Part shown: piece after piece, positions 1 to 64,000 of the stretch | Position numbering within the stretch: the stretch's first letter is position 1 | Layout: the number at the start of each line of letters is the position of its first letter | Origin: Ruegeria sp. TM1040 | GTDB lineage: Bacteria > Pseudomonadota > Alphaproteobacteria > Rhodobacterales > Rhodobacteraceae | NCBI RefSeq assembly: GCF_000014065.1 | Contig: NC_008044.1 | Location: forward strand, 3,061,501-3,125,500 | Reading direction: 5' to 3' | Length of the DNA stretch: 64,000 nucleotides | Program-made: the position numbers and the translations under genes | Notes under the pieces: model-generated | What the model saw: only the letters and a program-made list of their open reading frames with translations | Database searches by the model: none | What the model was told of the DNA's origin: nothing

Positions 1-1223
1 TGGGACCGGCGAGCCAGGCCGCATCGGATGCGCGTTCCACTGTGACCGGGCGGGTTGTGGACAGCTATTCCAACATTCATTCAGTGAAAATGTTTGCCCA
101 CCACAGCCGCGAGCTCGACTACGCCAAAGATGCCATCGAGAACACGCGCCGCACCTTTCAGGCGGAAATGCGGATCTTTACGATCATGGATGGCGTTCTT
201 GTGTTGTTGAATGGCCTCCTGATTGTCGGGGTTGTGGGTTGGGGCATTGCGCTCTGGATGCAGGGACTGGCTTCGGTGGGAGTTGTGGCAGCTGCAACCG
301 CCTTGACGCTGCGGCTGAACGCGATGACCGGATGGATCATGTGGGCACTTACCAGCTTCTTCCGTCAACTCGGGGTCGTGGCCGAAGGCATGGAAACGAT
401 TGCGCAACCCATCGAGTTGGTGGACACCGAGGATGCCAAACCTTTGCATCTCAGTAAAGGAGAGATCACCTTTGACGCGCTGTCTCATCACTACGGGCGG
501 GGCGCGGGCGGGCTTGATCGGCTTAACCTTACGATCCACCCGGGAGAAAAGGTCGGCCTTGTTGGGCGCTCTGGTGCTGGCAAGTCCACCCTCGTGATGC
601 TGCTGCTCAGGTTCTATGACCCCGAGGAAGGGCGCATTCTGATCGACGGGCAGGATATATCGCAGGTGCTTCAGGATAGCCTGCGCCAGCATATCGGGAT
701 GGTGCAGCAAGACAGCTCGCTCCTGCATCGCTCGGTCTGCGATAATCTTCTCTATGGTCGCCCCGATGCATCCGAAGAAGAGATGATCGCAGCTGCCCAG
801 AAGGCTCACGCGCATGACTTCATTCTTGATCTCGAAGACCCCCAGGGGCGCAAGGGATATGACGCCCATGTCGGCGAACGTGGGGTGAAGCTCTCCGGTG
901 GGCAGAGACAGCGGGTGACGCTGGCGCGTGTAATTTTGAAAGATGCACCCATCCTTTTGCTGGACGAGGCGACCTCTGCGCTCGACTCAGAGGTCGAGGC
1001 CGCCATCCAGGAGACGCTCTATGGCATGATGGAGGGCAAAACGGTGATCGCCATCGCGCATCGACTTTCGACCATCGCGCAGATGGACCGGATTTTGGTG
1101 CTCAATGAGGGAAAAATCGTCGAACAGGGTACACACGAAGCGCTTTTGTCAGAGGGTGGCCTATATGCACAGTTCTGGGCGCGCCAATCGGGCGGGTTCC
1201 TGAATATAGAGGCCGCAGAATGA
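1..1223 (+). CDS. ABC transporter, fused permease/ATPase (5' partial)
   Basis: C-terminal part of an exporter-type ABC half-transporter; the reading frame is open to the left window edge (phase from base 3), so the N-terminal membrane helices lie outside. What remains has the end of the membrane domain, with helices around bases 180-260 and 280-370, then a complete ATPase domain: Walker A GRSGAGKST near base 570, signature LSGGQRQR near 893 and Walker B ILLLDEATSALD near 950. It overlaps the next ABC gene by 4 bases (ATGA) and resembles it closely in the ATPase domain, so the two probably form a heterodimeric exporter in the inner membrane. The substrate cannot be told from the sequence; lipid, peptide and drug exporters all share this layout. 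Confidence 0.93.
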   Translation, partial: GPASQAASDARSTVTGRVVDSYSNIHSVKMFAHHSRELDYAKDAIENTRRTFQAEMRIFTIMDGVLVLLNGLLIVGVVGWGIALWMQGLASVGVVAAATALTLRLNAMTGWIMWALTSFFRQLGVVAEGMETIAQPIELVDTEDAKPLHLSKGEITFDALSHHYGRGAGGLDRLNLTIHPGEKVGLVGRSGAGKSTLVMLLLRFYDPEEGRILIDGQDISQVLQDSLRQHIGMVQQDSSLLHRSVCDNLLYGRPDASEEEMIAAAQKAHAHDFILDLEDPQGRKGYDAHVGERGVKLSGGQRQRVTLARVILKDAPILLLDEATSALDSEVEAAIQETLYGMMEGKTVIAIAHRLSTIAQMDRILVLNEGKIVEQGTHEALLSEGGLYAQFWARQSGGFLNIEAAE

Positions 1224-3064
1224 AGCTTGGAAACCTGATCGACGCATTTCAACCCGCTGATGGTCCGCCGCCACAGACATTGGGGGCGTTCTTGCGCTGG
1301 TGTCTCTCCGGCGCTTGGCCAATGCTGGTAATTGCGGCGATCTGCTCTGCGCTTGCGGGCGGGATGGAGGCGGGAACGGCCTTTATCCTCGGCAAGGTGA
1401 TCGACACAGCGATTGCCAGCGGGCCGGAGGGGTTCTTTGGTGCCAATATTGGGGTCATTTTCGCAGCTTTGGCGTTTTTCTTGCTCCTCAGGCCTCTGCT
1501 CTTTGGCCTCTCTGCGGCGACCAACGCGATCATTTTGCAGCCGAACGTCAATCCATTGGTTCTATCGCGCCTCAATCGTTGGACATTGGGGCAGTCCGTC
1601 CGTTTCTTCGACGATGATTTCGCTGGTCGTATCGCACAAAAGCAGATGCAGACCGCCAGCGCCGTGACCTCCGTTGTGACCGAAGTCATCAATGTGGTCG
1701 CCTTTGCATTGGCGTCGCTTGTGGGGGCGATGGTGTTGCTCGGTTCCGTCGATCTGCGCATCACCCTGCTGTTTGTGGTCTGGTTGGTTGCGTATTTTGC
1801 CCTGATCCGCTGGTTTTTGCCGCGCATCCGGAAAAAGTCGGCCCATCGTGCGGGCGCGCGTGCCAATGTGTCCGGGCAGGTGGTCGACACCATCACCAAC
1901 ATCAAGACGGTACAGCTATTTGCGCATTCTGCGCATGAGGAACGCAGCGCCCAGGATGCCATGGTGACATTTCGCGACCGGGCGCTCGAATTTGGGTATC
2001 TGTCGGCCGCTTTCCGATTCTGTCTGATGACCCTTGCCGGGGTCTTGCCCGTGCTTTTGATCGGTGCTGCGCTGTGGCTGTGGCAAAACGGAAGCGCCAG
2101 CGAAGGGGATATCGTTGCGGCTGGCGCTGTCTCTATCCGTATTGCGCAAATGACGGGCTGGGTGAGCTTCACCTTGATGGCGATCTACTCCAACGTCGGA
2201 GAGGTCGAGAACGGTATGAAGACTCTGACGCGCCCGGATCGCATCGAGGATCGGCAGGACGCCGAAGGACTTCGGGTGACATCGGGACAGATCGTGATCG
2301 AGGATCTGGGCTTTCGCTATGGGCGCGACATCGGAGGGATCTCCGATCTGTCACTGGCGATACAACCGGGCGAAAAACTCGGTATTGTTGGCGCGTCCGG
2401 AGCTGGAAAATCGACACTGGTTTCGCTTCTTTTGCGGCTCTATGAGGCGGAAAAGGGCCATATCCTGATTGATGGCGCGGATATCTCCAGAGTGAGCCAG
2501 GATTCGCTTCGCAGCCAGATCGGTATGGTCACGCAGGAAACGGCGATGTTCAATCGCTCGGCGCTCGACAACATTCTCTATGGCCGTCCGGATGCAAGCC
2601 GCGACGATGTGATTGCCGCTGCCAAGGCGGCCGAAGCGGATGCCTTCATCGCGGATCTCGAAGACGCACAGGGCCGCACCGGGTATGACGCCTTTCTCGG
2701 CGAGCGCGGTGTGAAGCTTTCTGGTGGGCAGCGCCAAAGGATCGCGCTTGCCCGTGCCATTCTGAAAGATGCGCCCATCCTGGTCCTCGACGAGGCGACA
2801 TCTGCGCTCGATTCGGAGGTTGAGGCATCCATCCAATCTGCTCTGACGCGGGTGATGGATGGCAAAACCGTGCTAGCGATCGCGCACCGCCTGTCAACGC
2901 TGACGGAAATGGATCGAATTGTTGTTATGGATCAGGGGCGCATCATCGAGCAGGGCAGCCACGAGCAGCTGCTGGAGCGCAACGGGCTCTATGCGCAGTT
3001 CTGGAACCGGCAGTCTGGCGGTTTCATTCGCACCCAAGACGCGCCAAGCGCCGCCGCACAGTAA
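1220..3064 (+). CDS. ABC transporter, fused permease/ATPase
   Basis: Full-length exporter half-transporter of 614 residues (MsbA/multidrug type). An N-terminal six-helix membrane domain spans about residues 30-330. The ATPase domain follows, with Walker A GASGAGKST near residue 392, signature LSGGQRQR near 500, Walker B ILVLDEATSALD near 520 and the switch histidine in IAHRLST. The start codon overlaps the stop of the preceding paralogous half-transporter, so the two are translationally coupled and likely make a heterodimer. The 58 bases before the next gene contain no clear terminator. The transported compound is unknown. Confidence 0.95.
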   Translation: MKLGNLIDAFQPADGPPPQTLGAFLRWCLSGAWPMLVIAAICSALAGGMEAGTAFILGKVIDTAIASGPEGFFGANIGVIFAALAFFLLLRPLLFGLSAATNAIILQPNVNPLVLSRLNRWTLGQSVRFFDDDFAGRIAQKQMQTASAVTSVVTEVINVVAFALASLVGAMVLLGSVDLRITLLFVVWLVAYFALIRWFLPRIRKKSAHRAGARANVSGQVVDTITNIKTVQLFAHSAHEERSAQDAMVTFRDRALEFGYLSAAFRFCLMTLAGVLPVLLIGAALWLWQNGSASEGDIVAAGAVSIRIAQMTGWVSFTLMAIYSNVGEVENGMKTLTRPDRIEDRQDAEGLRVTSGQIVIEDLGFRYGRDIGGISDLSLAIQPGEKLGIVGASGAGKSTLVSLLLRLYEAEKGHILIDGADISRVSQDSLRSQIGMVTQETAMFNRSALDNILYGRPDASRDDVIAAAKAAEADAFIADLEDAQGRTGYDAFLGERGVKLSGGQRQRIALARAILKDAPILVLDEATSALDSEVEASIQSALTRVMDGKTVLAIAHRLSTLTEMDRIVVMDQGRIIEQGSHEQLLERNGLYAQFWNRQSGGFIRTQDAPSAAAQ

Positions 3065-3122
3065 TTTGGATCCGCGCGTTTTCGGACTTTTGCCAAAGCT
3101 GCGCGCGCGGTAAGGCAGACCC

Positions 3123-4367
3123 ATGACAGACGCAGCCAGAACCACAGCCACGATCGAACGTTTGGGACACCAGGGCGACGGAATTGCTCCTGGGCCTATC
3201 TATGTGCCCCGAACCCTCCCAGGAGAGCGCGTCACCGGCGTTCTTGAGGGGCAGAACATGACCGATATTCGGATCGAGGATCCCTCCGAGCACCGGGTCC
3301 AGGCCCCGTGTCGCCATTACAAATCCTGCGGAGGCTGCCAACTTCAGCATGTGAGTGATGAGTTTGTGGCGCAGTGGAAGGTCGAGATCGTTCGAAATGC
3401 GCTGCTTTCGCGCAAGTTAGAGACTGATTTTCGCCCGATCCAAACCTCGCCCACGCACTCGCGCCGGCGCGCAACCCTGACTGTGAAGCGCACCAAAAAA
3501 GGCGCAATGGCAGGGTTTCACGGACGTGCATCGGACGTCATTACGGCCATCCCCGACTGTCACCTGCTTGCACCCGAACTGATCGCCGCCCTGCCGATGG
3601 CCGAAGATCTCGCGCTGATCGGTGCAAGCCGCAAGGCGCCGCTGTCGGTCACCATCACAACATCGCAGGCCGGACTCGATGTTTTGGTCAAAAATGGCAA
3701 GCCGCTCGACGGTCCCCTGCGCATTCAGCTGGCGCAGGCGGTGGACCGTCACAGCCTTGCCCGTCTCACATGGGATGACGAGCTGTTGGCGATGGAGCAG
3801 TCACCAACGCAAGCCTTTGGTGGTGCGAATGTCTGCCCGCCACCGGGTGCTTTTCTGCAAGCCACACCCGAAGGTGAATCGGCGCTTGTGGCTGCGGTAC
3901 GCGAAGGCGTCGGTGACGCGCGGCGTATTGTCGACCTTTTTGCCGGGGCGGGCACGTTCTCGCTCCCCTTGGCGCAAACCGCCGAGGTTCACGCGGTCGA
4001 GGGTGAGCGCGAGATGATGCAGGCGCTGGAACTAGGCTGGCGCAAGGCGCAAGGTCTTAAGAAAGTCACGACCGAGACCCGCGACCTGTTTCGCAATCCG
4101 CTTTTGGTGGAGGATCTACGCCAATTTGGAAAGGTCTATGATGCGGTTGTCATCGACCCGCCCCGCGCAGGCGCAGAAGCTCAGATCGCGCAGCTGGCCA
4201 AAGCAAAACTGCCTCTGATCTCTTATGTGTCCTGCAATCCGGTCACATTTGCGCGCGATGCCGAAGTTCTGGTTGCGGCAGGCTACAAATTGAATTGGGT
4301 GCAGGTTGTTGACCAGTTTCGTTGGTCATCGCATACGGAGCTGGCAGCCTCATTCAGCCTGACCTGA
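3123..4367 (+). CDS. RNA (uracil-C5) methyltransferase, RumA/TrmA family
   Basis: A 414-residue SAM-dependent methyltransferase that would make 5-methyluridine in rRNA or tRNA. An N-terminal TRAM-like RNA-binding segment occupies about residues 5-45. The cysteine cluster CRHYKSCGGC at about residues 63-72 is of the kind that carries an Fe-S cluster in RumA (RlmD). The Rossmann SAM site FAGAGTFSLPL is near residue 277, DPPRAG near 346, and the catalytic cysteine lies in YVSCNP near 370. It is slightly shorter than E. coli RlmD. The exact target base (rRNA 1939, 747 or tRNA U54) cannot be assigned from sequence alone. It stands alone between the ABC pair and the ion channel. Confidence 0.92.
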   Translation: MTDAARTTATIERLGHQGDGIAPGPIYVPRTLPGERVTGVLEGQNMTDIRIEDPSEHRVQAPCRHYKSCGGCQLQHVSDEFVAQWKVEIVRNALLSRKLETDFRPIQTSPTHSRRRATLTVKRTKKGAMAGFHGRASDVITAIPDCHLLAPELIAALPMAEDLALIGASRKAPLSVTITTSQAGLDVLVKNGKPLDGPLRIQLAQAVDRHSLARLTWDDELLAMEQSPTQAFGGANVCPPPGAFLQATPEGESALVAAVREGVGDARRIVDLFAGAGTFSLPLAQTAEVHAVEGEREMMQALELGWRKAQGLKKVTTETRDLFRNPLLVEDLRQFGKVYDAVVIDPPRAGAEAQIAQLAKAKLPLISYVSCNPVTFARDAEVLVAAGYKLNWVQVVDQFRWSSHTELAASFSLT

Positions 4368-4394
4368 CCGCAAACCAAAAGGAGCGCAGTTTAC

Positions 4395-5180
4395 ATGATT
4401 GATCGATTGAAATCCGTATTGGACAGCGATGGATTCAGCCGCTTCATCACCGCGGTCATCCTTGTCAACGCGGTGACATTGGGGATGGAGACCTCCGATA
4501 CGATCATGCAGCGCATGGGACAGCTGGTTTTGTTGATCGACAAGGTCTGCCTGATCATCTTTGTGACAGAGATCGCTGCCAAGCTTTTGGTGCGCCGACA
4601 CAGGTTCTTTTTGAGCGGCTGGAACATCTTTGATTTCCTGATTGTCGGCGTTGCGCTTGTGCCGGGCGCGCAAGGGTTCTCTGTGCTTCGGGCGCTGCGT
4701 ATCCTGCGCGTGCTGCGCGTGATTTCGGTCGCGCCCCGTTTGCGCCGCGTGGTGGAGGGGTTCATCACTGCCTTGCCGGGTATGGGATCGGTGTTCCTGC
4801 TGATGGCGATCATCTTCTACATTGGTGCCGTCATGGCGACGAAGCTCTTTGGAGACAGCTTTCCAGACTGGTTCGGCAGTCTTGCGCTTTCGGCTTATTC
4901 GCTGTTCCAGATCATGACGCTTGAGAGCTGGTCGATGGGAATCGTGCGCCCGGTGATGGACATCTACCCCTATGCCTGGGCGTTCTTTGTGCCCTTCATT
5001 ATGGTCACGACCTTTGCGGTGGTGAACTTGCTTGTGGGTTTGATCGTGAACTCGATGCAGGATGCCCATTCCGAAGAAGAGGGCGAGCGCACCGATGCCT
5101 ATCGCGATCAGGTCCTGTCGCGGCTCGAGGCCATCGAGGCGAGTCTTGCTCGGTTGCAGGACGACAAGACGCAAAAGTGA
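4395..5180 (+). CDS. Bacterial voltage-gated sodium channel (BacNav/NaChBac family)
   Basis: A 261-residue single-repeat, six-helix channel that assembles as a tetramer in the inner membrane. The S4 voltage sensor carries arginines every third residue (R99, R102, R105, R108). The pore loop holds the BacNav selectivity-filter signature TLESWS at residues 175-180, followed by S6 with the conserved VVNLLVGLIVNS. The tail after residue 222 is charged and predicted helical (about 233-257), matching the C-terminal four-helix bundle of this family. Several marine roseobacters carry such channels, including the studied NavSp of Silicibacter (Ruegeria) pomeroyi. In alkaliphilic bacilli the family supports motility and pH homeostasis; its role here is unknown. 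A GGAG ribosome site stands 10 bases before the ATG. Confidence 0.95.
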   Translation: MIDRLKSVLDSDGFSRFITAVILVNAVTLGMETSDTIMQRMGQLVLLIDKVCLIIFVTEIAAKLLVRRHRFFLSGWNIFDFLIVGVALVPGAQGFSVLRALRILRVLRVISVAPRLRRVVEGFITALPGMGSVFLLMAIIFYIGAVMATKLFGDSFPDWFGSLALSAYSLFQIMTLESWSMGIVRPVMDIYPYAWAFFVPFIMVTTFAVVNLLVGLIVNSMQDAHSEEEGERTDAYRDQVLSRLEAIEASLARLQDDKTQK

Positions 5181-5254
5181 TTATCATTTGTTAACCAAGT
5201 TTGCTCTAACATTAAGGCAAGAGCTCAAAACTAAACGAGTGGACAGATTAGACG

Positions 5255-5770
5255 ATGCACAGGCGCACATTCGGGGCAGGCATGCTCGCAACGCTCGGAG
5301 CAGCAGGCTGTTCGAGCGGCCCCCAAATACGGCGGTATAACGGCCCACCGGTGACTTCGATCGTAGTCAACAAGGGCAGCCGCAAGATGTACCTGCTGAA
5401 TGAGAGCAAGGTACTCACAGAGTATAAGGTTGGGCTGGGGTTCGCACCGGTTGGGCACAAACAGGTCGAAGGCGATGGGCGCACCCCAGAAGGAACTTAC
5501 CTCATCGACCGACGCAATCCGCGCAGCCAGTTCTACCTGTCGCTCGGGATCTCCTATCCCAATTCGGCCGACCGGGCTCATGCCAGATCTCTGGGCGCCA
5601 GCCCCGGCGGTGATATTTTTATCCATGGCGAGCCCAATGACCGCGCAGATCGCCGCCGCGCGGCACGGGTGCGCGACTGGACGGCAGGTTGCATCGCCGT
5701 AACCAACGATGAGATCGAAGAAATCTGGTCGATGGTCAACAATGGGACCCTGATCACGCTCCGGGCCTGA
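5255..5770 (+). CDS. L,D-transpeptidase (YkuD family), lipoprotein-like
   Basis: A 171-residue exported protein. The N-terminus MHRRTFGAGMLATLGAAGCS has a twin-arginine-like start and a lipobox-like LGAAGC, so it is probably anchored in a membrane. The YkuD domain fills the rest, with the catalytic set HGEPND near residue 123 and WTAGCIAV with the nucleophile cysteine near 146. Such enzymes form 3-3 cross-links in peptidoglycan or attach proteins to it. A second, divergent YkuD protein lies 0.8 kb downstream. A bidirectional hairpin terminator follows 40 bases after the stop. Confidence 0.92.
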   Translation: MHRRTFGAGMLATLGAAGCSSGPQIRRYNGPPVTSIVVNKGSRKMYLLNESKVLTEYKVGLGFAPVGHKQVEGDGRTPEGTYLIDRRNPRSQFYLSLGISYPNSADRAHARSLGASPGGDIFIHGEPNDRADRRRAARVRDWTAGCIAVTNDEIEEIWSMVNNGTLITLRA

Positions 5771-5807
5771 CAGGGTTTAGACAGGCTCAACCTCACAGAA
5801 GAAACAC

Positions 5808-5837
5808 AAAGGCCGCTCTCGAAGTGAGGCGGCCTTT
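5808..5837. terminator. Bidirectional rho-independent terminator
   Basis: Inverted repeat AAAGGCCGC (5808-5816) / GCGGCCTTT (5829-5837) with a 12-base loop, flanked by A and T runs. It lies between the convergent L,D-transpeptidase (+) and CAP-domain gene (-) and can serve both. Confidence 0.85.
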
Positions 5838-5876
5838 TGGATTTGGAACCTTGGTGGTGTGAGTTGATGCTCTGGC

Positions 5877-6371
5877 TTATTGAGCCATCAGCAGGGTCCA
5901 CCAGATCTTGCCGTTTTGCTCTTGGAACCAAGAGAACCCCATATTGCGCGCGTTGGGATCCATGATCACGGCGCGAGTGCCGCCGTCTTCCATCCAAGCG
6001 GTAAGGGTTTGAACTTCGTTCTCGTAGGTTTCCGAGATGTTTTCGCCAAGGAGCGTGCCCTCATAGCCAACGCGTGCCACGCGATCGAGCGGTGACGAGC
6101 CATCGGAGCCAAAGTGCCAAGGGCGGTTTTGCACTGACATATCTCGCGAATGCGTCGCGGCGGCGGCGTTCAACTTGCTATCGAGTTGTACCGGCGGGTT
6201 TCCTGCAGCTTCGCGCAGTGCGTTCACCGAATCGAGCATACGAAACTGCGTGCGCTCTTCGTTGCGAATCTTGTAGACACCGGATCCGGTTGCACTGCCA
6301 TCGTTGCCGGTCGTACATGCCGCAAGGACAAAGCTCGTCAATGTCGCCAGAATCAGGAATACGCGTGTCAT
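5877..6371 (-). CDS. CAP-domain (SCP/PR1-like) lipoprotein
   Basis: A 164-residue exported protein. The start chosen is the ATG at 6371, beginning MTRVFLILATLTS, because it gives a clean signal peptide ending in the lipobox LAAC; the frame is open 25 codons further but without a plausible ribosome site. The mature part is a CAP domain with the family histidine in ATHSRDM, the glutamate in GENISE, and the closing WWTLLMAQ typical of bacterial members. The biochemical role of bacterial CAP proteins is mostly unknown. The location between two L,D-transpeptidases suggests the cell envelope, but that is inference. Confidence 0.88.
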   Translation of the reverse strand: MTRVFLILATLTSFVLAACTTGNDGSATGSGVYKIRNEERTQFRMLDSVNALREAAGNPPVQLDSKLNAAAATHSRDMSVQNRPWHFGSDGSSPLDRVARVGYEGTLLGENISETYENEVQTLTAWMEDGGTRAVIMDPNARNMGFSWFQEQNGKIWWTLLMAQ

Positions 6372-6539
6372 TCTAAATCCTAAAAGTGTTCGATGAGAGC
6401 GTCCCATAACTTTCCTGTGACTTATAGGCAAACCCGGCGGGGTCACATTCGCGAGATTTCGGGGGATTGAATTGCGACTGCGGCATTCCAGCCATAGACT
6501 GCTCAGATCCAGAGCCCCTCAGCCAGAGAGTACCTTCTG

Positions 6540-7157
6540 ATGACACGTAAAATCCCATTTTTAACGTCGCGCCGGCAGTTTCTTGCCGGGTCCGCATCGC
6601 TTCTGGCCTCTCCTGCGCTTGGCCAGTCGCTTCCTGATGTAGAAGAGCCGGCATTTGATCCGCTGCGCCCCCCGCCGGAGCCGGAACCCAATGTGAAGCG
6701 GAATATTTCCTCTTTCCGCGCCAAAAGCTGGAAACCCTATTTTGACAACCTGCGTCGCGGAGCGATCCTTGTGGATATCGACAGCCGTGCACTGCATTTC
6801 TGGTCCGAGGATCAGAGCGTTTACAAGCTTTTCCCCTCTTCGGTACCGCTCAGCGATGATCTGACCCGCCGTGGCCGCACACGCGTCGTGCGCAAGGTCG
6901 AAGGGCCAAGCTGGGCGCCGACCCCCAACATGCGCAAGCGCAACCCCGAATGGCCCGCCTACATTCCCCCGGGGCCGGACAATCCGCTTGGATCACACGC
7001 GCTCTACCTCAGTTGGCAGTACTACCGAATCCACGGCACCCACGACACGCGCAAGATCGGGCGAAAGTCTTCGAACGGCTGCATCGGTCTCTACAATGAG
7101 CATATCGCAGAGCTTTATAAACTTACCCGTTCGGGCACGCAGGTGTTGCTAATTTGA
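6540..7157 (+). CDS. L,D-transpeptidase (YkuD family), Tat-type signal
   Basis: A 205-residue protein with an N-terminal SRRQFLAGSASLL segment followed by ASPALGQ, fitting a twin-arginine signal peptide. The YkuD core is C-terminal: IHGTHD near residue 164 and SSNGCIGL with the catalytic cysteine near 180. The linker after the signal is rich in proline and acidic residues. It is divergent from the CAP-domain gene upstream, with about 170 bases between starts. It should act in the periplasm on peptidoglycan peptides; whether it cross-links muropeptides or tethers a protein cannot be decided. Confidence 0.92.
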   Translation: MTRKIPFLTSRRQFLAGSASLLASPALGQSLPDVEEPAFDPLRPPPEPEPNVKRNISSFRAKSWKPYFDNLRRGAILVDIDSRALHFWSEDQSVYKLFPSSVPLSDDLTRRGRTRVVRKVEGPSWAPTPNMRKRNPEWPAYIPPGPDNPLGSHALYLSWQYYRIHGTHDTRKIGRKSSNGCIGLYNEHIAELYKLTRSGTQVLLI

Positions 7158-7230
7158 CGACAACAAGCGCAAGCTGGAACAGTGAGAATTAACAAGCAAT
7201 TGCAATCCGGTTGGAAACCCGCTTAGTAAA

Positions 7231-7280
7231 ACTTACGAGGTAAGTCTTGAGTGCGCACATCATATATGTGTGCTGTGCGC
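7231..7280. repeat. Two dyads upstream of the small exported protein
   Basis: ACTTAC-GAG-GTAAGT (7231-7245) is a perfect 6-bp dyad. GCGCACA (7253-7259) pairs with TGTGCGC (7274-7280). Both lie in the 140-base gap before the small gene at 7300 and just ahead of its ribosome site. The first resembles an operator and the second could form a leader hairpin. Function is inferred only. Confidence 0.4.
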
Positions 7281-7299
7281 GTATTCTGGAGGTTATAAT

Positions 7300-7482
7300 A
7301 TGAAGAAACTCGTTATCGCTGCCGCTCTGGTCGCTGCCGCTTCCGCCGCATCCGCTGGCAACCTGGCAGAGCCGATTGTTGAAGCACCGGTCATCATCGA
7401 AGAAGCAACCGGTTCTTCTTCCGGCATGCTCCTGCCGCTGCTGCTGCTGGTCATCGTGGCCGCTGCTGCTGCAAGCAACTAA
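7300..7482 (+). CDS. Small exported/membrane protein, 60 residues
   Basis: The start is the ATG at 7300, eight bases after a strong TGGAGG. The protein begins MKKLVIAAALVAAASAASAG, a textbook signal peptide. A short acidic stretch rich in valine, isoleucine and glutamate follows, then SSSGM and a leucine/valine/alanine-rich membrane helix (about residues 44-58) ending in ASN. Signal peptide plus C-terminal helix leaves only about 25 exposed residues. I know of similar small proteins next to hemH in related bacteria, but no function is established. It is monocistronic, with a strong terminator directly after it. Confidence 0.8.
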   Translation: MKKLVIAAALVAAASAASAGNLAEPIVEAPVIIEEATGSSSGMLLPLLLLVIVAAAAASN

Positions 7483-7503
7483 TCGTTGCCAAAAGAATAA
7501 AAG

Positions 7504-7533
7504 AGGCGGCTGGAACCCCAGCCGCCTTTTTTT
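7504..7533 (+). terminator. Rho-independent terminator
   Basis: AGGCGGCTGG (7504-7513) pairs perfectly with CCAGCCGCCT (7518-7527) around an AACC tetraloop and runs into seven T residues. It ends the small-protein transcript. Flanking A residues on the other side may also help end the hemH transcript from the opposite strand. Confidence 0.92.
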
Positions 7534-7569
7534 GTGTCCACAGGTTTGTGGTCGGGCGTTGCTTGGGGG

Positions 7570-8634
7570 TTACGCCTCAAGCCATCCTTTGAGGTTGTTG
7601 CGGATCACGCTTGAAAGCGCGGCAATATGCGCTTCGCTGTCGTTCAGGCAAGGAATGTAGGTGAATTCTTCGCCGCCCGCGTGTTCAAAACTCTCGAAAA
7701 TCTCCTCATTGATCTCCTCCAGAGTCTCGATGCAATCCGCCGAGAAGGCCGGAGCGATCACGGCGATGTTCTTCTTGCCCTGTTTCGCCAGTTCGGCGAC
7801 ATGCTCAACCGTGTAGGGGCGCAGCCATTCCTCTGGACCAAAGACAGACTGGAACGTGGTCATGATCTTCGATTCGTCCCAACCCAGGCGCTCGCGCAGC
7901 AGGCGCGTCGTCTTTTGGCACTGGCAGTGATAGGGATCGCCCTGCATCAGGTAGCGCTTTGGCATGCCATGATAGGAACAGACCAGGATATCCGGGGTCT
8001 TGTCCAGTTTGGCATAGGCGTCTTCCACGGATCTGGCGAGCGCATCAATGTATTCGGGTTGGTCGAAGTAGGGCTCGATCGTACGTACGGCGGGTTGCCA
8101 GGGCTGCTCCATCAGCACACGGAAGAACTGATCATTTGCAGTTGCAGAGGTCGCCCCCGCATAGTGCGGATAAAGCGGAACAAAGAGGATCTTGCGGCAG
8201 CCAGCGGCAATCATCTTCTCTACCTTGGATTTGGTGGAGGGATTGCCGTAGCGCATGCAGAAATCGACCATGACCTGATCGCCATAGAGCTCTTCCATCG
8301 CCTTGGCCATGGCGTTGGTCTGATCCTTGGTGATCGTCATCAATGGGCTTTCGCCCCGCTCATGGTTCCAGATCGACTTGTACGCTTCGCCAGAGGCAAA
8401 GGGGCGTTTGGTCAGGATGATCAGCTGCAGGAGCGGCTGCCATTTCCAGGACGGGTAGTCGATCACACGTTTGTCCGAGAGAAACTCGTTCAGATAGCGC
8501 CGCATCGGCCAATAGCTGTAGTGATCCGGGGTGCCGAGGTTTGCGAGCAGGATCCCGACCTTTTCCGCCTTGACCGGCGGATGATCCGCAGGGGCATTGT
8601 CAGGGCGGGTCGCAGTTGAGGTCGCATCCAGCAT
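7570..8634 (-). CDS. hemH: Ferrochelatase
   Basis: A 354-residue enzyme inserting ferrous iron into protoporphyrin IX, the last step of protoheme synthesis. The family landmarks are GILLANLGTP near the N-terminus, PLYPHYAGATSATAND containing the metal-binding histidine, and APAFSADCIETLEEI near the C-terminus. The first 25 residues are an extra, proline- and alanine-rich stretch that other ferrochelatases lack or vary in. Length fits the family. A methyltransferase gene lies about 100 bases upstream on the same strand; the two may be cotranscribed. Confidence 0.97.
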   Translation of the reverse strand: MLDATSTATRPDNAPADHPPVKAEKVGILLANLGTPDHYSYWPMRRYLNEFLSDKRVIDYPSWKWQPLLQLIILTKRPFASGEAYKSIWNHERGESPLMTITKDQTNAMAKAMEELYGDQVMVDFCMRYGNPSTKSKVEKMIAAGCRKILFVPLYPHYAGATSATANDQFFRVLMEQPWQPAVRTIEPYFDQPEYIDALARSVEDAYAKLDKTPDILVCSYHGMPKRYLMQGDPYHCQCQKTTRLLRERLGWDESKIMTTFQSVFGPEEWLRPYTVEHVAELAKQGKKNIAVIAPAFSADCIETLEEINEEIFESFEHAGGEEFTYIPCLNDSEAHIAALSSVIRNNLKGWLEA

Positions 8635-8735
8635 GGGCAGTGTCCTGTGTGGTATCGAATGAATATCTGTCTGTGTCTAAGTCTTTACGAGCGGAAAGGC
8701 CAATTAGATCACCTCACTGCGGCTATTGGCTCCGC

Positions 8736-9575
8736 TTATCGCTCGCTATCTGGCAGTTTGACTTCGGGCACTTTCAGCGCGTCCGCGAGCCGGGTTTTTG
8801 CAGATCCCGGTCGCAGGGGTTGCGGTTGGCTGTCGGCAGGGGACCATCCGGTGAGGCATACCAGCTCGAAGGTCGCCATGCGCTTGCCATCGTCAGCGGC
8901 AAAATTTTGCGCGTAGATGTGATCCGCAAGGTGAAACAGGCTCCGGCGCGTCGGTGTGCGGAGCCTGTCTGACATCGTGTTGGTTTCGCCCATGGCGCGC
9001 AGGTCATGCATCAGATGAGTGAGATCACGGTAATGCACCGTCAAGGGCACCAGATCCGCCACGGGGAGCGCAAAGCCTGCGCGTTGCAGCAAGGCGCCGA
9101 GATCACGGATCTCGCCCATCGGGGCCACCCTCGGGGAAAGGCCCCCACTCACATAGGTCTCCGCTTCGGCGAGCGCACTGCGCAATTCGTGCAGGGTTTG
9201 GCCGCCAAGCGTGACAACCAGCAGCAGCCCGTCTTCCTGCAAGGCGCGGCGGCATTGGATCAGCTGTCCGACGGGATCATTGGCGCAGTGCAGTGCCATC
9301 ACATGAATCACCAGATCATGCGCCTGTGGCTCCAGATCCAGAACATCATGATCTTCGACTATTTTGGCGCCGGGCAGCAGATCTTTCCAAGGCTCCGCAA
9401 AAGGCGCGATAATCGCGGGCTTGGTAAAGACTCTCTTAACCATGCTGAGCCGATCCTCGATTTCGTCTCTGGCCATGTCGTGCAGGAACATCGCCTCCGG
9501 TTTGCGCCGGGCGCGACGCAGTCGAAGTGCATCACGGTCAAAGATCTGGGGATGAGCCATCGGTTCTTTTGTCAT
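8736..9575 (-). CDS. SAM-dependent methyltransferase-like protein (NDUFAF5/BioC-like)
   Basis: A 279-residue protein with a class I methyltransferase-like fold. It opens with FDRDALRLRRARRK, a pattern I associate with alphaproteobacterial homologues of mitochondrial NDUFAF5, a complex I assembly factor acting as an arginine hydroxylase. The usual GxGxG SAM loop is not obvious, while DLVIHVMALHCANDP and the following LLVVTLGG match motifs of this group. BioC-type annotations are an alternative. A second possible start, MAHPQIF at 9560, is five codons in. Its start is only 11 bases from the divergent comF start. Confidence 0.75.
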   Translation of the reverse strand: MTKEPMAHPQIFDRDALRLRRARRKPEAMFLHDMARDEIEDRLSMVKRVFTKPAIIAPFAEPWKDLLPGAKIVEDHDVLDLEPQAHDLVIHVMALHCANDPVGQLIQCRRALQEDGLLLVVTLGGQTLHELRSALAEAETYVSGGLSPRVAPMGEIRDLGALLQRAGFALPVADLVPLTVHYRDLTHLMHDLRAMGETNTMSDRLRTPTRRSLFHLADHIYAQNFAADDGKRMATFELVCLTGWSPADSQPQPLRPGSAKTRLADALKVPEVKLPDSER

Positions 9576-9586
9576 GAGGTGTACCT

Positions 9587-10318
9587 ATGACGTTGCGGGC
9601 ACGGATTCAAACAGCAGTTTCACTCGTCTACCCTGCACGCTGCCTGAACTGCGGCGGGCTGGTCGAGAGCGACTTTGGCCTGTGTGGCGCGTGTTGGCGT
9701 GACACCACCTTTATTTCAGGGCTCGTATGCGAAGGATGCGGTGCGCCGCTCCCGGGCGAGGATGACGGACAGATGGTTCATTGCGACGCTTGCCTGCGTG
9801 CGCCGGGTGAATGGGACCGGGGGCGGGCGGCTCTGGTTTACACGGGACAGGGTCGCCGGTTGGTGCTGGCACTGAAACACGGTGACCGAACCGACCTGGT
9901 GCGCCCTGCGTCTGCGTGGATGGCGCGGGCTGCACGCGTGCTCTTGAGCCCAAAGCCCCTACTGGTGCCGGTTCCGCTTCATTGGACGCGGCTGCTGCAC
10001 CGCCGGTACAATCAATCCGCCTTGCTGGCCCAGGCGATCGCGGCACGTGAGGAATGCGACTGTTGTCCCGATGCGCTGATCCGTGTTGCAAAAACGCCCA
10101 TGCTCGAAGGGTACTCGCGCTCGGAGCGTCGCGCGCTCCTGAGTGACGCCATACGTCCCAATCCCCGGATGGCGTCGCGATTAAAGGGCAGGCGGGTGCT
10201 GCTCGTGGATGATGTCATGACCAGCGGATCGACGCTTTCGGCTTGTGCGCGCGCCTGTATGGATGCAGGCGCAAAAAGCACAAATGTCGCTGTTCTCGCC
10301 CGGGTCACGGGCTCGTGA
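9587..10318 (+). CDS. ComF family phosphoribosyltransferase-like protein
   Basis: A 243-residue protein of the ComF/GntX type. An N-terminal double zinc-ribbon has CLNCGG, CGAC, CEGCG and CDAC pairs between residues 18 and 67. The C-terminal phosphoribosyltransferase fold has the PRPP loop VLLVDDVMTSGST at about 204-216. In naturally competent bacteria ComF takes part in DNA uptake; in many others the role is unknown. GAGGTG precedes the ATG. It heads a run of four same-strand genes (comF, glutaredoxin, nitrilase, MarR) that ends in a strong terminator. Confidence 0.92.
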   Translation: MTLRARIQTAVSLVYPARCLNCGGLVESDFGLCGACWRDTTFISGLVCEGCGAPLPGEDDGQMVHCDACLRAPGEWDRGRAALVYTGQGRRLVLALKHGDRTDLVRPASAWMARAARVLLSPKPLLVPVPLHWTRLLHRRYNQSALLAQAIAAREECDCCPDALIRVAKTPMLEGYSRSERRALLSDAIRPNPRMASRLKGRRVLLVDDVMTSGSTLSACARACMDAGAKSTNVAVLARVTGS

Positions 10319-10389
10319 AAACTCTGGCAAAGCTTGATAAAGGTGCCCACATGGCGCAAAACCCACAAGCAACGCCTATGGAGACCCAC

Positions 10390-10647
10390 ATGAAACCGGT
10401 CGAAATCTACACTTCTCCCCTCTGCGGTTTTTGTCACGCCGCGAAACGCCTTTTGAACCAGAAAGGTGTGAGCTTTTCCGAGGTCGACGTTCTGGCAAAT
10501 CCTGACCGCAAGTCTGAGATGATCCAGCGCGCCAATGGCGGTCGCACGGTGCCGCAGATCTTTGTTGGCGACATTCACGTGGGCGGTTGTGACGAGCTTC
10601 ACGCTCTGGACCGGGCAGGGAAGCTCGACTCGCTGCTGGCGTCCTGA
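10390..10647 (+). CDS. grxC: Glutaredoxin 3
   Basis: An 85-residue thioredoxin-fold protein reducing disulfides with glutathione in the cytoplasm. The active site is CGFC (C12, C15) instead of the common CPYC. The conserved TVPQIFVGDIHVGGCDEL supplies the cis-proline and glutathione-binding GGCD. The start at 10390 is preferred because GGAGA stands 6 bases before it; upstream ATGs at 10351 and 10378 would add non-conserved residues. It lies between comF and a nitrilase-family gene. Confidence 0.93.
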   Translation: MKPVEIYTSPLCGFCHAAKRLLNQKGVSFSEVDVLANPDRKSEMIQRANGGRTVPQIFVGDIHVGGCDELHALDRAGKLDSLLAS

Positions 10648-10651
10648 TCCG

Positions 10652-11485
10652 ATGGTTCGGATTGCGCTCCTGCAGATGACGTCTTCCGACTTGCCGGAAG
10701 AGAACCTTGCAGCGGCGCGCGAAATGATCGCGCGCACGGCCGCTGCAGGGGCGCAGTTTGTGTTGACGCCAGAGGTCACCAATTGCCTCTCGACCAGCCG
10801 GACACAGCAACAGGCTGTTTTGCATCCCGAAGAGAACGACCCCACCCTTGCCGGTCTGCGTGATGCGGCTCGGCAGCATGGGGTTTGGCTGTCGATCGGC
10901 TCTCTTGGGGTGAAAACCACCGATGCGGACGGCCGGTTTGCCAACCGGCAGTTTCTGATTTCCCCCGATGGCGAGATCAAGGCGCGCTATGACAAGATCC
11001 ACATGTTTGATGTGGAGGTCACGCCTGAAGAGACCTATCGCGAATCCGATGGCTACCGCCCTGGAACCCGCGCCGTGCTTGCGGACGCTGGATTTGCAAA
11101 GATCGGTATGACGATCTGTTACGATGTGCGCTTTCCTGCGTTGCATCGTCGTCTTGCCCAAGCCGGGGCAGAAATCATCACGGCGCCGGCTGCCTTCAGT
11201 CATGTGACGGGAGCAGCGCATTGGCACAGCCTCCTGCGGGCGCGGGCGATTGAAACCGGGTGTTTCGTGCTTGCCGCTGCGCAGACGGGGGTTCACGACA
11301 CCAGTCGTGGCGCTGCCCGCCAGACCTATGGGCATTCGCTTGCCGTTGCCCCTTGGGGCGAGATTTTGGCGGATGCTGGCACCGAAACTGGAATTACCTG
11401 CGTTGACCTCGATCTCGAAGCGGTGAAAAAGGCGCGCAAACGCGTCCCGTCTCTGACGCACGACCGGGAGTTTGACGGACCCTGA
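10652..11485 (+). CDS. Carbon-nitrogen hydrolase (nitrilase superfamily)
   Basis: A 277-residue amidase of the Nit1/Nit2 branch. The catalytic triad is visible: E41 in LTPEVTN, K115 in RYDKIHMFD and C156 in MTICYDVRFP. Members of this branch hydrolyse omega-amidated dicarboxylates or deaminated glutathione, and this gene follows a glutaredoxin, so repair of deaminated glutathione is a reasonable but unproven guess. It starts four bases after the glutaredoxin stop, and its own TGA shares a base with the next start (TGATG). Confidence 0.9.
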   Translation: MVRIALLQMTSSDLPEENLAAAREMIARTAAAGAQFVLTPEVTNCLSTSRTQQQAVLHPEENDPTLAGLRDAARQHGVWLSIGSLGVKTTDADGRFANRQFLISPDGEIKARYDKIHMFDVEVTPEETYRESDGYRPGTRAVLADAGFAKIGMTICYDVRFPALHRRLAQAGAEIITAPAAFSHVTGAAHWHSLLRARAIETGCFVLAAAQTGVHDTSRGAARQTYGHSLAVAPWGEILADAGTETGITCVDLDLEAVKKARKRVPSLTHDREFDGP

Positions 11486-11925
11486 TGGATGAGAAGCATT
11501 CCCTTGCGATTTCGCTCTTCAGCGAGATTCTTATGGCGGACCAATTGGCCCGTGCTCGGCTGAGCAAGGCTCTGCCCAAAGGGATGGAGCTTTCGCATTT
11601 TTCTGTACTCAATCATCTGACACGCGCGGGACTTGAGCGTTCTCCGGCGCAGTTGGCGAAAACATTTCATGTGACTCGCGGCGCGATGACCAACACGATC
11701 TACAAGCTCGAAGTTGCAGGGTTTGTGCATGTGCGCCCGGATTGGGATGATGCGCGCCGTAAAATGGTGGCCATCAGCCCCGCAGGCCGCAAAGCGCGGG
11801 ATGCTGCGCTTGCCTCGATCATTCCGATGATTTCCGAAGTCGTGAGCGAATTGGGCGGAGACCGTGTGCGCGCTGCGCTTCCTATCTTGCGCGAGTTTCG
11901 TGGCAAGCTTGAGGTCGGAGAGTGA
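11485..11925 (+). CDS. MarR family transcriptional regulator
   Basis: A 146-residue winged-helix regulator, last gene of the comF operon. The DNA-binding part runs from about residue 35 to 95, with the recognition region VTRGAMTNTIYKLEVAG and the wing containing DDARRKMVAIS. Start and stop overlap with the nitrilase gene imply coupled translation. The ligand and targets are unknown. A perfect 12-bp terminator follows the gene. Confidence 0.88.
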   Translation: MDEKHSLAISLFSEILMADQLARARLSKALPKGMELSHFSVLNHLTRAGLERSPAQLAKTFHVTRGAMTNTIYKLEVAGFVHVRPDWDDARRKMVAISPAGRKARDAALASIIPMISEVVSELGGDRVRAALPILREFRGKLEVGE

Positions 11926-11960
11926 CGTCCTGAAACGCACATTCTCCTCGGACCAAACAA

Positions 11961-11992
11961 AAAGAGCGTCGGGTAATTCCGACGCTCTTTTT
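11961..11992 (+). terminator. Rho-independent terminator
   Basis: AAAGAGCGTCGG (11961-11972) pairs with CCGACGCTCTTT (11979-11990) around a six-base loop, followed by T residues. It closes the comF-grxC-nitrilase-marR run. Confidence 0.93.
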
Positions 11993-12231
11993 TCTGGAGG
12001 GGCCGTGAGTGGTGTGAGTGAGTCTCCAATTTATACGCTGCACCGGGCCGATATGCTTGTGGAGCTGGGTGTCCGAGCCAGTGACGCGTCATGCAGACGA
12101 CATTATCCGCCTATCAAAGCCTGCACAACGACGCGATGGGATGCGCAACTATACTAAAGTATATGGCCCGATTCCGCACAAGCGACAGAAGCGCCATTTT
12201 ACCATATATCGTTGCTGATTTTATGAATCAC
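11993..12231. other. Gene-free stretch with dyads
   Basis: No credible gene. It holds TATACT-AA-AGTATA (12150-12163) and TATATGG (12160-12166) facing CCATATA (12202-12208). It lies at the 3' ends of two convergent genes, so it has no obvious promoter role. It could shape the 3' end of the ubiG transcript, but there is no T run to call a terminator. Confidence 0.5.
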
Positions 12232-12975
12232 CTAGGATTTTGTGCTCGCAGTGACATAGTTCACGCTCAGATCACGGTCGGAGATCGACCATTTCCACAG
12301 GATCGGATTGAACACGAACCCTTTGCGATCCACCGGATTGAGGCCGGCCTGTTCCAACAGTGCGAACAGTTCATCAGGGGTGATGAATTTGGACCATTCA
12401 TGCGTCCCGCGCGGCAACCAGCGCATGACCACCTCGGCACCGAAGATCGCCATCGCATAGCTTTTGGGGTTTCGATTGATGGTCGAGCAGATCTGTAGCC
12501 CGCCCGATTTCAAGAGCTGCTGTGTAGCGGTCAGATAACTGAGCGGATCCGCCACGTGCTCCACCACTTCCATATTGAGAACGACGTCGAACTGTTCGCC
12601 AGCTTCGGCCATGGCTTCGGCTGTGGTATGGCGATAGTCGATCTCGAGCCCCGATTGCTCGGCATGGATTCGCGCGACCGGCAGATTGCCTTCCGCTGCG
12701 TCTGCACCAACCACCTCGGCGCCGAGCCGTGCCATGGGTTCGCTCAAAAGGCCGCCGCCGCACCCGATATCGAGAATGCGCAAGCCCGCAAAAGGGGCAT
12801 CTGTTTTCAGGTCTCGGTCAAATTCACCTGCAATCTGAGACGTAATATAGTCCAGACGACAGGGGTTTAGCATGTGCAGAGGCTTAAACTTCCCGTTTGG
12901 ATCCCACCATTCTGCCGCCATCGCCTCGAACTTCGCGATCTCGGAGGGGTCTACCGTGGACTGTTGCGCTTGCAT
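12232..12975 (-). CDS. ubiG: Ubiquinone biosynthesis O-methyltransferase
   Basis: A 247-residue enzyme performing the two O-methylations in ubiquinone synthesis. Landmarks are [20 protein letters not shown] at the N-terminus, the SAM loop [19 protein letters not shown], and [10 protein letters not shown]. The start at 12975 is chosen because AGGA and GGAG lie just upstream and homology begins directly after; the frame extends 13 codons further to 13014. It is divergent from the prolyl aminopeptidase, with about 50 bases between starts. Confidence 0.95.
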
Positions 12976-13026
12976 TCCTGTCTCCGTGTGTTTTCTTGTG
13001 TGTTCAGAGGACAACTTAGGTCAGTA

Positions 13027-14007
13027 ATGGACAAATACCCGGATCAAAAGCGCGCAGTGCAGTTTCTTTATCCGCCGATCGAGCCTTTCGATCAGCGCAT
13101 GCTGGATGTGGGGCAAGGTCACAGGATCTACATGGAGCAATGCGGAAATCCCGATGGGGTGCCGGTCATTGTCTGCCATGGCGGCCCCGGTGGTGGTACC
13201 AGCCCGGCGATGCGTCGGTATTTTGATCCAAAGGTCTATCGTATCATTCTGTTTGATCAGCGTGGGTGCGGTCGCTCCAGACCTTATGCGTCCTGCGAAG
13301 ACAACACGACATGGCATCTGGTCGCGGATATGGAACTGATCCGCGAGCTTTTGGAGATCGACTCTTGGATGCTGTTTGGCGGCAGCTGGGGTGCAACATT
13401 GGCGCTGATCTATGCGCAGACTCATCCTGAGCGCACAACGCAGTTGATCCTGCGCGGGGTGTTCTTGATGACCGAAGCTGAACTCGACTGGTTCTATGGT
13501 GGGGGTGCAGGGAAATTCTGGCCGGAAACCTGGGCCAAGTTCACCGATCTCGTGCCCAAGGACGAACGGGACGATCTGATTGCGGCTTACCACAAGCGGC
13601 TGTTCTCTGGTGATCGCGACGAGGAAATCCGCTTTGGTCGTGCTTGGTCGGCCTGGGAAAATGCCTTGGCGTCGGTTTATTCCAACGGTTTGTCGGGTGA
13701 GAGTCCTGGAGATTACGCGCGGGCTTTTGCGCGGCTTGAGAACCACTATTTCTCCAATGGTGGCTTCCTGCATATGGATGGACAGATCCTTGCCAACATG
13801 GGGCGCATTGCCCACATCCCTGGCGTGATCGTGCAGGGGCGGTATGATATGATTTGCCCGCCGCAAGCGGCCTACAGCATTCATCAGGCTTGGCCGAACT
13901 CCGATCTGATCATGGTACGAAACGCGGGACACGCGCTTTCGGAGCCGGGAATCAGCGCGGCTTTGGTCAGATGTATGGATCAGCTGGCAGAGGAAATGAC
14001 CCAATGA
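13027..14007 (+). CDS. pip: Prolyl aminopeptidase (proline iminopeptidase)
   Basis: A 326-residue alpha/beta hydrolase of peptidase family S33 that removes N-terminal proline from peptides. The oxyanion motif HGGPGGG is at 51-57, the nucleophile elbow GGSWG at 118-122 (S120), the acid lies in GRYDMICP and the histidine in NAGHALSEPG. The start MDKYPDQKRA is chosen by homology; earlier in-frame codons run through the divergent ubiG start region. Its stop overlaps the start of the following solute-binding protein gene (ATGA), so the two are coupled. Confidence 0.95.
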   Translation: MDKYPDQKRAVQFLYPPIEPFDQRMLDVGQGHRIYMEQCGNPDGVPVIVCHGGPGGGTSPAMRRYFDPKVYRIILFDQRGCGRSRPYASCEDNTTWHLVADMELIRELLEIDSWMLFGGSWGATLALIYAQTHPERTTQLILRGVFLMTEAELDWFYGGGAGKFWPETWAKFTDLVPKDERDDLIAAYHKRLFSGDRDEEIRFGRAWSAWENALASVYSNGLSGESPGDYARAFARLENHYFSNGGFLHMDGQILANMGRIAHIPGVIVQGRYDMICPPQAAYSIHQAWPNSDLIMVRNAGHALSEPGISAALVRCMDQLAEEMTQ

Positions 14008-14855
14008 AGCGCCTGGATCGTCGTGCTTTGTTTGCAAGCGGTGCGGCTGCGGCTTTGTTGGCAGCAACCGGCGCGGGGCTTGCGCAGACGCCGCGTCGGG
14101 GTGGGACACTGCGGATTGCGATCCCGCGTGAAGATGCGTTTCTGGCGCGGCTTGCGCGCGCGGCCGTTTACGACCAACTGACAGAGGTAGCCCCCGATGG
14201 TGTGCTGCGTGCAGAGCTTGCATCCGCATGGCGCAGTGATGAGACGGCGCGGCATTGGAAACTCAATTTGCGTACAGATATCCCGTTTCACGACGGACGA
14301 ATGATGACCGGCGCAGATGTCATTGCCTCCCTTGAGGCGCATCTGAAGTCGGGCGCCCTCCGGCTGGAAGGGGTGAAAAATCTCGATCTCTCGTCAGACG
14401 GGGCAGTCGTCATTGATCTCGCGGAGAGCAATCCTCATCTGCCGTATCGGTTGGCGGATACTGGTTTGGTGATTGCGCCGGATGGTGCTGTTGATGCTGT
14501 GCTGGGCGATCTGAATGGGACGGGTCTCTATCAGGTGGACCGCGCGCAGGAAGATCGTCATTTCCGAGCGCGCCGGGTGGCGCAGAACTACCGCGATGAG
14601 GTCGCGGGCTGGCTCGATGCGCTGGACCTGATCGTTATTCCCGATGCGCAAGTGCGGGCCGAGGCACTGCGCGATGGCTTTGTGGACGTCGCAGCCTTGC
14701 CAACGGCGGAAGGGCTCCAGGGGCGGTTTCAATTCTATCCGTCCGATCAGGAGATCGCCCTGGCCGCGGCAGAGCATGTGGCCCTGCCGTCGCGCATTTC
14801 GTCGCGCGCGCCCCTTGATGACCACCGCATTGCGGAACGGTGGTGGATGGTGTGA
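14004..14855 (+). CDS. Family 5 solute-binding-like protein, half length
   Basis: A 283-residue exported protein with a twin-arginine-like signal (RLDRRALFASGAAAALL, cleavage near GLAQ). The mature part matches the N-terminal lobe of oligopeptide-binding proteins: RGGTLRIAIP, LTEVAPDGVLRAELASAW and FHDGRMMTGADV. Family members are usually near 500 residues, so the C-terminal lobe and permease partners are missing. The frame shows no internal stop, so it is either a stable shortened form or an old remnant. It is translationally coupled to pip, suggesting a peptide-related role; this is inference. Confidence 0.75.
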   Translation: MKRLDRRALFASGAAAALLAATGAGLAQTPRRGGTLRIAIPREDAFLARLARAAVYDQLTEVAPDGVLRAELASAWRSDETARHWKLNLRTDIPFHDGRMMTGADVIASLEAHLKSGALRLEGVKNLDLSSDGAVVIDLAESNPHLPYRLADTGLVIAPDGAVDAVLGDLNGTGLYQVDRAQEDRHFRARRVAQNYRDEVAGWLDALDLIVIPDAQVRAEALRDGFVDVAALPTAEGLQGRFQFYPSDQEIALAAAEHVALPSRISSRAPLDDHRIAERWWMV

Positions 14856-14969
14856 TTCGACAGCATCCAGACTGATCGTCTGCGCTGCGTGACGTGACAC
14901 CGGTGCTGACATACAACCCTGTGAAGCGGCGGCAAAACCTTGGCGCTTTTGCTCCGATTTAGGAAAGGC

Positions 14970-14998
14970 TTGCCAAACGCGGCGCACGCGCGTATATC
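14970..14998 (+). promoter_or_regulatory. Sigma-70-type promoter of the rimP-nusA-infB operon
   Basis: TTGCCA (14970-14975), a 17-base spacer, then TATATC (14993-14998). It is the only good match in the gap before rimP and would start transcription near 15005, leaving a leader of about 85 bases that includes the attenuator hairpin. Confidence 0.65.
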
Positions 14999-15054
14999 CT
15001 CGCACAACAGCGGCGCGTCGGGCTCTGGTCTTGAGGCACCTTTGATTGATTTCG

Positions 15055-15077
15055 ACGGGCCGCGGCCCGTTTTTTTG
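15055..15077 (+). terminator. Terminator-like attenuator in the rimP leader
   Basis: ACGGGCC (15055-15061) pairs with GGCCCGT (15064-15070) through a GC turn and runs into eight T residues. It lies downstream of the proposed promoter and only 5 bases before the GGAGG (15083-15087) of rimP. A full terminator inside the leader suggests attenuation of the operon, as seen for rimP-nusA leaders in other bacteria. Confidence 0.75.
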
Positions 15078-15091
15078 TGTTTGGAGGTCAG

Positions 15092-15703
15092 ATGACCAAC
15101 GACCTGATTGCCAAAGCTGCGATTGACCGTCGCCTGGCCGAGATCATCACCCCGGTGATCGAGGATCTGGGTTACGAGCTGGTCCGTATCCGGCTGATGT
15201 CTGGCAAAACCACGACGCTGCAGATCATGGCAGATCGCCCCGATGGGGGGATCGAGGTTGATGATTGTGCCGCGATCTCAAACGCTGTGAGCGCCACACT
15301 CGACGTCGAAGATCCGATCCTTGACGCCTACACGCTTGAGGTGTCGAGCCCCGGAATTGACCGGCCGCTGACGCGTCTCAAGGACTTCGACATGTTCGAA
15401 GGCTACGAGGCCAAGCTGGAGACCGCAGATCTCATCGACGGCCGTCGCCGCTTTAAGGGCGAGCTGGCAGGCATCGAGGACGACGAAGTACTCATCAATA
15501 TTGAGGAACACGGCGAGACCGTGACCATCGGTCTCAAATTCGACTGGCTGAGCGATGCAAAGCTGGTGCTGACCGATGACCTGATCAAGGAAATGCTGCG
15601 CCAGCGGAAGGCCGCTGGTGTTCTGAACGAAGACGCCTTTGACGACATCGAGACCGAAGGGTCCGCAGAAGGGACCACAGGGTCCGAAGAGGAGAACAAG
15701 TAA
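15092..15703 (+). CDS. rimP: Ribosome maturation factor RimP
   Basis: A 203-residue protein needed for 30S subunit maturation. Typical motifs are [34 protein letters not shown] and the hallmark [12 protein letters not shown]. An acidic tail follows after residue 180. The start at 15092 has GGAGG 4 bases upstream; a frame extension of five codons is ignored. Its TAA shares a base with the nusA ATG. First gene of the operon rimP-nusA-ylxR-infB. Confidence 0.97.
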
Positions 15704-17319
15704 TGGCTATCACCTCTGCAAACCAGCTGGAGCTGTTGCAAACCGCCGAGGCCGTGGCGCGTGAGAAAATGATCGATCCCGGTCTGGTGGTCGAAGCGAT
15801 GGAAGAATCCCTCGCCCGCGCCGCCAAGAGCCGCTACGGCAGCGAGATGGACATTCGTGTCTCCATTGACCGCAAGACCGGTAAGGCGACTTTCACTCGT
15901 GTGCGCACCGTGGTCGAAGACGAAGAGCTCGAAAACTACCAGTCCGAGCTGACCGTCGCGCAGGCCAAGCAGTATATGGAAGACCCCAAGGTCGGCGACA
16001 CCATCGTTGATGAGGTTCCCCCGGTCGAGATGGGCCGGATCGCGGCACAATCCGCCAAGCAGGTGATCCTGCAGAAAGTGCGCGAAGCAGAGCGGGATCG
16101 TCAGTACGAAGAGTTCAAGGATCGCAACGGCACCATCATCAATGGCGTCGTCAAGCGAGAGGAATACGGCAACGTCATCGTCGATATCGGATCTGGCGAA
16201 GGCATTCTGCGTCGCAACGAGAAAATCGGCCGTGAGAGCTATCGCCCGAACGACCGTATTCGCTGCTTCATCAAGGACGTACGCCGCGAACCCCGTGGCC
16301 CGCAGATCTTCCTCAGCCGCACCGCGCCGGAGTTCATGGCCGAGCTCTTCAAGATGGAAGTGCCTGAAATCTATGACGGCATCATCGAGATCAAGGCTGT
16401 GGCCCGTGACCCCGGTTCGCGTGCAAAGATCGCTGTTGTGTCCTATGACGGGTCGATCGATCCGGTTGGCGCCTGTGTCGGTATGCGTGGCTCCCGCGTG
16501 CAGGCGGTCGTGAACGAACTGCAGGGCGAAAAGATCGACATCATCCCTTGGAACGAAGATCAGCCGACCTTCCTTGTGAACGCGCTGCAGCCCGCAGAGG
16601 TCTCCAAGGTTGTCTTGGACGAAGAAGCCGGCAAGATCGAAGTGGTTGTGCCCGACGAGCAGCTTTCTCTGGCGATTGGCCGTCGCGGTCAGAACGTACG
16701 TCTGGCGTCTCAGCTGACCAACCTCGACATCGACATCATGACGGAAGAGGAAGAATCCGCACGCCGTCAGAAGGAATTCGAGGCGCGCACCGCACTGTTC
16801 ATGGAAACGCTCGATCTCGACGAGTTCTTTGCACAGCTTCTGGTTTCTGAAGGCTTCACCAACCTCGAAGAGGTCGCCTATGTCGAACTCGACGAACTCT
16901 TGGTGATCGATGGCGTCGACGAAGGCACCGCCGAAGAACTGCAGGCCCGCGCGCGCGATTATCTCGAAGCCAAGGCCAAGGCCGCGCTCGACAACGCCCG
17001 CAGCATGGGCGTCGAGGACAGCCTTATTGACTTTGACGGCCTGACACCCCAGATGGTTGAGGCACTGGCGAAGGATGATGTGAAATCGCTTGAAGACTTC
17101 GCAACCTGTGCGGACTGGGAGCTTGCGGGTGGCTGGACCACCGTCAACGGCGAGCGTGTCAAGGATGAAGGGATTCTCGAGCCCTTCGATGTGAGCCTCG
17201 AAGAGGCGCAAAATCTGGTGATGACGGCGCGGATTATGCTCGGCTGGGTCGACCCGGCAGAACTTGAATCCGATGCTGATGATCTCGAGGAAGAAGCCGA
17301 AGGGGAAGCGGAAGCCTGA
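15703..17319 (+). CDS. nusA: Transcription termination/antitermination protein NusA
   Basis: A 538-residue RNA polymerase-binding factor controlling pausing, termination and antitermination. Domain order: N-terminal polymerase-binding domain (1-125), S1 (about 130-200, NGVVKREEYGNVIVDIG), KH1 (PGSRAKIAVVS and CVGMRGSRVQ), KH2 (LAIGRRGQNVRLAS) and a C-terminal acidic region with two helical repeats (about 360-520). It overlaps rimP by one base and is followed after 29 bases by the ylxR-type gene. Confidence 0.98.
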   Translation: MAITSANQLELLQTAEAVAREKMIDPGLVVEAMEESLARAAKSRYGSEMDIRVSIDRKTGKATFTRVRTVVEDEELENYQSELTVAQAKQYMEDPKVGDTIVDEVPPVEMGRIAAQSAKQVILQKVREAERDRQYEEFKDRNGTIINGVVKREEYGNVIVDIGSGEGILRRNEKIGRESYRPNDRIRCFIKDVRREPRGPQIFLSRTAPEFMAELFKMEVPEIYDGIIEIKAVARDPGSRAKIAVVSYDGSIDPVGACVGMRGSRVQAVVNELQGEKIDIIPWNEDQPTFLVNALQPAEVSKVVLDEEAGKIEVVVPDEQLSLAIGRRGQNVRLASQLTNLDIDIMTEEEESARRQKEFEARTALFMETLDLDEFFAQLLVSEGFTNLEEVAYVELDELLVIDGVDEGTAEELQARARDYLEAKAKAALDNARSMGVEDSLIDFDGLTPQMVEALAKDDVKSLEDFATCADWELAGGWTTVNGERVKDEGILEPFDVSLEEAQNLVMTARIMLGWVDPAELESDADDLEEEAEGEAEA

Positions 17320-17348
17320 CCTGCTTCCCAAACTCCCAGGAGATGTGA

Positions 17349-17966
17349 ATGACCCGTGGTGGTGCAGAAAAATCCCGTAACGACGGGCCGGAACGTAAAT
17401 GTCTCGCCACCGGCGAGACACAGCCCAAGGCTGGGTTGGTCCGTTTCGTGCTGGGGCCTGACAATCAGGTCTACCCGGATGTGATGGGTAAACTGCCGGG
17501 ACGCGGTGTTTACATCTCAGCCACGCGTTCTGCGCTGGAACAGGCGGTAAAGAAGAAACTCTTTGCCCGCGGTTTCAAGGCGCAGGTCGCGGTTCGGGAT
17601 GATCTGGCCGACGAGGTGGAGCGCCAAGTGTTGCGCCGCACTGTCGACCTGATCAGACTGGCTCGAAAGTCGGGCGACGCCGTGGGTGGCTATGAGAAGG
17701 TCAAGGATTGGTTGGACAAGGAAGAGGCGCGGGTTTTGATCCAAGCCTCTGATGGGTCCGGGCGAGGAAAGTCGAAACTGAGCACGCCGCATCGCGGAAA
17801 ATACATCGGATGCATGACGGCAGACGAGCTTGGGATGGCTTTTGGGCGTGAAACTGTCATACATGCCGCGCTCGCCTCTGGTGGACTCAGCCAACGTGTT
17901 GTAGAGGAAGCCCAGCGATTGCAGGGTTTGCGCGAAATGGGCGGCATCGGCCGCACGGAAGGATAA
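17349..17966 (+). CDS. YlxR-L7Ae fusion RNA-binding protein
   Basis: A 205-residue protein joining two RNA-binding modules. Residues 10-95 are a YlxR (DUF448) domain with RKCLATGE and [11 protein letters not shown]. Residues 100-200 resemble the L7Ae/L30e fold ([18 protein letters not shown]). In firmicutes the YlxR domain protein (RnpM) binds RNase P RNA. In alphaproteobacteria the fused form sits between nusA and infB as here. The cellular role of the fusion is not established. Confidence 0.92.
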
Positions 17967-17974
17967 AGAGCTTT

Positions 17975-20482
17975 ATGAGCGATAGTGACGGCAAAAAGAC
18001 ATTGGGTCTTCGTGGTAGCGGGTCTCGGCCCGGCAATGTGAAACAGAGCTTCAGCCACGGTCGGACCAAGAATGTTGTGGTGGAAACCAAGCGCAAGCGC
18101 GTGGTTGTCCCCAAGCCGGGCGCAGGCAAAGGCGGCGCCGGTGGCGTTGCTGCCGGCGATGCTTCGCGGCGCCCTGCTGGTATTTCTGATGCGGAAATGG
18201 ACCGCCGCCTGAAGGCGCTTCAGGCAGCCAAGGCCCGTGAGGCCGAAGAGGCCGCCCAGCGTGAGGCCGAGGAAAAAGCCCGCGCCGAAGAGCGTGAGCG
18301 CCGCCGTGCCGAACAAGAGGCCAAGGAGCGTGAACAGCGCGAGGCCGAAGAAAAGGCACGTCAAAAGGCCGAAGAAGAAGAGCGCAAGCGCCAGGAAGAA
18401 GCAGAAGCCGCCAAGAAGCGCGCCGCTGCTGACAAGGCCGCTGCTGCCGCACCCAAGTCTGACGCAGGCGTTGCGCCTGCGCGTCCGGCTCCTGGTGGGG
18501 CGCCGAAACCTGCCGCTGGCCCGCGCAAGGCCGAGCGTGAACGCGAAGAGCGCGGTCGTGGTGCCAAGGGCCGCAATGATGGTGGTCGCCGCTCCGGCAA
18601 ACTGACCCTGAGCCAGGCCACCGGTGGCGAAGGCGGGCGTCAGCGCTCTGTCGCGTCCATGAAGCGCAAGCAAGAGCGTGCGCGTCAAAAAGCCATGGGT
18701 CAGGTCGAACGCGAAAAGATCATTCGTGACGTCCAGCTGCCCGAAGCCATCGTGGTGTCGGAGCTGGCCAACCGTATGGCAGAACGTGTGGCTGACGTTG
18801 TGAAGGCGCTCATGAACATGGGCATGATGGTGACGCAGAATCAGACCATCGATGCCGATACCGCGGAACTCATCATCGAAGAATTCGGCCACAACGTGGT
18901 GCGTGTTTCCGATGCGGACGTCGAGGACGTCATCAAGGAAATCGAAGACAAAGAAGAAGATCTGCAGCCGCGTCCGCCAGTCATTACCATCATGGGTCAC
19001 GTTGACCATGGGAAGACCTCGCTTCTGGATGCGATTCGCGACGCCAAGGTTGTCGCCGGCGAAGCGGGCGGGATCACCCAGCATATCGGTGCTTACCAGG
19101 TGACGACCGATAGCGGTGCGGTTCTGTCGTTCCTCGACACGCCCGGCCACGCGGCCTTCACCTCGATGCGCTCTCGTGGTGCTCAGGTAACCGACATTGT
19201 GGTGCTGGTCGTTGCCGCAGACGATTCGGTGATGCCGCAGACTGTCGAGGCGATCAACCACGCCAAGGCGGCGGGTGTGCCGATGATTGTTGCGATCAAC
19301 AAGATCGACAAACCTGCTGCTGACCCGAACAAGGTGCGCGCAGAATTGCTGCAGCACGAGGTTATCGTCGAAGCGATGTCTGGTGAAGTTCAGGACGTCG
19401 AAGTCTCTGCCCACACGGGCCAGGGTCTGGATGAACTGCTTGAAGCTATCGCGCTGCAGGCGGAAATCCTCGAACTGAAAGCCAACCCGAACCGTGCAGC
19501 CCAAGGTGCTGTGATCGAAGCACAGCTCGACGTGGGTCGCGGTCCGGTCGCAACGGTTCTGGTTCAGACCGGCACGCTGCGTCAGGGCGACATCTTTGTT
19601 GTCGGTGAGCAGTACGGTAAAGTCCGTGCGCTGATCAACGACAAGGGCGAGCGCGTCAAAGAAGCTGGTCCGTCGGTTCCGGTCGAGGTTCTGGGTCTCA
19701 ATGGCACGCCAGAGGCAGGTGACGTTCTCAACGTCACGGAAACCGAAGCACAGGCCCGTGAGATCGCAGAATACCGCGAGCAAGCTGCCAAGGATAAGCG
19801 TGCCGCTGCGGGTGCCGCCACCACGCTCGAACAGCTTATGCAGAAGGCCAAAGAAGACGAAAACGTCTCCGAGCTGCCGATCCTCGTCAAAGCGGACGTG
19901 CAGGGCTCTGCCGAAGCGATCGTTCAGGCGATGGAAAAGATCGGCAACGACGAGGTGCGCGTGCGCGTGCTGCACTCCGGTGTGGGCGCGATCACCGAAA
20001 CCGACATTGGTCTGGCAGAAGCGTCGGGTGCTCCGGTCATGGGCTTCAACGTCCGTGCGAATGCTTCCGCGCGCAACACTGCCAACCAAAAAGGCGTGGA
20101 GATCCGCTACTACTCGGTGATCTACGACCTCGTGGATGACGTGAAAGCTGCGGCCTCGGGTCTGCTCTCGGCAGAGATCAAAGAGAACTTCATCGGTTAC
20201 GCGGAAATCAAGGACGTGTTCAAAGTGTCCAACGTCGGCAAGGTCGCTGGCTGTCTGGTCACCGAAGGTGTGGCGCGCCGCTCTGCCGGTGTGCGTCTGC
20301 TGCGCGATAACGTGGTGATCCACGAAGGTACGCTGAAGACTCTCAAGCGCTTTAAGGACGAAGTTGCTGAGGTTCAATCTGGTCAGGAATGCGGTATGGC
20401 GTTTGAGAACTACGACGATATCCGGCCCAAGGATGTCATCGAGATCTTTGAGCGCGAGGAAGTCACCCGCACACTCGACTGA
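17975..20482 (+). CDS. infB: Translation initiation factor IF-2
   Basis: An 835-residue GTPase that brings initiator tRNA to the 30S subunit. The N-terminal third (about 60-210) is a highly charged Lys/Glu/Ala/Arg helix with low complexity. The G domain follows: [17 protein letters not shown] near 340, DTPGHAAFT, and NKIDKP near 443. Domains II, III ([16 protein letters not shown]) and IV close the protein. It starts 8 bases after ylxR and ends the operon at a strong hairpin. rbfA and truB, common next genes elsewhere, are absent here. Confidence 0.98.
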
Positions 20483-20510
20483 TCTAATCTCCGGATCATC
20501 GCCAAGATAG

Positions 20511-20544
20511 AAAACCCCGGTCCGCTGTGGCCGGGGTTTTACGT
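20511..20544 (+). terminator. Rho-independent terminator of the infB operon
   Basis: AAAACCCCGG (20511-20520) pairs with CCGGGGTTTT (20531-20540) around a 10-base loop. It lies 28 bases after the infB stop. Confidence 0.9.
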
Positions 20545-20612
20545 TTCAGAGGCGAGCGCGGGATACGCGCTGTCAGCGCTGACGTCTCACGGTTGATGGC
20601 ACTGGCCAGAAG

Positions 20613-20735
20613 ATAAAAAAACCGAAGACGATGCTGCCAGCCTCGTCTCCGGTCCAAAGTTGATGGTCCCGGTTATAAAGCTGCCATAGCCGTTGAGCCG
20701 GGACCGGGTGCATTGTCTGCCCTGACAATGCAGCT
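20613..20735 (-). ncRNA. Candidate structured small RNA (minus strand)
   Basis: Three consecutive perfect or near-perfect stems lie in a gene-free gap. GCATTGTC/GACAATGC (20710-20731) has a 6-base loop. GGTCCCGG/CCGGGACC (20665-20672 and 20698-20705) has a 25-base loop. The 11-bp stem 20621-20631/20643-20653 is followed on the minus strand by seven or more U residues, a good intrinsic terminator that fixes the strand. The 3' end should be near 20615; the 5' end is not defined and may lie upstream, up to about 20900. A short ORF in the same strand (Met near 20790, ending before hairpin B's 3' arm) cannot be excluded. No known family is recognised. Confidence 0.5.
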
Positions 20736-20947
20736 GCTGATAAGTGCCCCGCGGGAAGCGGTGAACATGGTGTTCAGGCACATTTGCGGCATCAAGTTCC
20801 GGCGCTGCCACACCTGTCTCAATGCCGAAATCACGAGGGCTTTCTTGTTGTTCTGATTGATCCTGCCATCCCGGTGAAATCACCCCCAGGATGCAGGAAG
20901 GTGGTTAACAAAAGGTTTCGTCGCAAGCGAAGGGGAACAACATATGG

Positions 20948-20979
20948 AAAACCCCAGATCTACGCACATAGATCTGGGG
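20948..20979 (-). terminator. Rho-independent terminator of argJ-mutT
   Basis: CCCCAGATCTA (20952-20962) and TAGATCTGGGG (20969-20979) form an 11-bp perfect stem with a six-base loop. On the minus strand it is followed by four T residues. It stands 33 bases after the mutT stop. Confidence 0.9.
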
Positions 20980-21011
20980 CTCTGATGGAGAATTAACGAT
21001 CTTGAGAGCGC

Positions 21012-21422
21012 TTACAGCCAGTCGCGTAGGATCGTGATCAGTGGGATATCCGCTGGCGGCATGGGGTAGTCCCGCAGCTCTTGTGGGCGCACCCATTTTA
21101 GCACCTGACCTTCACGCGCTTGCGGTATGCCCTCCCACTTGCGGCAGGCAAAGAGTGGCATCAGCAGGTGAAACTTCTCATAAGAGTGGCTGGCAAAGGT
21201 CAGAGGAGCAAGGCAGCTCGACCAGGTGTTGATCCCCAGCTCTTCTTGCAGCTCCCGGATCAGAGCGACCTCCGGAGTTTCGCCAGCTTCGACTTTGCCA
21301 CCCGGAAATTCCCAGAGCCCAGCCATGGATTTGCCTTCGGGACGTTGCGCCAGAAGAATGCGCCCCTCCACATCAATTAGCGCAACGGCTGAGACCAGAA
21401 CGACTTTTTTGTCAGTGCTCAT
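21012..21422 (-). CDS. mutT: 8-oxo-dGTP diphosphatase (MutT, Nudix hydrolase)
   Basis: A 136-residue Nudix enzyme removing oxidised guanine nucleotides. The Nudix box runs from GGKVEAGETPEVALIREL into QEELGI. The start at 21422 (MSTDKKVVLVSAVALID) is preferred because it overlaps the argJ stop (ATGA) and homology begins there. Last gene of the minus-strand run parvulin-argJ-mutT, ended by the hairpin at 20948-20979. Confidence 0.95.
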   Translation of the reverse strand: MSTDKKVVLVSAVALIDVEGRILLAQRPEGKSMAGLWEFPGGKVEAGETPEVALIRELQEELGINTWSSCLAPLTFASHSYEKFHLLMPLFACRKWEGIPQAREGQVLKWVRPQELRDYPMPPADIPLITILRDWL

Positions 21423-22645
21423 GAGCGATAGTCCGCGTTGATGGTGATGTACTGATGGGTCAGATCGCAGGTCCATACGGTTGCGACACCGGTTCCGATG
21501 CCAAGATCGACCTTCAGGGTGATTTCGTCTTTCTTCATTTCTGCGGCGCCGAGGTCCTCTTTGTAAGAGGGGGCAACCCAGCCTTTTTCGGCGACCAGAA
21601 CATCGCCAAACGAGATCGACAGGCGGTCGCGATCCGCTTGGGCTCCAGACTTGCCGATTGCCATGACAACGCGACCCCAGTTGGGATCCTCGCCCGCAAT
21701 CGCCGTTTTGACCAATGGTGAGTTTGCAATCGCAAGCCCATGCACCTTGGCCTCGGCATCATTGGCGGCGCCGGTGATTTGGATCTCGACGAATTTGGTG
21801 GCGCCTTCGCCATCCCGCACAACCTGATGTGCAAGATCAAGCATCACTTCGCGCAGTGCCTCGCCAAAGGCCTCATTGTCTGTGGCATCCACACCAGAGG
21901 CCCCCGTGGCGCAAAGCATGAGACTGTCCGAGGTGGATGTGTCGCTGTCCACGGTGATGCAGTTGAAGGACGTCTCATTTTGCGCCGACAGCAGCGCCTG
22001 AAGCTTGTCCTGATCATAGGCAGCGTCTGTAAAAATATAGACCAACATGGTCGCCATATCCGGCGCGATCATGCCGGACCCTTTGGCGATCCCCGCGATC
22101 TGGACGGGCTTGCCGTCAATCGTGATCGTGGTTGCTGCGCCTTTCGGAAACGTATCCGTGGTCATGATCGCCTCGGCCGCATCTTTGATCGCGCTGCCCG
22201 AGAGTGCTCCGTTCAGCTCGTCCAGCTTTGTCAGGATCCGCTCATGGGGCAGGGGCTCGCCAATCACTCCGGTAGATGCGGTGAAGACACGATCCTGCGG
22301 CAGGCCCGTCGTCGCGGCCACGGCGGAGGTGATCTCCGCCACTGAGGTCTGACCGTAATGTCCCGTAAAAGCGTTCGAATTGCCAGAGTTTACAAGGATT
22401 GCGGTGCCGTGTTCGGGGTTGCTGCCCAGTTTTGCCTGACAGTCCAGAACTGGGGCTGACCGGGTTGCGGAGCGGGTAAAGACCCCGGCGACAGAGGTGC
22501 CGGGATCCATGACGGCCAACATCACATCGGTACGCCCCTGATAGCGCACTCCGGCTGCGGTGGCCGCGAAACGCAGACCACCAATTTCGGGCAGATCAGG
22601 AAATGCCGCTGGGGCAAGCGGAGAGCGGGGCAGGGATTTGGCCAT
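21419..22645 (-). CDS. argJ: Bifunctional glutamate N-acetyltransferase/ornithine acetyltransferase
   Basis: A 408-residue enzyme of arginine synthesis that moves the acetyl group from N-acetylornithine to glutamate. The precursor cleaves itself before the threonine in the conserved KGSGMIAPDMATMLV stretch (about residues 190-204), giving alpha and beta chains. The N-terminal region with FTRSATRSAPVLDCQ and the later DPNWGRVVMAIG are typical. It lies 32 bases after the parvulin gene and overlaps mutT. Confidence 0.97.
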   Translation of the reverse strand: MAKSLPRSPLAPAAFPDLPEIGGLRFAATAAGVRYQGRTDVMLAVMDPGTSVAGVFTRSATRSAPVLDCQAKLGSNPEHGTAILVNSGNSNAFTGHYGQTSVAEITSAVAATTGLPQDRVFTASTGVIGEPLPHERILTKLDELNGALSGSAIKDAAEAIMTTDTFPKGAATTITIDGKPVQIAGIAKGSGMIAPDMATMLVYIFTDAAYDQDKLQALLSAQNETSFNCITVDSDTSTSDSLMLCATGASGVDATDNEAFGEALREVMLDLAHQVVRDGEGATKFVEIQITGAANDAEAKVHGLAIANSPLVKTAIAGEDPNWGRVVMAIGKSGAQADRDRLSISFGDVLVAEKGWVAPSYKEDLGAAEMKKDEITLKVDLGIGTGVATVWTCDLTHQYITINADYRS

Positions 22646-22677
22646 TTTGGTCTTCCAGTATGAGGGAGTGGGAGAGA

Positions 22678-23529
22678 TCAGTTCTCGATCAGGCTCATGT
22701 CACGCAGGACGGAGGGCTCGAGGTTTTCAATCTCTGGCCGATTGATTGTCGCCGTCGCGGTCAGCTGGCTGATTCGATCTTCGACCGCTTGCTGAGCGAG
22801 TTCCTGAGCGATTTCATCCCGCACGTCTTCGTATTCGGGGGCTTCAAGTTTGCGGCGATCATTCAGCTTGATGATGTGCCAGCCAAACTGGGTCTGCACC
22901 GGGCCGGATACTTCGCCAGAGCGCATGTCGGAGATGGCGGCCTCGAACTCCGGAACCATGCGACCGTTTTCAAACCAACCAAGCGCGCCACCATTCGGGC
23001 CACTGGGGCCGGTCGAGGATTCCTTGGCCAATGCAGCGAAATCCGCGCCCTCATCAAGCTGGCTCTTGATTTCCAACGCGGCTTCTTCGCTTTCTAGCAG
23101 AATGTGGGAGGCGTTGAACTCATCGCCGCCGTCGTCGCTGCTGTAACGCGCATCATAGGCATCGCGAATTGCATCCTCGGTCTGGGCTCCTTCCATGACC
23201 GCTTCGATCACATCAGACGCCAAGAGCGAGCGCTGCTCGTGTTCGACAGAGAGACGCACATATTCCGGAATGTCCCCGTGCAGCTGCTGTTTCAGCACAG
23301 TTTGCTGAATCAGCTGGTCGAGGAGGGCTTTGAACAGCAGATCATCCGGCAGGCTTTGATATTGAGCAGGCAGTTTTGCGCGCGCAACGATCATATTGCC
23401 GACGGTGATGTCTTCTCCATTGACCGTCGCAACCACCGTATTGGCGTTGAGTTCGGCAAATGCAGGTGCTGCGAGGCCGAAAGCAGTCGCAAACACGACG
23501 CCTTGCAAAAAAGTGAGACCTTTGCGCAT
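22678..23529 (-). CDS. Parvulin-type peptidylprolyl isomerase, periplasmic
   Basis: A 283-residue exported foldase. The start at 23529 gives a signal peptide MRKGLTFLQGVVFATAFGLA ending near APAFA. The frame is open for a further 188 codons antisense to secA, which is not coding. A SurA/PrsA-like N-terminal helical region is followed by a PpiC domain (about 135-240) with ASHILLESEEAALEI, GGALGWFENGRMVPEFE and FGWHIIKLND. It probably helps fold exported proteins in the periplasm. It diverges from secA, a conserved arrangement in this order. Confidence 0.93.
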   Translation of the reverse strand: MRKGLTFLQGVVFATAFGLAAPAFAELNANTVVATVNGEDITVGNMIVARAKLPAQYQSLPDDLLFKALLDQLIQQTVLKQQLHGDIPEYVRLSVEHEQRSLLASDVIEAVMEGAQTEDAIRDAYDARYSSDDGGDEFNASHILLESEEAALEIKSQLDEGADFAALAKESSTGPSGPNGGALGWFENGRMVPEFEAAISDMRSGEVSGPVQTQFGWHIIKLNDRRKLEAPEYEDVRDEIAQELAQQAVEDRISQLTATATINRPEIENLEPSVLRDMSLIEN

Positions 23530-23706
23530 GGAAACCTTCCTATATTCCTGCCACGGCGGGTCGTGGCGTTGACACTCATTTTCCTGCCCCTTACATCGCC
23601 ATAGGGCCTGCGGCAGGACCGTCTTTCCACCTTTGTTTATGGGTTGCGAACACGGCGGGCAAGCCTGCCGCTGAACAAGGCCGTGAACTGGACTTTTGGA
23701 GCGCAC

Positions 23707-26394
<2,688 letters not shown>

Positions 26395-26430
26395 TACGGG
26401 CGCAGGCAATCTAATTGCCCGAAACCATTG

Positions 26431-26478
26431 CAGACTGTGACACTGGCCGTCTTTCTTTCCGGCCTCTGCCACAGTCTG
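26431..26478. repeat. Long two-part hairpin between secA and an envelope gene
   Basis: CAGACTGTG (26431-26439) pairs perfectly with CACAGTCTG (26470-26478). After a 5/5 internal loop, GGCCG (26445-26449) pairs with CGGCC (26460-26464) around a pyrimidine-rich 10-base loop. There is no T run, so it is not an ordinary terminator. It may be a leader structure or an mRNA 3'-end stabiliser. Confidence 0.5.
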
Positions 26479-26529
26479 GCCACCCTGATGGGATACGAAT
26501 CCTTAACCTTTTCGGGTAAGGAGGGTGTT

Positions 26530-27426
26530 ATGGGTATTCGAGTTACGGGTCTTATTGCGGTTGCTACTGTCATCTGCGCCTTGGGCACGGGCGTCTATAT
26601 GCAGCGTACTGCAGATTTGCAGCGTGCGCCGAGCGCGCAGCAGGCCTCCGCACCGCTTCCGACGGAACCTGAAACCGGAAAACTTGTTCTTCAGGATGTG
26701 ACGTTCACCTCCGCAAGACCGGATACGCACCGACGACGTCAGCCGCTGCGGGACGTGGATACATCGCTCTTGCAATGTGCGAGCACTTTGAACCTCACTG
26801 CGATCGACAACGCGATGCTTCAGGTCGAGCTTTCCGCCCCTTGCCGGGCGGGAGAGCGTTTTACGCTGCACCATGGCGGCGTGATGGTGACTTACGCGCT
26901 TGATGCTGAAGGGGATTTTCGCGGTGTTTTGCCTGCTTTTACGAAACGCGCCGTTGTTATTGCGGACTTCGCATCAGGGCGCGACCTTGATGCGTCTGTG
27001 ATGGTCGAGGATCTCGAACAGGTCGAGCGTGTCGTCATGCACTGGCAGGGCCGGAGCGGGCTTGAGCTTCACGCGCTGGAATTTGGCGCGACCTATGGGA
27101 GCGCGGGCCATGTCTGGAAAGGCTCCGAACCGGGGCTAGGCGCGGGCGAGGTTCTGTTCCTAGGTGACCCGGATCAGGTCGCTGCGCATCTTGTACAGGT
27201 TTACACGCTGCCCAAATCCTCCGGGTATGGCGCGGTCAACATTTCTGTCGAAGCAGAAATTACCGATGCCAATTGTGATCAGGCTGTCGCGGCACAGTTG
27301 ATCGAGCGGCGCGACGACAGACTGCGCACGCGGGATCTGGTGTTGAACATCCCCGATTGTTCGGCGGTTGGTGATTTTCTGGTGTTGAATAATCTCGTCG
27401 AAAGCCTGAAAATCGCCTCCAACTAA
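26530..27426 (+). CDS. Unrecognised exported or membrane-anchored protein
   Basis: A 298-residue protein of no family I can name. The ATG at 26530 follows GGAGG by 5 bases. Residues 4-22 (RVTGLIAVATVICALGTG) form one N-terminal membrane helix or uncleaved signal. A proline/alanine-rich linker follows, and the rest is mainly beta-type sequence. Cysteines in LQCAS, APCRAG, ANCDQ and PDCSAV suggest two disulfides and therefore a periplasmic location. It lies 23 bases before a PstS/OmpA fusion gene, so the two probably form an operon. Confidence 0.8.
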   Translation: MGIRVTGLIAVATVICALGTGVYMQRTADLQRAPSAQQASAPLPTEPETGKLVLQDVTFTSARPDTHRRRQPLRDVDTSLLQCASTLNLTAIDNAMLQVELSAPCRAGERFTLHHGGVMVTYALDAEGDFRGVLPAFTKRAVVIADFASGRDLDASVMVEDLEQVERVVMHWQGRSGLELHALEFGATYGSAGHVWKGSEPGLGAGEVLFLGDPDQVAAHLVQVYTLPKSSGYGAVNISVEAEITDANCDQAVAAQLIERRDDRLRTRDLVLNIPDCSAVGDFLVLNNLVESLKIASN

Positions 27427-27449
27427 CTGGGGCGACACCGGGATTTCTC

Positions 27450-29003
27450 ATGAGCTATTACCGTGCGGCGGTCTGCGCCGCACTCTGCTTTTTCAGCTTT
27501 GGCCAACCGGTTCTGGGACAGGATGTAACGCTGTCCTCGCCCGATGGCGCCATCGAGGTGAGTGGAGATCTGCTGGGTTTTGATGGTGAGTTCTACCGTG
27601 TGGAGACGCAGTTTGGCGAGCTGACCGTGGATGGCTCCGGGGTGCGCTGTGAGGGTCCGGGCTGCCCTAGCCTGTCTGACTTCGTTGCCGAGATCACCTT
27701 TGCCGGGTCCTCCACCATGGCAGAGGTTCTCCTGCCCGCGCTGATCGAGGGTTTCTCTCTGCGCAACGGATATCAGACCGCCCGCATGCAACTGGATTCG
27801 CGTCAGTTTGAATACACGCTGTCACGCGACGGCCGGGTTGCGGGGCGGTTCACCTTTCAAGTCAGCAATACGGATGAAGGCTTTGCAGATGTCCTGGCCA
27901 ACCAGGCCGACATCGTGATGGCATTGCGTGAAATCCGGGAAGCCGAGCACCTATTGGCGTCCGAGGCAGGTCTTGGCGATATGTCTTTGTCCAATCGGGG
28001 GCGGGTGCTGGCCCTGGATGCCATGGTGCCTGTTGTGGCACCGTCGAATCCGGTGCGACGGATCTCGCTGCCTCAACTTGCGGATATTTACGCGGGCAAG
28101 ATCACCAATTGGTCCGAGCTTGGCGGCGCTGACGCACCCATTTCGGTGCATTTGCCCGTTGCTGGGGCAGGGTTGGCGCAGGCTGTCGAGGACAAGCTCT
28201 TGTCACCTGCCGGGCTCGAACTCTCCGAGAGTATTCGCCGCCATGATCGCGGCAGCACGCTTGTGCGGACGGTCGCCACCGACCCGTTTGCGATTGGCAT
28301 CGCGAGCTATGCCGAAACTGGCCAGACCCGGATGCTCACGCTTACGGGGGCTTGTGGGTTTTCGCTGTCAGCGGGACGGCGCAGTATCAAGACCGAGGAC
28401 TACCCTCTGACTGCGCCGATGTTTCTCTATCTGCCTGCCCACCGCCTGCCACGCATTGCCCGGGACTTTTTGACCTATGTGCGTGGCCCTGCTGCCCAGA
28501 TCGTGATCCGTCGCGCAGGGTTTGTGGATCAGGCACCGGAGCATATCCCGCTGCGTCTTCAGGGGGAACGGCTCAGCAATGCGATACGATCTGCAGGGGA
28601 AGACATCCCGCTCAGCGAGCTGCAACGATTGATTTCGGGGCTCGATGGATTGCAGCGATTGACCACCTCATTTCGATTTGAGGCCGGATCGTCCAGGCCT
28701 GATGCGCAATCCCGCAACAATATCGATTTGCTCGCGCGTGAACTTGAAGCCGGAGTCTACGACGGTAAGCGCTTGGTTTTTGTGGGATTCTCAGACGGTG
28801 AGGGGCCAGCGGAGGGCAACCGTGCCATCGCGATGAAGCGCGCGGAGTCGGTGCGCCGCGCCGTGGAGCGCGCAGCCGAAACCGCAAATCTGGATCGCAT
28901 TTCGATCGAGACAGCGGCTTACGGCGAAGCACTTCCCATTGCCTGCGATGACAGTGCCTGGGGTCGACAAGCCAACCGGCGTGTCGAAGTCTGGATCAGG
29001 TAA
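27450..29003 (+). CDS. PstS-like substrate-binding domain fused to OmpA-like domain
   Basis: A 517-residue exported protein. The signal peptide ends near PVLGQ. A short N-terminal module (about 25-75, SPDGAIEVSGDLLGFDGEFY) precedes a phosphate-binding-protein-like domain (about 85-345) with FAGSSTMAEVLLPALIEGF and the loop IRRHDRGSTLVRT. The C-terminal part (about 395-517) is an OmpA-like peptidoglycan-binding domain with TSFRFEAGSSRPDAQSRNN and the closing RQANRRVEVWIR. It would hold a ligand-binding domain on the cell wall. No Pst permease genes lie nearby, so phosphate transport is not implied. The partner may be the unrecognised gene just upstream. Confidence 0.88.
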   Translation: MSYYRAAVCAALCFFSFGQPVLGQDVTLSSPDGAIEVSGDLLGFDGEFYRVETQFGELTVDGSGVRCEGPGCPSLSDFVAEITFAGSSTMAEVLLPALIEGFSLRNGYQTARMQLDSRQFEYTLSRDGRVAGRFTFQVSNTDEGFADVLANQADIVMALREIREAEHLLASEAGLGDMSLSNRGRVLALDAMVPVVAPSNPVRRISLPQLADIYAGKITNWSELGGADAPISVHLPVAGAGLAQAVEDKLLSPAGLELSESIRRHDRGSTLVRTVATDPFAIGIASYAETGQTRMLTLTGACGFSLSAGRRSIKTEDYPLTAPMFLYLPAHRLPRIARDFLTYVRGPAAQIVIRRAGFVDQAPEHIPLRLQGERLSNAIRSAGEDIPLSELQRLISGLDGLQRLTTSFRFEAGSSRPDAQSRNNIDLLARELEAGVYDGKRLVFVGFSDGEGPAEGNRAIAMKRAESVRRAVERAAETANLDRISIETAAYGEALPIACDDSAWGRQANRRVEVWIR

Positions 29004-29161
29004 GCCTACGCGCTTTGCGTTTCATGACGATCTGTCCAACGGAGGCAGTATCGTTTGTCTGCGGCCAGGTCTGCGATTCAGCGTAACCACATGCGCTGTA
29101 TCTGCGCGGCGCATCAGGCCATGCGGAGGGGCTCATCGGGCGGGTTGTGCAAGCAAATAGA

Positions 29162-31099
29162 TCAGCTTGCAGGGAGACGCCGCTCATCAAGGCGGGCAAC
29201 ACCCAGAACATCAAGCACTTTGGCCTCAATATGCTCTGCATTCATCGCTGCGCTGTCATACATGTCTTTGGGGCTGGCCTGATCGATAAAGGTGTCGGGC
29301 AAGACCATCGACCGGAACTTGAGCCCGGTGTCGAACACGGCTTCCTCGGACAAAAGCTGTGCGACATGAGAGCCAAAACCGCCAACTGCGCCTTCCTCGA
29401 TGGTGATGAGCGCCTCGTGTTTCTCCGCGAGGGAGAGGATCATGTCGCGGTCCAAGGGCTTGGCGAAGCGCGCATCTGCAACGGTTGGGGTGATCCCCCG
29501 CGCGGCAAGCGCTTCAGCCGCTTTGCGAACCTCGCCCAAACGGGTGCCAAAGGAGAGGAGCGCAACGCGGGAACCCTCCTCGATGATGCGGCCCTTGCCA
29601 ATTTCCAGGACTTCGGGTTGTTCGGGCATCTCCACGCCTTCGCCCTCTCCGCGCGGATACCGAAAGGCGATAGGACCCGCGTCATAGGCCGCGGCAGTGG
29701 CAACCATGTGCTTGAGCTCTGCCTCATCCGCGGCGGCCATCACCACCATACCGGGCAGGTTGGCCATGAAGGCGATGTCAAAAGACCCGGCATGGGTGGC
29801 GCCATCCGCGCCCACGAGTCCTGCGCGATCAATTGCAAATCGGACCGGCAGGCGCTGGATGGCCACATCATGCACCACCTGATCGTACCCTCGCTGCAAG
29901 AAGGTCGAATACATCGCGCAGAAGGGCTTCATCCCGCCAGCTGCCAGAGCCGCGGCAAAGGTCACACCATGTTGTTCTGCAATGCCCACATCAAACGTGC
30001 GCGACGGATAACGCTCTGCCATCAGGTTGAGGCCGGTGCCATCGGGCATGGCGGCAGTGACAGCGCAGATCTTTGAATCCTGTGCCGCCAGATCGGTCAG
30101 CGTTTTCCCAAAAACTGACGTGTAGGATGGCGCGTTTGAGGGTGCTTTTTTCTGCTCGCCAGTGACCATGTCGAACTTTGCAGTTGCATGGCCTTTGTCG
30201 CGCGCCACTTCCGCCGGGCGATAGCCTTTGCCCTTTTTGGTAACGGCATGGATCAGGATTGGGCCAGCGGCGCGCGCCTTCACGGTGCGCAACACCGGTA
30301 GCAACTGATCCATGTCATGCCCATCAATGGGGCCGATGTAAGAAAAGCCCAGGGATTCAAACAGGGTGCCCCCCATAGCCATGCCCTTCAGCATATCCTT
30401 GGCGCGTTTGGCGCCTTCGCGGAAGGGCTCGGGCAGCAAGGACACCGCTCCCTTGGCGGCGGCTTTGAGGTCATGAAACGGCGCCTCTGTATAAAGGCGG
30501 CTGAGATAGGAGGAGAGCGCACCAACCGGCGGAGCAATCGACATCTCATTGTCGTTGAGGATCACGATCAGGCGTTTGCCAAGGTGGCCAGCATTGTTCA
30601 TCGCCTCAAACGCCATGCCTGCGCTCATCGCACCATCGCCGATAACAGCAATAGCGTCACCGAGGCCTTCTTCGGTCACTCCGCCCAGATCCCGCGCAAC
30701 AGAGAACCCCAGCGCAGCAGAGATCGATGTGGAGCTATGCGCTGCGCCAAAGGGGTCAAAAGCGCTCTCGGAGCGCTTCGTGAACCCCGACAGACCATCC
30801 TTCATGCGCAAGGTGCGAATGCGGTCGCGGCGGCCGGTCAGGATCTTGTGCGGATAGCACTGGTGCGAGACGTCCCAGATCACCTTGTCCTTGGGCGTGT
30901 CAAACACGGAGTGCAGCGCCACGGTGAGCTCGACAACGCCAAGGCCGGCCCCAAGATGCCCGCCCGTGACGGAGACCGCAGAGATGGTCTCTTGCCGTAG
31001 CTCATGAGCGACCTGCTCCAACTGCGCATCGGAGAGGCGTTTCAGATCAGCAGGCGATGCGATCTGATCAAGGAGCGGGGTCTGTGGCCGGTCGGTCAT
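29162..31099 (-). CDS. dxs: 1-deoxy-D-xylulose-5-phosphate synthase
   Basis: A 645-residue thiamine-diphosphate enzyme making DXP from pyruvate and glyceraldehyde 3-phosphate, the entry to the MEP isoprenoid pathway. Motifs include [19 protein letters not shown], the ThDP-binding [18 protein letters not shown], and the transketolase-like FDRAGLVG counterpart [17 protein letters not shown]. Last gene of the minus-strand run HDAC-xseB-ispA-dxs. It is 30 bases downstream of ispA, so two isoprenoid steps are cotranscribed. Confidence 0.98.
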
Positions 31100-31129
31100 G
31101 CGGGTCTGGGCTCCTTCGGGGCGCGCGCG

Positions 31130-31993
31130 TTAGCTGTCGCGCGAGATAACGAAGCGGGCGGCGTCCTTCAAGGTGTCGCCTGCCGCGCCATAGGGGGCAA
31201 GGGCTGCGCAGGCTAGGTCAGCCAACTCTCGAGCGCGGTGTTTTGCGCCTTCAAGCCCAAGATGCGACACGAATGTGGCTTTGCCCGCATCAGCATCTTT
31301 GCGCACAGCTTTGCCGACGGTCGCTGCATCGCCTTCTACATCTAAGATGTCGTCCGCGATCTGAAAAGCCAGCCCAAGTGCTTGGGCATAGTGACGCAGT
31401 GGCGCCGGATCTGCCCCGGCAAGCCGCGCTCCGGCACATGCGGACCATTCGATCAAACAGCCTGTCTTGCGGGCCTGGAGGGTCGTGATTTCATCAAGCG
31501 TCAGCGGGGTTTCTGCCGTTTCAGCCGCGATGTCCATCATCTGACCAGAGACCATTCCGTCCTTGCCCGCCGCTTGGGCAAGGGTGCGGATGAGGCTGAG
31601 CGCATTGGGTCCAACGCTGTCGCGAGCGAGCAGTTCAAACGCCAATGTTTGCAGGCTGTCCCCGGCAAGCACGGCGGTGGCCTCGTCCCATTTGCGATGC
31701 AGCGTCGGCTGGCCTCGGCGCAGATCATCGTCATCCATCGCAGGCAGGTCGTCATGCACAAGCGAGTAGGCATGAATGCACTCAATCGCGAGTGCCGCTT
31801 CGATCGCAGCCGTTTCAGGCACGTCATGCAAACGCGCGCTCTCCAGAACGAGGAACCCCCGAAGCATCTTGCCGCCCCGCAAGGCGTAATCCATTGCCTG
31901 ATGCAACAGGTCCGCCTGCGGCAGGCGACGGTCCATATGGTTTAAGATCTGCGTCTGCGCCTGCAAGAGCGCAGCGGTAAACCCTGCTGTCAT
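31130..31993 (-). CDS. ispA: Polyprenyl diphosphate synthase (farnesyl/geranyl type)
   Basis: A 287-residue all-helical prenyltransferase. The first aspartate-rich motif is DDLPAMDDDDLRRG near residue 80, the second DDILD near 215, and GKMLRGFLVLES is present. The residues before the first motif are those of short-chain farnesyl synthases, so C15 product is likely. It sits between xseB and dxs. Confidence 0.94.
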   Translation of the reverse strand: MTAGFTAALLQAQTQILNHMDRRLPQADLLHQAMDYALRGGKMLRGFLVLESARLHDVPETAAIEAALAIECIHAYSLVHDDLPAMDDDDLRRGQPTLHRKWDEATAVLAGDSLQTLAFELLARDSVGPNALSLIRTLAQAAGKDGMVSGQMMDIAAETAETPLTLDEITTLQARKTGCLIEWSACAGARLAGADPAPLRHYAQALGLAFQIADDILDVEGDAATVGKAVRKDADAGKATFVSHLGLEGAKHRARELADLACAALAPYGAAGDTLKDAARFVISRDS

Positions 31994-31999
31994 ACGGTC

Positions 32000-32245
32000 T
32001 TATCCGGCATCAAGCGGCTGGGTGCCGGTGGGTTGGCCGTTTGCATCAAGCGTGATCGCGGCGACTTTTTCTTCGGCCCGTTTGAGTTCGTCTTCGCAGC
32101 GTTTCTTCAGCGCTGCTCCCCGTTCATATAGCGAAATAGACGCATCCAAAGCCACGTCACCGCGTTCCAGCTGATCTACGACGCGTTCCAACTCCTGCAT
32201 CGCAGTTTCAAAGCTCATCTCTTCGACGGGGGTCTCGGTTGTCAT
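32000..32245 (-). CDS. xseB: Exodeoxyribonuclease VII small subunit
   Basis: An 81-residue protein with the family core SFETAMQELERVVDQLERGD and LDASISLYERGAAL followed by a lysine/glutamate helix. It partners XseA in degrading single-stranded DNA. The start overlaps the stop of the HDAC-family gene (ATGA), and only 6 bases separate it from ispA. Confidence 0.95.
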   Translation of the reverse strand: MTTETPVEEMSFETAMQELERVVDQLERGDVALDASISLYERGAALKKRCEDELKRAEEKVAAITLDANGQPTGTQPLDAG

Positions 32246-33168
32246 GTCGCGGCCTTTATCAATTCTTCCACATGTGCCTTGGCGGCATCGGCTAGCGCGT
32301 TCAGATCATATCCGCCTTCCAAAGTCGAGACGATACGCCCCTGACACAACTCTTGTGCAAGCAGGCACAGTTCACTCGTGAGCCACCGGAAATCATCGGT
32401 TTTCCAATTGAGCTGTGCCAATGGATCTTCACGGTGGGCGTCAAACCCTGCCGAAAGGATGATCAATTCGGGCTTGAACGCTCTGAGGCGTGCAAAGGCC
32501 TGCGTTTGATAGATTTGCCGCATTTCATCGCCGCCGGTTTCGGGGCGCAGTGGCAGGTTCATCACATTGTCGTAAGCACCATCGTCGTCCGAGTTCCCGC
32601 TCCCGGGCCAGAGCGGCATCTGATGGGAGCTAATTACCAAGGCGCGGCGCTCGTCCCACAGCAAATCCTGTGTGCCATTTCCGTGATGGACGTCAAAATC
32701 GACCACCGCGACCCGTTTGAGCCCGTGATGATCCAGCGCATGCTTGGCCGCAAGCGCAGCTGTTCCAAACAGACAAAACCCCATGGGCGTGTCTGTCTCC
32801 GCGTGATGCCCCGGCGGGCGCGTTGCGCAAAACGCATTCTGCACGTCACCCGCAAGCACCATATCGACGGCACGCACGGCCGCGCCAACGGCCCTGAAGG
32901 CAGCATCCAAAGATCCCGCCGACATCCATGTGTCCGCATCCAGCGCGCGACGCCCCTCGGTCGGCAACGCGCGGCGCAGGTCCGCAAGGTAAGTGGCGGG
33001 ATGGGCGCGCAAGATATCGTCTTCGGCTGCCAACGGTGCGGTCACCCGTACAAGATCAAGCCCGGCGAGTGCATGTAGCACATGCTCCAGCCGCGCCACC
33101 TGCTCAGGGTGCCCCGGCGGTGTTTCATGCGTGAGGCAATCCGCGTGAGTGAGCAATGCGGTGGCCAT
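32242..33168 (-). CDS. Histone deacetylase family protein
   Basis: A 308-residue zinc hydrolase of the HDAC/acetylpolyamine amidohydrolase family. It shows ATRPPGHHAETDTPMGF and VVDFDVHHGNGTQDL with the paired histidines and metal-binding aspartate. ILSAGFDAHREDPLAQL and STLEGGYDL close the fold. The start at 33168 is preferred because GGGAGAG precedes it; 31 more codons are open upstream. The substrate is unknown (acetylated polyamines, small amides or proteins). First gene of the isoprenoid run. Confidence 0.93.
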   Translation of the reverse strand: MATALLTHADCLTHETPPGHPEQVARLEHVLHALAGLDLVRVTAPLAAEDDILRAHPATYLADLRRALPTEGRRALDADTWMSAGSLDAAFRAVGAAVRAVDMVLAGDVQNAFCATRPPGHHAETDTPMGFCLFGTAALAAKHALDHHGLKRVAVVDFDVHHGNGTQDLLWDERRALVISSHQMPLWPGSGNSDDDGAYDNVMNLPLRPETGGDEMRQIYQTQAFARLRAFKPELIILSAGFDAHREDPLAQLNWKTDDFRWLTSELCLLAQELCQGRIVSTLEGGYDLNALADAAKAHVEELIKAAT

Positions 33169-33287
33169 GGTAACTCTCCCTCTTTCTTTGGCTGGACGAT
33201 CTCGCTTCAGCGCGGTGGTTTCAAGAGAGACAGCGTGAAAACAGCGTGTGTTTGCATACACAAAGGTGCTGTGCAGCCTGCTCTGGG

Positions 33288-33992
33288 TTAGTCCGGCGCC
33301 AGCATGTAGCCTGCACCACGCACGGTCTGAAGATACTGCGGCTGCTTGGGATTGGGTTCAATCTTGCGCCGCAAGCGGGTGATCTGAACATCGACCGCGC
33401 GCTCCTGTGCCTGGCCCCGGTCACGTCCCAGATCCTCGACCAGCTTGGCGCGGCTGACAGCTTCGCCCGGTTGAGCCGAAAAGATCTTCATCAACTGGAT
33501 TTCAGTTGACGTCAGCCGGATCAGATCCTCACCCTGCCACATCTCGCCGCGGTCGATGTCATATCTGATCTCACCGAGTTGCAGGAACTTCGGCGCAATA
33601 TCCTCGGGCTGACTTTCTGGCATGCGCCGCAGAATGGCGTTGATGCGCAGCAAGAGTTCTTTGGGTTCAAAAGGTTTGGGCAAATAGTCATCGGCGCCGG
33701 CCTCCAACCCCTTGATCCGGTCATCCGTTTCACCGCGTGCGGTCAGCAACAGGATCGGTGTCGCCATTGTCTCGCGCAATGCTGCCGTGAGCGAGAGCCC
33801 GTCCTCGCCGGGCATCATCACATCCAGCACGATCAGGTCAAAATCCAACCCCGAGAGCACGCGCCTTGCATGAGCTGCATCCCGGGCGGCAGTCACCAGA
33901 AATCCGGCGCGGATCAGGAACTTCTTCAGAAGGTCGCGAATGCGCTCGTCATCATCGACAATGAGCAGATGTGGATCATTGTTGGCGCTCAT
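33288..33992 (-). CDS. petR: OmpR-family response regulator (PetR-like)
   Basis: A 234-residue two-domain regulator. The receiver domain (1-120) has the acidic pair DDDE near 13, phosphoacceptor D57 in LIVLDVMMPGEDG, and lysine in YLPKPFEPKEL. A winged-helix DNA-binding domain follows (about 140-230). It overlaps an upstream MarR-type gene (ATGA). This MarR/OmpR pair matches petP-petR of Rhodobacter capsulatus, needed there for cytochrome bc1 expression. No histidine kinase lies nearby. The petR name is by context and resemblance. Confidence 0.85.
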   Translation of the reverse strand: MSANNDPHLLIVDDDERIRDLLKKFLIRAGFLVTAARDAAHARRVLSGLDFDLIVLDVMMPGEDGLSLTAALRETMATPILLLTARGETDDRIKGLEAGADDYLPKPFEPKELLLRINAILRRMPESQPEDIAPKFLQLGEIRYDIDRGEMWQGEDLIRLTSTEIQLMKIFSAQPGEAVSRAKLVEDLGRDRGQAQERAVDVQITRLRRKIEPNPKQPQYLQTVRGAGYMLAPD

Positions 33993-34501
33993 TGCGATTT
34001 CTCCCGCAGTTCCGTGTAGGCTCGACGCATATCCGCATCCATCATCGCCTCAAGCACTTTTTTGAAGCCCTGCACAGCCTCAGGGCCCGCTTGTTTGTAG
34101 GCTGCACGCATCCGGACGCGCTGGGCGTCAGAGAGGCGCTGCTCCAGATCCACGCCCCGCTCCGTCAAATAGAGATTGCGTTCGCGCTTATCGAGGGTTC
34201 CGACTCGGCTATCGACCAGCCCATCCTCCACCAGCGCCCGCAAGACCCGGTTCAAAGACTGTTTTGTCACCCCGAGGATGCTCAGGAGATTGTTGACGGT
34301 GGTGCCCGGCGAACGATTGATAAAATGCAAGGCGCGGTGATGCGCTCGGCCATAGGCCAGATCCGCGAGGATGCGATCAGGATCTGCGGTAAATCCCTGA
34401 TAGGCAAAGAACATTGCCTCGATCCCTTGGCGCAGCTGCTCATCGGTCAGAAACAGGAGGCTTTCACCTCCAAAACCTGTCCCGGAACGCCCGTCAGACA
34501 T
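33989..34501 (-). CDS. petP: MarR family regulator (PetP-like)
   Basis: A 170-residue winged-helix regulator directly upstream of and overlapping the OmpR-type gene. The helix-turn-helix region includes VNNLLSILGVTKQSLNRVLR, and the wing LDKRERNLYLTERG. It begins with a glycine-rich stretch and FLTDEQLRQGIEAM. Pairing of a MarR protein with a kinase-less response regulator is the hallmark of petPR in the Rhodobacterales. In R. capsulatus petPR lies before the bc1 genes; here the neighbour is the HDAC/isoprenoid run. Confidence 0.82.
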   Translation of the reverse strand: MSDGRSGTGFGGESLLFLTDEQLRQGIEAMFFAYQGFTADPDRILADLAYGRAHHRALHFINRSPGTTVNNLLSILGVTKQSLNRVLRALVEDGLVDSRVGTLDKRERNLYLTERGVDLEQRLSDAQRVRMRAAYKQAGPEAVQGFKKVLEAMMDADMRRAYTELREKSQ

Positions 34502-34661
34502 TGTTGCCTCTCCTATGTTTTGCCTGTCAGTTTATGTCAGCATTATTGACATTCCAAGACCCGAGATGTACCGAGTGGCGAGTTTGGCGCAATTATGTAA
34601 GCAAAAACACCGCTTGCTGCGCAATAACCGAAAATTGAACGGCGCTGAAAGGGAATGCGGA

Positions 34662-35528
34662 ATGGCTGGATATGATGATCGCGACGGTCTGATCTGGATG
34701 GATGGCGAACTGGTGAATTGGCGCGATGCCAAGGTTCACATCCTGACTCATGCGATGCATTACGCGTCTTCCGTTTTTGAGGGCGAGCGCGCTTATAACG
34801 GCAAGATCTTTAAAAGCCGCGCCCATTCCGAACGACTGATTGCATCGGCAGAGGCACTGGACATGCCGATGCCCTACTCGGTCGATGACATCGAACGCGC
34901 CAAAGAAGAAACCCTCAAAGCCTCCGGGCTGCAGGATGCGTATGTGCGTGCGGTGGTGTGGCGCGGCTCTGGCGAAGACATGGGGGTCGCCTCGGCGAAA
35001 AACCCTGTGAGAATGGCCGTCGCGGTATGGGGCTGGGGTGCCTATTACGGCGATGCCAAAATGCAGGGCGCGAAACTCGACATCGCAGAGTTCAAACGTC
35101 CCTCGCCGGAAACGATCCCCGTGCATGCGAAGGCGGCAGGCCTCTACATGATCTGCACCATCTCCAAGCACAAGGCCGAAGCCAAGGGCTGCTCTGATGC
35201 CTTGTTCATGGATTACCGTGGCTATGTGGCCGAAGCCACCGGCGCAAATATCTTCTTCGTAAAAGACGGCGAGGTGCATACGCCCAAACCTGATTGCTTC
35301 CTCAACGGTATTACCCGTCAAACGGTGATCCAGATGCTCAAAGACAAAGGCATCACCGTGCATGAACGTCATATCATGCCCGAGGAAATGGATGGGTTTG
35401 AGCAATGCTGGCTGACAGGCACCGCCGCCGAAGTGACCCCCGTCGGCGAGATCGGGCCTTACAAATTCGAAGTGGGTCAGCTCACACGCGAAATCGCCGA
35501 AGAATACGAGGCCCTAGTGCGCAGCTAA
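34662..35528 (+). CDS. ilvE: Branched-chain amino acid aminotransferase
   Basis: A 288-residue fold-type IV PLP enzyme for the last step of leucine, isoleucine and valine synthesis. The N-terminal pattern WMDGELVNW and HAMHYASSVFEGERAY is typical. The PLP lysine is in VHAKAAGLYM, and GYVAEATGANIFFVKDG and LTGTAAEVTPVGEIG follow. The start at 34662 (MAGYDDRDGLIW) comes after AGGGAATGCGGA; upstream in-frame codons are not conserved. A strong bidirectional terminator follows. Confidence 0.95.
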   Translation: MAGYDDRDGLIWMDGELVNWRDAKVHILTHAMHYASSVFEGERAYNGKIFKSRAHSERLIASAEALDMPMPYSVDDIERAKEETLKASGLQDAYVRAVVWRGSGEDMGVASAKNPVRMAVAVWGWGAYYGDAKMQGAKLDIAEFKRPSPETIPVHAKAAGLYMICTISKHKAEAKGCSDALFMDYRGYVAEATGANIFFVKDGEVHTPKPDCFLNGITRQTVIQMLKDKGITVHERHIMPEEMDGFEQCWLTGTAAEVTPVGEIGPYKFEVGQLTREIAEEYEALVRS

Positions 35529-35544
35529 ACCGTTGATATTCTAA

Positions 35545-35588
35545 AATTAAAAAAGCGCGGAGCCGAAACGCCCCGCGCTTTTTTAATT
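35545..35588. terminator. Bidirectional terminator between ilvE and ohr
   Basis: A 16-bp perfect stem: AATTAAAAAAGCGCGG (35545-35560) with CCGCGCTTTTTTAATT (35573-35588), loop 12 bases. It has A and T runs on both sides and can end ilvE (+) and ohr (-). Confidence 0.93.
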
Positions 35589-35696
35589 CAACCACCGTGG
35601 GTCCAGTCTGGCGCCTTCGCCTTGTTCCAAATATGTCGGAGCACGAGGCAGAGCCTCGTAGGCACCAAGACTGTGCGCCGCAGGCGCTCTGCTGGG

Positions 35697-36125
35697 TTAA
35701 GCGATCTCGGTGGTGACTTCGACGTTGCCACGCACGGAGTTGGAGTACGGGCAGATCTTGTGCCCAGCTTCGGTCAGACGCTCGGCGGCCTCTTTTTCGA
35801 CGCCGGGCAGGGTCACTTTCAAGTGCACCTTCAAGCCGAATCCGCCTTCATCGCGCGGACCGATCCCCACGGCTGTTTCCACTTCGACGCTGTCCGGAAC
35901 CTTCGGCAGGCTGTCATCCTGCGTTGTCGCAAACTTCATCGCACCGATGTAGCAAGCAGAATAGCCTGCGGCGAAGAGTTGCTCTGGATTGTATCCTTTT
36001 CCGTCGCCTCCCATTTCGGTTGGGGGGGCAAGATCTAGTACGAGATCGGTTCCTTTGACTTTGGCTTGGCCGTCACGGCCTCCGGTTGCGGATCCATGGG
36101 CGGTGTAGACGGGCGATACGGACAT
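35697..36125 (-). CDS. ohr: Organic hydroperoxide resistance protein Ohr
   Basis: A 142-residue OsmC/Ohr peroxidase reducing organic hydroperoxides with lipoyl proteins. The two catalytic cysteines are C58 in GYSACYIGA and C125 in HKICPYSNS, both in the spacing typical of Ohr. It is divergent from its regulator OhrR, and the 107 bases between them hold two operator-like palindromes. Confidence 0.97.
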   Translation of the reverse strand: MSVSPVYTAHGSATGGRDGQAKVKGTDLVLDLAPPTEMGGDGKGYNPEQLFAAGYSACYIGAMKFATTQDDSLPKVPDSVEVETAVGIGPRDEGGFGLKVHLKVTLPGVEKEAAERLTEAGHKICPYSNSVRGNVEVTTEIA

Positions 36126-36139
36126 CTGCGACTCCTTTC

Positions 36140-36166
36140 ATCGTGAGCGATTATATCGTGCACGAT
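36140..36166. promoter_or_regulatory. Tandem OhrR operators
   Basis: ATCGTGAGCGAT (36140-36151) and the perfect palindrome ATCGTGCACGAT (36155-36166) agree in 10 of 12 positions, with centres exactly 15 bp apart. They stand between the divergent ohr and ohrR genes, 15-41 bases upstream of ohr, where MarR-type OhrR repressors bind. Confidence 0.75.
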
Positions 36167-36232
36167 GTTTATGGCGCGTGATCCAAAAGTCAATCGCTTG
36201 TGATCAGATCGCGCAAGATCTAAATCTGAAAC

Positions 36233-36664
36233 ATGGACCAGCCTTTGAAAATCGACGAATTGCTCTGCTTCTCCGTCTACTCGGTGAATCATGCGATTTC
36301 GCGCTTGTATCGTCCGCTTCTTGCGCCGCTGGGCCTCACCTATCCGCAGTATCTGGTCTTGGTAGCGCTCTGGGACAAGGATCAGCGCCGGGTGGGCGAT
36401 CTGGGGTCTGAACTGCAACTGGAGACAAACACGCTGACTCCGCTTCTCAAACGAATGGAGATGGCGGGCTTCTTGACACGTCAGCGCGACAGTTCGGATG
36501 AGCGCGGACTGATCGTTGCGCTGACCGACAAGGGGCGAGAGGTCAAAGAACAGGCCGGTACCCTCACCGCTTGTGTGCTGGAGGCGATGGGCGGTGACAT
36601 CGGTGAACTTGCAGCATTGCGCGACCGATTGCACAGCCTGCGTAAAACGCTGGAGCAGGAATAG
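36233..36664 (+). CDS. ohrR: Organic hydroperoxide-sensing repressor OhrR (MarR family)
   Basis: A 143-residue winged-helix protein with the N-terminal reactive cysteine C12 in DELLCFSVYSVNHA, the sensing cysteine that is oxidised by organic peroxides in OhrR. The DNA-binding part contains LETNTLTPLLKRMEMAGFL and the wing RDSSDERGLIVALT. It is divergent from ohr, which it should repress until peroxide stress. Confidence 0.94.
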   Translation: MDQPLKIDELLCFSVYSVNHAISRLYRPLLAPLGLTYPQYLVLVALWDKDQRRVGDLGSELQLETNTLTPLLKRMEMAGFLTRQRDSSDERGLIVALTDKGREVKEQAGTLTACVLEAMGGDIGELAALRDRLHSLRKTLEQE

Positions 36665-36682
36665 GCCGACGATCTGCGCGTG

Positions 36683-37624
36683 TTACCCGCCCTTTGGGTC
36701 CGTGAGTGGCTTTGCTTTTCCACGCTCCAACCCAAGGCGGCTTTCGCGCCAGATCACGATACCATTGGCCACGATGACCAGAGCGGCTCCAAGCAGCATT
36801 ACCAGAGATGGCCACTCCGAGAACCAGACATAGCCGATAAGCAGCGCAAAAAGCATCGACACATAATCATATGGTGCCAACAGCGACGCCGGCGCGAAGC
36901 GATAGGAGGAGGTGATCAGGATCTGCGCAATCGCGCCGATGAATCCGGTGCTGATCATCAACAGCAAGAGGGGCATGTCGGGCTTCACCCAGCCAAAGGG
37001 CAGTGTCAGTAGCGACAAAAGCGATGCGGTGACGGAAAAGTAAAACACGATCGCCGCGGTCTCTTCGCTTTGCACCATCTTGCGAATGTGGATCTGCACA
37101 AATCCTCGCAGGGCGGCAGCGGCGAGGACCAGCATCGCGCCGATAAAGGCCATATCCTGAAAGGAACCAGCCCCACCGAGCCGAGGTGAGAGCATGATCA
37201 ACACTCCAACAAGTCCGATGGCCACAGCGCTGATGCGGATGATGCGAATGCGCTCACCAAGCAGCAAGGCGGCCAATACCAGCGTAAATATCGGGGTGGC
37301 ATAGCCCAGAGCGGTGACTTCTGGCAGTGGCAGGATCGCCAGCGCGGCAAAGTTCAACCCCATCGCTGTCGTGCCGACGACGCCTCGCCAGAAATGCAGC
37401 ATCGGGCTTCGGGTGCGCAGCCCGCTGGGCAGATCTCCCCGCGCTGCGAGCCAGACCAAGATCACCGGCAACACAAAAAAGGAGCGAAAAAACACCGCCT
37501 GACCTGTGGGCACCGTCTGGGTGATTTCCTTGATGAGGCCCGACATGATGGTGAACAGCCCGATGGCGGTCACTTTTAGTGTGATTGCCAAAATCGGTCG
37601 ATGCGATGTTAAGCTTTTTGCCAT
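36683..37624 (-). CDS. EamA-type drug/metabolite exporter
   Basis: A 313-residue inner-membrane protein with about ten hydrophobic helices and two EamA (DMT) repeats, roughly residues 12-145 and 160-295. The start at 37624 (MAKSLTSHRP) is preferred over a GTG 13 codons earlier. The C-terminal tail is short and lysine-rich. The substrate is unknown. It is convergent with ohrR, with 18 bases between the stops. Confidence 0.88.
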   Translation of the reverse strand: MAKSLTSHRPILAITLKVTAIGLFTIMSGLIKEITQTVPTGQAVFFRSFFVLPVILVWLAARGDLPSGLRTRSPMLHFWRGVVGTTAMGLNFAALAILPLPEVTALGYATPIFTLVLAALLLGERIRIIRISAVAIGLVGVLIMLSPRLGGAGSFQDMAFIGAMLVLAAAALRGFVQIHIRKMVQSEETAAIVFYFSVTASLLSLLTLPFGWVKPDMPLLLLMISTGFIGAIAQILITSSYRFAPASLLAPYDYVSMLFALLIGYVWFSEWPSLVMLLGAALVIVANGIVIWRESRLGLERGKAKPLTDPKGG

Positions 37625-37708
37625 GCGCGGACCCTGCGCGCTTGGCCGGGGAATGGCAAGCACGCAAGGGAGAAGTGATACATTATTTGCGACCCAGCCA
37701 CCCGAAAA

Positions 37709-38359
37709 TCAGTGTGCAGGGCCGGGATCATGGGCCTCGGCCTGATTTTCCTCACTACGCCATTCGGCGAGTGCTTGGCGCAAGATCTGCAGGGCAGAAT
37801 TGAGGAACAATCCGGCCATGATGCCTGCCACAATCAGGTCGGGCCAACCGGTTGAGGTGCCCCAAACCCCAAGCGCGGCGATCATGACCGCAACATTGCC
37901 GACCGCGTCGTTGCGTGAACAGAGCCAGACGGATCGGACGTTGGCGTCGCCGTCTTTGTAGGCGGCCAGCAGGGCCACGGACAACAGGTTCGCAGCGAGC
38001 GCAAGAAATCCGATCACGCCCATGACCTGCGCCTCGGGCACGCCCACAACAAAGACGTTCCAAATTGTAGAACCAAAGACCCAGCCGCCCATCAGCAGAA
38101 GGCTCACACCCTTGCCAATTGCGGCCAGCGCCCGCGTACGCAGGCTGGCTCCGATGACTGCCAGCGAGATCCCGTAGGTGAGCGCATCCCCTAGAAAATC
38201 AAGCGCATCGGCTTTCAGCGCCTGGCTGCCTGCGGCTTGACCAGCGGCCATTTCAACACAGAACATCGCCGCGTTGATCACGATCACAGCCCACAGGCGG
38301 CGTTTATATTCCTTTGATACTCCGTCAAAGCGGGCGGTGTGGTTGCAGCATCCTGCCAT
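37709..38359 (-). CDS. Cation diffusion facilitator-like metal transporter (short)
   Basis: A 216-residue protein with about six membrane helices. CDF metal-binding aspartates are in ADALDFLGDAL (helix 2) and SRNDAVGNV (helix 5). The N-terminus MAGCCNH offers extra cysteine and histidine ligands. The usual cytoplasmic C-terminal domain of CDF proteins is reduced to about 25 residues ending in EAHDPGPAH. It faces a MerR-type regulator across an operator, so it should export a metal such as zinc, cobalt or cadmium; which one cannot be told. Confidence 0.88.
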   Translation of the reverse strand: MAGCCNHTARFDGVSKEYKRRLWAVIVINAAMFCVEMAAGQAAGSQALKADALDFLGDALTYGISLAVIGASLRTRALAAIGKGVSLLLMGGWVFGSTIWNVFVVGVPEAQVMGVIGFLALAANLLSVALLAAYKDGDANVRSVWLCSRNDAVGNVAVMIAALGVWGTSTGWPDLIVAGIMAGLFLNSALQILRQALAEWRSEENQAEAHDPGPAH

Positions 38360-38412
38360 GAGTCAGGTCCTTTGCGCTTCGTCTTGAATTCGATTCGAGA
38401 GGAACTTAATTG

Positions 38413-38427
38413 CTCTAGTGACTAGAG
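38413..38427. promoter_or_regulatory. MerR-type operator/promoter
   Basis: CTCTAGT-G-ACTAGAG is a perfect dyad. On the minus strand it sits between TTGAAC and a TAAGTT-like -10 with about 19 bases of spacing, the stretched spacer MerR proteins act on. It would drive the CDF transporter at 38359, and lies 17 bases before the regulator start on the plus strand. Confidence 0.75.
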
Positions 38428-38443
38428 GTTCAAGGGGGATTTG

Positions 38444-38860
38444 ATGCTGTCCATTGGTGCATTGTCCAAGGCCACCGGGGTCAAGGTTCCGACCATTCGC
38501 TATTACGAAGAGATCGGTTTGATCGACCATGCCAGTAGAAATGCCGGCAATCAAAGGCGCTACGATCAGGCGGGGCTGGAGCGGCTTGGCTTTATCAAAC
38601 ATGCCCGCGATCTCGGTTTTACATTAGAAGAAATCAGGGACTTGATGGGGCTCAACGGGCAGCTGGGCCAGGATTGCAGAGCTGCCGATCGCATCGCGCA
38701 GTCGCAGCTTGAAAAGGTGCGGGCGCGGATCGCGCGCTTACGCCGTCTCGAGGCCGAGTTGGAGCGGATCACCACCCTGTGCCAAGGTGGCAATGGTGGT
38801 CAGTGCCAGGTCCTGAGCGCCTTGGGGGACCATAGCTTGTGCTTGGGCGACCATGATTGA
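38444..38860 (+). CDS. MerR family metal-responsive regulator
   Basis: A 138-residue protein with the MerR DNA-binding domain (IGALSKATGVKVPTIRYYEE) and a coiled-coil dimerisation helix (about 80-112). The C-terminal region has cysteines in CRAAD (near 79), TLCQGGNGGQCQ and the end SLCLGDHD, plausible metal ligands. The pattern is like ZntR/CadR relatives. It should control the divergent CDF transporter and itself. The ATG at 38444 follows GGGGGA. Confidence 0.92.
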   Translation: MLSIGALSKATGVKVPTIRYYEEIGLIDHASRNAGNQRRYDQAGLERLGFIKHARDLGFTLEEIRDLMGLNGQLGQDCRAADRIAQSQLEKVRARIARLRRLEAELERITTLCQGGNGGQCQVLSALGDHSLCLGDHD

Positions 38861-38869
38861 AGGTGTTGT

Positions 38870-39763
38870 TTACACGCCGGGTGGATCCGCAGGCGGGACA
38901 AATTTCTCCATGTCCTCCGCTGAAAAGACCGCCTGCAATCCGCTTCGATAATCCGGGTAGCGCAACTTCACCCCGAGCTCGTCCTTGATCCGTGCGTTGC
39001 GCACACGTTTGTTTTCACCGTAAAAACTGCGCGCCATCGGGCTCATCCCGGCTTCGTCAAAGGGAACCTCGGATGGGATCGGCAGGCCCAGGAGCTCTGC
39101 AGCGTAGCCCAGAACATCCTGCGGTGGAGCGGGTTCATCGTCGCAGACATTGTAGATCGCGCCTGGATTTGGCGCCTGGATCGATGCTTTGAGAACCTGC
39201 GCGATGTCCTCCACATGGGCGCGCGAAAACACCTGACCGGGTTTGACGATACGGCGCGCCTTGCCCGCCATCAGCTTGGCAAAGGGTCCACGACCCGGGC
39301 CATAGATCCCGGCAAGGCGAAAGATATGCAGGGGCAGTCCTGCGAGGCTGCTCCACTCTTCTTCGGCGCGGACGCGCCAGTTTCCGCGCTGGCTCGACGG
39401 GGTTGCGGGAGTCATCTCGTCAACCCAGCCGCCATCGTGATCACCATATACGGCAGTTGTCGACAGATAGCCGATCCACTCCAACGACGGCAGCGCAGCA
39501 ATCTCGGCGCCAAGCGCATTTAGGACGGGATCGCCGTCTTCTGAAGGACTGATGGAGAGCAGAATATGCGTTACATCCCGAAGCGGCACATCTTGTCCGG
39601 GCCATGTCATCAATTCCACCCCACTCTCGGATTGGTCCTCGCAGCGATCCCGGGTTGTTCCGATGATGCGCCACGCGTCGCGCGGCAGGATCTTTGCCAG
39701 CGCGCGGGCCGTGTAGCCAAAGCCAAAGCAAAGCAGCGTTTTACGGGTGGTGTCTTGGGTCAT
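38870..39763 (-). CDS. NAD(P)-dependent epimerase/SDR-like protein
   Basis: A 297-residue Rossmann protein of the extended SDR type (YeeZ-like). The nucleotide loop is CFGFGYTARALAKIL, and the active region YLSTTAVYGDHDGGWVDE lacks a clear YxxxK catalytic pair, so enzymatic activity is uncertain. The start at 39763 (MTQDTTRK) is chosen by the Rossmann motif position. It is convergent with merR (9 bases apart). Confidence 0.85.
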   Translation of the reverse strand: MTQDTTRKTLLCFGFGYTARALAKILPRDAWRIIGTTRDRCEDQSESGVELMTWPGQDVPLRDVTHILLSISPSEDGDPVLNALGAEIAALPSLEWIGYLSTTAVYGDHDGGWVDEMTPATPSSQRGNWRVRAEEEWSSLAGLPLHIFRLAGIYGPGRGPFAKLMAGKARRIVKPGQVFSRAHVEDIAQVLKASIQAPNPGAIYNVCDDEPAPPQDVLGYAAELLGLPIPSEVPFDEAGMSPMARSFYGENKRVRNARIKDELGVKLRYPDYRSGLQAVFSAEDMEKFVPPADPPGV

Positions 39764-39880
39764 ATGGCAGAACATGCGGGCGGATGCGGGCAGATGCAAG
39801 CACCTGCTGCAGACGGCCAGCTGCGATTATGTGCAGCCGTCGTCGCTTGACACAGGCGAAAAGACTGCCGCATGAGAGGG

Positions 39881-40070
39881 GCGATGGTTCCCCGACGCCT
39901 AAGGCCGGTGGGATGAAAAGGGAATTCGGTGCGGAGGAGCCAAAGGGCGCCAAATCCGAAACTGCCCCCGCAACTGTAAGCGGCGAGCGCCCCGTCACAG
40001 CCCACTGATCCTCATGGATCGGGAAGGGAGGGACGCGCAATAACCCGCAAGTCAGGAGACCTGCCATCGC
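39881..40070 (+). promoter_or_regulatory. Cobalamin (B12) riboswitch
   Basis: Closing stem GCGATGG (39881-39887) with CCATCGC (40064-40070). Inside are the conserved elements GGTGGGATGAAAAGGGAA, CGAAACTGCCCCCGCAACTG and the B12 box GTCAGGAGACCTGCC near 40050. Binding of adenosylcobalamin should lower expression of the import genes that follow. Downstream, GCGGGC (40085-40090) pairs with GCCCGC (40096-40101) directly before a GGAGG, a likely expression platform acting on translation. Confidence 0.95.
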
Positions 40071-40111
40071 GACTTTTTAACCAAGCGGGCGGTGGGCCCG
40101 CGGAGGACGCG

Positions 40112-40192
40112 ATGCCAGATGTCAAAACTCTGATGAGTCACACTTGCACGCCTCTTGGTCGGAGGTTGGGATGCACGTTTATCTCTATCTGA
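40112..40192 (+). CDS. Possible 26-residue leader ORF after the riboswitch
   Basis: ATG at 40112 stands 5 bases after GGAGG (40102-40106), immediately after the platform hairpin. The frame starts MPDVKTLMSHTCTPLGRR and stops at 40192, overlapping the first 22 bases of the next gene in another frame. A ribosome site this good right after the riboswitch suggests the platform controls this ORF and that the next gene is coupled to it. The peptide itself may have no function. Confidence 0.4.
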   Translation: MPDVKTLMSHTCTPLGRRLGCTFISI

Positions 40193-40890
40193 TTTCAGCC
40201 AATTACGTCAGCACAAAGCGGTTTGCGGCGCTTTCGAGACGGCTCGAAGAGCTTGCGCCCAAACCTGCGATGGCCATTCGGCTGGAGGCAGACGGGGTCG
40301 GGCTATGGCAAGCGCTGGACACACTCAGGGCGCGTGGTGCGCGCCGAATCGACCTGCGTCCTGTGGGCCTTCCGTTTTCGCAATCACTGGAAAACTGGCT
40401 ACCGGGTGCGGCGGGGGCATGGTGCGCGCAGCAGAATGGCGTTCCCCCCGAAGTTTTCTTTGCGAGCAGCCCCGAGCATGACGACGACGTGATCCGGGCG
40501 GTTGCCAGCGCAGAGGTCTCGTTGCAGCGGGTCGTGGATCGGCCCAGAGGCGAGATCGGCAAAGGCTGGGATCTGCCCCCACCGCATCAGCACCATCTCC
40601 TGGTCTGTACCGGTCCGCGTTGCCACCTCAAAGACGCACCGAACCTTGCGGATCATCTCAAGTCGGAAATCCGGCGCGCGGGGCTTGGGGACAGCTGTCT
40701 GGTCACCACAACGGGCTGCGTCTTTCCCTGCAATGCGGGGCCGGTGATCGTGCATTATCCGCGCGGGGATTGGTATCGGGTTCCGGATCTCTCGGAGATC
40801 CAGCGTTTTGTCAAAACCGTCCTTGTGCAGGGCGGTAGGCTTGAACATCTCATTTTCCATCAAACGGGAGTCTCCCATGAAACTGCGTAA
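40171..40890 (+). CDS. Chelatase-like domain fused to thioredoxin-like [2Fe-2S] ferredoxin
   Basis: A 239-residue cytoplasmic protein, first main gene after the B12 riboswitch; GGAGG lies 5 bases before the ATG. The C-terminal 95 residues are a COG3411-type ferredoxin: CTGPRC near residue 150 and TGCVFPCNAGP near 185, four cysteines for a [2Fe-2S] cluster. The N-terminal 130 residues resemble the layout of CbiX-type chelatases (GARRIDLRPVGLPFSQ) but lack the catalytic histidine near the start (LYLISANYV). It may process cobalt or corrinoids; this is inference. Confidence 0.8.
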   Translation: MHVYLYLISANYVSTKRFAALSRRLEELAPKPAMAIRLEADGVGLWQALDTLRARGARRIDLRPVGLPFSQSLENWLPGAAGAWCAQQNGVPPEVFFASSPEHDDDVIRAVASAEVSLQRVVDRPRGEIGKGWDLPPPHQHHLLVCTGPRCHLKDAPNLADHLKSEIRRAGLGDSCLVTTTGCVFPCNAGPVIVHYPRGDWYRVPDLSEIQRFVKTVLVQGGRLEHLIFHQTGVSHETA

Positions 40891-41809
40891 CCTTTTGCCA
40901 TTGCTCGGCCTCATGGCATCTGCAGCGCATGCTGATGCCGTCACCATCCAAAGCTGCGGCGTCTCTCAAGTGTTCGATAAAACGCCGAGCCGCGCGATCA
41001 CGCTCAACCAGCAGGCAACCGAAGTCATGCTGGCGCTGGGCCTGCAGGAAGCGATGGTTGGAACCGCGTACATTGACGACGCGATTCCCGCGCAATGGAA
41101 CGACGCCTACGAGAGCGTGCCGGTTCTGGCTGAAAAATACCCAGCCGCAGAGGTGGTATTGGCGCAGGAACCGGACTTTTTGTTTGCCGGCTTTGGATCG
41201 GCGTTTTCTGAGGACAATCTCGGTGCCGCCGAGAAATGGCACGACCTCGGGATTGGCACCTATCTTGTGGATGCCTCCTGCAAGGACAAACACCTTCAGG
41301 ACGTGCCCTTGACCGTTGCCCCGATCTTTGAAGATATTGAAACTGTTGGAAAAATATTCAACGTAGAAGACCGTGCGAACGCATTGATCGATACCCTTCA
41401 ACAGCGGTTGGACTCTGTCAAAGCAGCGCCGTCCGGGGCGGGGCAGACTGCCTTCATCTATGATAGCGGCGCAGAGACGCCTTTCTCCATCGGGTGTTGT
41501 GGCGGGCCTGCGCTGCTGGCGTCGCTCACGGGGCTTCAGAGCATCAGCAGCGATGTGCCCGGCACTTGGGTCGATCTCTCTTGGGAGCATGTGGTTGCCG
41601 CAGACCCGGATGTGATCCTGTTGATCGAGGCGGATTGGTCGACCGCCGCAGAAAAACGCGCGCACATGGAAGCGGACCCAGTATTGAGCGCGTTGCGCGC
41701 GGTCAAAGAGGGGCGTTTTGTAACCGTCCCCTTCTCGGAAACGCTGTTGGGGATGCGCTTTGCCGATGGCGTGGAGACGGTGAACAATCAACTTGCAAAG
41801 CTGCCGTAA
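40877..41809 (+). CDS. btuF: Cobalamin ABC transporter, substrate-binding protein
   Basis: A 310-residue periplasmic protein. Signal peptide MKLRNLLPLLGLMASAAHA. The TroA/FecB fold follows, with SRAITLNQQATEVMLALGL and EPDFLFAGFGSAFSEDN. The central FSIGCCGGPALL is unusual in having adjacent cysteines. It overlaps the ferredoxin fusion by 14 bases and is followed at once by permease and ATPase genes. Sequence alone does not separate cobalamin from ferric siderophore binding; the riboswitch makes cobalamin by far the better choice. Confidence 0.87.
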   Translation: MKLRNLLPLLGLMASAAHADAVTIQSCGVSQVFDKTPSRAITLNQQATEVMLALGLQEAMVGTAYIDDAIPAQWNDAYESVPVLAEKYPAAEVVLAQEPDFLFAGFGSAFSEDNLGAAEKWHDLGIGTYLVDASCKDKHLQDVPLTVAPIFEDIETVGKIFNVEDRANALIDTLQQRLDSVKAAPSGAGQTAFIYDSGAETPFSIGCCGGPALLASLTGLQSISSDVPGTWVDLSWEHVVAADPDVILLIEADWSTAAEKRAHMEADPVLSALRAVKEGRFVTVPFSETLLGMRFADGVETVNNQLAKLP

Positions 41810-42817
41810 ATGCGTCGCGGATCGCCCCTGTTGCTGCCAGCCTCTGGTCTGGCGCTGTTGCTTGCGATGGCCGCAGGGGTGCTCTGGGGCACTGCTGACA
41901 TCAGCTGGGGTGATCGGCTGGCGATCCTCATGCATGACGATGATGCACCGCGTGGGCTGTCGATGATCGTCTGGCAATGGCGCATTCCGCGTGTGCTGGC
42001 GGTCGGAATGATCGGCGCCGGTTTGACGTTGGCTGGTCTCTTGATGCAGACCGCGCTGCGCAACCCGATGGCTGATCCTTATCTGATGGGAGTGTCCTCA
42101 GGAGCGTCGGCGGCGGCCGTTGGGGCGATCATCTGGTTTCCGTCGCAGATGACGGAAACACTTGGTGTCCCTCTGATCGCCTTTCTTGGTGCGGCAGCTG
42201 CTTTCCTGATGACGCTCACGCTCTCGCACCGGCGAGGGCGTGCGCTTGATCCTTTGGTGGTTATCCTCGCCGGTGTTGCGGTATCTCTTATGTTCCAGGC
42301 GCTTACGGCGTTCTTCCTCTATGTTGGTGATCCGCATGCCACGCGCAATGCGATGGGGTGGTTGATGGGAACGGCGGCGGGAACCGATTGGGAGGAGCTA
42401 CCACTTCTGGGCACCATCCTCGCCCTGTCGCTGGTGCTGGCGTTGCGCGCGTCGTCCAAGCTGGATGCAACTTTGCTCGGGGATGAGCGCGCGCAATCAC
42501 TGGGCGTCAATGTCGGGCGCATGCGACTGCTGGTGTTCTTTGTCACAATCGCGCTGACCGGGGTGGCCGTTTCGATCGCGGGGATCGTTGGTTTTGTGGG
42601 GCTGATCCTGCCCCATATGGCGCGCCTGTTGGTCGGCGCCCGCCACCGTGTCCTGATCCCACAGGCGGCCATCCTCGGGGCGATCACACTGATTCTTGTC
42701 GATCTGGCGTGTCGGGTCGTACTGGCGCCAGAGGAATTGCCGCTTGGCGTGTTGCTGGCGCTTCTGGCGGCGCCGCCGTTCATCTATATCCTGCGGGGGA
42801 TGGCCCATGCCCGATGA
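41810..42817 (+). CDS. btuC: Cobalamin ABC transporter, permease (FecCD family)
   Basis: A 335-residue membrane protein with about ten helices of the FecCD type. It contains QTALRNPMADPYLMGVSSGA, the highly conserved region near residue 85, and GFVGLILPHMARLLVG near residue 262, the coupling helix to the ATPase. It begins directly after the btuF stop, without intervening bases. Confidence 0.93.
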   Translation: MRRGSPLLLPASGLALLLAMAAGVLWGTADISWGDRLAILMHDDDAPRGLSMIVWQWRIPRVLAVGMIGAGLTLAGLLMQTALRNPMADPYLMGVSSGASAAAVGAIIWFPSQMTETLGVPLIAFLGAAAAFLMTLTLSHRRGRALDPLVVILAGVAVSLMFQALTAFFLYVGDPHATRNAMGWLMGTAAGTDWEELPLLGTILALSLVLALRASSKLDATLLGDERAQSLGVNVGRMRLLVFFVTIALTGVAVSIAGIVGFVGLILPHMARLLVGARHRVLIPQAAILGAITLILVDLACRVVLAPEELPLGVLLALLAAPPFIYILRGMAHAR

Positions 42818-43640
42818 TCCCATTCTCGAAATCCAGGATCTCTCCGTGGCAGTTGGTGGGCTCCCCTATGTTCGCGACCTCTCGCTTTGTGTGGAGCGTG
42901 GGCGATTTCACGGTCTTCTTGGTCCAAACGGTGCCGGCAAGACGACGCTTCTTCGTGTCCTCTATCGCGCGATCGCGCCGCAATCCGGCGAGGTACGACT
43001 AAATGGGCGTCCGCAGTCCGACTTCAGCCCAGCGCAATGGGCGCGGCATGTCGGCGCTCTGGTCCAGGGTGGCGGGCTCTTGTCTGGTCTGACACCCGAA
43101 GACATCGTGGAGATCGGCCTCACCCTGCGTGAGCGCCCCAGCGCGAAACGCAAAGAGGCCGTGCAGGATGCGCTCAGTTTGGTGGGTCTGCAGGACAAGG
43201 CCCGACAAGACGCCGAGAGCCTGTCCGGGGGAGAGCTGCAGCGCTGCTACTTCGCGCAGCTTCTTGCCTGCGACCCGGAGGTCTATGTGCTCGATGAGCC
43301 GACAAATCACCTGGATCTGCACTATCAACTGCGATTGTTGGATGAGGTGCGTCGCAGGGGGCGCAGCGCGATCGTGTCATTTCACGACTTGGGAATGGCG
43401 GCGCGCTACTGTGACACAGTTCATCTGATGCAGGAGGGTCAGTTGGTCGCAGAAGGCCCCCCGCAAGCGGTGCTGACCCCTGAGGTTCTCCATCAGCACT
43501 ATCGCGTAGACGGGCGGCTCGATGGCCACAGCCTCAAGCTGGAGGGGCCGGTTCTTGACGGAACCGACCCCTTGCGTGTCTTTGAAGATGAGCGAAGTCA
43601 GGCGACCTTGTGGTCGTCATCTGCGTCGTCAAAGGCCTGA
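42807..43640 (+). CDS. btuD: Cobalamin ABC transporter, ATP-binding protein
   Basis: A 277-residue ATPase with Walker A GPNGAGKTTL near 39, signature LSGGELQRCYFAQ near 140, Walker B VYVLDEPTNHLD near 160 and H-loop VSFHDLGMAARYC. It overlaps btuC by 11 bases, completing the importer. Its last 43 bases overlap the 3' end of the convergent chemoreceptor gene. An extra C-terminal stretch of about 40 residues (HSLKLEGPVLDGTDPLRV) is typical of siderophore and B12 ATPases. Confidence 0.93.
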   Translation: MPDDPILEIQDLSVAVGGLPYVRDLSLCVERGRFHGLLGPNGAGKTTLLRVLYRAIAPQSGEVRLNGRPQSDFSPAQWARHVGALVQGGGLLSGLTPEDIVEIGLTLRERPSAKRKEAVQDALSLVGLQDKARQDAESLSGGELQRCYFAQLLACDPEVYVLDEPTNHLDLHYQLRLLDEVRRRGRSAIVSFHDLGMAARYCDTVHLMQEGQLVAEGPPQAVLTPEVLHQHYRVDGRLDGHSLKLEGPVLDGTDPLRVFEDERSQATLWSSSASSKA

Positions 43641-45772
43641 TCTAGGTTGGCGCTCTGAGGCGTATCGGTTGCTTCGATCTTGAAACGACTGACCGAGGCG
43701 ACCAGTTTCGCGGCCTCATCCCGAAGCATCTGTGTCGAGGCGGCAGTCTCCTCGAGCATCGCTGCATTTTTCTGCGAGCTTTCATCGAGCTGCGTCACGG
43801 CGGTGTTGACCTCGGTGATACTGGTCGACTGCTCACTGTTGGCGACAGAGATCTGATCCACCATCTGAACGAGGCTCGCCACACTGTCTTTGATGGCATT
43901 GAGCTCTCCTCCGGTCCGGCTGACAAGCTCAACCCCCTGCCGCACCTCGTTGGAACTGTTTCGGATCAGTTCATTGATTTCCTGCGTCGCCTCCGCAGAG
44001 CGCTGCGCCAAAGCGCGCACTTCTGATGCAACAACCGCAAATCCGGCACCGGCCTCACCGGCGCGGGCTGCTTCGACCCCGGCATTGAGCGCCAAAAGAT
44101 TGGTCTGGAACGACACGCCTTCGATCAGATCGGTGATCTTGCTAATGGCTTCAGATGCTTCGCGGACCCGGTTGATCGCGGCTGTGGTTTCCTCCGCCAC
44201 CGCCAGCGTTGAGGCTACGCGGTTTTGGGCGTCGCGCACATACTCATGCGCCTGGCGCGAGTTCGATGCAGTATCCTGCACGGAGTCGTTGAGGATCTGG
44301 ATCGCGCCTGTGGTCTCCTCAAGCGAGGCCGCTGCCGATTCACCGCGTTTGGAGGCGTCAAGTGTCGCTGCAGCGATTTCATTTGCTGTATTGTTCAGGG
44401 TCACGCTGCTCTCTATCAGCTGGCGGATCACTTCGGTCTGCGTAAGGCTTAGCGCATCGACCGCTGCCGCGATTTCTGCAAAGACACCGCGATGCGAATC
44501 CGGCATCCGTACCGTCAGATCACCGCCAGCAAGCGCATCCACGGTGAACCGCACGTCGGCGAGGCCGCTTTCCACCACCGTCCCGATGCTGTTCACACCA
44601 TGACCAAGCTGCGCAAACTCGCTCTCTTCATCGTCGATTGGGATGCGTTGCGAGAAATCGCCCTCGGCGCAAGCGCTGATGACTTTGTTGATTTCGGTCG
44701 CAAATCGCTCGCGTTCGATCTGTCCATCGCGGAAGTTCTCAATCGCAGTGCTCACGGCGCTGACTTCGTTGATGCGGGAGTGCGGGATCTCGGCGTCGAA
44801 TTTTCCTTCGAACATCTGCTGAAGTACGCGCTGAATTTTCAGCAGAGGCCCGGAAATCTTCTGAGCCAGCGCAAAGCCCAACGCAATGAAGGTCAAAAGC
44901 CCGATGCCAGCGAGAATCGACGAGCGGTTCATCAGTTCGCGCTGGGCGGCCTTGGCGGAGGTGACGATCATGTCCCGGCGATCCCGAATAAGGGTCCGCG
45001 TCTCATCGAGAATAGGTTCAGCAGCGGCATAGCGGTCTGACATGATCCCTGTCCGCTCTGTCAGCTTCATTGTCTCGTCTACAAAAGCGGCAAATGTCGA
45101 GCGATACGTCTCAAGAAGCGCGTCGATTTCCGCCTGTTGCTCTGCGCTGCTGAAATAGCTGTCCGGAAAGGCGTGGAATTCTTCGATGCGCTGCTCGAGG
45201 CGGCCCAGGTATTTGGTGTTTCGACGCATGATGAAGTCCTTCTCGTGCCGGCGCATCATCAACATCTTGACCATCATTTCGGGGTAGGCGCTGTCTTTGA
45301 GGCTCTCTTCGACCGAATGCACCGCAGCGCGCAGCTTGCCCTGATGCCCTTCGGTTTCATTCAGACCCAGCGCCAGAGAGCTTGAAACAACATCTTGGAA
45401 ACTTGCGGCGTAACTGGCGACCGCCACTTGTAGGTCATCGAGGTTGGCGGAGACATCGGACATGCCATCTATCTCGTTCGTCTGCGCGCGGGCGGAGTCC
45501 AAAGTGGCATTGAGTTGCGTCAGAATGTCGGCGTGACGCCCTACGTATTTCTCATCACTGCGCAGCAGGAAATCCTTTTCAGCGCGGCGCGCCTGAAGAA
45601 AGGCGATTTCGAGCTGGACGATTGTCGCGTTCAGCGTTTCGACTTGCTCGATCTCCTGTTGCGACGTGTCGCGTGCAGCGTTTGTATAAAAGGACAGGCC
45701 AACGAGTGCGCACATGCCGATTGCGGCCAGACCTACAATAGAGAGAATTGCGGTTCGGATAGAATAGGTCAT
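43598..45772 (-). CDS. Methyl-accepting chemotaxis protein
   Basis: A 724-residue receptor. Membrane helix 1 spans about 8-30. A large periplasmic, all-helical domain (about 30-285) has repeated RRAEKDFLLR and RRHEKDFIMRR elements, as in the HBM sensor family. Membrane helix 2 is at about 287-308, then HAMP regions (about 310-435) and a full signalling domain (about 440-690) with the hairpin tip VSFQTNLLALNAGVEAARAGE. It lacks a clear C-terminal CheR/CheB pentapeptide (it ends in DDADDDHKVA). HBM receptors in pseudomonads sense organic acids; the ligand here is unknown. It neighbours motB and the flagellar cluster. Confidence 0.95.
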   Translation of the reverse strand: MTYSIRTAILSIVGLAAIGMCALVGLSFYTNAARDTSQQEIEQVETLNATIVQLEIAFLQARRAEKDFLLRSDEKYVGRHADILTQLNATLDSARAQTNEIDGMSDVSANLDDLQVAVASYAASFQDVVSSSLALGLNETEGHQGKLRAAVHSVEESLKDSAYPEMMVKMLMMRRHEKDFIMRRNTKYLGRLEQRIEEFHAFPDSYFSSAEQQAEIDALLETYRSTFAAFVDETMKLTERTGIMSDRYAAAEPILDETRTLIRDRRDMIVTSAKAAQRELMNRSSILAGIGLLTFIALGFALAQKISGPLLKIQRVLQQMFEGKFDAEIPHSRINEVSAVSTAIENFRDGQIERERFATEINKVISACAEGDFSQRIPIDDEESEFAQLGHGVNSIGTVVESGLADVRFTVDALAGGDLTVRMPDSHRGVFAEIAAAVDALSLTQTEVIRQLIESSVTLNNTANEIAAATLDASKRGESAAASLEETTGAIQILNDSVQDTASNSRQAHEYVRDAQNRVASTLAVAEETTAAINRVREASEAISKITDLIEGVSFQTNLLALNAGVEAARAGEAGAGFAVVASEVRALAQRSAEATQEINELIRNSSNEVRQGVELVSRTGGELNAIKDSVASLVQMVDQISVANSEQSTSITEVNTAVTQLDESSQKNAAMLEETAASTQMLRDEAAKLVASVSRFKIEATDTPQSANLDQAFDDADDDHKVA

Positions 45773-46338
45773 GGACAGAGCGCCTCGCGTAGATCGTCGT
45801 TTGCGCCCAGCTTACCGCCATAAAGTTAAGCCATAGTTCGACAGATGTACGTATGGCGTGTGGAGTCTTAACCCCACTCCCGCCATCCGGGCACAACATA
45901 TCGCAGAGGGGCAGCGGGTTCAGATCGCGTGATTGTCACGATATGCGCCTCGCCACGGTTGAGTAGAGGTTCTTAACTCTATGCTGGCAATATGGCCTCG
46001 CGACAGCCGCTGACACTGTCAATGTGTTCGATTGTGTTGTCTCTCGGTGGAACCCGCAAGGTTCAGAAGAACATTCCCCGCGAATCGTAGAGTAAACTGG
46101 TGCCCTGGCCCGGGCAAAGAAGGCAGGAATTTGCCCCTCTTTGCAGGCCGCCACAATTGGGTCGCAATGCTGCCTTCGGTCCGCCTCAGGTTCTCCCCCG
46201 AAAAGCCAGGATGGCCCCAATTTTGCCTTGAAAACCATAGGTTTAGGCGTGTTACTTGGGTCAATTTTATCTGTTAAGACCTAGTTAAGAAAGCCCTCTG
46301 TATCCCGGTTTTGGGTGAACAGAAAAGGTGGTGGGAAC
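45773..46338. other. Gene-free stretch between chemoreceptor and motB
   Basis: No credible gene in 566 bases. It holds the divergent promoters of the chemoreceptor and motB. Visible are a TTAAGCCATAGTTCG stretch (partial CtrA-like half-site, about 45826), a GAACC/GGTTC hairpin near 46050, and the full CtrA-type box at 46274-46288. A small RNA cannot be excluded. Confidence 0.5.
46264..46288 (+). promoter_or_regulatory. CtrA-type box before motB
   Basis: TTAA-GACCTAG-TTAA (46274-46288) is an exact TTAA-N7-TTAA, 50 bases before the motB ATG. It is preceded by the 13-mer ATTTTATCTGTTA (46264-46276), which recurs before flgE. Confidence 0.75.
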
Positions 46339-47178
46339 ATGACTGCACAGAGCAACCAGGCTCCGATTATTATCAAGAAGGTCAAGAAGGGTGGCGGGGA
46401 CGGTCACCATGGCGGCGCATGGAAAGTCGCCTATGCCGACTTCGTGACCGCAATGATGGCTTTCTTCCTGCTGATGTGGCTTCTCAATGCGACGACTGAG
46501 AAGCAGCGCAAAGGTCTTGCAGACTACTTTTCGCCGTCGATTCCGCTCAGCCGGGTATCCGGTGGTGGCAACGGCGCGTTCCAGGGGGACACGATGTTCA
46601 CCGAGGACGTGAAGCCGCAGAATGGTGTTGGCGCCACCAAAGAGAATCCGACGGATGCATCGCGTGCTCAGGGGGAAACCGGGGTTGCCGATGACCAGCA
46701 GAGCGACGCAGCCGAAGAGGCGAGCTTCCGCCAGATCGAAGAGGCGCTGATGGGCCGCGGTGGCGAGAGCATGGTGAGCATCGACATGGCGCGTCACATC
46801 GTGACCCGCGTCACCGACGAGGGTCTGATCATCGAATTGTTCGAAACCGAAGATGCAACTCTGTTTGAGGCTGACAGCGAGCGTCCGACCGTGTTGATGC
46901 GCGATCTGCTGCGCATGGTTGCCCGTGTGACCTCTGGGGTCGAGAACAACGTGGCGATCGGCGGACATGTCGCATCGACCCCGGTTGTGATTGCGAACAA
47001 CCCGGTCTGGGCGCTGTCTCATGCACGCGCTGACCAAACGCGGGAACTGCTGCAAGCGGGCGGTATGTCAGCCAAGCGAATCTCTCGGGTGACGGGCTTT
47101 GCGGATCGTGACCTGGCGTCGCAGAACCCGATGTCCGAGCGGAATAACCGCATCACCATCACGCTCCTGCGGAAGTGA
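46339..47178 (+). CDS. motB: Flagellar stator protein MotB
   Basis: A 279-residue stator subunit with one N-terminal helix and a periplasmic peptidoglycan-binding domain. GGAWKVAYADFVTAMMAFFLL carries the proton- or sodium-path aspartate D34. The C-terminal OmpA-like region has SHARADQTRELL and SERNNRITITLL. A plug/linker segment lies between. Unusually, motA is 10.6 kb away. The start MTAQSNQAP is preferred over one 8 codons earlier because GGTGGGA precedes it. It is first in the flagellar block. Confidence 0.95.
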   Translation: MTAQSNQAPIIIKKVKKGGGDGHHGGAWKVAYADFVTAMMAFFLLMWLLNATTEKQRKGLADYFSPSIPLSRVSGGGNGAFQGDTMFTEDVKPQNGVGATKENPTDASRAQGETGVADDQQSDAAEEASFRQIEEALMGRGGESMVSIDMARHIVTRVTDEGLIIELFETEDATLFEADSERPTVLMRDLLRMVARVTSGVENNVAIGGHVASTPVVIANNPVWALSHARADQTRELLQAGGMSAKRISRVTGFADRDLASQNPMSERNNRITITLLRK

Positions 47179-47202
47179 TTGCTCCATAAAAATAAGACAA
47201 AT

Positions 47203-47240
47203 GCGGCTAACAGATAGATTGGATTTTATCTGTTAGCCGC
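47203..47240. repeat. 14-bp perfect inverted repeat at the flgE promoter
   Basis: GCGGCTAACAGATA (47203-47216) and TATCTGTTAGCCGC (47227-47240) enclose a 10-base loop. No T run follows, so it is not a normal terminator. The right arm contains the first half of the CtrA-type box, and the left arm carries an inverted copy of it. Confidence 0.85.
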
Positions 47241-47247
47241 ACGTTAA
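47223..47247 (+). promoter_or_regulatory. CtrA-type box before flgE
   Basis: TTAG-CCGCACG-TTAA (47233-47247), one mismatch from TTAA-N7-TTAA, 61 bases before the flgE ATG. It is preceded by the same 13-mer ATTTTATCTGTTA (47223-47235) found before motB. Confidence 0.72.
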
Positions 47248-47308
47248 GTACAACCGCGGTAATCCTTTCAGCGAGAATAAATCAAGATGCAGCAGAAAGG
47301 CGTATCTA

Positions 47309-48577
47309 ATGACCATTTCCTCCTCGCTGAATGCTGGAGTAGCAGGGCTCGCCGCGAATTCAACTCGTTTGGCAGCCATTTCCGATAACATCGCGAACTC
47401 CTCGACAGCCGGCTACAAGCGTGTTGTGACCTCATTTGAATCCATGGTCATTTCCCAATCCGGCGGCCGCTACGCAGCAGGTGGCGTCTCCGTCAACAAC
47501 ACGCGCATGATTGACGAGCGCAGCTCCCTGATCTCCACCAGCAACGCCACCGATCTCGCCGTTGCAGGCCGTGGCTTCCTCCCGGTCGCAAGCTTGGCCG
47601 AAGTGAAGGCAGGTGAAGATCCGAACATGCTTCTGACCACCTCCGGCTCCTTCCGCACCAATGACGAAGGGTATCTGACAACAAGCTCCGGTCTGGTGCT
47701 GCTGGGTTGGCCCGCGAATTCCGATGGAACACTCCCCAGCGTCGCGCGCGACACGGATGATCCGCTCGAGCCCATCAGATTTGATACTGCACAGCTGAGT
47801 GCGGCCCCGACCACTGCAGTGAGCCTGGGTGTAAACCTGCCTGCAAGCAGCGCTGTGACAGGTGCCGCTGGGGCGGCTGAAGAAAACACCATCCAATATT
47901 TTGACAACCTCGGCGGTCAACAGGATCTGAACATCGTCTACACCCCAACCGGGGCTGCGGACAACGAGTGGACCATGACCCTCACCGATGGTGTCACAGG
48001 CACCGTGGTTGGGGACTACACGTTGACGTTTGACGACTCCGTGACGGGCAAAGGGACGCTCTCTACCGTCACGACCACAACCGGTGGCGCCTATGATCCT
48101 GCGACTGGCGCCATAATAGTCACCACTGATAGCGGTCCAATAGAGATTGAAATCGGCGTGATGACGCAGCTTGCCAGCTCTTTCTCTGCCGCGACCATCG
48201 AAAAAGATGGCTATGAAGCGGCAAGCTTTGCGGGTGTTGAAGTGGACGAGGGTGGCTATGTGCATGCGCTCTATGAAAACGGCAGCAGTCGCATCGTTTA
48301 CCAGATCCCGCTTGCGGATATGCCAAATGCCAATGGGATGCGGTCTCTGGACAGCCAGACCTTCATGCCCTCCCCTGACAGTGGTGCGTACTACCTCTGG
48401 GATGCGGGCGCCGGGCCGACTGGAACAGTGGCCAGCTACCGTCAGGAGGAATCCGGCACCGATGTTGCTTCTGAATTGACCACGATGATCCAGACCCAGC
48501 GGGCCTATTCGTCGAACGCAAAGGTCATTCAGACTGTGGATGAGATGCTTCAGGAAACGACCAACATTAAGCGCTGA
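47309..48577 (+). CDS. flgE: Flagellar hook protein FlgE
   Basis: A 422-residue hook subunit. The N-terminal rod-type motif is ISDNIANSSTAGYKRVVTSF, and the C-terminal helix is LTTMIQTQRAYSSNAKVIQT. The middle is a variable, threonine- and glycine-rich beta region (about 140-300). Heads the run flgE-flgK-flgL-flgI, all exported or secreted axial and ring proteins. The promoter region holds a CtrA-type box and an inverted repeat. Confidence 0.95.
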   Translation: MTISSSLNAGVAGLAANSTRLAAISDNIANSSTAGYKRVVTSFESMVISQSGGRYAAGGVSVNNTRMIDERSSLISTSNATDLAVAGRGFLPVASLAEVKAGEDPNMLLTTSGSFRTNDEGYLTTSSGLVLLGWPANSDGTLPSVARDTDDPLEPIRFDTAQLSAAPTTAVSLGVNLPASSAVTGAAGAAEENTIQYFDNLGGQQDLNIVYTPTGAADNEWTMTLTDGVTGTVVGDYTLTFDDSVTGKGTLSTVTTTTGGAYDPATGAIIVTTDSGPIEIEIGVMTQLASSFSAATIEKDGYEAASFAGVEVDEGGYVHALYENGSSRIVYQIPLADMPNANGMRSLDSQTFMPSPDSGAYYLWDAGAGPTGTVASYRQEESGTDVASELTTMIQTQRAYSSNAKVIQTVDEMLQETTNIKR

Positions 48578-48628
48578 TAAAATCAGCGCTTTCCACAGCT
48601 AGAACTTAGTCACAGAAGGTGATTTGGG

Positions 48629-50077
48629 ATGTCTCTATCGACTGCCCTTAGCAGCGCAATGACCGGTATCACAGCCGCGAGCCGGTCGACGTCGGTGATC
48701 TCCGACAACCTCGCGAATGCCCTGAGCGAAGGGTATTATCGCCGCACTCTGGATCTCAGCTCCAACGGCGCGGCGGGTGGTGTGCGGATCGGTTCCGTAC
48801 AGCGCATGATTGACCCGGCCATTCAAAAGAGCGTTCGCTCCGCAGAAGCCAACTACGCTGCCACTTCGGTGACAGCGGGGTTCTACGCACGCGTTTCTGA
48901 GCAGGTCGGCACGGTCAATGATGCCTACTCGATCGCTCAGCGCATGACCGACATGGAAACCGCACTGATCGAGGCGACATCGCTGCCAGACTCGGATGCA
49001 CGCCTCAACGATTTGTCGATGCAGGCGGGGGAATTGGCGATGTCCATTCGCGATGCTGCCGAGGGTGTGTCGAGCCTGCGCAACAAAGCAGAGGACTCAA
49101 TCGCTGCGCTTGTTCAGGGGCTGGAGACCAATCTCGAGACCTTGAACGACCTCAACAGAAAGATCCTCGCGGCAGAGGTACGCGGTCAGGATCCTTCGGG
49201 TCTCGAAGATCAGCGTGACAGTCTTATTGACGCGATCAACGAGGTGATCCCGGTTCAGGTGCACAAGCGCGACAACAATCAGACTGCGCTCTATACCAAC
49301 TCCGGCATCAAGCTCATTGATGGTGGCTCTGTTGCGGAGTTCTCTTTTGATGAGACGCGCCTCGTGACCCCATATATGACGCTTGGAAACGGGCAGCTCT
49401 CGGGCCTTGAGATCGACGGCAAGCAGATCGATACCTCAATCAATGGCAAGATCGGCGGTGGCAGTCTTGCGGCTCAGTTCCATGTGCGCGACGTGGCCTC
49501 GGTGCAGGCCCAAGAGGATCTCGACACCATGGCCGCGGATCTGATCCAGCGGTTCCAGGACCCGGCAGTTGACCCAACGCTTGGTGCAACCGATCCGGGG
49601 ATCTTTACCGATCAGGGCGCCTTCTTTGATCCGGTGAATACCTTAGGGGTGGCCAATCGGATCGAGCTGAATTCGATCATTTCCATGAGCGGCAGTGCTG
49701 AAACCTGGCGCTTGCGGGACGGTTTGAATGCGACTGCAATCGGTGAACGTGGGGATACCACTATTCTCAACAATTACGCCGAGGCGATGGAAGCCACCAA
49801 TACGATCACCTCTCCGGGGCTCGGGTCTGGCGATTACAGTGCCTATGCTATTGCCGCCAATCTGATGACCAACTTTACGCAGGAAAACACCTGGGCGGAA
49901 CAGGAACTGGCGTATTCGTCTGCGATCTTCAGCGACATTCAGTCGCGAGAGCTGGAGCAAGGCGTCGACACCGACTCTGAGCTGCAAACCCTTATGATGG
50001 TTGAGACAATCTATGCTGCGAACGCTCGGATGATCCAGGCGATCGACGAAATGATGCAGGAATTGATGAGGCTGTAA
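48629..50077 (+). CDS. flgK: Flagellar hook-associated protein 1 (FlgK)
   Basis: A 482-residue hook-filament junction protein. The N-terminal motif is SVISDNLANALSEGYYRR, and the C-terminal helix is VETIYAANARMIQAIDEMMQ. It is 51 bases after flgE and 3 bases before flgL. It forms the first junction zone on the hook tip. Confidence 0.95.
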   Translation: MSLSTALSSAMTGITAASRSTSVISDNLANALSEGYYRRTLDLSSNGAAGGVRIGSVQRMIDPAIQKSVRSAEANYAATSVTAGFYARVSEQVGTVNDAYSIAQRMTDMETALIEATSLPDSDARLNDLSMQAGELAMSIRDAAEGVSSLRNKAEDSIAALVQGLETNLETLNDLNRKILAAEVRGQDPSGLEDQRDSLIDAINEVIPVQVHKRDNNQTALYTNSGIKLIDGGSVAEFSFDETRLVTPYMTLGNGQLSGLEIDGKQIDTSINGKIGGGSLAAQFHVRDVASVQAQEDLDTMAADLIQRFQDPAVDPTLGATDPGIFTDQGAFFDPVNTLGVANRIELNSIISMSGSAETWRLRDGLNATAIGERGDTTILNNYAEAMEATNTITSPGLGSGDYSAYAIAANLMTNFTQENTWAEQELAYSSAIFSDIQSRELEQGVDTDSELQTLMMVETIYAANARMIQAIDEMMQELMRL

Positions 50078-50080
50078 GCA

Positions 50081-51088
50081 ATGCATGTACAATCTTTTGG
50101 AGACATGGCGCAATATCTCTTCCTGCGTCGCCGCTCGGTCGAGCTGAACTCGACCCTTGATACGCTCACTCAGGAAATGAGCACTGGGATCGCCTCAAAC
50201 CTGCCAGAGCGGCTAGGTGGAGACCTCGGTTTTGTGGTCGATCTGGAGCGTTCCATCTCGAAAATGGACAGCTATAAGGTTGCCGCGCAAGAAGCCGGTC
50301 TTTTTGCCTCGACCGCGCAGAGCTATCTGGAGCGGATCAACGAGAGCGCCCTGAAGCTCGGCTCCGACATTCTGGCGCTTTCGAGCACATCAAATGACAC
50401 GACATCTCAGGAGATGGCGGCGCAGTCTGAGAACTTCCTGACCGAGACGATCTCCAATTTGAACGGGAAGTTTTCGGGCCGAAGCCTCTTTGCGGGAACG
50501 GATACCAGCGTCACGCCGCTGGAGAGCCCAAACACGATGATGACAGCGCTGGTGGCGGAAGTTGGTGCTCTGACTGATGTCGATGACATTTTTCAGGCTG
50601 TTGAGGATTGGTTCAACGATCCAGCGGGCTTTGATGCAATCATGTACAATGGGTCCACCAGCAGCATGAGCGCGGTTCGTATCGGCGCCAATGAAGAGGT
50701 GAACTTTGCATTGCGGGCAGACGATGAGCGGCTGAAACAAGCCATGCAGAGCTTTGCGCTTGGGGCACTGGCGAGCGAGGACTATCTATCCCACCTCTCC
50801 ACCGTCGAAGCGTCTGCTCTTGTGAAACGTGCCGGGACTGAGCTGATGAATGCCCAGGCAGAGCTGACAGATGTGCAGTCCGACCTCGGGTTTGTCGAGG
50901 CGCGGATCGAGGAAACGCAGGTTCGAAACACCGCTGCGCTGACCACGATGGGGACGACCCTGAACGATCTCATCCTCGCGGACCCGGCTGAGACCGCAAG
51001 CCGTGTGGAAGAAGTCCAGTTCCAGCTCGAAGCGCTCTATTCGATTACCGTGCGCTCCTCGCAACTCAATCTGTTGAACTACATGTAA
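50081..51088 (+). CDS. flgL: Flagellar hook-associated protein 3 (FlgL)
   Basis: A 335-residue flagellin-like junction protein. The N-terminal helix YLFLRRRSVELNSTLDTLTQ and C-terminal YSITVRSSQLNLLNYM are the paired D0/D1 helices. The start follows flgK by 3 bases, and its TAA shares a base with the flgI ATG. It links hook and filament. Confidence 0.93.
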   Translation: MHVQSFGDMAQYLFLRRRSVELNSTLDTLTQEMSTGIASNLPERLGGDLGFVVDLERSISKMDSYKVAAQEAGLFASTAQSYLERINESALKLGSDILALSSTSNDTTSQEMAAQSENFLTETISNLNGKFSGRSLFAGTDTSVTPLESPNTMMTALVAEVGALTDVDDIFQAVEDWFNDPAGFDAIMYNGSTSSMSAVRIGANEEVNFALRADDERLKQAMQSFALGALASEDYLSHLSTVEASALVKRAGTELMNAQAELTDVQSDLGFVEARIEETQVRNTAALTTMGTTLNDLILADPAETASRVEEVQFQLEALYSITVRSSQLNLLNYM

Positions 51089-52191
51089 TGCGCAAGTTTC
51101 TTCATATCCTCATCACCTGCCTAGTGCTGCCTACGCTTGCACAGGCCAACGCAATCCGCCTCAAGGACCTTGTCGAGTTTGACGGGGTCCGGGGGAATGA
51201 TCTGGTCGGTTACGGCTTGGTCGTCGGTCTTGATGGCACGGGGGACGGGCTTCGCAACTCTCCCTTTACCGAAGAAATCATGACCAACATCCTTGAGCGC
51301 CTCGGCGTGAACGTAAGTGGCGAGCAATTCCGGCCAAAGAACGTCGCGGCAGTTTTTGTGACCGCGACCCTGCCACCCTTTGCACGCGTTGGGGGCACGA
51401 TTGATGCGACCGTTTCTGCAATTGGGGACTCCAGCAGCCTTCTGGGCGGGACATTGATCATGACGCCTCTCAATGCGGCGGATGGCCAAATCTATGCCGT
51501 CGCGCAGGGCACCATTCTGGCAGGCGGAGCGGTTGCCGAAGGCGATGCCGCGACCGTGACACAGGGGGTGCCGACTTCTGGTGTGATCCCATCAGGTGCT
51601 CGGGTCGAGCGTGAGATCGAGTTTGATCTCTCGTCGCTCAATTCCATGCGACTTGCGCTGCGTGAGCCCGATTTTACCACTGCCGGCCGCATCGAGCGAG
51701 CGATCAACAATGAATTTGGTCGCAATGTCGCGGTGATGCGCGATTCAGGTACTGTCGAAGTCAACATCCAACGCACCAATGCGCGCTCGACAGCGCATGC
51801 CGTGGGGCGGATGGAGAACGTGCTGGTTGAACCGCAACGAAAGGCGCGTGTGGTCGTAGACCAGCGCTCCGGTACCATTGTGATGGGTAGCGATGTGCGC
51901 ATCTCCAACGTGGCGGTCGCCCAGGGGAATCTGACACTGCGTGTCGAGGAAGCTCCGCTGGTCTCGCAACCTAATCCGTTTGCTGATGGCGAAACCGTTG
52001 TGGTTCCGCGGACTGGAGCCGCCATCGAAGAAGAAGACGGTATCCAGCTTGCAGAGGTTCCCGAAACCACTTCGCTCTCTGAGGTTGTCTCTGGTCTCAA
52101 TGCGCTGGGCGTTTCACCAAGGGACATGATCGACATTCTAAAAAGTCTCAAGGCTGCAGGGGCGCTGCATGCGGAGTTCGTCGTGCGTTGA
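51088..52191 (+). CDS. flgI: Flagellar P-ring protein FlgI
   Basis: A 367-residue periplasmic ring protein. Signal peptide MRKFLHILITCLVLPTLAQA. The conserved start of the mature chain is IRLKDLVEFDGVRGNDLVGY, followed by GLVVGLDGTGDG. The end LGVSPRDMIDILKSLKAAGA is typical. It overlaps flgL by one base and closes the operon at a strong terminator. The usual FlgA chaperone gene is not in the window. Confidence 0.97.
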   Translation: MRKFLHILITCLVLPTLAQANAIRLKDLVEFDGVRGNDLVGYGLVVGLDGTGDGLRNSPFTEEIMTNILERLGVNVSGEQFRPKNVAAVFVTATLPPFARVGGTIDATVSAIGDSSSLLGGTLIMTPLNAADGQIYAVAQGTILAGGAVAEGDAATVTQGVPTSGVIPSGARVEREIEFDLSSLNSMRLALREPDFTTAGRIERAINNEFGRNVAVMRDSGTVEVNIQRTNARSTAHAVGRMENVLVEPQRKARVVVDQRSGTIVMGSDVRISNVAVAQGNLTLRVEEAPLVSQPNPFADGETVVVPRTGAAIEEEDGIQLAEVPETTSLSEVVSGLNALGVSPRDMIDILKSLKAAGALHAEFVVR

Positions 52192-52218
52192 CCCGCGTGA
52201 CATCAGCCCCCTGACCAA

Positions 52219-52251
52219 ACACCCCGGGAGACCCGCCCGGGGTGTTTTTTT
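52219..52251 (+). terminator. Rho-independent terminator after flgI
   Basis: ACACCCCGGG (52219-52228) pairs with CCCGGGGTGT (52236-52245), then seven T residues. It closes the flgE-flgI run. Confidence 0.93.
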
Positions 52252-52640
52252 GTTAGCCTGGATGAGCGCGCGGGGCCGAGCTGTGTACTCATCGCAAGCG
52301 ACTTTCAATAGGTGCTGGCATCCGTGCGTGTTGCGAACTGAAGCGGCAGAGCTGGGTGCCACTTTATGGGTGAGAGTTCAGTGTTGCGCTGCTTGGGGCC
52401 ACGCCATGCGGCGGGAGATGCGCCCGATTGCTGGGGCGGTCCTGATCTTGACCCAGCCAGCGTATGTCTTGGGACATGCCTGAGTGGGATCCGTCTGATG
52501 CCTTCGTGCGAGATAGTCCATCCTCAAAAGCCTGTTCCAACAAACACGCAGTCTCGCCATCCGCTTTTGGTGTGCGGTCGGCGTTCTTGCGCTCTTGTTG
52601 AGCTGTTTCGACAAGGGCAGAAAGCGGGGCGCATGGTATG
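52252..52640. other. Gene-free stretch between two terminators
   Basis: About 390 bases with no recognisable gene. Short frames exist on both strands but lack ribosome sites and resemble nothing. After a stop near 52512, one plus frame spells a hydrophobic run (AIRFWCAVGVLALLLS, about 52557-52605) with no start codon, perhaps a decayed gene. Confidence 0.5.
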
Positions 52641-52673
52641 AAAAAGCCCCGCGCAGCGTAGGCTGGGCGGGGC
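52641..52673 (-). terminator. Rho-independent terminator of fliF-fliP
   Basis: Read on the minus strand: GCCCCGC (52673-52667), a loop, GCGGGGC (52652-52646), then five T residues. It lies about 27 bases after the fliP stop. Confidence 0.85.
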
Positions 52674-52699
52674 GATGAAATCATGCTCTGATGCTTGAT

Positions 52700-53446
52700 C
52701 TATGAGGGGTAATAGCTCCTGACGAGGGCGCTGGCGATCAGGCTCCAACCGTCCGCGACGACAAAGAATGCCAGTTTGAAAGGCAAGGAAACCAGTGCCG
52801 GTGGAACCATCATCATCCCCATCGACATCAGGATTGCCGCAGTCACGAGATCGATGACCAAGAAGGGAAGAAAGACAAGAAACCCGATTTCGAATGCGCG
52901 TGTGATCTCGGAAAGCATAAAGCTCGGGATCAACACGGAGAGCGGCGATTCAGGTGAAGGGTCACTTCCCTCTGTGCCTGGGCGCAGATCGGCGATGGCG
53001 TAGTAGGTGTCTGGATCCAACCGGTTGGCCATGAAGACTCGGAAAGGTTCGACAGCGCGTTCAAGGGCTGGCACAACTTCCAGTTCCTCGTCGATCAGTG
53101 GTGCGATTCCGGTCTCCCATGCTTCGGTAAAAACGGGTTCCATCACGAAATAGGTCAGGAACATCGCAAGGCTGATCATGAGCATGTTCGGCGGGGCTTG
53201 CTGCAACCCGATCGCCTGACGCAGGATCGACAGAACCGTGATCAGGAAGGGAAAACAGGTAAGCATGACCAGCAAGCCCGGCGCCACACTGAGAACAGTG
53301 ATAAGCAGGATCAGCTGGATGGTGCGGGCCGAGATCGATTGACCATCGGCGAGATTAAGGCTCAATTCTTGCGCCAGCGCTACCTGGGGCTGTGCCAGCA
53401 GCGCAAAGACTGCCAACACGCCCAGAGCGAGAAATTTTCGTGTCAT
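52700..53446 (-). CDS. fliP: Flagellar export gate protein FliP
   Basis: A 248-residue membrane component of the flagellar type III export gate. Signal peptide MTRKFLALGVLAVFALLAQ. The conserved region VAPGLLVMLTCFPFLITVLS and later ISLAMFLTYFVMEPVF are typical, and the end has FLPFLVIDLVTAAILMSMGM. It overlaps fliN (ATGA) as the last gene of the minus-strand operon. fliQ is not next to it. Confidence 0.97.
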   Translation of the reverse strand: MTRKFLALGVLAVFALLAQPQVALAQELSLNLADGQSISARTIQLILLITVLSVAPGLLVMLTCFPFLITVLSILRQAIGLQQAPPNMLMISLAMFLTYFVMEPVFTEAWETGIAPLIDEELEVVPALERAVEPFRVFMANRLDPDTYYAIADLRPGTEGSDPSPESPLSVLIPSFMLSEITRAFEIGFLVFLPFLVIDLVTAAILMSMGMMMVPPALVSLPFKLAFFVVADGWSLIASALVRSYYPS

Positions 53447-53739
53447 CCCAAACCGCTTTGCAGATCGGCGATTTCCGTCAGGCGCACGGCCAATTGACCG
53501 GCCTGATCGCCTTCCATTTCTTCAAGTTGTCCCCGTGCCACCAGCCGGTCGCCAACGTAGAGATCCACCGGATCCTCTACCTTCTTGTCGAGGGTGAGGA
53601 TGGCGTTTTCGCCAAGGTTGACGAGATCGCGGATAAGGGGGCGTGCTTTGCCCACCGATACGATCACCTCAACCGGAACCGACACAAACGGATTGCTTGC
53701 TTCGGCCGCTTTGGGGTTCAGTTCGCCAGTCTCATCCAT
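53443..53739 (-). CDS. fliN: Flagellar motor switch protein FliN
   Basis: A 98-residue SpoA-domain C-ring subunit. Typical features are NPFVSVPVEVIVSVGKARP, LGENAILTLDKKVEDPVDLY and the short basic ending. The start at 53739 has GAGGAAAG before it; a frame start 12 codons earlier is inside fliH. It overlaps fliH by 8 bases and fliP by 4. Confidence 0.93.
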   Translation of the reverse strand: MDETGELNPKAAEASNPFVSVPVEVIVSVGKARPLIRDLVNLGENAILTLDKKVEDPVDLYVGDRLVARGQLEEMEGDQAGQLAVRLTEIADLQSGLG

Positions 53740-54328
53740 ATTGGCTTTCCTCTTTGAATTGATAGGAGAAGGCATCGATTGAATCTCGGATCGATTCGAT
53801 CAGGGCCTCGGAATTCAGTTCGCGCTCGCTTTGGCCAACGCGTAGTTGTGCTTGACCGGCAGAGAAACTCGCATCTTCGCGCACGCGGACGTTGAAGGCC
53901 GGGTTTTCACCAAGGAGCGCGCGAATCGCATTGCCTTCACCTGCGGCCGCAACAATCTCCATGGGCTCGTTGATCTGGCCTTTGGCCATTTCATTGAGGT
54001 GGTCGATCACATGGTGCCCAAAAGTGGCGGCCATCGTGTCGGGGAGGATCACGGAAGTCAGCACTTTGAACATGGGATCGAGCGATTCCATCAACTGAGA
54101 CTGCGCCTCATGATACGTAAAACTCAGATCCTCCAACGAGGTTGCAAGGGTCGCGGAGACATGTGTTGCCTCTTTGTCTTTGGCCTCGACCGCATCGTCC
54201 CATCCGGCTGTGTAGCCCTTCTCAAAGGAGACGAGCTTCGCCTCCTCCACCAGTTCCTCGGAAAAGCTGCTGACGGGTTCAACCGGGGTCTTAACTCCGA
54301 AATCCTCCAGCAAATGAGCAATTGTCAT
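53732..54328 (-). CDS. fliH: Flagellar assembly protein FliH-like
   Basis: A 198-residue protein in the position of fliH, between fliF and fliN. Features are an acidic N-terminus, a glycine-containing helical stretch (FEKGYTAGWDDAVEAKDK, residues 35-52) and a C-terminal alpha/beta part with AQLRVGQSERELNSEALIE. FliH anchors and regulates the export ATPase FliI. The sequence is weakly conserved, so the name rests partly on position. The start overlaps the fliF stop by one base (TGATG). Confidence 0.72.
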   Translation of the reverse strand: MTIAHLLEDFGVKTPVEPVSSFSEELVEEAKLVSFEKGYTAGWDDAVEAKDKEATHVSATLATSLEDLSFTYHEAQSQLMESLDPMFKVLTSVILPDTMAATFGHHVIDHLNEMAKGQINEPMEIVAAAGEGNAIRALLGENPAFNVRVREDASFSAGQAQLRVGQSERELNSEALIESIRDSIDAFSYQFKEESQYG

Positions 54329-56004
54329 CACGCACGCTCCTCGTTGTTTTCTTCCAGCCAGCCGCGAAGAATCTGCACGGTTTCTTCTTGGCGCTCGCCG
54401 ATCATGGACCGCAGACGATCCACGGGGTCATCGCTCATCCCGCCGCCACCGCCGCCAAAGCCTGCCAGGCCATCGCCCATGCCGGGCAGGTCACCCAGAG
54501 GCTGGAACCCGCCGTCGCCGCCGTCGATTTCCCCATCCAGGGCAATATTTGCGCCAAGGTCGGGGTTGGTCATGAAGCCAGCGTCGCCGCCGCTCATGTC
54601 GGGAAGCTCTGGCAAACCTCCGGCGGCCACACCATCCGGAGAGGGAAGCGCCTGAACCGATGCGCCATTGCCTGCGAGAATCGGACGGACCACAAAGAGA
54701 CCGAGGATCAGAGCGACGATTGCCAAGGCAGCCATCTGAATGATCGACATCACGTCAAAGTAGAGATTGTCGAAAACCGAGGATGTGACTTCTGTGCCCA
54801 GCGGCTCCACGTTGGGGAGATCCATGGACTTCAGCGTGATCACGTCACCGCGCTCTGCGTCAAAGCCGACAGCGGCGGAAATCAATTCACGCAGCGCTTC
54901 GAGCTCTTCTTCGGGGCGAGGTTCGAAAGCGGCCTCACCCTCTGCTGTCTCAGTCGTGACACCATTGATCAGCACCGCGACGGTGAGGCGCTTGATCGCA
55001 CCCGGGCCGCGCACGATTTCCTTTTCTGTCTCGGAAATCTCATAGTTCACGCGTTCCCGGGTTGCATTGGTGCTGGCCTTGGAGCCTTCACCGTTGCCGG
55101 CGTCTCCATCCGGAATATTGGAGGCAACAGTGACTTCTCCGGCCTGATTTTGAGAGGAGTCGATGCGCTCTTCGACATCGGTGCTGATCGCAACACGACT
55201 TTGCGGATCGACTCGTTTTTCTCGAATGGATTCGGTGTCTGTGATCGTCTCGACACTGATTTCCACAACAGCATTGCCTTGGCCAACCCGCGCTTCGACG
55301 AGTCGCAGGACACGCTCGCGCAGGGTTTGTGATCTGTCGTCAGTGCCCGCACCCGCAGCCGCGGCGGCCTCAGGCGAGCCAATAAGCGCGCCGTTGGCGT
55401 CGATCACAGCGACATTGTCAACCGCGAGCCCGGCAACCGCCGAGGCAACAAGGAAGCGAATCGCGTTTGCCTGCGATGGTGTGATGGGCGAACCCATCGG
55501 TGTCACAGAAACAGAAGCGGTCGGTTCAATTGTCCTTTGGAACGGGTTGCTGCCGGTGTTGGCAATATGGACCCGTGCCTGGCTTACATGAGGATTCGCA
55601 ACGATTGTTCGCGCCAGTTCGCCTTCTTTGGCGCGCCAATAGGCCGCGTCAAACATTTGCGAAGTGGTTCCAAACCCACTTAGCGAATCGAGCAGCTCGT
55701 AGCCTTTGCCGCCGTTTGCAGGCAGGCCTTGGCTTGCGAGCGTCATTCGCAGCTCGTCGCGTTTGCTGGAGGGCACGTAAATCGACCCGCCACGTACTTC
55801 ATAGTCGACACCACTTTGTTCCAAAGCGCTGACAACATCTCCGGCTGAGCTGCTTTCGAGCCCAGCATATAATAGTTGCATGGATGGCTTGTTCGCCACC
55901 AAGGACATGAGGAAGAAAGTAAAGATCACGGCGAGAGTCGCCCCGATCGCCATCATCCGCTTCCGCTTGTCCAAACCTGCCCAGACATTCTTGATCTGCT
56001 GCAC
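54328..56004 (-). CDS. fliF: Flagellar MS-ring protein FliF
   Basis: A 558-residue inner-membrane ring protein. The chosen start is GTG at 56004, with GGAGG 5 bases before it; the frame is open to a TTG at 56043. Membrane helix 1 is near residues 20-38. The ring-building motifs follow: LYAGLESSSAGDVVSALEQS, PHVSQARVHIA, and NAIRFLVASAVAGLAVDNV. A second helix lies near 425-445. The C-terminus carries the FliG-binding tail with DPVDRLRSMIGERQEETVQI. First gene of the operon, divergent from fliL. Confidence 0.96.
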   Translation of the reverse strand: MQQIKNVWAGLDKRKRMMAIGATLAVIFTFFLMSLVANKPSMQLLYAGLESSSAGDVVSALEQSGVDYEVRGGSIYVPSSKRDELRMTLASQGLPANGGKGYELLDSLSGFGTTSQMFDAAYWRAKEGELARTIVANPHVSQARVHIANTGSNPFQRTIEPTASVSVTPMGSPITPSQANAIRFLVASAVAGLAVDNVAVIDANGALIGSPEAAAAAGAGTDDRSQTLRERVLRLVEARVGQGNAVVEISVETITDTESIREKRVDPQSRVAISTDVEERIDSSQNQAGEVTVASNIPDGDAGNGEGSKASTNATRERVNYEISETEKEIVRGPGAIKRLTVAVLINGVTTETAEGEAAFEPRPEEELEALRELISAAVGFDAERGDVITLKSMDLPNVEPLGTEVTSSVFDNLYFDVMSIIQMAALAIVALILGLFVVRPILAGNGASVQALPSPDGVAAGGLPELPDMSGGDAGFMTNPDLGANIALDGEIDGGDGGFQPLGDLPGMGDGLAGFGGGGGGMSDDPVDRLRSMIGERQEETVQILRGWLEENNEERA

Positions 56005-56062
56005 ATTAACCTCCGTCGCACCGGCGTTCTCTCCGGCCTGCAACCCTTTTCTCCGATTGGCC

Positions 56063-56077
56063 TTAACATTCGGTTAG
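56063..56077. promoter_or_regulatory. CtrA-type box between fliF and fliL
   Basis: TTAA-CATTCGG-TTAG (56063-56077), one mismatch from the palindromic box, 58 bases from the fliF start and 46 from the fliL start. It can serve both divergent operons. Confidence 0.7.
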
Positions 56078-56123
56078 TTCCTGTCGGGTTATGAACAGGG
56101 TGCACGACGTTTTAGGGATAGCC

Positions 56124-56648
56124 ATGACAGACGCTGTAGCTGATGTAGAAACGGATCAACCGGCGAAGAAGAGCAAGATGCCCCTTATCATAGGGCTCGT
56201 ACTTGGAATCGCAGGCGCAGGAGGCGGTTTTTATGCCGTCCAGTCAGGCCTTCTTCCCTTTGGTAACACACCCGCGCCCGAAATGGCGCAGGCCACCAAA
56301 GAGGCGCCAGAAGGCGTGGACAAAGGTGAGTCGGCGGAAGAGATCGCCAATCTCGCCTTTATTGAAATGGAGCCAATTGTTGTCACACTGAATAGAGCCA
56401 GTGGGGTCCAGCAACTTCGGTTCCGAGCGCAACTTGAGGTCAATCAAGCCGATCAGGATGAGGTTGAAACAGTCCTCCCCCGGGTTGTCGACGTTCTGAA
56501 CAGCTACCTGCGGGCGCTAGAGCTGGAGGATCTTACCGATCCGATGGCACTGCCAAAACTGCGGGCACAGATGCTACGGCGAATCAATATCGTAACCGGT
56601 CAGGGCCGCGTGCGTGATTTGCTGATCATGGATTTCGTACTCAACTAG
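56124..56648 (+). CDS. fliL: Flagellar basal body-associated protein FliL
   Basis: A 174-residue single-helix protein that supports the stator. The helix PLIIGLVLGIAGAGGGFY is at about 20-37. The periplasmic FliL domain is about 75-174, with FIEMEPIVVTLNRASGVQQL and the end RVRDLLIMDFVLN. First gene of a run fliL, coiled-coil protein, motE-like, motA, large periplasmic protein. Confidence 0.94.
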   Translation: MTDAVADVETDQPAKKSKMPLIIGLVLGIAGAGGGFYAVQSGLLPFGNTPAPEMAQATKEAPEGVDKGESAEEIANLAFIEMEPIVVTLNRASGVQQLRFRAQLEVNQADQDEVETVLPRVVDVLNSYLRALELEDLTDPMALPKLRAQMLRRINIVTGQGRVRDLLIMDFVLN

Positions 56649-56657
56649 GAGGACAGG

Positions 56658-57116
56658 ATGGAACTTATAGCTGATATCCTGCTTGCGGCCGGAGCACTGG
56701 GTGCCGGGTTTTATTGCCTGGTGCTGTCGCGCCGACTGAAACGCTTTAACGATCTCGAAAAAGGGGTCGGAGGCGCGGTGGCGGTGCTCTCGTCGCAGGT
56801 GGACGATCTGAACAAGTCGCTGGTTGCGGCTCGAAAAATGTCTGACGGCTCTAGCCAGGCGCTGGAACAGCTGACCGGGCGCGCCGAATCTGTGGCGCAC
56901 AAGCTGGAGCTGATGATGGCGTCTATGCACGACATCGCGCCTCAGCAGGACGCCAAGGCAAAACCTGCGGCCACCGAGGAAACCGATGCACTCGCAGAGG
57001 CTTACCAGGCAGAGGCTCAGGCTGAAGCTGCAGAGCAGGCCGACGCGCAGGAAGAGGCCAAACCGGCTGGCCTGATGTTTGTTCGGCATAGCCGCAGTCA
57101 GAATCGGGTGGCGTGA
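56658..57116 (+). CDS. Small membrane-anchored coiled-coil protein in the flagellar run
   Basis: A 152-residue protein. The N-terminal helix MELIADILLAAGALGAGFYC anchors it. A basic patch (LSRRLKRFNDLEKG) and a long coiled-coil (about 25-95) follow. The tail is alanine/glutamate-rich, and the end FVRHSRSQNRVA is basic. I associate it with an uncharacterised family (DUF6468) in alphaproteobacterial flagellar loci. It starts 9 bases after fliL and overlaps the motE-like gene (TGATG). Role unknown. Confidence 0.8.
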   Translation: MELIADILLAAGALGAGFYCLVLSRRLKRFNDLEKGVGGAVAVLSSQVDDLNKSLVAARKMSDGSSQALEQLTGRAESVAHKLELMMASMHDIAPQQDAKAKPAATEETDALAEAYQAEAQAEAAEQADAQEEAKPAGLMFVRHSRSQNRVA

Positions 57117-57733
57117 TGGCGAAGGCGAACAAGTCTCAAAAGATGGAAAAAGCGCGGCGCGGCACTTTGATGCTGTTGGCTGTTTTCCTGATGGGCTCTG
57201 CGGTGGTGCGAATCGCACTCGAAGCGGCTCCGGCGATTGCGCGGGAGGTTGCAGATATCAAATCGGATGAAGCGCCTGTCGAAAAACCGGTGGCTGCGAC
57301 GGGTCTCGCTTCGGTGCCCGATTCCGCAGAGATGCAAGCCATGCTTGCTGCGTTCCAAAAGCGCGAAGAAAAACTGGCGGCTCGTGAAGCTGAGGTGGAA
57401 GATCGGATGCGGGCCCTGGAGATCGCCGATCAGGCCATCGATAAAAAGCTGCAGGATCTTGAGGAGGCTGAGCAAAAGTTGCTGGCCACTCTGGCGCTGG
57501 CTGACGGCGCTGCCGAGCAGGACGTCACCACGCTGACAACAGTCTATGAACAGATGAAGCCTAAGGATGCTTCTGCTCTGTTTGAAGAAATGGACCCTAC
57601 GTTTGCAGCCGGGTTTCTTGCACGCATGAAACCGGAAGCCGCGGCGGGTATCATGGCAGGGCTGAGCCCCGAGGCTGCATACACGATCAGTGTCGTGCTT
57701 GCGGGACGCAACGGCGAGGTGCCCAAGGAGTAA
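57116..57733 (+). CDS. motE: MotE-like protein
   Basis: A 205-residue exported or anchored protein. The N-terminal helix is at about 17-40 (GTLMLLAVFLMGSAVV), a coiled-coil spans about 75-135, and the C-terminal MgtE-N-like repeat reads YEQMKPKDASALFEEMDP, then LARMKPEAAAGIMAGLSP. In Sinorhizobium MotE is a periplasmic chaperone for MotC. The gene lies 74 bases before motA. The next large gene may encode its client; see the finding. Confidence 0.8.
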   Translation: MAKANKSQKMEKARRGTLMLLAVFLMGSAVVRIALEAAPAIAREVADIKSDEAPVEKPVAATGLASVPDSAEMQAMLAAFQKREEKLAAREAEVEDRMRALEIADQAIDKKLQDLEEAEQKLLATLALADGAAEQDVTTLTTVYEQMKPKDASALFEEMDPTFAAGFLARMKPEAAAGIMAGLSPEAAYTISVVLAGRNGEVPKE

Positions 57734-57740
57734 CTTGGGC
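57721..57740 (+). repeat. Hairpin at the motE-like stop codon
   Basis: GCCCAAG (57721-57727) pairs with CTTGGGC (57734-57740) around a six-base loop that contains the stop codon, and a second hairpin CAGTCTT/AAGACTG follows (57748-57768) with a T run in its loop. This may be a weak terminator or mRNA processing signal before motA. Confidence 0.4.
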
Positions 57741-57807
57741 CCTCACTCAGTCTTTTTTAACAAGACTGCATTACTCTTGAGACAGTGACGGAATTTGGAG
57801 CTTACCT

Positions 57808-58677
57808 ATGATCGGGATTGTAGGGATCATTGTGATCTTTGCCATGGTGTTTGGTGGTTATTTGCTTGCCGGCGGCAAGCTGGGCATCATTCTCAAGTCA
57901 CTGCCATTCGAGATGATGATGATTGGCGGTGCTGCCGTTGGCGCGTTTCTCATCAGCAATGACATGGGTGGTGTGAAACACACGCTCAAGGACATGGGCA
58001 AGGTCTTCAAGGGGCCCAAATGGAAACCAGACGACTATAAGGATCTTCTGTGTTTGCTGTTTGCCCTCATCCGAATCGCGCGTGCAAATCCGGTTGAGGT
58101 GGAGCAACATATTGAAGACCCTGAAAACTCGGCTGTGTTCGGGAAGTACCCCAAGATCCTTGCGGACAAAGAAGCGATCAACCTGATCAGCGATACAATG
58201 CGCTCGGCTTCCATGAACTATGACGATCCGCACCAGGTCGAAGAGGTTCTCGAAAAACGGATTGAAGCCAACCTTCACCATGCGCTGCATTCCAGCCACG
58301 CACTGCAGACGATGGCGGATGGTTTGCCCGCGCTTGGGATTGTTGCGGCCGTTCTGGGCGTGATCAAGACGATGGCCTCGATCGATCAACCGCCAGAAGT
58401 TCTGGGCAAGATGATCGGCGGCGCTCTTGTTGGGACGTTCCTGGGTGTTTTCCTGTCCTATGGTCTGGTCGCGCCATTTGCCGGCAAGGTGAAATCCGTG
58501 GTCGAAGAAGACGCGCATTTCTATCAGCTTATCCGCGAGGTTCTTGTGGCGAACCTTCACAACCACGCCGCAGCGATTTGTATTGAGGTGGGGCGTCAGA
58601 ACACGCCATCCCACATTCGGCCCGGGTTCTCCGAGCTGGAGGAAGCTTTGAACGAAGTGAAACAGGGCGCAGCATGA
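57808..58677 (+). CDS. motA: Flagellar stator protein MotA
   Basis: A 289-residue four-helix stator subunit. MIGIVGIIVIFAMVFGGYLL begins helix 1. The cytoplasmic loop has the charged LLCLLFALIRIARANPVEVE and YFGKYPKI-like elements, and helices 3-4 contain LPALGIVAAVLGVIKTMASI and GTFLGVFLSYGLVAPFAGKV with the conserved prolines. It overlaps the following large gene (ATGA). TTTGGAG precedes the ATG. Confidence 0.97.
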   Translation: MIGIVGIIVIFAMVFGGYLLAGGKLGIILKSLPFEMMMIGGAAVGAFLISNDMGGVKHTLKDMGKVFKGPKWKPDDYKDLLCLLFALIRIARANPVEVEQHIEDPENSAVFGKYPKILADKEAINLISDTMRSASMNYDDPHQVEEVLEKRIEANLHHALHSSHALQTMADGLPALGIVAAVLGVIKTMASIDQPPEVLGKMIGGALVGTFLGVFLSYGLVAPFAGKVKSVVEEDAHFYQLIREVLVANLHNHAAAICIEVGRQNTPSHIRPGFSELEEALNEVKQGAA

Positions 58678-61088
58678 TATCGCGAGCAATCGCATTTGCG
58701 GCTGCAGTAGTGGTCGCTGGATATGCAGAAGCACAAACAATCGTAACACGCTCGGGAGAGCACGACACATTCACCCGCTTGGTGATGCGTCTACCCGACG
58801 GTATCGAGTGGTCACTGACCCAAAATGAAAACGTCGCGACCGTCAATGTTGGGTCTCCGACAGCTGTCTTTAACACGCAATCCGTATTCGATCTCATTCC
58901 CCGTACCCGCATTCGCTCCGTGAGCCAGGCTGCCCCAGGTCAACCACTGCGCATTGATCTCGGGTGTGAGTGTAGCGTCGATTATTACCAGCAGTCCGAT
59001 GGCTACTTGGTGATCGACGTGCGCGAGGGGCGCTCGCTGACTCTGGCAGAACCGTCCGATCGTGCAAGCCTGCCGCTTACTTTTCCGAGCGCTCGCGCAG
59101 GGCGTGACTTCAACATTGACTCGCGTGATCTGGCCAGTGCGCGCGTTGCAATGGGTCTTGAAGATGCAGTTGAGCAGACATTCGGATCCGCGAAGCGACA
59201 ACCGCTCCATACGGGTCCGGTAGAGATCCCTTTGCTCGGTGATGAAACTGGTATTGCGCCTGCGCAAAAGGCCGAAGATGTCGCCGTGCCGGACACCAAA
59301 GACGACGATGACAAGCCTTCGCCTGAGACACTGACTGCAGATTCAAGTCTGCTCATGGATCTTGAGGAGAATCGTCGCGCGGCGTTGGTCAACGATACCG
59401 AGACACGGTTGCTACAACAAATCGGGCGTGCCAGCGATCAGGGTCTTCTCAACCCGAATGAACAGGGCCAAGCGGCGCTTCAACTCGACCCTTTGGGGAA
59501 CGAGAATAGGCCTCTCAATCCTCTGGACAATATGTCCGTTACATCTGCAATTGATCGTGAAACAGGTCTTTTTGCAGTATCCAATGGTCGTGATGAAGCG
59601 GCATCTCATTGTATTCCAGACCTTGAAATAGCGGTTTACAAATGGGGTAAGGAAACACCATTTGCAGAGCAGATTGGCGCCTTGAGAAACGAAATTCTCG
59701 GTGAGTTCGATCAACTCAATCGCGATGCGACCCTGAAACTCGCGAGGACATACCTCTATTTTGGCTTTGGCGCGGAGGCGGTTTCGACGCTTCACATGCT
59801 CTCCGAGAGCAATCTCAAGCCGCGCTCGCGTGAGATCATGACGACAATTGCGCAGATCCTCGATGGGGAAGAACTTCCTGTAAATACGATTTTTTCCGGC
59901 CAGCAAACCTGTAGTGGCGGCGCGGCCTTCTGGGCTGCGATGGCGGACGGCGTCGTTAAAAAGGGGGCAAACTCTGACGCAATTCAGCAGACCTTCGCAC
60001 GTTTGCCCGCGCATCTGCGTGTCCAACTTGGTGCGCGCATGACCAGGCTCTTTGCTGAAGCCGGAGACCCAAGCGTTGCAAAAGCGACCTTGCGGTCTGT
60101 TGATCGCACCGGGGTCGAAGGGGTGCCGGATCGCAACCTGGCAGAGGCGGCAATTGCGGAGCTTGACGGTGACACGGATGCGGTGGCTCGCAACCTCACA
60201 GAAGAAGTTGCGGAGCAAAGCCAAAACACCCCGCTCGCGCTCATCGAACTTGTCGAATTGAGTTATGCGGAACGTCGGGCGCTTTCCCCGGATGTTCCGG
60301 ATCTGACGGCCTCCTACGAGCTTGAGTACCGAGACGCCGCATTGGGTGCAGAACTGCGAAAAGCCGAAGTTATGGCGTTGGCGCTGACCGGTAGTTTTGA
60401 CGCGGCATTCAAAAAGAGTGCCAAGCTTGAAGAGCGCGATGGGCTCATGGCGCGAGATTCTGTAAATACCCCGCTGATGACACTGCTTACTGAGAACGCG
60501 GATGACGTGACCTTCTTGAAGTACGCTCTGATCTTTGCTCACGAGGCAGGTGCGACGCGTGCGGGCCAGGTTGGGGACATCATTGCGCGCCGGTTGCTTG
60601 ATCTGGGTTTTGCAGAGCAGGCGGAGATGATCCTGCGCAAAATGAGCCTCGAACCTCAAAATGAAGACCGCCGCATGATGAGTGCAGAGGCGCATCTGCA
60701 ATTGGACCAACCCCAACGCGCCCTGGTGGAACTGATGGGGCTCGAAGGTCAGCAGGCTGATCGCATGCGCGCAGAGGCGCTTTGGCGCAACAAGGAATAT
60801 GAACGCGCAAGCGAATACATGATGTCGGCGCAAGACCTGGACGGTGCCGCACGGGGGTTCTGGCTGTCCGAGGATCTGGAAGCTGTGGAGGCCATCAGTG
60901 AGGACGCAGCTCCGTTTCGGTCTGTGGCCGAGGTGACCAAGCAGATCGATTCCGCTGTGCGTGAGCCCGAAGGCTTGCCGCCTTTGGCCGAAGCGCGCGC
61001 GCTGGTAGAGAGCAGTGTCGGCGCAAGATCTTCGATTGAGGAGCTGTTGCGCAAAGTGGAGCGCACGCCAGATGAAGTCGAGGATTGA
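58674..61088 (+). CDS. Large exported helical-repeat protein next to motA (MotC-like?)
   Basis: An 804-residue protein of no named family. The signal peptide is MISRAIAFAAAVVVAGYAEA. Residues 22-117 form a beta-rich domain resembling AMIN-type modules, with LGCECS (C98, C100). An acidic, probably disordered linker (about 175-300) contains KDDDDKPSPETL. The remaining 480 residues are helical, with TPR-like repeats such as LKLARTYLYFGFGAEAVSTL and AEAHLQLDQPQRALVELMGL. The start overlaps the motA stop, so the two proteins are made together. Sharing an operon with fliL, a motE-like gene and motA points to a periplasmic motor role, possibly the counterpart of MotC. Confidence 0.85.
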   Translation: MISRAIAFAAAVVVAGYAEAQTIVTRSGEHDTFTRLVMRLPDGIEWSLTQNENVATVNVGSPTAVFNTQSVFDLIPRTRIRSVSQAAPGQPLRIDLGCECSVDYYQQSDGYLVIDVREGRSLTLAEPSDRASLPLTFPSARAGRDFNIDSRDLASARVAMGLEDAVEQTFGSAKRQPLHTGPVEIPLLGDETGIAPAQKAEDVAVPDTKDDDDKPSPETLTADSSLLMDLEENRRAALVNDTETRLLQQIGRASDQGLLNPNEQGQAALQLDPLGNENRPLNPLDNMSVTSAIDRETGLFAVSNGRDEAASHCIPDLEIAVYKWGKETPFAEQIGALRNEILGEFDQLNRDATLKLARTYLYFGFGAEAVSTLHMLSESNLKPRSREIMTTIAQILDGEELPVNTIFSGQQTCSGGAAFWAAMADGVVKKGANSDAIQQTFARLPAHLRVQLGARMTRLFAEAGDPSVAKATLRSVDRTGVEGVPDRNLAEAAIAELDGDTDAVARNLTEEVAEQSQNTPLALIELVELSYAERRALSPDVPDLTASYELEYRDAALGAELRKAEVMALALTGSFDAAFKKSAKLEERDGLMARDSVNTPLMTLLTENADDVTFLKYALIFAHEAGATRAGQVGDIIARRLLDLGFAEQAEMILRKMSLEPQNEDRRMMSAEAHLQLDQPQRALVELMGLEGQQADRMRAEALWRNKEYERASEYMMSAQDLDGAARGFWLSEDLEAVEAISEDAAPFRSVAEVTKQIDSAVREPEGLPPLAEARALVESSVGARSSIEELLRKVERTPDEVED

Positions 61089-61422
61089 CCTACAACGGAC
61101 TTGGTTTCGCGACAGAATACGAATGGCCGCGCTCTCTGAGTTCGGCCATTTCGCTTTGCACTGATAACACTTTTTAAAGCATAGCGGCCTAGCTTGAGGA
61201 CTAGGGAAGAATCCTCATCTGGAACAGGCAGAATGCCAGTGCATGACGATAGACACGCCGGGCGCAACGCGCGGAATTTGTTTGCTGTAGAACGTGGGAC
61301 AGGCCATGTTGCTGCAGTTTTTGGCATTTCGGCCTCTCTAGATCAGACTTCAGCCCCCTCTCACTCCCGGTGCTTATGCACTGCCGGACCGCTTCTGATC
61401 GCTTTCACATAAGAGAAAATCC
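61089..61422. other. Gene-free stretch before flhA
   Basis: A 334-base gap. Nothing convincing was found: a 72-codon frame (61194-61412) lacks a ribosome site and looks non-coding. It probably holds the flhA promoter, but I see no CtrA-type box. Confidence 0.5.
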
Positions 61423-63513
61423 GTGCCGAATCTGTCAGTCAAAGAGCTCTTTAGTCCGACCATCCTTTTGGCGATGGCGCTGATGGCGATTATCGTGATG
61501 ATGATCCTTCCGATGCCTGCTTGGGTGTTGGATGTGGGTCTTGCAACTTCGTTTGCGCTCGCCATCCTTATCTTCACCATCACCTTGTTCATTGAACGGC
61601 CACTGGATTTTTCATCCTTTCCAACGATCCTGCTTGGTTCGCTCATGCTGCGTTTGTCTCTCAACGTGTCTTCGACCAAGCTTATTATCGGGCAGGGGCA
61701 CACCGGCACTGATGCGGCAGGGAACGTGATTGAGGGCTTTGCCAATTTTGTGATGGGAGGCAGTGTATTCCTCGGCCTAGTGGTCTTTGGGGTGCTGCTC
61801 ATCGTGAACTTCATGGTGATCACCAAAGGTGCCGCACGGATGGCAGAGGTTGGCGCGCGTTTTGCCCTTGATGGGATGCCGGGCAAACAGCTCGCGATCG
61901 ACAGCGATATGTCAGCTGGTGCGATTGATCATGCAACAGCCAAGGAACGGCGCGAAACAGAACAGCGGGAAACCACCTTCTTTGGCTCCTTGGATGGTGC
62001 CTCGAAGTTTGTGAAAGGGGATGCCATCGCGGGCCTTCTCATCACGCTTCTCAATCTGATCATGGGTCTGATCATGGGAATCTTGATCCATGGGATGCCT
62101 GTCGCCACTGCATTTGAAACCTACGCGATCCTGACGGTGGGGGATGGCCTGGTATCGCAGATCCCCTCAGTCATCATCTCCATCGCGGCCGCTCTTTTGC
62201 TCGCGCGCGGCGGGGCGTCCGGCTCGACAGACACCGCGATTTTCTCTCAGTTCTCCAAATATCCCGGGGCAATTGGGGCCGTTGCGGTCCTGATGGTGCT
62301 CTTCGCGCTGGTGCCCGGCCTCCCCTTCGTACCATTTATCGCGGGTGGAGGCGCGCTGGGCTATCTCGCGTATCGCGTCAAGACAAACAACGACGCAGCC
62401 GCCCAGGAAGAGATCGACGCCAAGGTTGAGGAAGTGCAATCGCCCGAAAAAACCAAGGCCCTGGGAGACATCCTCGACCTTGACGATCTGCATCTTGAGT
62501 TCTCTCAGGACCTTGTTTCAATGGTGCTGGATCCCGGCACCGGGCTTGATGCCCGTATCGCGAATATGCGCACCCATGTGGCGACAACCTTCGGGCTGAT
62601 CCTGCCGGAGATCCGGCTCACGGATGAGGCTGAGCTCGAGAATGGCACCTATGTGGTGCGTATTCAGGGGGTCGAGCAGGCGCGTGGTACGCTTCACCCG
62701 GACATGGTGTTGGCGCTTATGCCCGACAATCACGCGGCATTGCCCTCTGGCACCGATGTGACGGAACCTGTTTACGGTGCGCCAGCGCGCTGGATTGCTA
62801 CCAAACATCAGGAAGATGCTGCGCTGATGGGGGCGACGGTTGTATCGCCGCCGGAAATTCTTGCGACGCACCTCCTGGAGGTCGTGAAGCAGAGCTTCCC
62901 GCGTCTGCTGACGTTGAAGGCTCTGCGGCGCCTGCTGCGTGAAATGACCGAGCTAAGTGATGAATTCCGCGCCAATGCCAACAAGAAGCTTCTGGATGAA
63001 CTGATCCCAGATAAGGTGCCGATTGATACGCTCCATGCGGTTCTTCGCCTGCTCTTGGAGGAGCGAGTATCGATCCGGAACATGCCTTTGATCCTCGAGT
63101 CCATCGCCGAAGCCCGGATGCGAACAACCTCGCCTGAACTGATCACAGAACATGTTCGACAGCGCCTCGGATTCCAGCTCGTTGCAGAGATGAAGCGCGA
63201 AGACGGAACCATCCCGCTGGTTCAGCTCGCCCCGGAATGGGAAGATGCCTTTACCACCTATCAGGTGGAGACCCAATCTGGCCTCGATATCGCGCTGCCG
63301 CCTGACACCTTCAACAAGCTTGTCGATGCAATGAGCGAAAAGATCAATCAGGTCACCGAACAGGGGATTTTTGCTGCGATCGTCACCTCGACGCGTCGGC
63401 GCCGGTATTTGCGCACTATCCTGCGCTCGCGCGGTATCCAGAACCCGGTTTTGTCGTTCGAAGAGATTGGTCTGGAGGCGCGCCCTGCATTGGTGGGCAT
63501 GGTCGCGGCATGA
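61423..63513 (+). CDS. flhA: Flagellar export gate protein FlhA
   Basis: A 696-residue protein with about eight N-terminal helices (15-320) and a large cytoplasmic domain forming the export ring. Conserved parts: FPTILLGSLMLRLSLNVSST, FVVITKGAARMAEVGARFAL-like KGAARMAEVGARFALD, and PVAAEPGDGLVS-like LTVGDGLVSQIPSVI. The cytoplasmic end has LPLILESIAEARM-like NMPLILESIAEA. The start is GTG at 61423, after AAGAGAAA. It overlaps fliR (ATGA). Confidence 0.97.
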   Translation: MPNLSVKELFSPTILLAMALMAIIVMMILPMPAWVLDVGLATSFALAILIFTITLFIERPLDFSSFPTILLGSLMLRLSLNVSSTKLIIGQGHTGTDAAGNVIEGFANFVMGGSVFLGLVVFGVLLIVNFMVITKGAARMAEVGARFALDGMPGKQLAIDSDMSAGAIDHATAKERRETEQRETTFFGSLDGASKFVKGDAIAGLLITLLNLIMGLIMGILIHGMPVATAFETYAILTVGDGLVSQIPSVIISIAAALLLARGGASGSTDTAIFSQFSKYPGAIGAVAVLMVLFALVPGLPFVPFIAGGGALGYLAYRVKTNNDAAAQEEIDAKVEEVQSPEKTKALGDILDLDDLHLEFSQDLVSMVLDPGTGLDARIANMRTHVATTFGLILPEIRLTDEAELENGTYVVRIQGVEQARGTLHPDMVLALMPDNHAALPSGTDVTEPVYGAPARWIATKHQEDAALMGATVVSPPEILATHLLEVVKQSFPRLLTLKALRRLLREMTELSDEFRANANKKLLDELIPDKVPIDTLHAVLRLLLEERVSIRNMPLILESIAEARMRTTSPELITEHVRQRLGFQLVAEMKREDGTIPLVQLAPEWEDAFTTYQVETQSGLDIALPPDTFNKLVDAMSEKINQVTEQGIFAAIVTSTRRRRYLRTILRSRGIQNPVLSFEEIGLEARPALVGMVAA

Positions 63514-64000
63514 ATTTCGTAGGCATAACGCCAGAGCTCATGGCCTTGTTTGGCGCGGGCTTCTGGCACGCCGCCATCGTGTTCCTGCGCATCGGGGCAA
63601 TGACCTCGATCATGCTCGGGTTTGGCGAACAGCTGATCCCGACACAAATTCGCCTCGTCGCCGGATTGGTGTTCACCGCAATCGTCGCGCCGGCCCTTCC
63701 ACAGATGCCGATGCCCCAAACCGTCATGCAATATGCCGGGCTCATGGCGACAGAAGTTGTCGTTGGTCTGGCTCTTGGACTTGGTTTGCGCATGTTCATG
63801 CATATGCTGCAAACGGCGGGATCGATTGCCGCGCAATGTACCTCACTGAGCCAGGTTCTCGGTGGGGCAGGTGCGGATCCGATGCCGGCTCTGGGGGCGG
63901 TGCTGTGGATTTCGGGGATTGCAGTGGCGGTGATGCTCGATTTTCACATCCATGCAGCACAATTGATGATCCGTTCCTACGACCTGTTTCCCGTTGGTAT
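63510..64000 (+). CDS. fliR: Flagellar export gate protein FliR (3' partial)
   Basis: The frame starts at ATG 63510, overlapping the flhA stop, and is open to the right edge. The 163 visible residues begin MNFVGITPELMALFGAG and contain the typical VGLALGLGLRMFMHMLQTAG and AAQCTSLSQVLGG. FliR is an inner-membrane component of the flagellar export gate together with FliP and FliQ. flhB is expected just beyond the window. Confidence 0.93.
   Translation, partial: MNFVGITPELMALFGAGFWHAAIVFLRIGAMTSIMLGFGEQLIPTQIRLVAGLVFTAIVAPALPQMPMPQTVMQYAGLMATEVVVGLALGLGLRMFMHMLQTAGSIAAQCTSLSQVLGGAGADPMPALGAVLWISGIAVAVMLDFHIHAAQLMIRSYDLFPVG

Follow-up and report, generated by a model that had tools for sequence, protein, structure and literature searches.

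Many bacteria place the import of cobalt or of corrinoids under B12 control, and we know of no gene that is generally assigned to a reductive step after such import. Among the closest described systems, CbtJKL of S. meliloti is a riboswitch-controlled BtuF-like importer (PMC7689651, PMC12239276) that is encoded on pSymB under an AdoCbl riboswitch and, as related in PMC7689651, transports Co(II), although cobalamin had at first been assumed to be its substrate. For iron, FhuF is described in the same source as a [2Fe-2S] ferrisiderophore reductase (PMC7689651). The class II chelatases CbiX, SirB and CfbA (PF01903) are represented by SirB of B. subtilis, whose metal site is formed by His10, Glu43 and His76 with the two histidines conserved (PMC11301274), and CobW is described as the metallochaperone that handles Co(II) in the late-insertion pathway (PMC10206600). 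Fusions of a chelatase with a ferredoxin are known in kind from the haloarchaeon Halobaculum roseum, in which a "CbiX/SirB N-terminal domain-containing protein" has a CbiX part and, after it in a single frame, a related [2Fe-2S] domain. That protein differs from the one considered below in keeping its HGS histidine, in lying in a cbi biosynthesis operon with no importer and in having, by our reading, two CbiX-like repeats.

The window analysed here is a stretch of 64,000 nucleotides from Ruegeria sp. TM1040 (positions 3061501-3125500 of contig 3, which has 3,200,938 bases, in a genome of 4,153,699 bases on three contigs). Like the S. meliloti system it contains a BtuF-like importer operon behind a cobalamin riboswitch, and the first gene of this operon encodes a fusion of a chelatase-like domain with a ferredoxin (Table 1). 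An earlier note on this DNA had placed the fusion directly under a cobalamin riboswitch and ahead of btuFCD. The first part of this description is confirmed by a match to RF00174 far above its gathering score of 31.5 bits, with the ATG of the fusion gene 89 nt downstream. The mechanical list of open reading frames opens this gene at an alternative TTG at 40144; the start is taken as the ATG at 40171 because an ATG stands in the same alignment column in ten close FecCD-linked homologues (L031, L032, L017, L035-L040, L019), and the gap from riboswitch to fusion is 85-92 nt in the window and the ten closest FecCD-linked homologues. The binding-protein gene has a possible ATG start, read from the sequence, that overlaps the fusion gene by 14 nt, and the ATPase frame opens with a TTG at 42696, the downstream ATG being assumed as its start.

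Table 1. Features of the riboswitch-fusion-importer locus, in positions of the window.
Feature	Coordinates	Strand	Basis
Cobalamin riboswitch aptamer (RF00174)	39868..40082	+	137.1 bits, E 2e-34, full-length 1-189/189
Fusion gene, degenerate CbiX/SirB-like domain and predicted [2Fe-2S] thioredoxin-like ferredoxin, 239 aa	40171..40890	+	ATG
Class II chelatase-like domain, residues 1-120	40171..40530	+	hhalign, VIA-align, His/Glu columns
Predicted [2Fe-2S] ferredoxin domain, from about residue 134	40570..40887	+	PDB profile matches; C146 C151 C183 C187
btuF/cbtJ-like periplasmic binding protein	40877..41809	+	PF01497
btuC/cbtK-like FecCD permease	41810..42817	+	PF01032 E 9.7e-92
btuD/cbtL-like ABC ATPase	42807..43640	+	PF00005 E 3.8e-30; homologues keep same order

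The name btuFCD for the three downstream genes is one by resemblance: the binding protein, of class III, is only loosely BtuF-like. It scores 19.7 bits against the BtuF equivalog model, with a cut-off of 234, a result that leaves room for B12 transport by a distant relative. The candidate S. meliloti counterpart, the pSymB locus L144, consists of a riboswitch, binding protein, permease and ATPase and is probably cbtJKL, a name absent from its record; its permease is 42% identical to that of the window over about 250 residues and its binding protein 25%. It differs from the window in that its annotation holds no fusion gene and a methyltransferase-domain gene comes after the importer. As a separate observation, the best model for the fusion-linked binding proteins, below its cut-off, is TIGR03868 ("putative F420-0 transporter") in the window and in L126, L129, L136 and L049. 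The window protein reaches 271 bits against a cut-off of 392.4, and the name of this model may mismatch the substrate of these proteins.

The N-terminal half had been proposed to have the spacing of a CbiX-type chelatase, and profile and fold comparisons bear out the likeness to CbiX. Pfam CbiX (PF01903) gives no match to the window protein at E<=1, and a PDB search with a profile of 19 N-domain homologues returns 11 weak matches that include CbiX 3lyh (E 0.014), SirB 6jv6 and 5zt7 and three cobaltochelatase entries, the best of the 11 being an unrelated oxidoreductase (8y12, E 0.0098) ahead of CbiX. Direct comparison of the N-domain with 30 CbiX domains by hhalign gives a probability of 95.7 and a score of 52.9 over 95 columns (residues 16-112, so that the first strand with the first histidine falls outside), whereas 60 column shuffles reach no more than 18.7 and reversed CbiX 11.5. 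An AlphaFold model built from 6 sequences has ten-residue pLDDT means of 68-93 over residues 1-100, 56 over residues 101-110, 72 over residues 111-120 and 32-61 beyond, and because of these last values the ferredoxin half is without a confident model. The structure-prediction comparison that the earlier note had suggested puts SirB and CbiX at the top of the fold matches: VIA-align gives Z 11.6-11.9 for SirB (top: rmsd 2.8, 118 residues), 10.5 for CbiX (rmsd 2.8, 100 residues), 10.3 for FetB (9b86), 8.3-9.2 for CfbA and at most 7.3 for all other rows listed. Foldseek with the same model yields no match at E<=0.001, and its first 15 rows are all CfbA, SirB or CbiX at E 0.004-0.03. On these profile and model comparisons, residues 1-120 have a CbiX/SirB-type chelatase fold and are homologous to that family. 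FetB of Porphyromonas gingivalis resembles chelatases, binds haem and belongs to a system for iron/haem uptake, and it is not known to have a ferredoxin half; by analogy, it would set an earlier example of a chelatase fold recruited to import.

The fold is thus that of a chelatase, with the catalytic histidine pair missing from the aligned columns. The window protein has S9 at the position of the first histidine (A10 instead in the alignment to 6jv6), E39 at the position of SirB Glu43 and S72 at that of the second histidine. Among 37 fusion sequences the first histidine is absent from 36, the sole one being in the divergent row of L137, and the second from all 37; the glutamate position holds Glu in 25/37 and Asp in 5/37. 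Both histidines are kept in 30/30 CbiX domains. The earlier note had remarked on the loss of one catalytic histidine, and its partner proves to be gone as well, so that "cobalt loading" in the sense of a chelatase finds no support. A working chelatase that inserts cobalt into a macrocycle would account for the fold, and a stray histidine does occur near the first position, no more than three columns away, in 3/37 rows and equally near the second in 5/37, but the two histidine columns, together with the presence of CobN and a separate CbiX-domain protein in the same genome, speak so strongly against this that it is rejected as highly improbable. The separate CbiX-domain match of the host lies at C3:1935646-1935930 (inside L088) and scores 40.1 bits, over its cut-off. 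Relative to CbiX, SirB and CfbA, the fusion therefore shares the fold and the glutamate and differs in its missing histidines, in being missed by the Pfam model, in its fused ferredoxin and in its linkage to an importer.

The C-terminal half is, judged from its sequence, a thioredoxin-like [2Fe-2S] ferredoxin and would be expected to bind a cluster. The four-cysteine pattern seen in the earlier note, C146-x4-C151...C183-x3-C187, is invariant in 37/37 homologues (19/19 in a smaller set), and PDB profile matches are to HydB-type hydrogenase subunits (best E 7.5e-24), the [2Fe-2S] ferredoxin 1f37 and NuoE-type subunits, all of which share the four cysteines and the sequence family. The Pfam model PF01257 scores 19.5 bits on this half, below its gathering cut-off of 24.8. 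HydB- and NuoE-type parts serve hydrogenases or complex I, whereas the ferredoxin of the window is fused to a chelatase-like domain.

The fusion occurs in alphaproteobacteria, other Pseudomonadota and Rhodococcus, but matches of high similarity are rare. A close fusion is present in 11/394 sampled genomes of the host's family and in 5/385 of its class, and a profile search finds 7/372 class genomes, one of the seven with the ferredoxin only. A search of 72,556 plasmids adds fusions in Roseinatronobacter, Paracoccus, Shinella, Azospirillum and Rhodococcus; Neorhizobium and Rhizobium rhizoryzae also carry it, as do other classes of Pseudomonadota, and in Azospirillum, Shinella and Neorhizobium it is located on plasmids. 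The 37 loci compared here are not independent, several being of one genus, and the count leaves out L044 and L045 (frame stop or contig end), L015, L016 and L018 (same contigs as L031, L032 and L036, judged by length), L140 (ferredoxin part only), L128 (a CbiX fusion with histidine), further plasmid matches and matches covering the ferredoxin part alone. In the records examined, the histidine-less, importer-linked ferredoxin fusion bears generic annotation alone: in eight plasmid loci NCBI names it "(2Fe-2S) ferredoxin domain-containing protein", which describes the ferredoxin half and gives no function. No description of the fusion with B12-riboswitch importers was recognised in the literature searched, in which subscription papers were mostly out of reach and an earlier mention is possible.

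The linkage to B12 recurs across the family of fusions: 31/37 loci have a same-strand cobalamin riboswitch upstream. The distance is at most 200 nt in 18 of these and about 400 nt in two; for the remaining 11 it is 2.0-5.2 kb, on the assumption of an operon. In L137-L139 and L141 the fusion lies behind cobL/cobK-type genes and nearby riboswitches occupy other positions, and in L129 (Rhodococcus) and L173 there is no cobalamin riboswitch within the stretch scanned. With six cobalamin riboswitches in the 4.15 Mb of the window genome, simple arithmetic predicts that about 0.4% of random places would have one on the same strand no more than 5.2 kb upstream, and chance or artefact is rejected in view of this linkage and of the score of the window riboswitch. 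Plasmid matches in Azospirillum, Rhodococcus and Shinella had raised a general iron-siderophore accessory as a candidate. It is dropped on the ground that those loci, too, have upstream cobalamin riboswitches, except that the riboswitch of the Rhodococcus locus L127 is weak (39.3 bits) and L129 has none. Two arrangements may be recorded beside these counts. The plasmid of Shinella sp. WSC3-e (L125, 1076-6724) holds three cobalamin riboswitches within 6 kb, near nrdHIE, metE and the fusion operon, and L017 (7390-7912) has a pair separated by 125 bases and lying on opposite strands, of which one precedes the fusion operon and the other faces away.

The importers next to the fusion are of more than one type: 22/37 are FecCD/BtuFCD-like, 8/37 NikABC-like and 7/37 other. 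These labels were assigned by the analyst, with L138 and L141 counted as FecCD though that importer has its own riboswitch, L049-L051, L134 and L135 as other although a btuF-like gene comes next, L042 and L043 as NikABC by similarity to L123, and L041 by Pfam as well. On the tree, the NikABC label changes at least three times (starred branches). Three NikA-like binding proteins and two NikABC-type permeases were scanned, and their best models are the nickel models Opp5A_nikA and Opp2B, respectively, in each case below the cut-off. Cobalamin riboswitches have been predicted before members of NikABCDE in Clostridium tetani and Desulfitobacterium hafniense, as given in PMC2667541. Retention of the fusion through these exchanges bears on the possibility that it regulates the importer, or helps it to mature, through its redox state or its cluster and has no contact with the imported complex. 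Such a role is a general possibility for small [2Fe-2S] proteins and the partners do differ, but it would leave unexplained why a chelatase-type fold is kept across the partner switches, and we regard it as decidedly improbable.

The TonB receptors adjacent to the fusion point in a similar direction to the NikABC-like partners. Of six scanned, four pass the siderophore-receptor model TIGR01783 (L126 275.8, L130 286.1, L136 224.6 and L138 274.3, with a cut-off of 223.5) and none passes BtuB, for which these four score 76-96 against a cut-off of 599.7. The remaining two, from L049 and L135, have similar BtuB and siderophore-type scores and pass neither cut-off. They belong to a set of related receptors that lie directly upstream of the fusion in L049-L051, L134 and L135 and could be BtuB-like. 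For the binding protein, the co-occurrence comparison suggested by the earlier note supports a link with the adjacent importer: the subfamily of the window protein (at least 61% identity) is present in 9/14 fusion-bearing genomes of the host's family, that of the window included, and in 0/60 without a close fusion, whose best match reaches 35% identity. These 60 genomes (G061-G120) are defined by the lack of a match at E<=1e-20, a cut that a distant form of the fusion, such as that of G001 (E 1e-11), could escape.

CbiC, used as a marker of de novo corrin (B12) synthesis, is present in 25/25 fusion-bearing genomes tested. Within the host's family it occurs in 14/14 fusion-bearing genomes against 42/60 without a close fusion (Fisher p 0.013; by genus p 0.030; good assemblies only p 0.033), a bias that rests on 11 genera and includes G126, one of the 14, which has a stop inside the fusion gene. 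The presence of CbiC in all 25 genomes, the nickel-like partners and the siderophore-type receptors together point to cobalt. This reading is weakened by the host's CbtA, located behind a riboswitch of its own, which already covers cobalt import. Replacement of CbtAB by the fusion-linked importer as a cobalt importer was considered and rejected, as CbtA shows no complementarity with the fusion (5/14 fusion-bearing genomes against 17/42 producers without it, p 1.0).

These data also bear on the suggestion of the earlier note that the protein may handle imported corrinoids, of which the part naming reduction corresponds to a definite alternative. In it, cobalamin or cobinamide would be imported, the chelatase-derived domain would bind the corrin and the ferredoxin would reduce Co(III), either to strip off upper ligands such as cyano or to ready the corrinoid for adenosylation. 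The ancestry of the N-domain among tetrapyrrole-handling enzymes is no less compatible with a corrinoid ligand than with a cobalt chelate, and the combination of lost metal-delivering histidines and a retained glutamate in a domain of sirohydrochlorin-chelatase descent is what would be expected of a pocket receiving an already metallated ring. The riboswitch with a BtuFCD-like importer, the related receptors of L049-L051, L134 and L135, which may be of BtuB or of siderophore type, and the separate CbtA of the host agree with it. It accommodates poorly the NikABC-like partners and siderophore-type receptors, the binding protein that falls far under the BtuF cut-off and the finding that the genomes tested are all B12 producers. 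The corrinoid part of the earlier suggestion is thus in doubt, since the partners, the receptors and CbiC fit a cobalt complex at least as well, and we judge corrinoid processing to be unlikely, if the most serious of the alternatives.

Reductive release of cobalt from imported cobalt complexes is the reading that we favour, tentatively and at somewhat less than an even chance. The resemblance of the importer to the probable cbtJKL locus L144 favours it, as CbtJKL carries cobalt, and so does the position of the fusion behind cobL/cobK-type genes in four loci (L137-L139, L141). The same four loci, with the chelatase ancestry and the retained glutamate, would agree with a cobalt chaperone that carries the metal to the CobNST/CobW insertion step, with a cluster that is structural or a sensor and has no redox role in release. 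Against a chaperone stand the loss of both metal-binding histidines and the presence in the host of CobW behind its own riboswitch, and we take it to be improbable. In the favoured reading of cobalt release, the fusion protein would act in the cytoplasm as the redox accessory of a module that acquires cobalt and is repressed by B12. Scarcity of coenzyme B12 would lead the riboswitch to permit expression of the operon, and the ABC importer would take in a cobalt complex, either a Co(III) chelate or a cobalt-loaded metallophore. The N-domain, descended from a chelatase and lacking the two metal-delivering histidines, would hold this complex while the [2Fe-2S] domain reduces Co(III) by one electron, and the labile Co(II) thus formed would be released for the cell's own B12 synthesis. 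Of this picture, the sequences show the riboswitch, the two-domain build, the loss of the histidines, the invariant cluster ligands, the riboswitch linkage across the family and the switching between two importer families, whereas repression by B12, location, cluster binding, substrate, direction of electron flow and cobalt release are inferred. Reduction is our best guess for the chemistry of the fusion, which would then work like a siderophore reductase, for cobalt; the parallel with FhuF-type ferric-siderophore reductases is one of function and not of sequence.

The broader proposal, that these proteins form a family of cobalt-complex reductases in which a retired tetrapyrrole chelatase and a ferredoxin were kept through repeated importer exchange and serve to free cobalt from imported Co(III) chelates for B12 synthesis, is possible but doubtful. 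If true, the family would be a cobalt counterpart of the siderophore reductases. The fusion is a conserved and testable candidate for a post-import reductive step, available in a sequenced marine bacterium and on plasmids, and riboswitch-linked "btuFCD" clusters that contain it may carry cobalt complexes rather than B12.

Other cobalamin riboswitches of the host precede genes of different kinds. One of 122 bits at C3:185259-185492 (L090 7260-7493, -) is followed by a 165-aa ORF near dnaX that has no Pfam match. Another at C3:548162-548354 (L089 7163-7355, -) stands before a glutaredoxin gene, nrdI and two class I ribonucleotide reductase subunits, an expected B12-independent set. On the contig of 821,788 bases, the riboswitch at C2:216498-216700 (L093 7499-7701, -) precedes a Rieske ring-hydroxylating oxygenase and a ferredoxin-type reductase, an unusual-looking pair for a B12 regulon.

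Follow-up and report, generated by a model that had tools for sequence, protein, structure and literature searches.

The gene behind motA in Ruegeria sp. TM1040 as a motK (CP4) orthologue, with motE-linked relatives in other Alphaproteobacteria

Genomic organization of the flagellar locus

Our analysis revealed a conserved flagellar operon on the plus strand of the window, i.e. the whole 64-kb stretch of Ruegeria sp. TM1040 DNA that was analysed and to which all coordinates refer. The operon opens with fliL (56091..56648; PF03748, E 1.4e-14), which is followed by a pflI-like gene (56658..57116) that encodes a DUF6468 protein, with a match to PF20072 (E 1.6e-4) below the cut-off, and takes the position of pflI in Cereibacter sphaeroides, named CP2 in Phaeobacter inhibens. 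The next gene, motE (57113..57733; CP3 slot), encodes a member of a conserved protein family with an MgtE_N-type, FlgY/FlbB-like C-terminal domain; its match to PF03448 (E 4e-5) lies just below the cut-off and that to the FlbB model (E 1e-5) far below its cut-off. It immediately precedes motA (57808..58677), the gene for a stator subunit (TIGR03818 MotA1, 359.5 bits, cut-off 303.8). The gene under study, motK (58674..61088, plus strand), lies directly 3′ of motA, as is characteristic of motK in operons of the type fliL-pflI-motE-motA-motK.

A previous sequence-only reading of this DNA had pointed to a MotE-like gene upstream and to an overlap of the start codon with the motA stop codon, and both observations proved correct. 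The motA stop and the motK ATG share the letters ATGA, a 4-nt overlap that recurred in 63 of the 71 measurable loci of named genomes, with a 1-nt overlap in another four. Linkage to motA was likewise preserved in related genomes: the order of the five genes was kept in every locus that contained all of them (67/67), including that of the Paracoccaceae genus Allgaiera.

The second stator subunit, MotB, is encoded 11 kb upstream on the same strand (46315..47178; MotB_plug match, E 2.8e-20, at about 46375-46536), and the genes that follow motB are of the flgE/flgK type. By direct reading of the sequence we noted a putative CtrA-like site, TTAACATTCGGTTAG (56063..56077, plus strand), between the divergent fliF and fliL genes; in C. 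sphaeroides one CtrA site serves both promoters of the corresponding fliF/fliL region (PMC6180460). Another putative CtrA-like site, TTAAGACCTAGTTAA, is located upstream of motB (46274-46288) and is the only match to TTAA-N6..8-TTAA within the 64-kb window. The interval between motK and flhA (61089-61422) is too short for sltF, which encodes a lytic transglycosylase, unlike in P. inhibens and C. sphaeroides and consistent with the published description (PMC12363192).

Domain architecture and predicted structure of the motK product

The open reading frame 58674-61088 starts with ATG and encodes 804 amino acids, with coordinates and length exactly as previously given. This is far above chance length, since base shuffling of the region (300 times) gave stop-free runs of 297 codons at most. 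The predicted signal peptide comprises residues 1-20 (58674..58733), a hydrophobic stretch ending with A-E-A before Q; it is the only hydropathy maximum of the protein, and no further membrane segment was found. The product would thus be exported to the periplasm. It is predicted to continue with an AMIN-fold beta domain (residues 21-118; 58734..59027), a mostly disordered acidic linker (residues 119-229; 59028..59360) and a TPR-like alpha solenoid (residues 230-800; 59361..61073). This agrees with the sequence-only reading, which had described a signal peptide, a beta-rich N-terminal module, an acidic linker and a long stretch of TPR-like helices. The linker contains 21 D/E versus 11 K/R residues and has a pI of 4.36, with the caveat that the whole mature protein is likewise acidic (pI 4.6). 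The mature protein contains four cysteines (residues 98, 100, 313 and 413), each invariant across 41 relatives, and these may form periplasmic disulphides.

AlphaFold2 prediction of the full protein with the 41 relatives gave a pLDDT of 80.7, with nine strands in residues 21-118 and helices from 230 to 795. Within the linker, low pLDDT indicated disorder at about residues 121-148 and 171-229, with a helix (150-170) in between, while in the solenoid pLDDT was mostly above 90 from residue 310 to 730. When predicted alone, the N-terminal part reached a pLDDT of 88 and the beta domain about 95. The five best matches of the beta domain to solved structures were PilQ (Z 11.2), AmiC (11.2), PilQ (10.0), Slr0280 (9.8) and PilQ (9.5), followed by small heat-shock folds with Z 8.4 and lower. 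The matched regions of PilQ and AmiC are AMIN domains, as is that of Slr0280. According to the model, the roughly 100 residues that follow the signal peptide therefore adopt an AMIN fold. In sequence searches this domain is faint, with a weak Pfam AMIN-like match in only four of 41 family members. The helical part scored just below the cut-off for Pfam TPR_19, which 22 of the 41 relatives match, and it also carries a 407-column profile match to homologues in other families (see below). Sequence-profile searches against solved structures returned generic TPR matches and a weak AMIN match to Slr0280, and nothing else. We attribute a weak NCBIfam hit to a type III secretion chaperone model (17.6 bits, cut-off 70) to the TPR repeats and rejected it as an artefact.

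With the whole model as query, the first PDB match in Foldseek was a flagellar periplasmic scaffold protein of Campylobacter jejuni (9hmf_K, E 3.3e-5). The superposition of the alpha-carbon model was poor (TM 0.15, rmsd 44), so that the local architecture is alike and the global shape is not the same; moreover, long solenoids resemble many TPR proteins. The entry for the N-domain of PflA, 9leq_A, scored Z 7.5, tied with unrelated folds. The likeness to PflA of C. jejuni and FlcB of Borrelia is one of type: these flagellar periplasmic scaffolds also have a long TPR solenoid and a MotE-like E-ring partner, and PflA has a beta domain. The motK product is modelled with the PflA-like combination of an AMIN/beta-sandwich domain and a long TPR solenoid without a transmembrane helix. 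The resemblance is structural only.

Identification as MotK and probable identity with CP4

MotK was described in 2024 in C. sphaeroides (PLoS One; PMC10954123) from an operon fliL-pflI-motE-motA-motK. It resides in the periplasm, combines an AMIN-like N-terminal domain with TPR-like helices, is essential for rotation of the Fla2 flagellum and binds MotE and MotB2; the motK mutant is paralysed, MotE is unstable without MotK, and localization of MotK to the flagellated pole requires MotA2 and MotB2 (PMC10954123). The same study already pointed out MotK-like proteins in Roseobacteraceae, e.g. Dshi_3259. The protein encoded in the window shares with C. sphaeroides MotK (RSWS8N_12065, Q3IY86) the operon, a signal peptide, an AMIN-like domain of about 100 residues, a disordered linker and the TPR-like part, and differs from it in length (804 versus 652 amino acids). 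This likeness was judged by operon slot, architecture and Paracoccaceae relatives, of which the Allgaiera protein is homologous to the motK product.

A second, independent line of evidence comes from a transposon screen in P. inhibens (mSystems 2025; PMC12363192), in which mutants in CP4 (PGA1_c35690), which follows motA in a flagellar cluster of this type, were non-motile and could be complemented. In that cluster CP2 occupies the pflI slot and CP3 the motE slot. CP4 was published as a conserved protein, the functions of the CP proteins were termed enigmatic, and MotK is named nowhere in the text (PMC12363192). An aligned Phaeobacter relative, P. italicus, was about 50% identical to the motK product. 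From the operon slot and family membership we infer that CP4 is MotK. The gene had previously been regarded as unassigned, a description that must be dropped: the protein corresponds to MotK of C. sphaeroides and to CP4 of P. inhibens. Its family has been described, mutants of close relatives have been published, and it is thus largely explained.

Proposed role and alternative interpretations

We are highly confident that 58674-61088 is motK, and most likely it encodes an exported AMIN-TPR scaffold that brings MotE and MotB together for the recruitment or opening of stators. The gene, its operon, the predicted fold and the family membership come from the present analysis, while essentiality, periplasmic location and binding to MotE and MotB2 were established by others in relatives. 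Close to the motor, peptidoglycan is probably held by the AMIN-fold domain. The probable partners of the TPR solenoid are MotE, the presumed component of an E-ring that surrounds the MS-ring, and the periplasmic region of MotB, bound through putative contact surfaces. Such binding would recruit the MotA/MotB stators to the motor or switch them open, MotK would take a spoke-like place in the motor, and cells without it would be expected to make flagella that do not turn.

The sequence-only reading had proposed a lineage-specific periplasmic counterpart of MotC in Rhodobacterales. Its functional part agrees with published C. sphaeroides MotK, which is periplasmic, essential for rotation and bound to MotE and MotB2, whereas the terms unassigned and lineage-specific do not hold. 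Descent of the protein from MotC proper, with later gain of the AMIN domain, would be compatible with its being MotK. MotC of Sinorhizobium meliloti is likewise periplasmic, TPR-rich, a partner of MotE and needed for rotation, and in a 2026 review the two proteins figure as divergent counterparts whose homology is argued from structure (PMC13023049). However, according to the literature MotC lacks an AMIN domain and motC follows motB, whereas the gene described here follows motA, and C. sphaeroides has been reported to have no MotC homologue. A search for MotC candidates among the genes that follow motB, covering about 50 loci of Alphaproteobacteria, found none there. We regard descent from MotC as possible and rather doubtful.

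The main rival view, which seems unlikely to us, is that the protein chiefly serves as an assembly factor or periplasmic chaperone, e.g. for MotE, and does not stay in the stator scaffold as a permanent component. The instability of C. sphaeroides MotE without MotK (PMC10954123) would fit such a role, as would the reduced release of flagellar proteins by the P. inhibens CP4 mutant compared to the wild type and the absence of visible flagella in CP2 and CP3 mutants (PMC12363192). Since the C. sphaeroides motE mutant is flagellated and paralysed, the aflagellate CP2 and CP3 mutants leave room for assembly roles or polar effects. However, the CP4 mutant still exports FliC, FlgK and FlgE (PMC12363192), and the polar localization of C. 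sphaeroides MotK via MotA2/MotB2 and its binding to MotB2 (PMC10954123) speak for a place at the motor itself. In our opinion it is hardly credible that the gene encodes just any exported TPR protein, neighbouring motA but without a function in the flagellum: TPR solenoids do occur widely and the sequence changes quickly, with about 50% identity among relatives where motA keeps 90%, but the strict conservation of the operon and the co-occurrence with MotE argue against it, and it is contradicted by the non-motile, complemented CP4 mutants of the near relative P. inhibens (PMC12363192).

Distribution and relatives in other alphaproteobacterial families

Among the 149 genomes sampled within the order, the family profile detected MotK in 112, each of which also encoded MotE (112/112). 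MotE without MotK was found in 14 genomes of the order. In 13 of these (G036, G052, G066, G078, G080, G084, G097, G100, G122, G135, G143, G168 and G174) MotK was not detectable and MotE is divergent, with E no better than about 1e-22; this MotE probably stems from another flagellar type, the horizontally spread fla2/fla3. The sole MotK-less genome with a typical MotE, G170, is a fragmented draft.

Outside the family, the MotK profile gave weak matches (E 4e-14 to 1e-3) in 86 genomes, mostly to frames of about 1000-1400 amino acids; absences there mean little because scoring was limited to the top three candidates of each genome. In 60 of the 86 cases a motE match lay upstream of it on the same strand, at a distance of up to 9 kb. 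When 14 of the outside proteins were compared profile to profile with the Rhodobacterales set, the probability was 99.9% (E 5e-31, 407 columns), a score that TPR repeats can inflate and of which the motE linkage is independent. The assumption that the protein is lineage-specific is thereby overturned, as the profile finds a motE-linked family in many other alphaproteobacterial families. A typical outside locus reads fliL-fliM-pflI-motE-cheY-cheZ, two MotB_plug proteins and the motK-like gene, the fliM label resting on the N-terminal sequence; elsewhere the motK-like gene directly follows motE. Many non-Rhodobacterales have no motA between motE and the MotK-like gene; at that place (L199:3577-6034, L203:3165-5689, L205:3620-5730 and comparable loci) they carry cheY, cheZ or both, together with two short MotB_plug-type proteins. 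These short proteins have about 200-250 amino acids, and one of those in L199 carries an OmpA domain.

The layout with motK-like directly after motE recalls Caulobacter crescentus, where CC_2058, a large exported protein with an AMIN-like N-terminus, is encoded after the MotE homologue CC_2059. The CC_2058 mutant is Mot- (PMC10954123). CC_2058 was reported to be dissimilar to MotK by BLAST; loci of CC_2058 layout were found here (e.g. L212). On balance we lean towards the view that MotK/CP4 and the giant CC_2058-type AMIN-TPR proteins form one sequence-traceable family tied to motE, and that in many non-Rhodobacterales a separate set of MotB-like partners could join the same motor scaffold. 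It has been stated that CP1-4 are restricted to the fla1-type cluster of Rhodobacterales (PMC12363192); our evidence speaks against this, at least for CP2-CP4.

The useful additions of this analysis are the link between CP4 and MotK and the motE-linked alphaproteobacterial family. The former joins two recent lines of work and closes an open annotation, since an enigmatic motility gene of roseobacters becomes readable as MotK, with CP3 as MotE and CP2 as PflI. The latter provides sequence-level support for the structural proposals of PMC11870540 and PMC13023049: a recent study used structure and gene neighbourhood, and this type of motor scaffold appears to be traceable by sequence across the Alphaproteobacteria.
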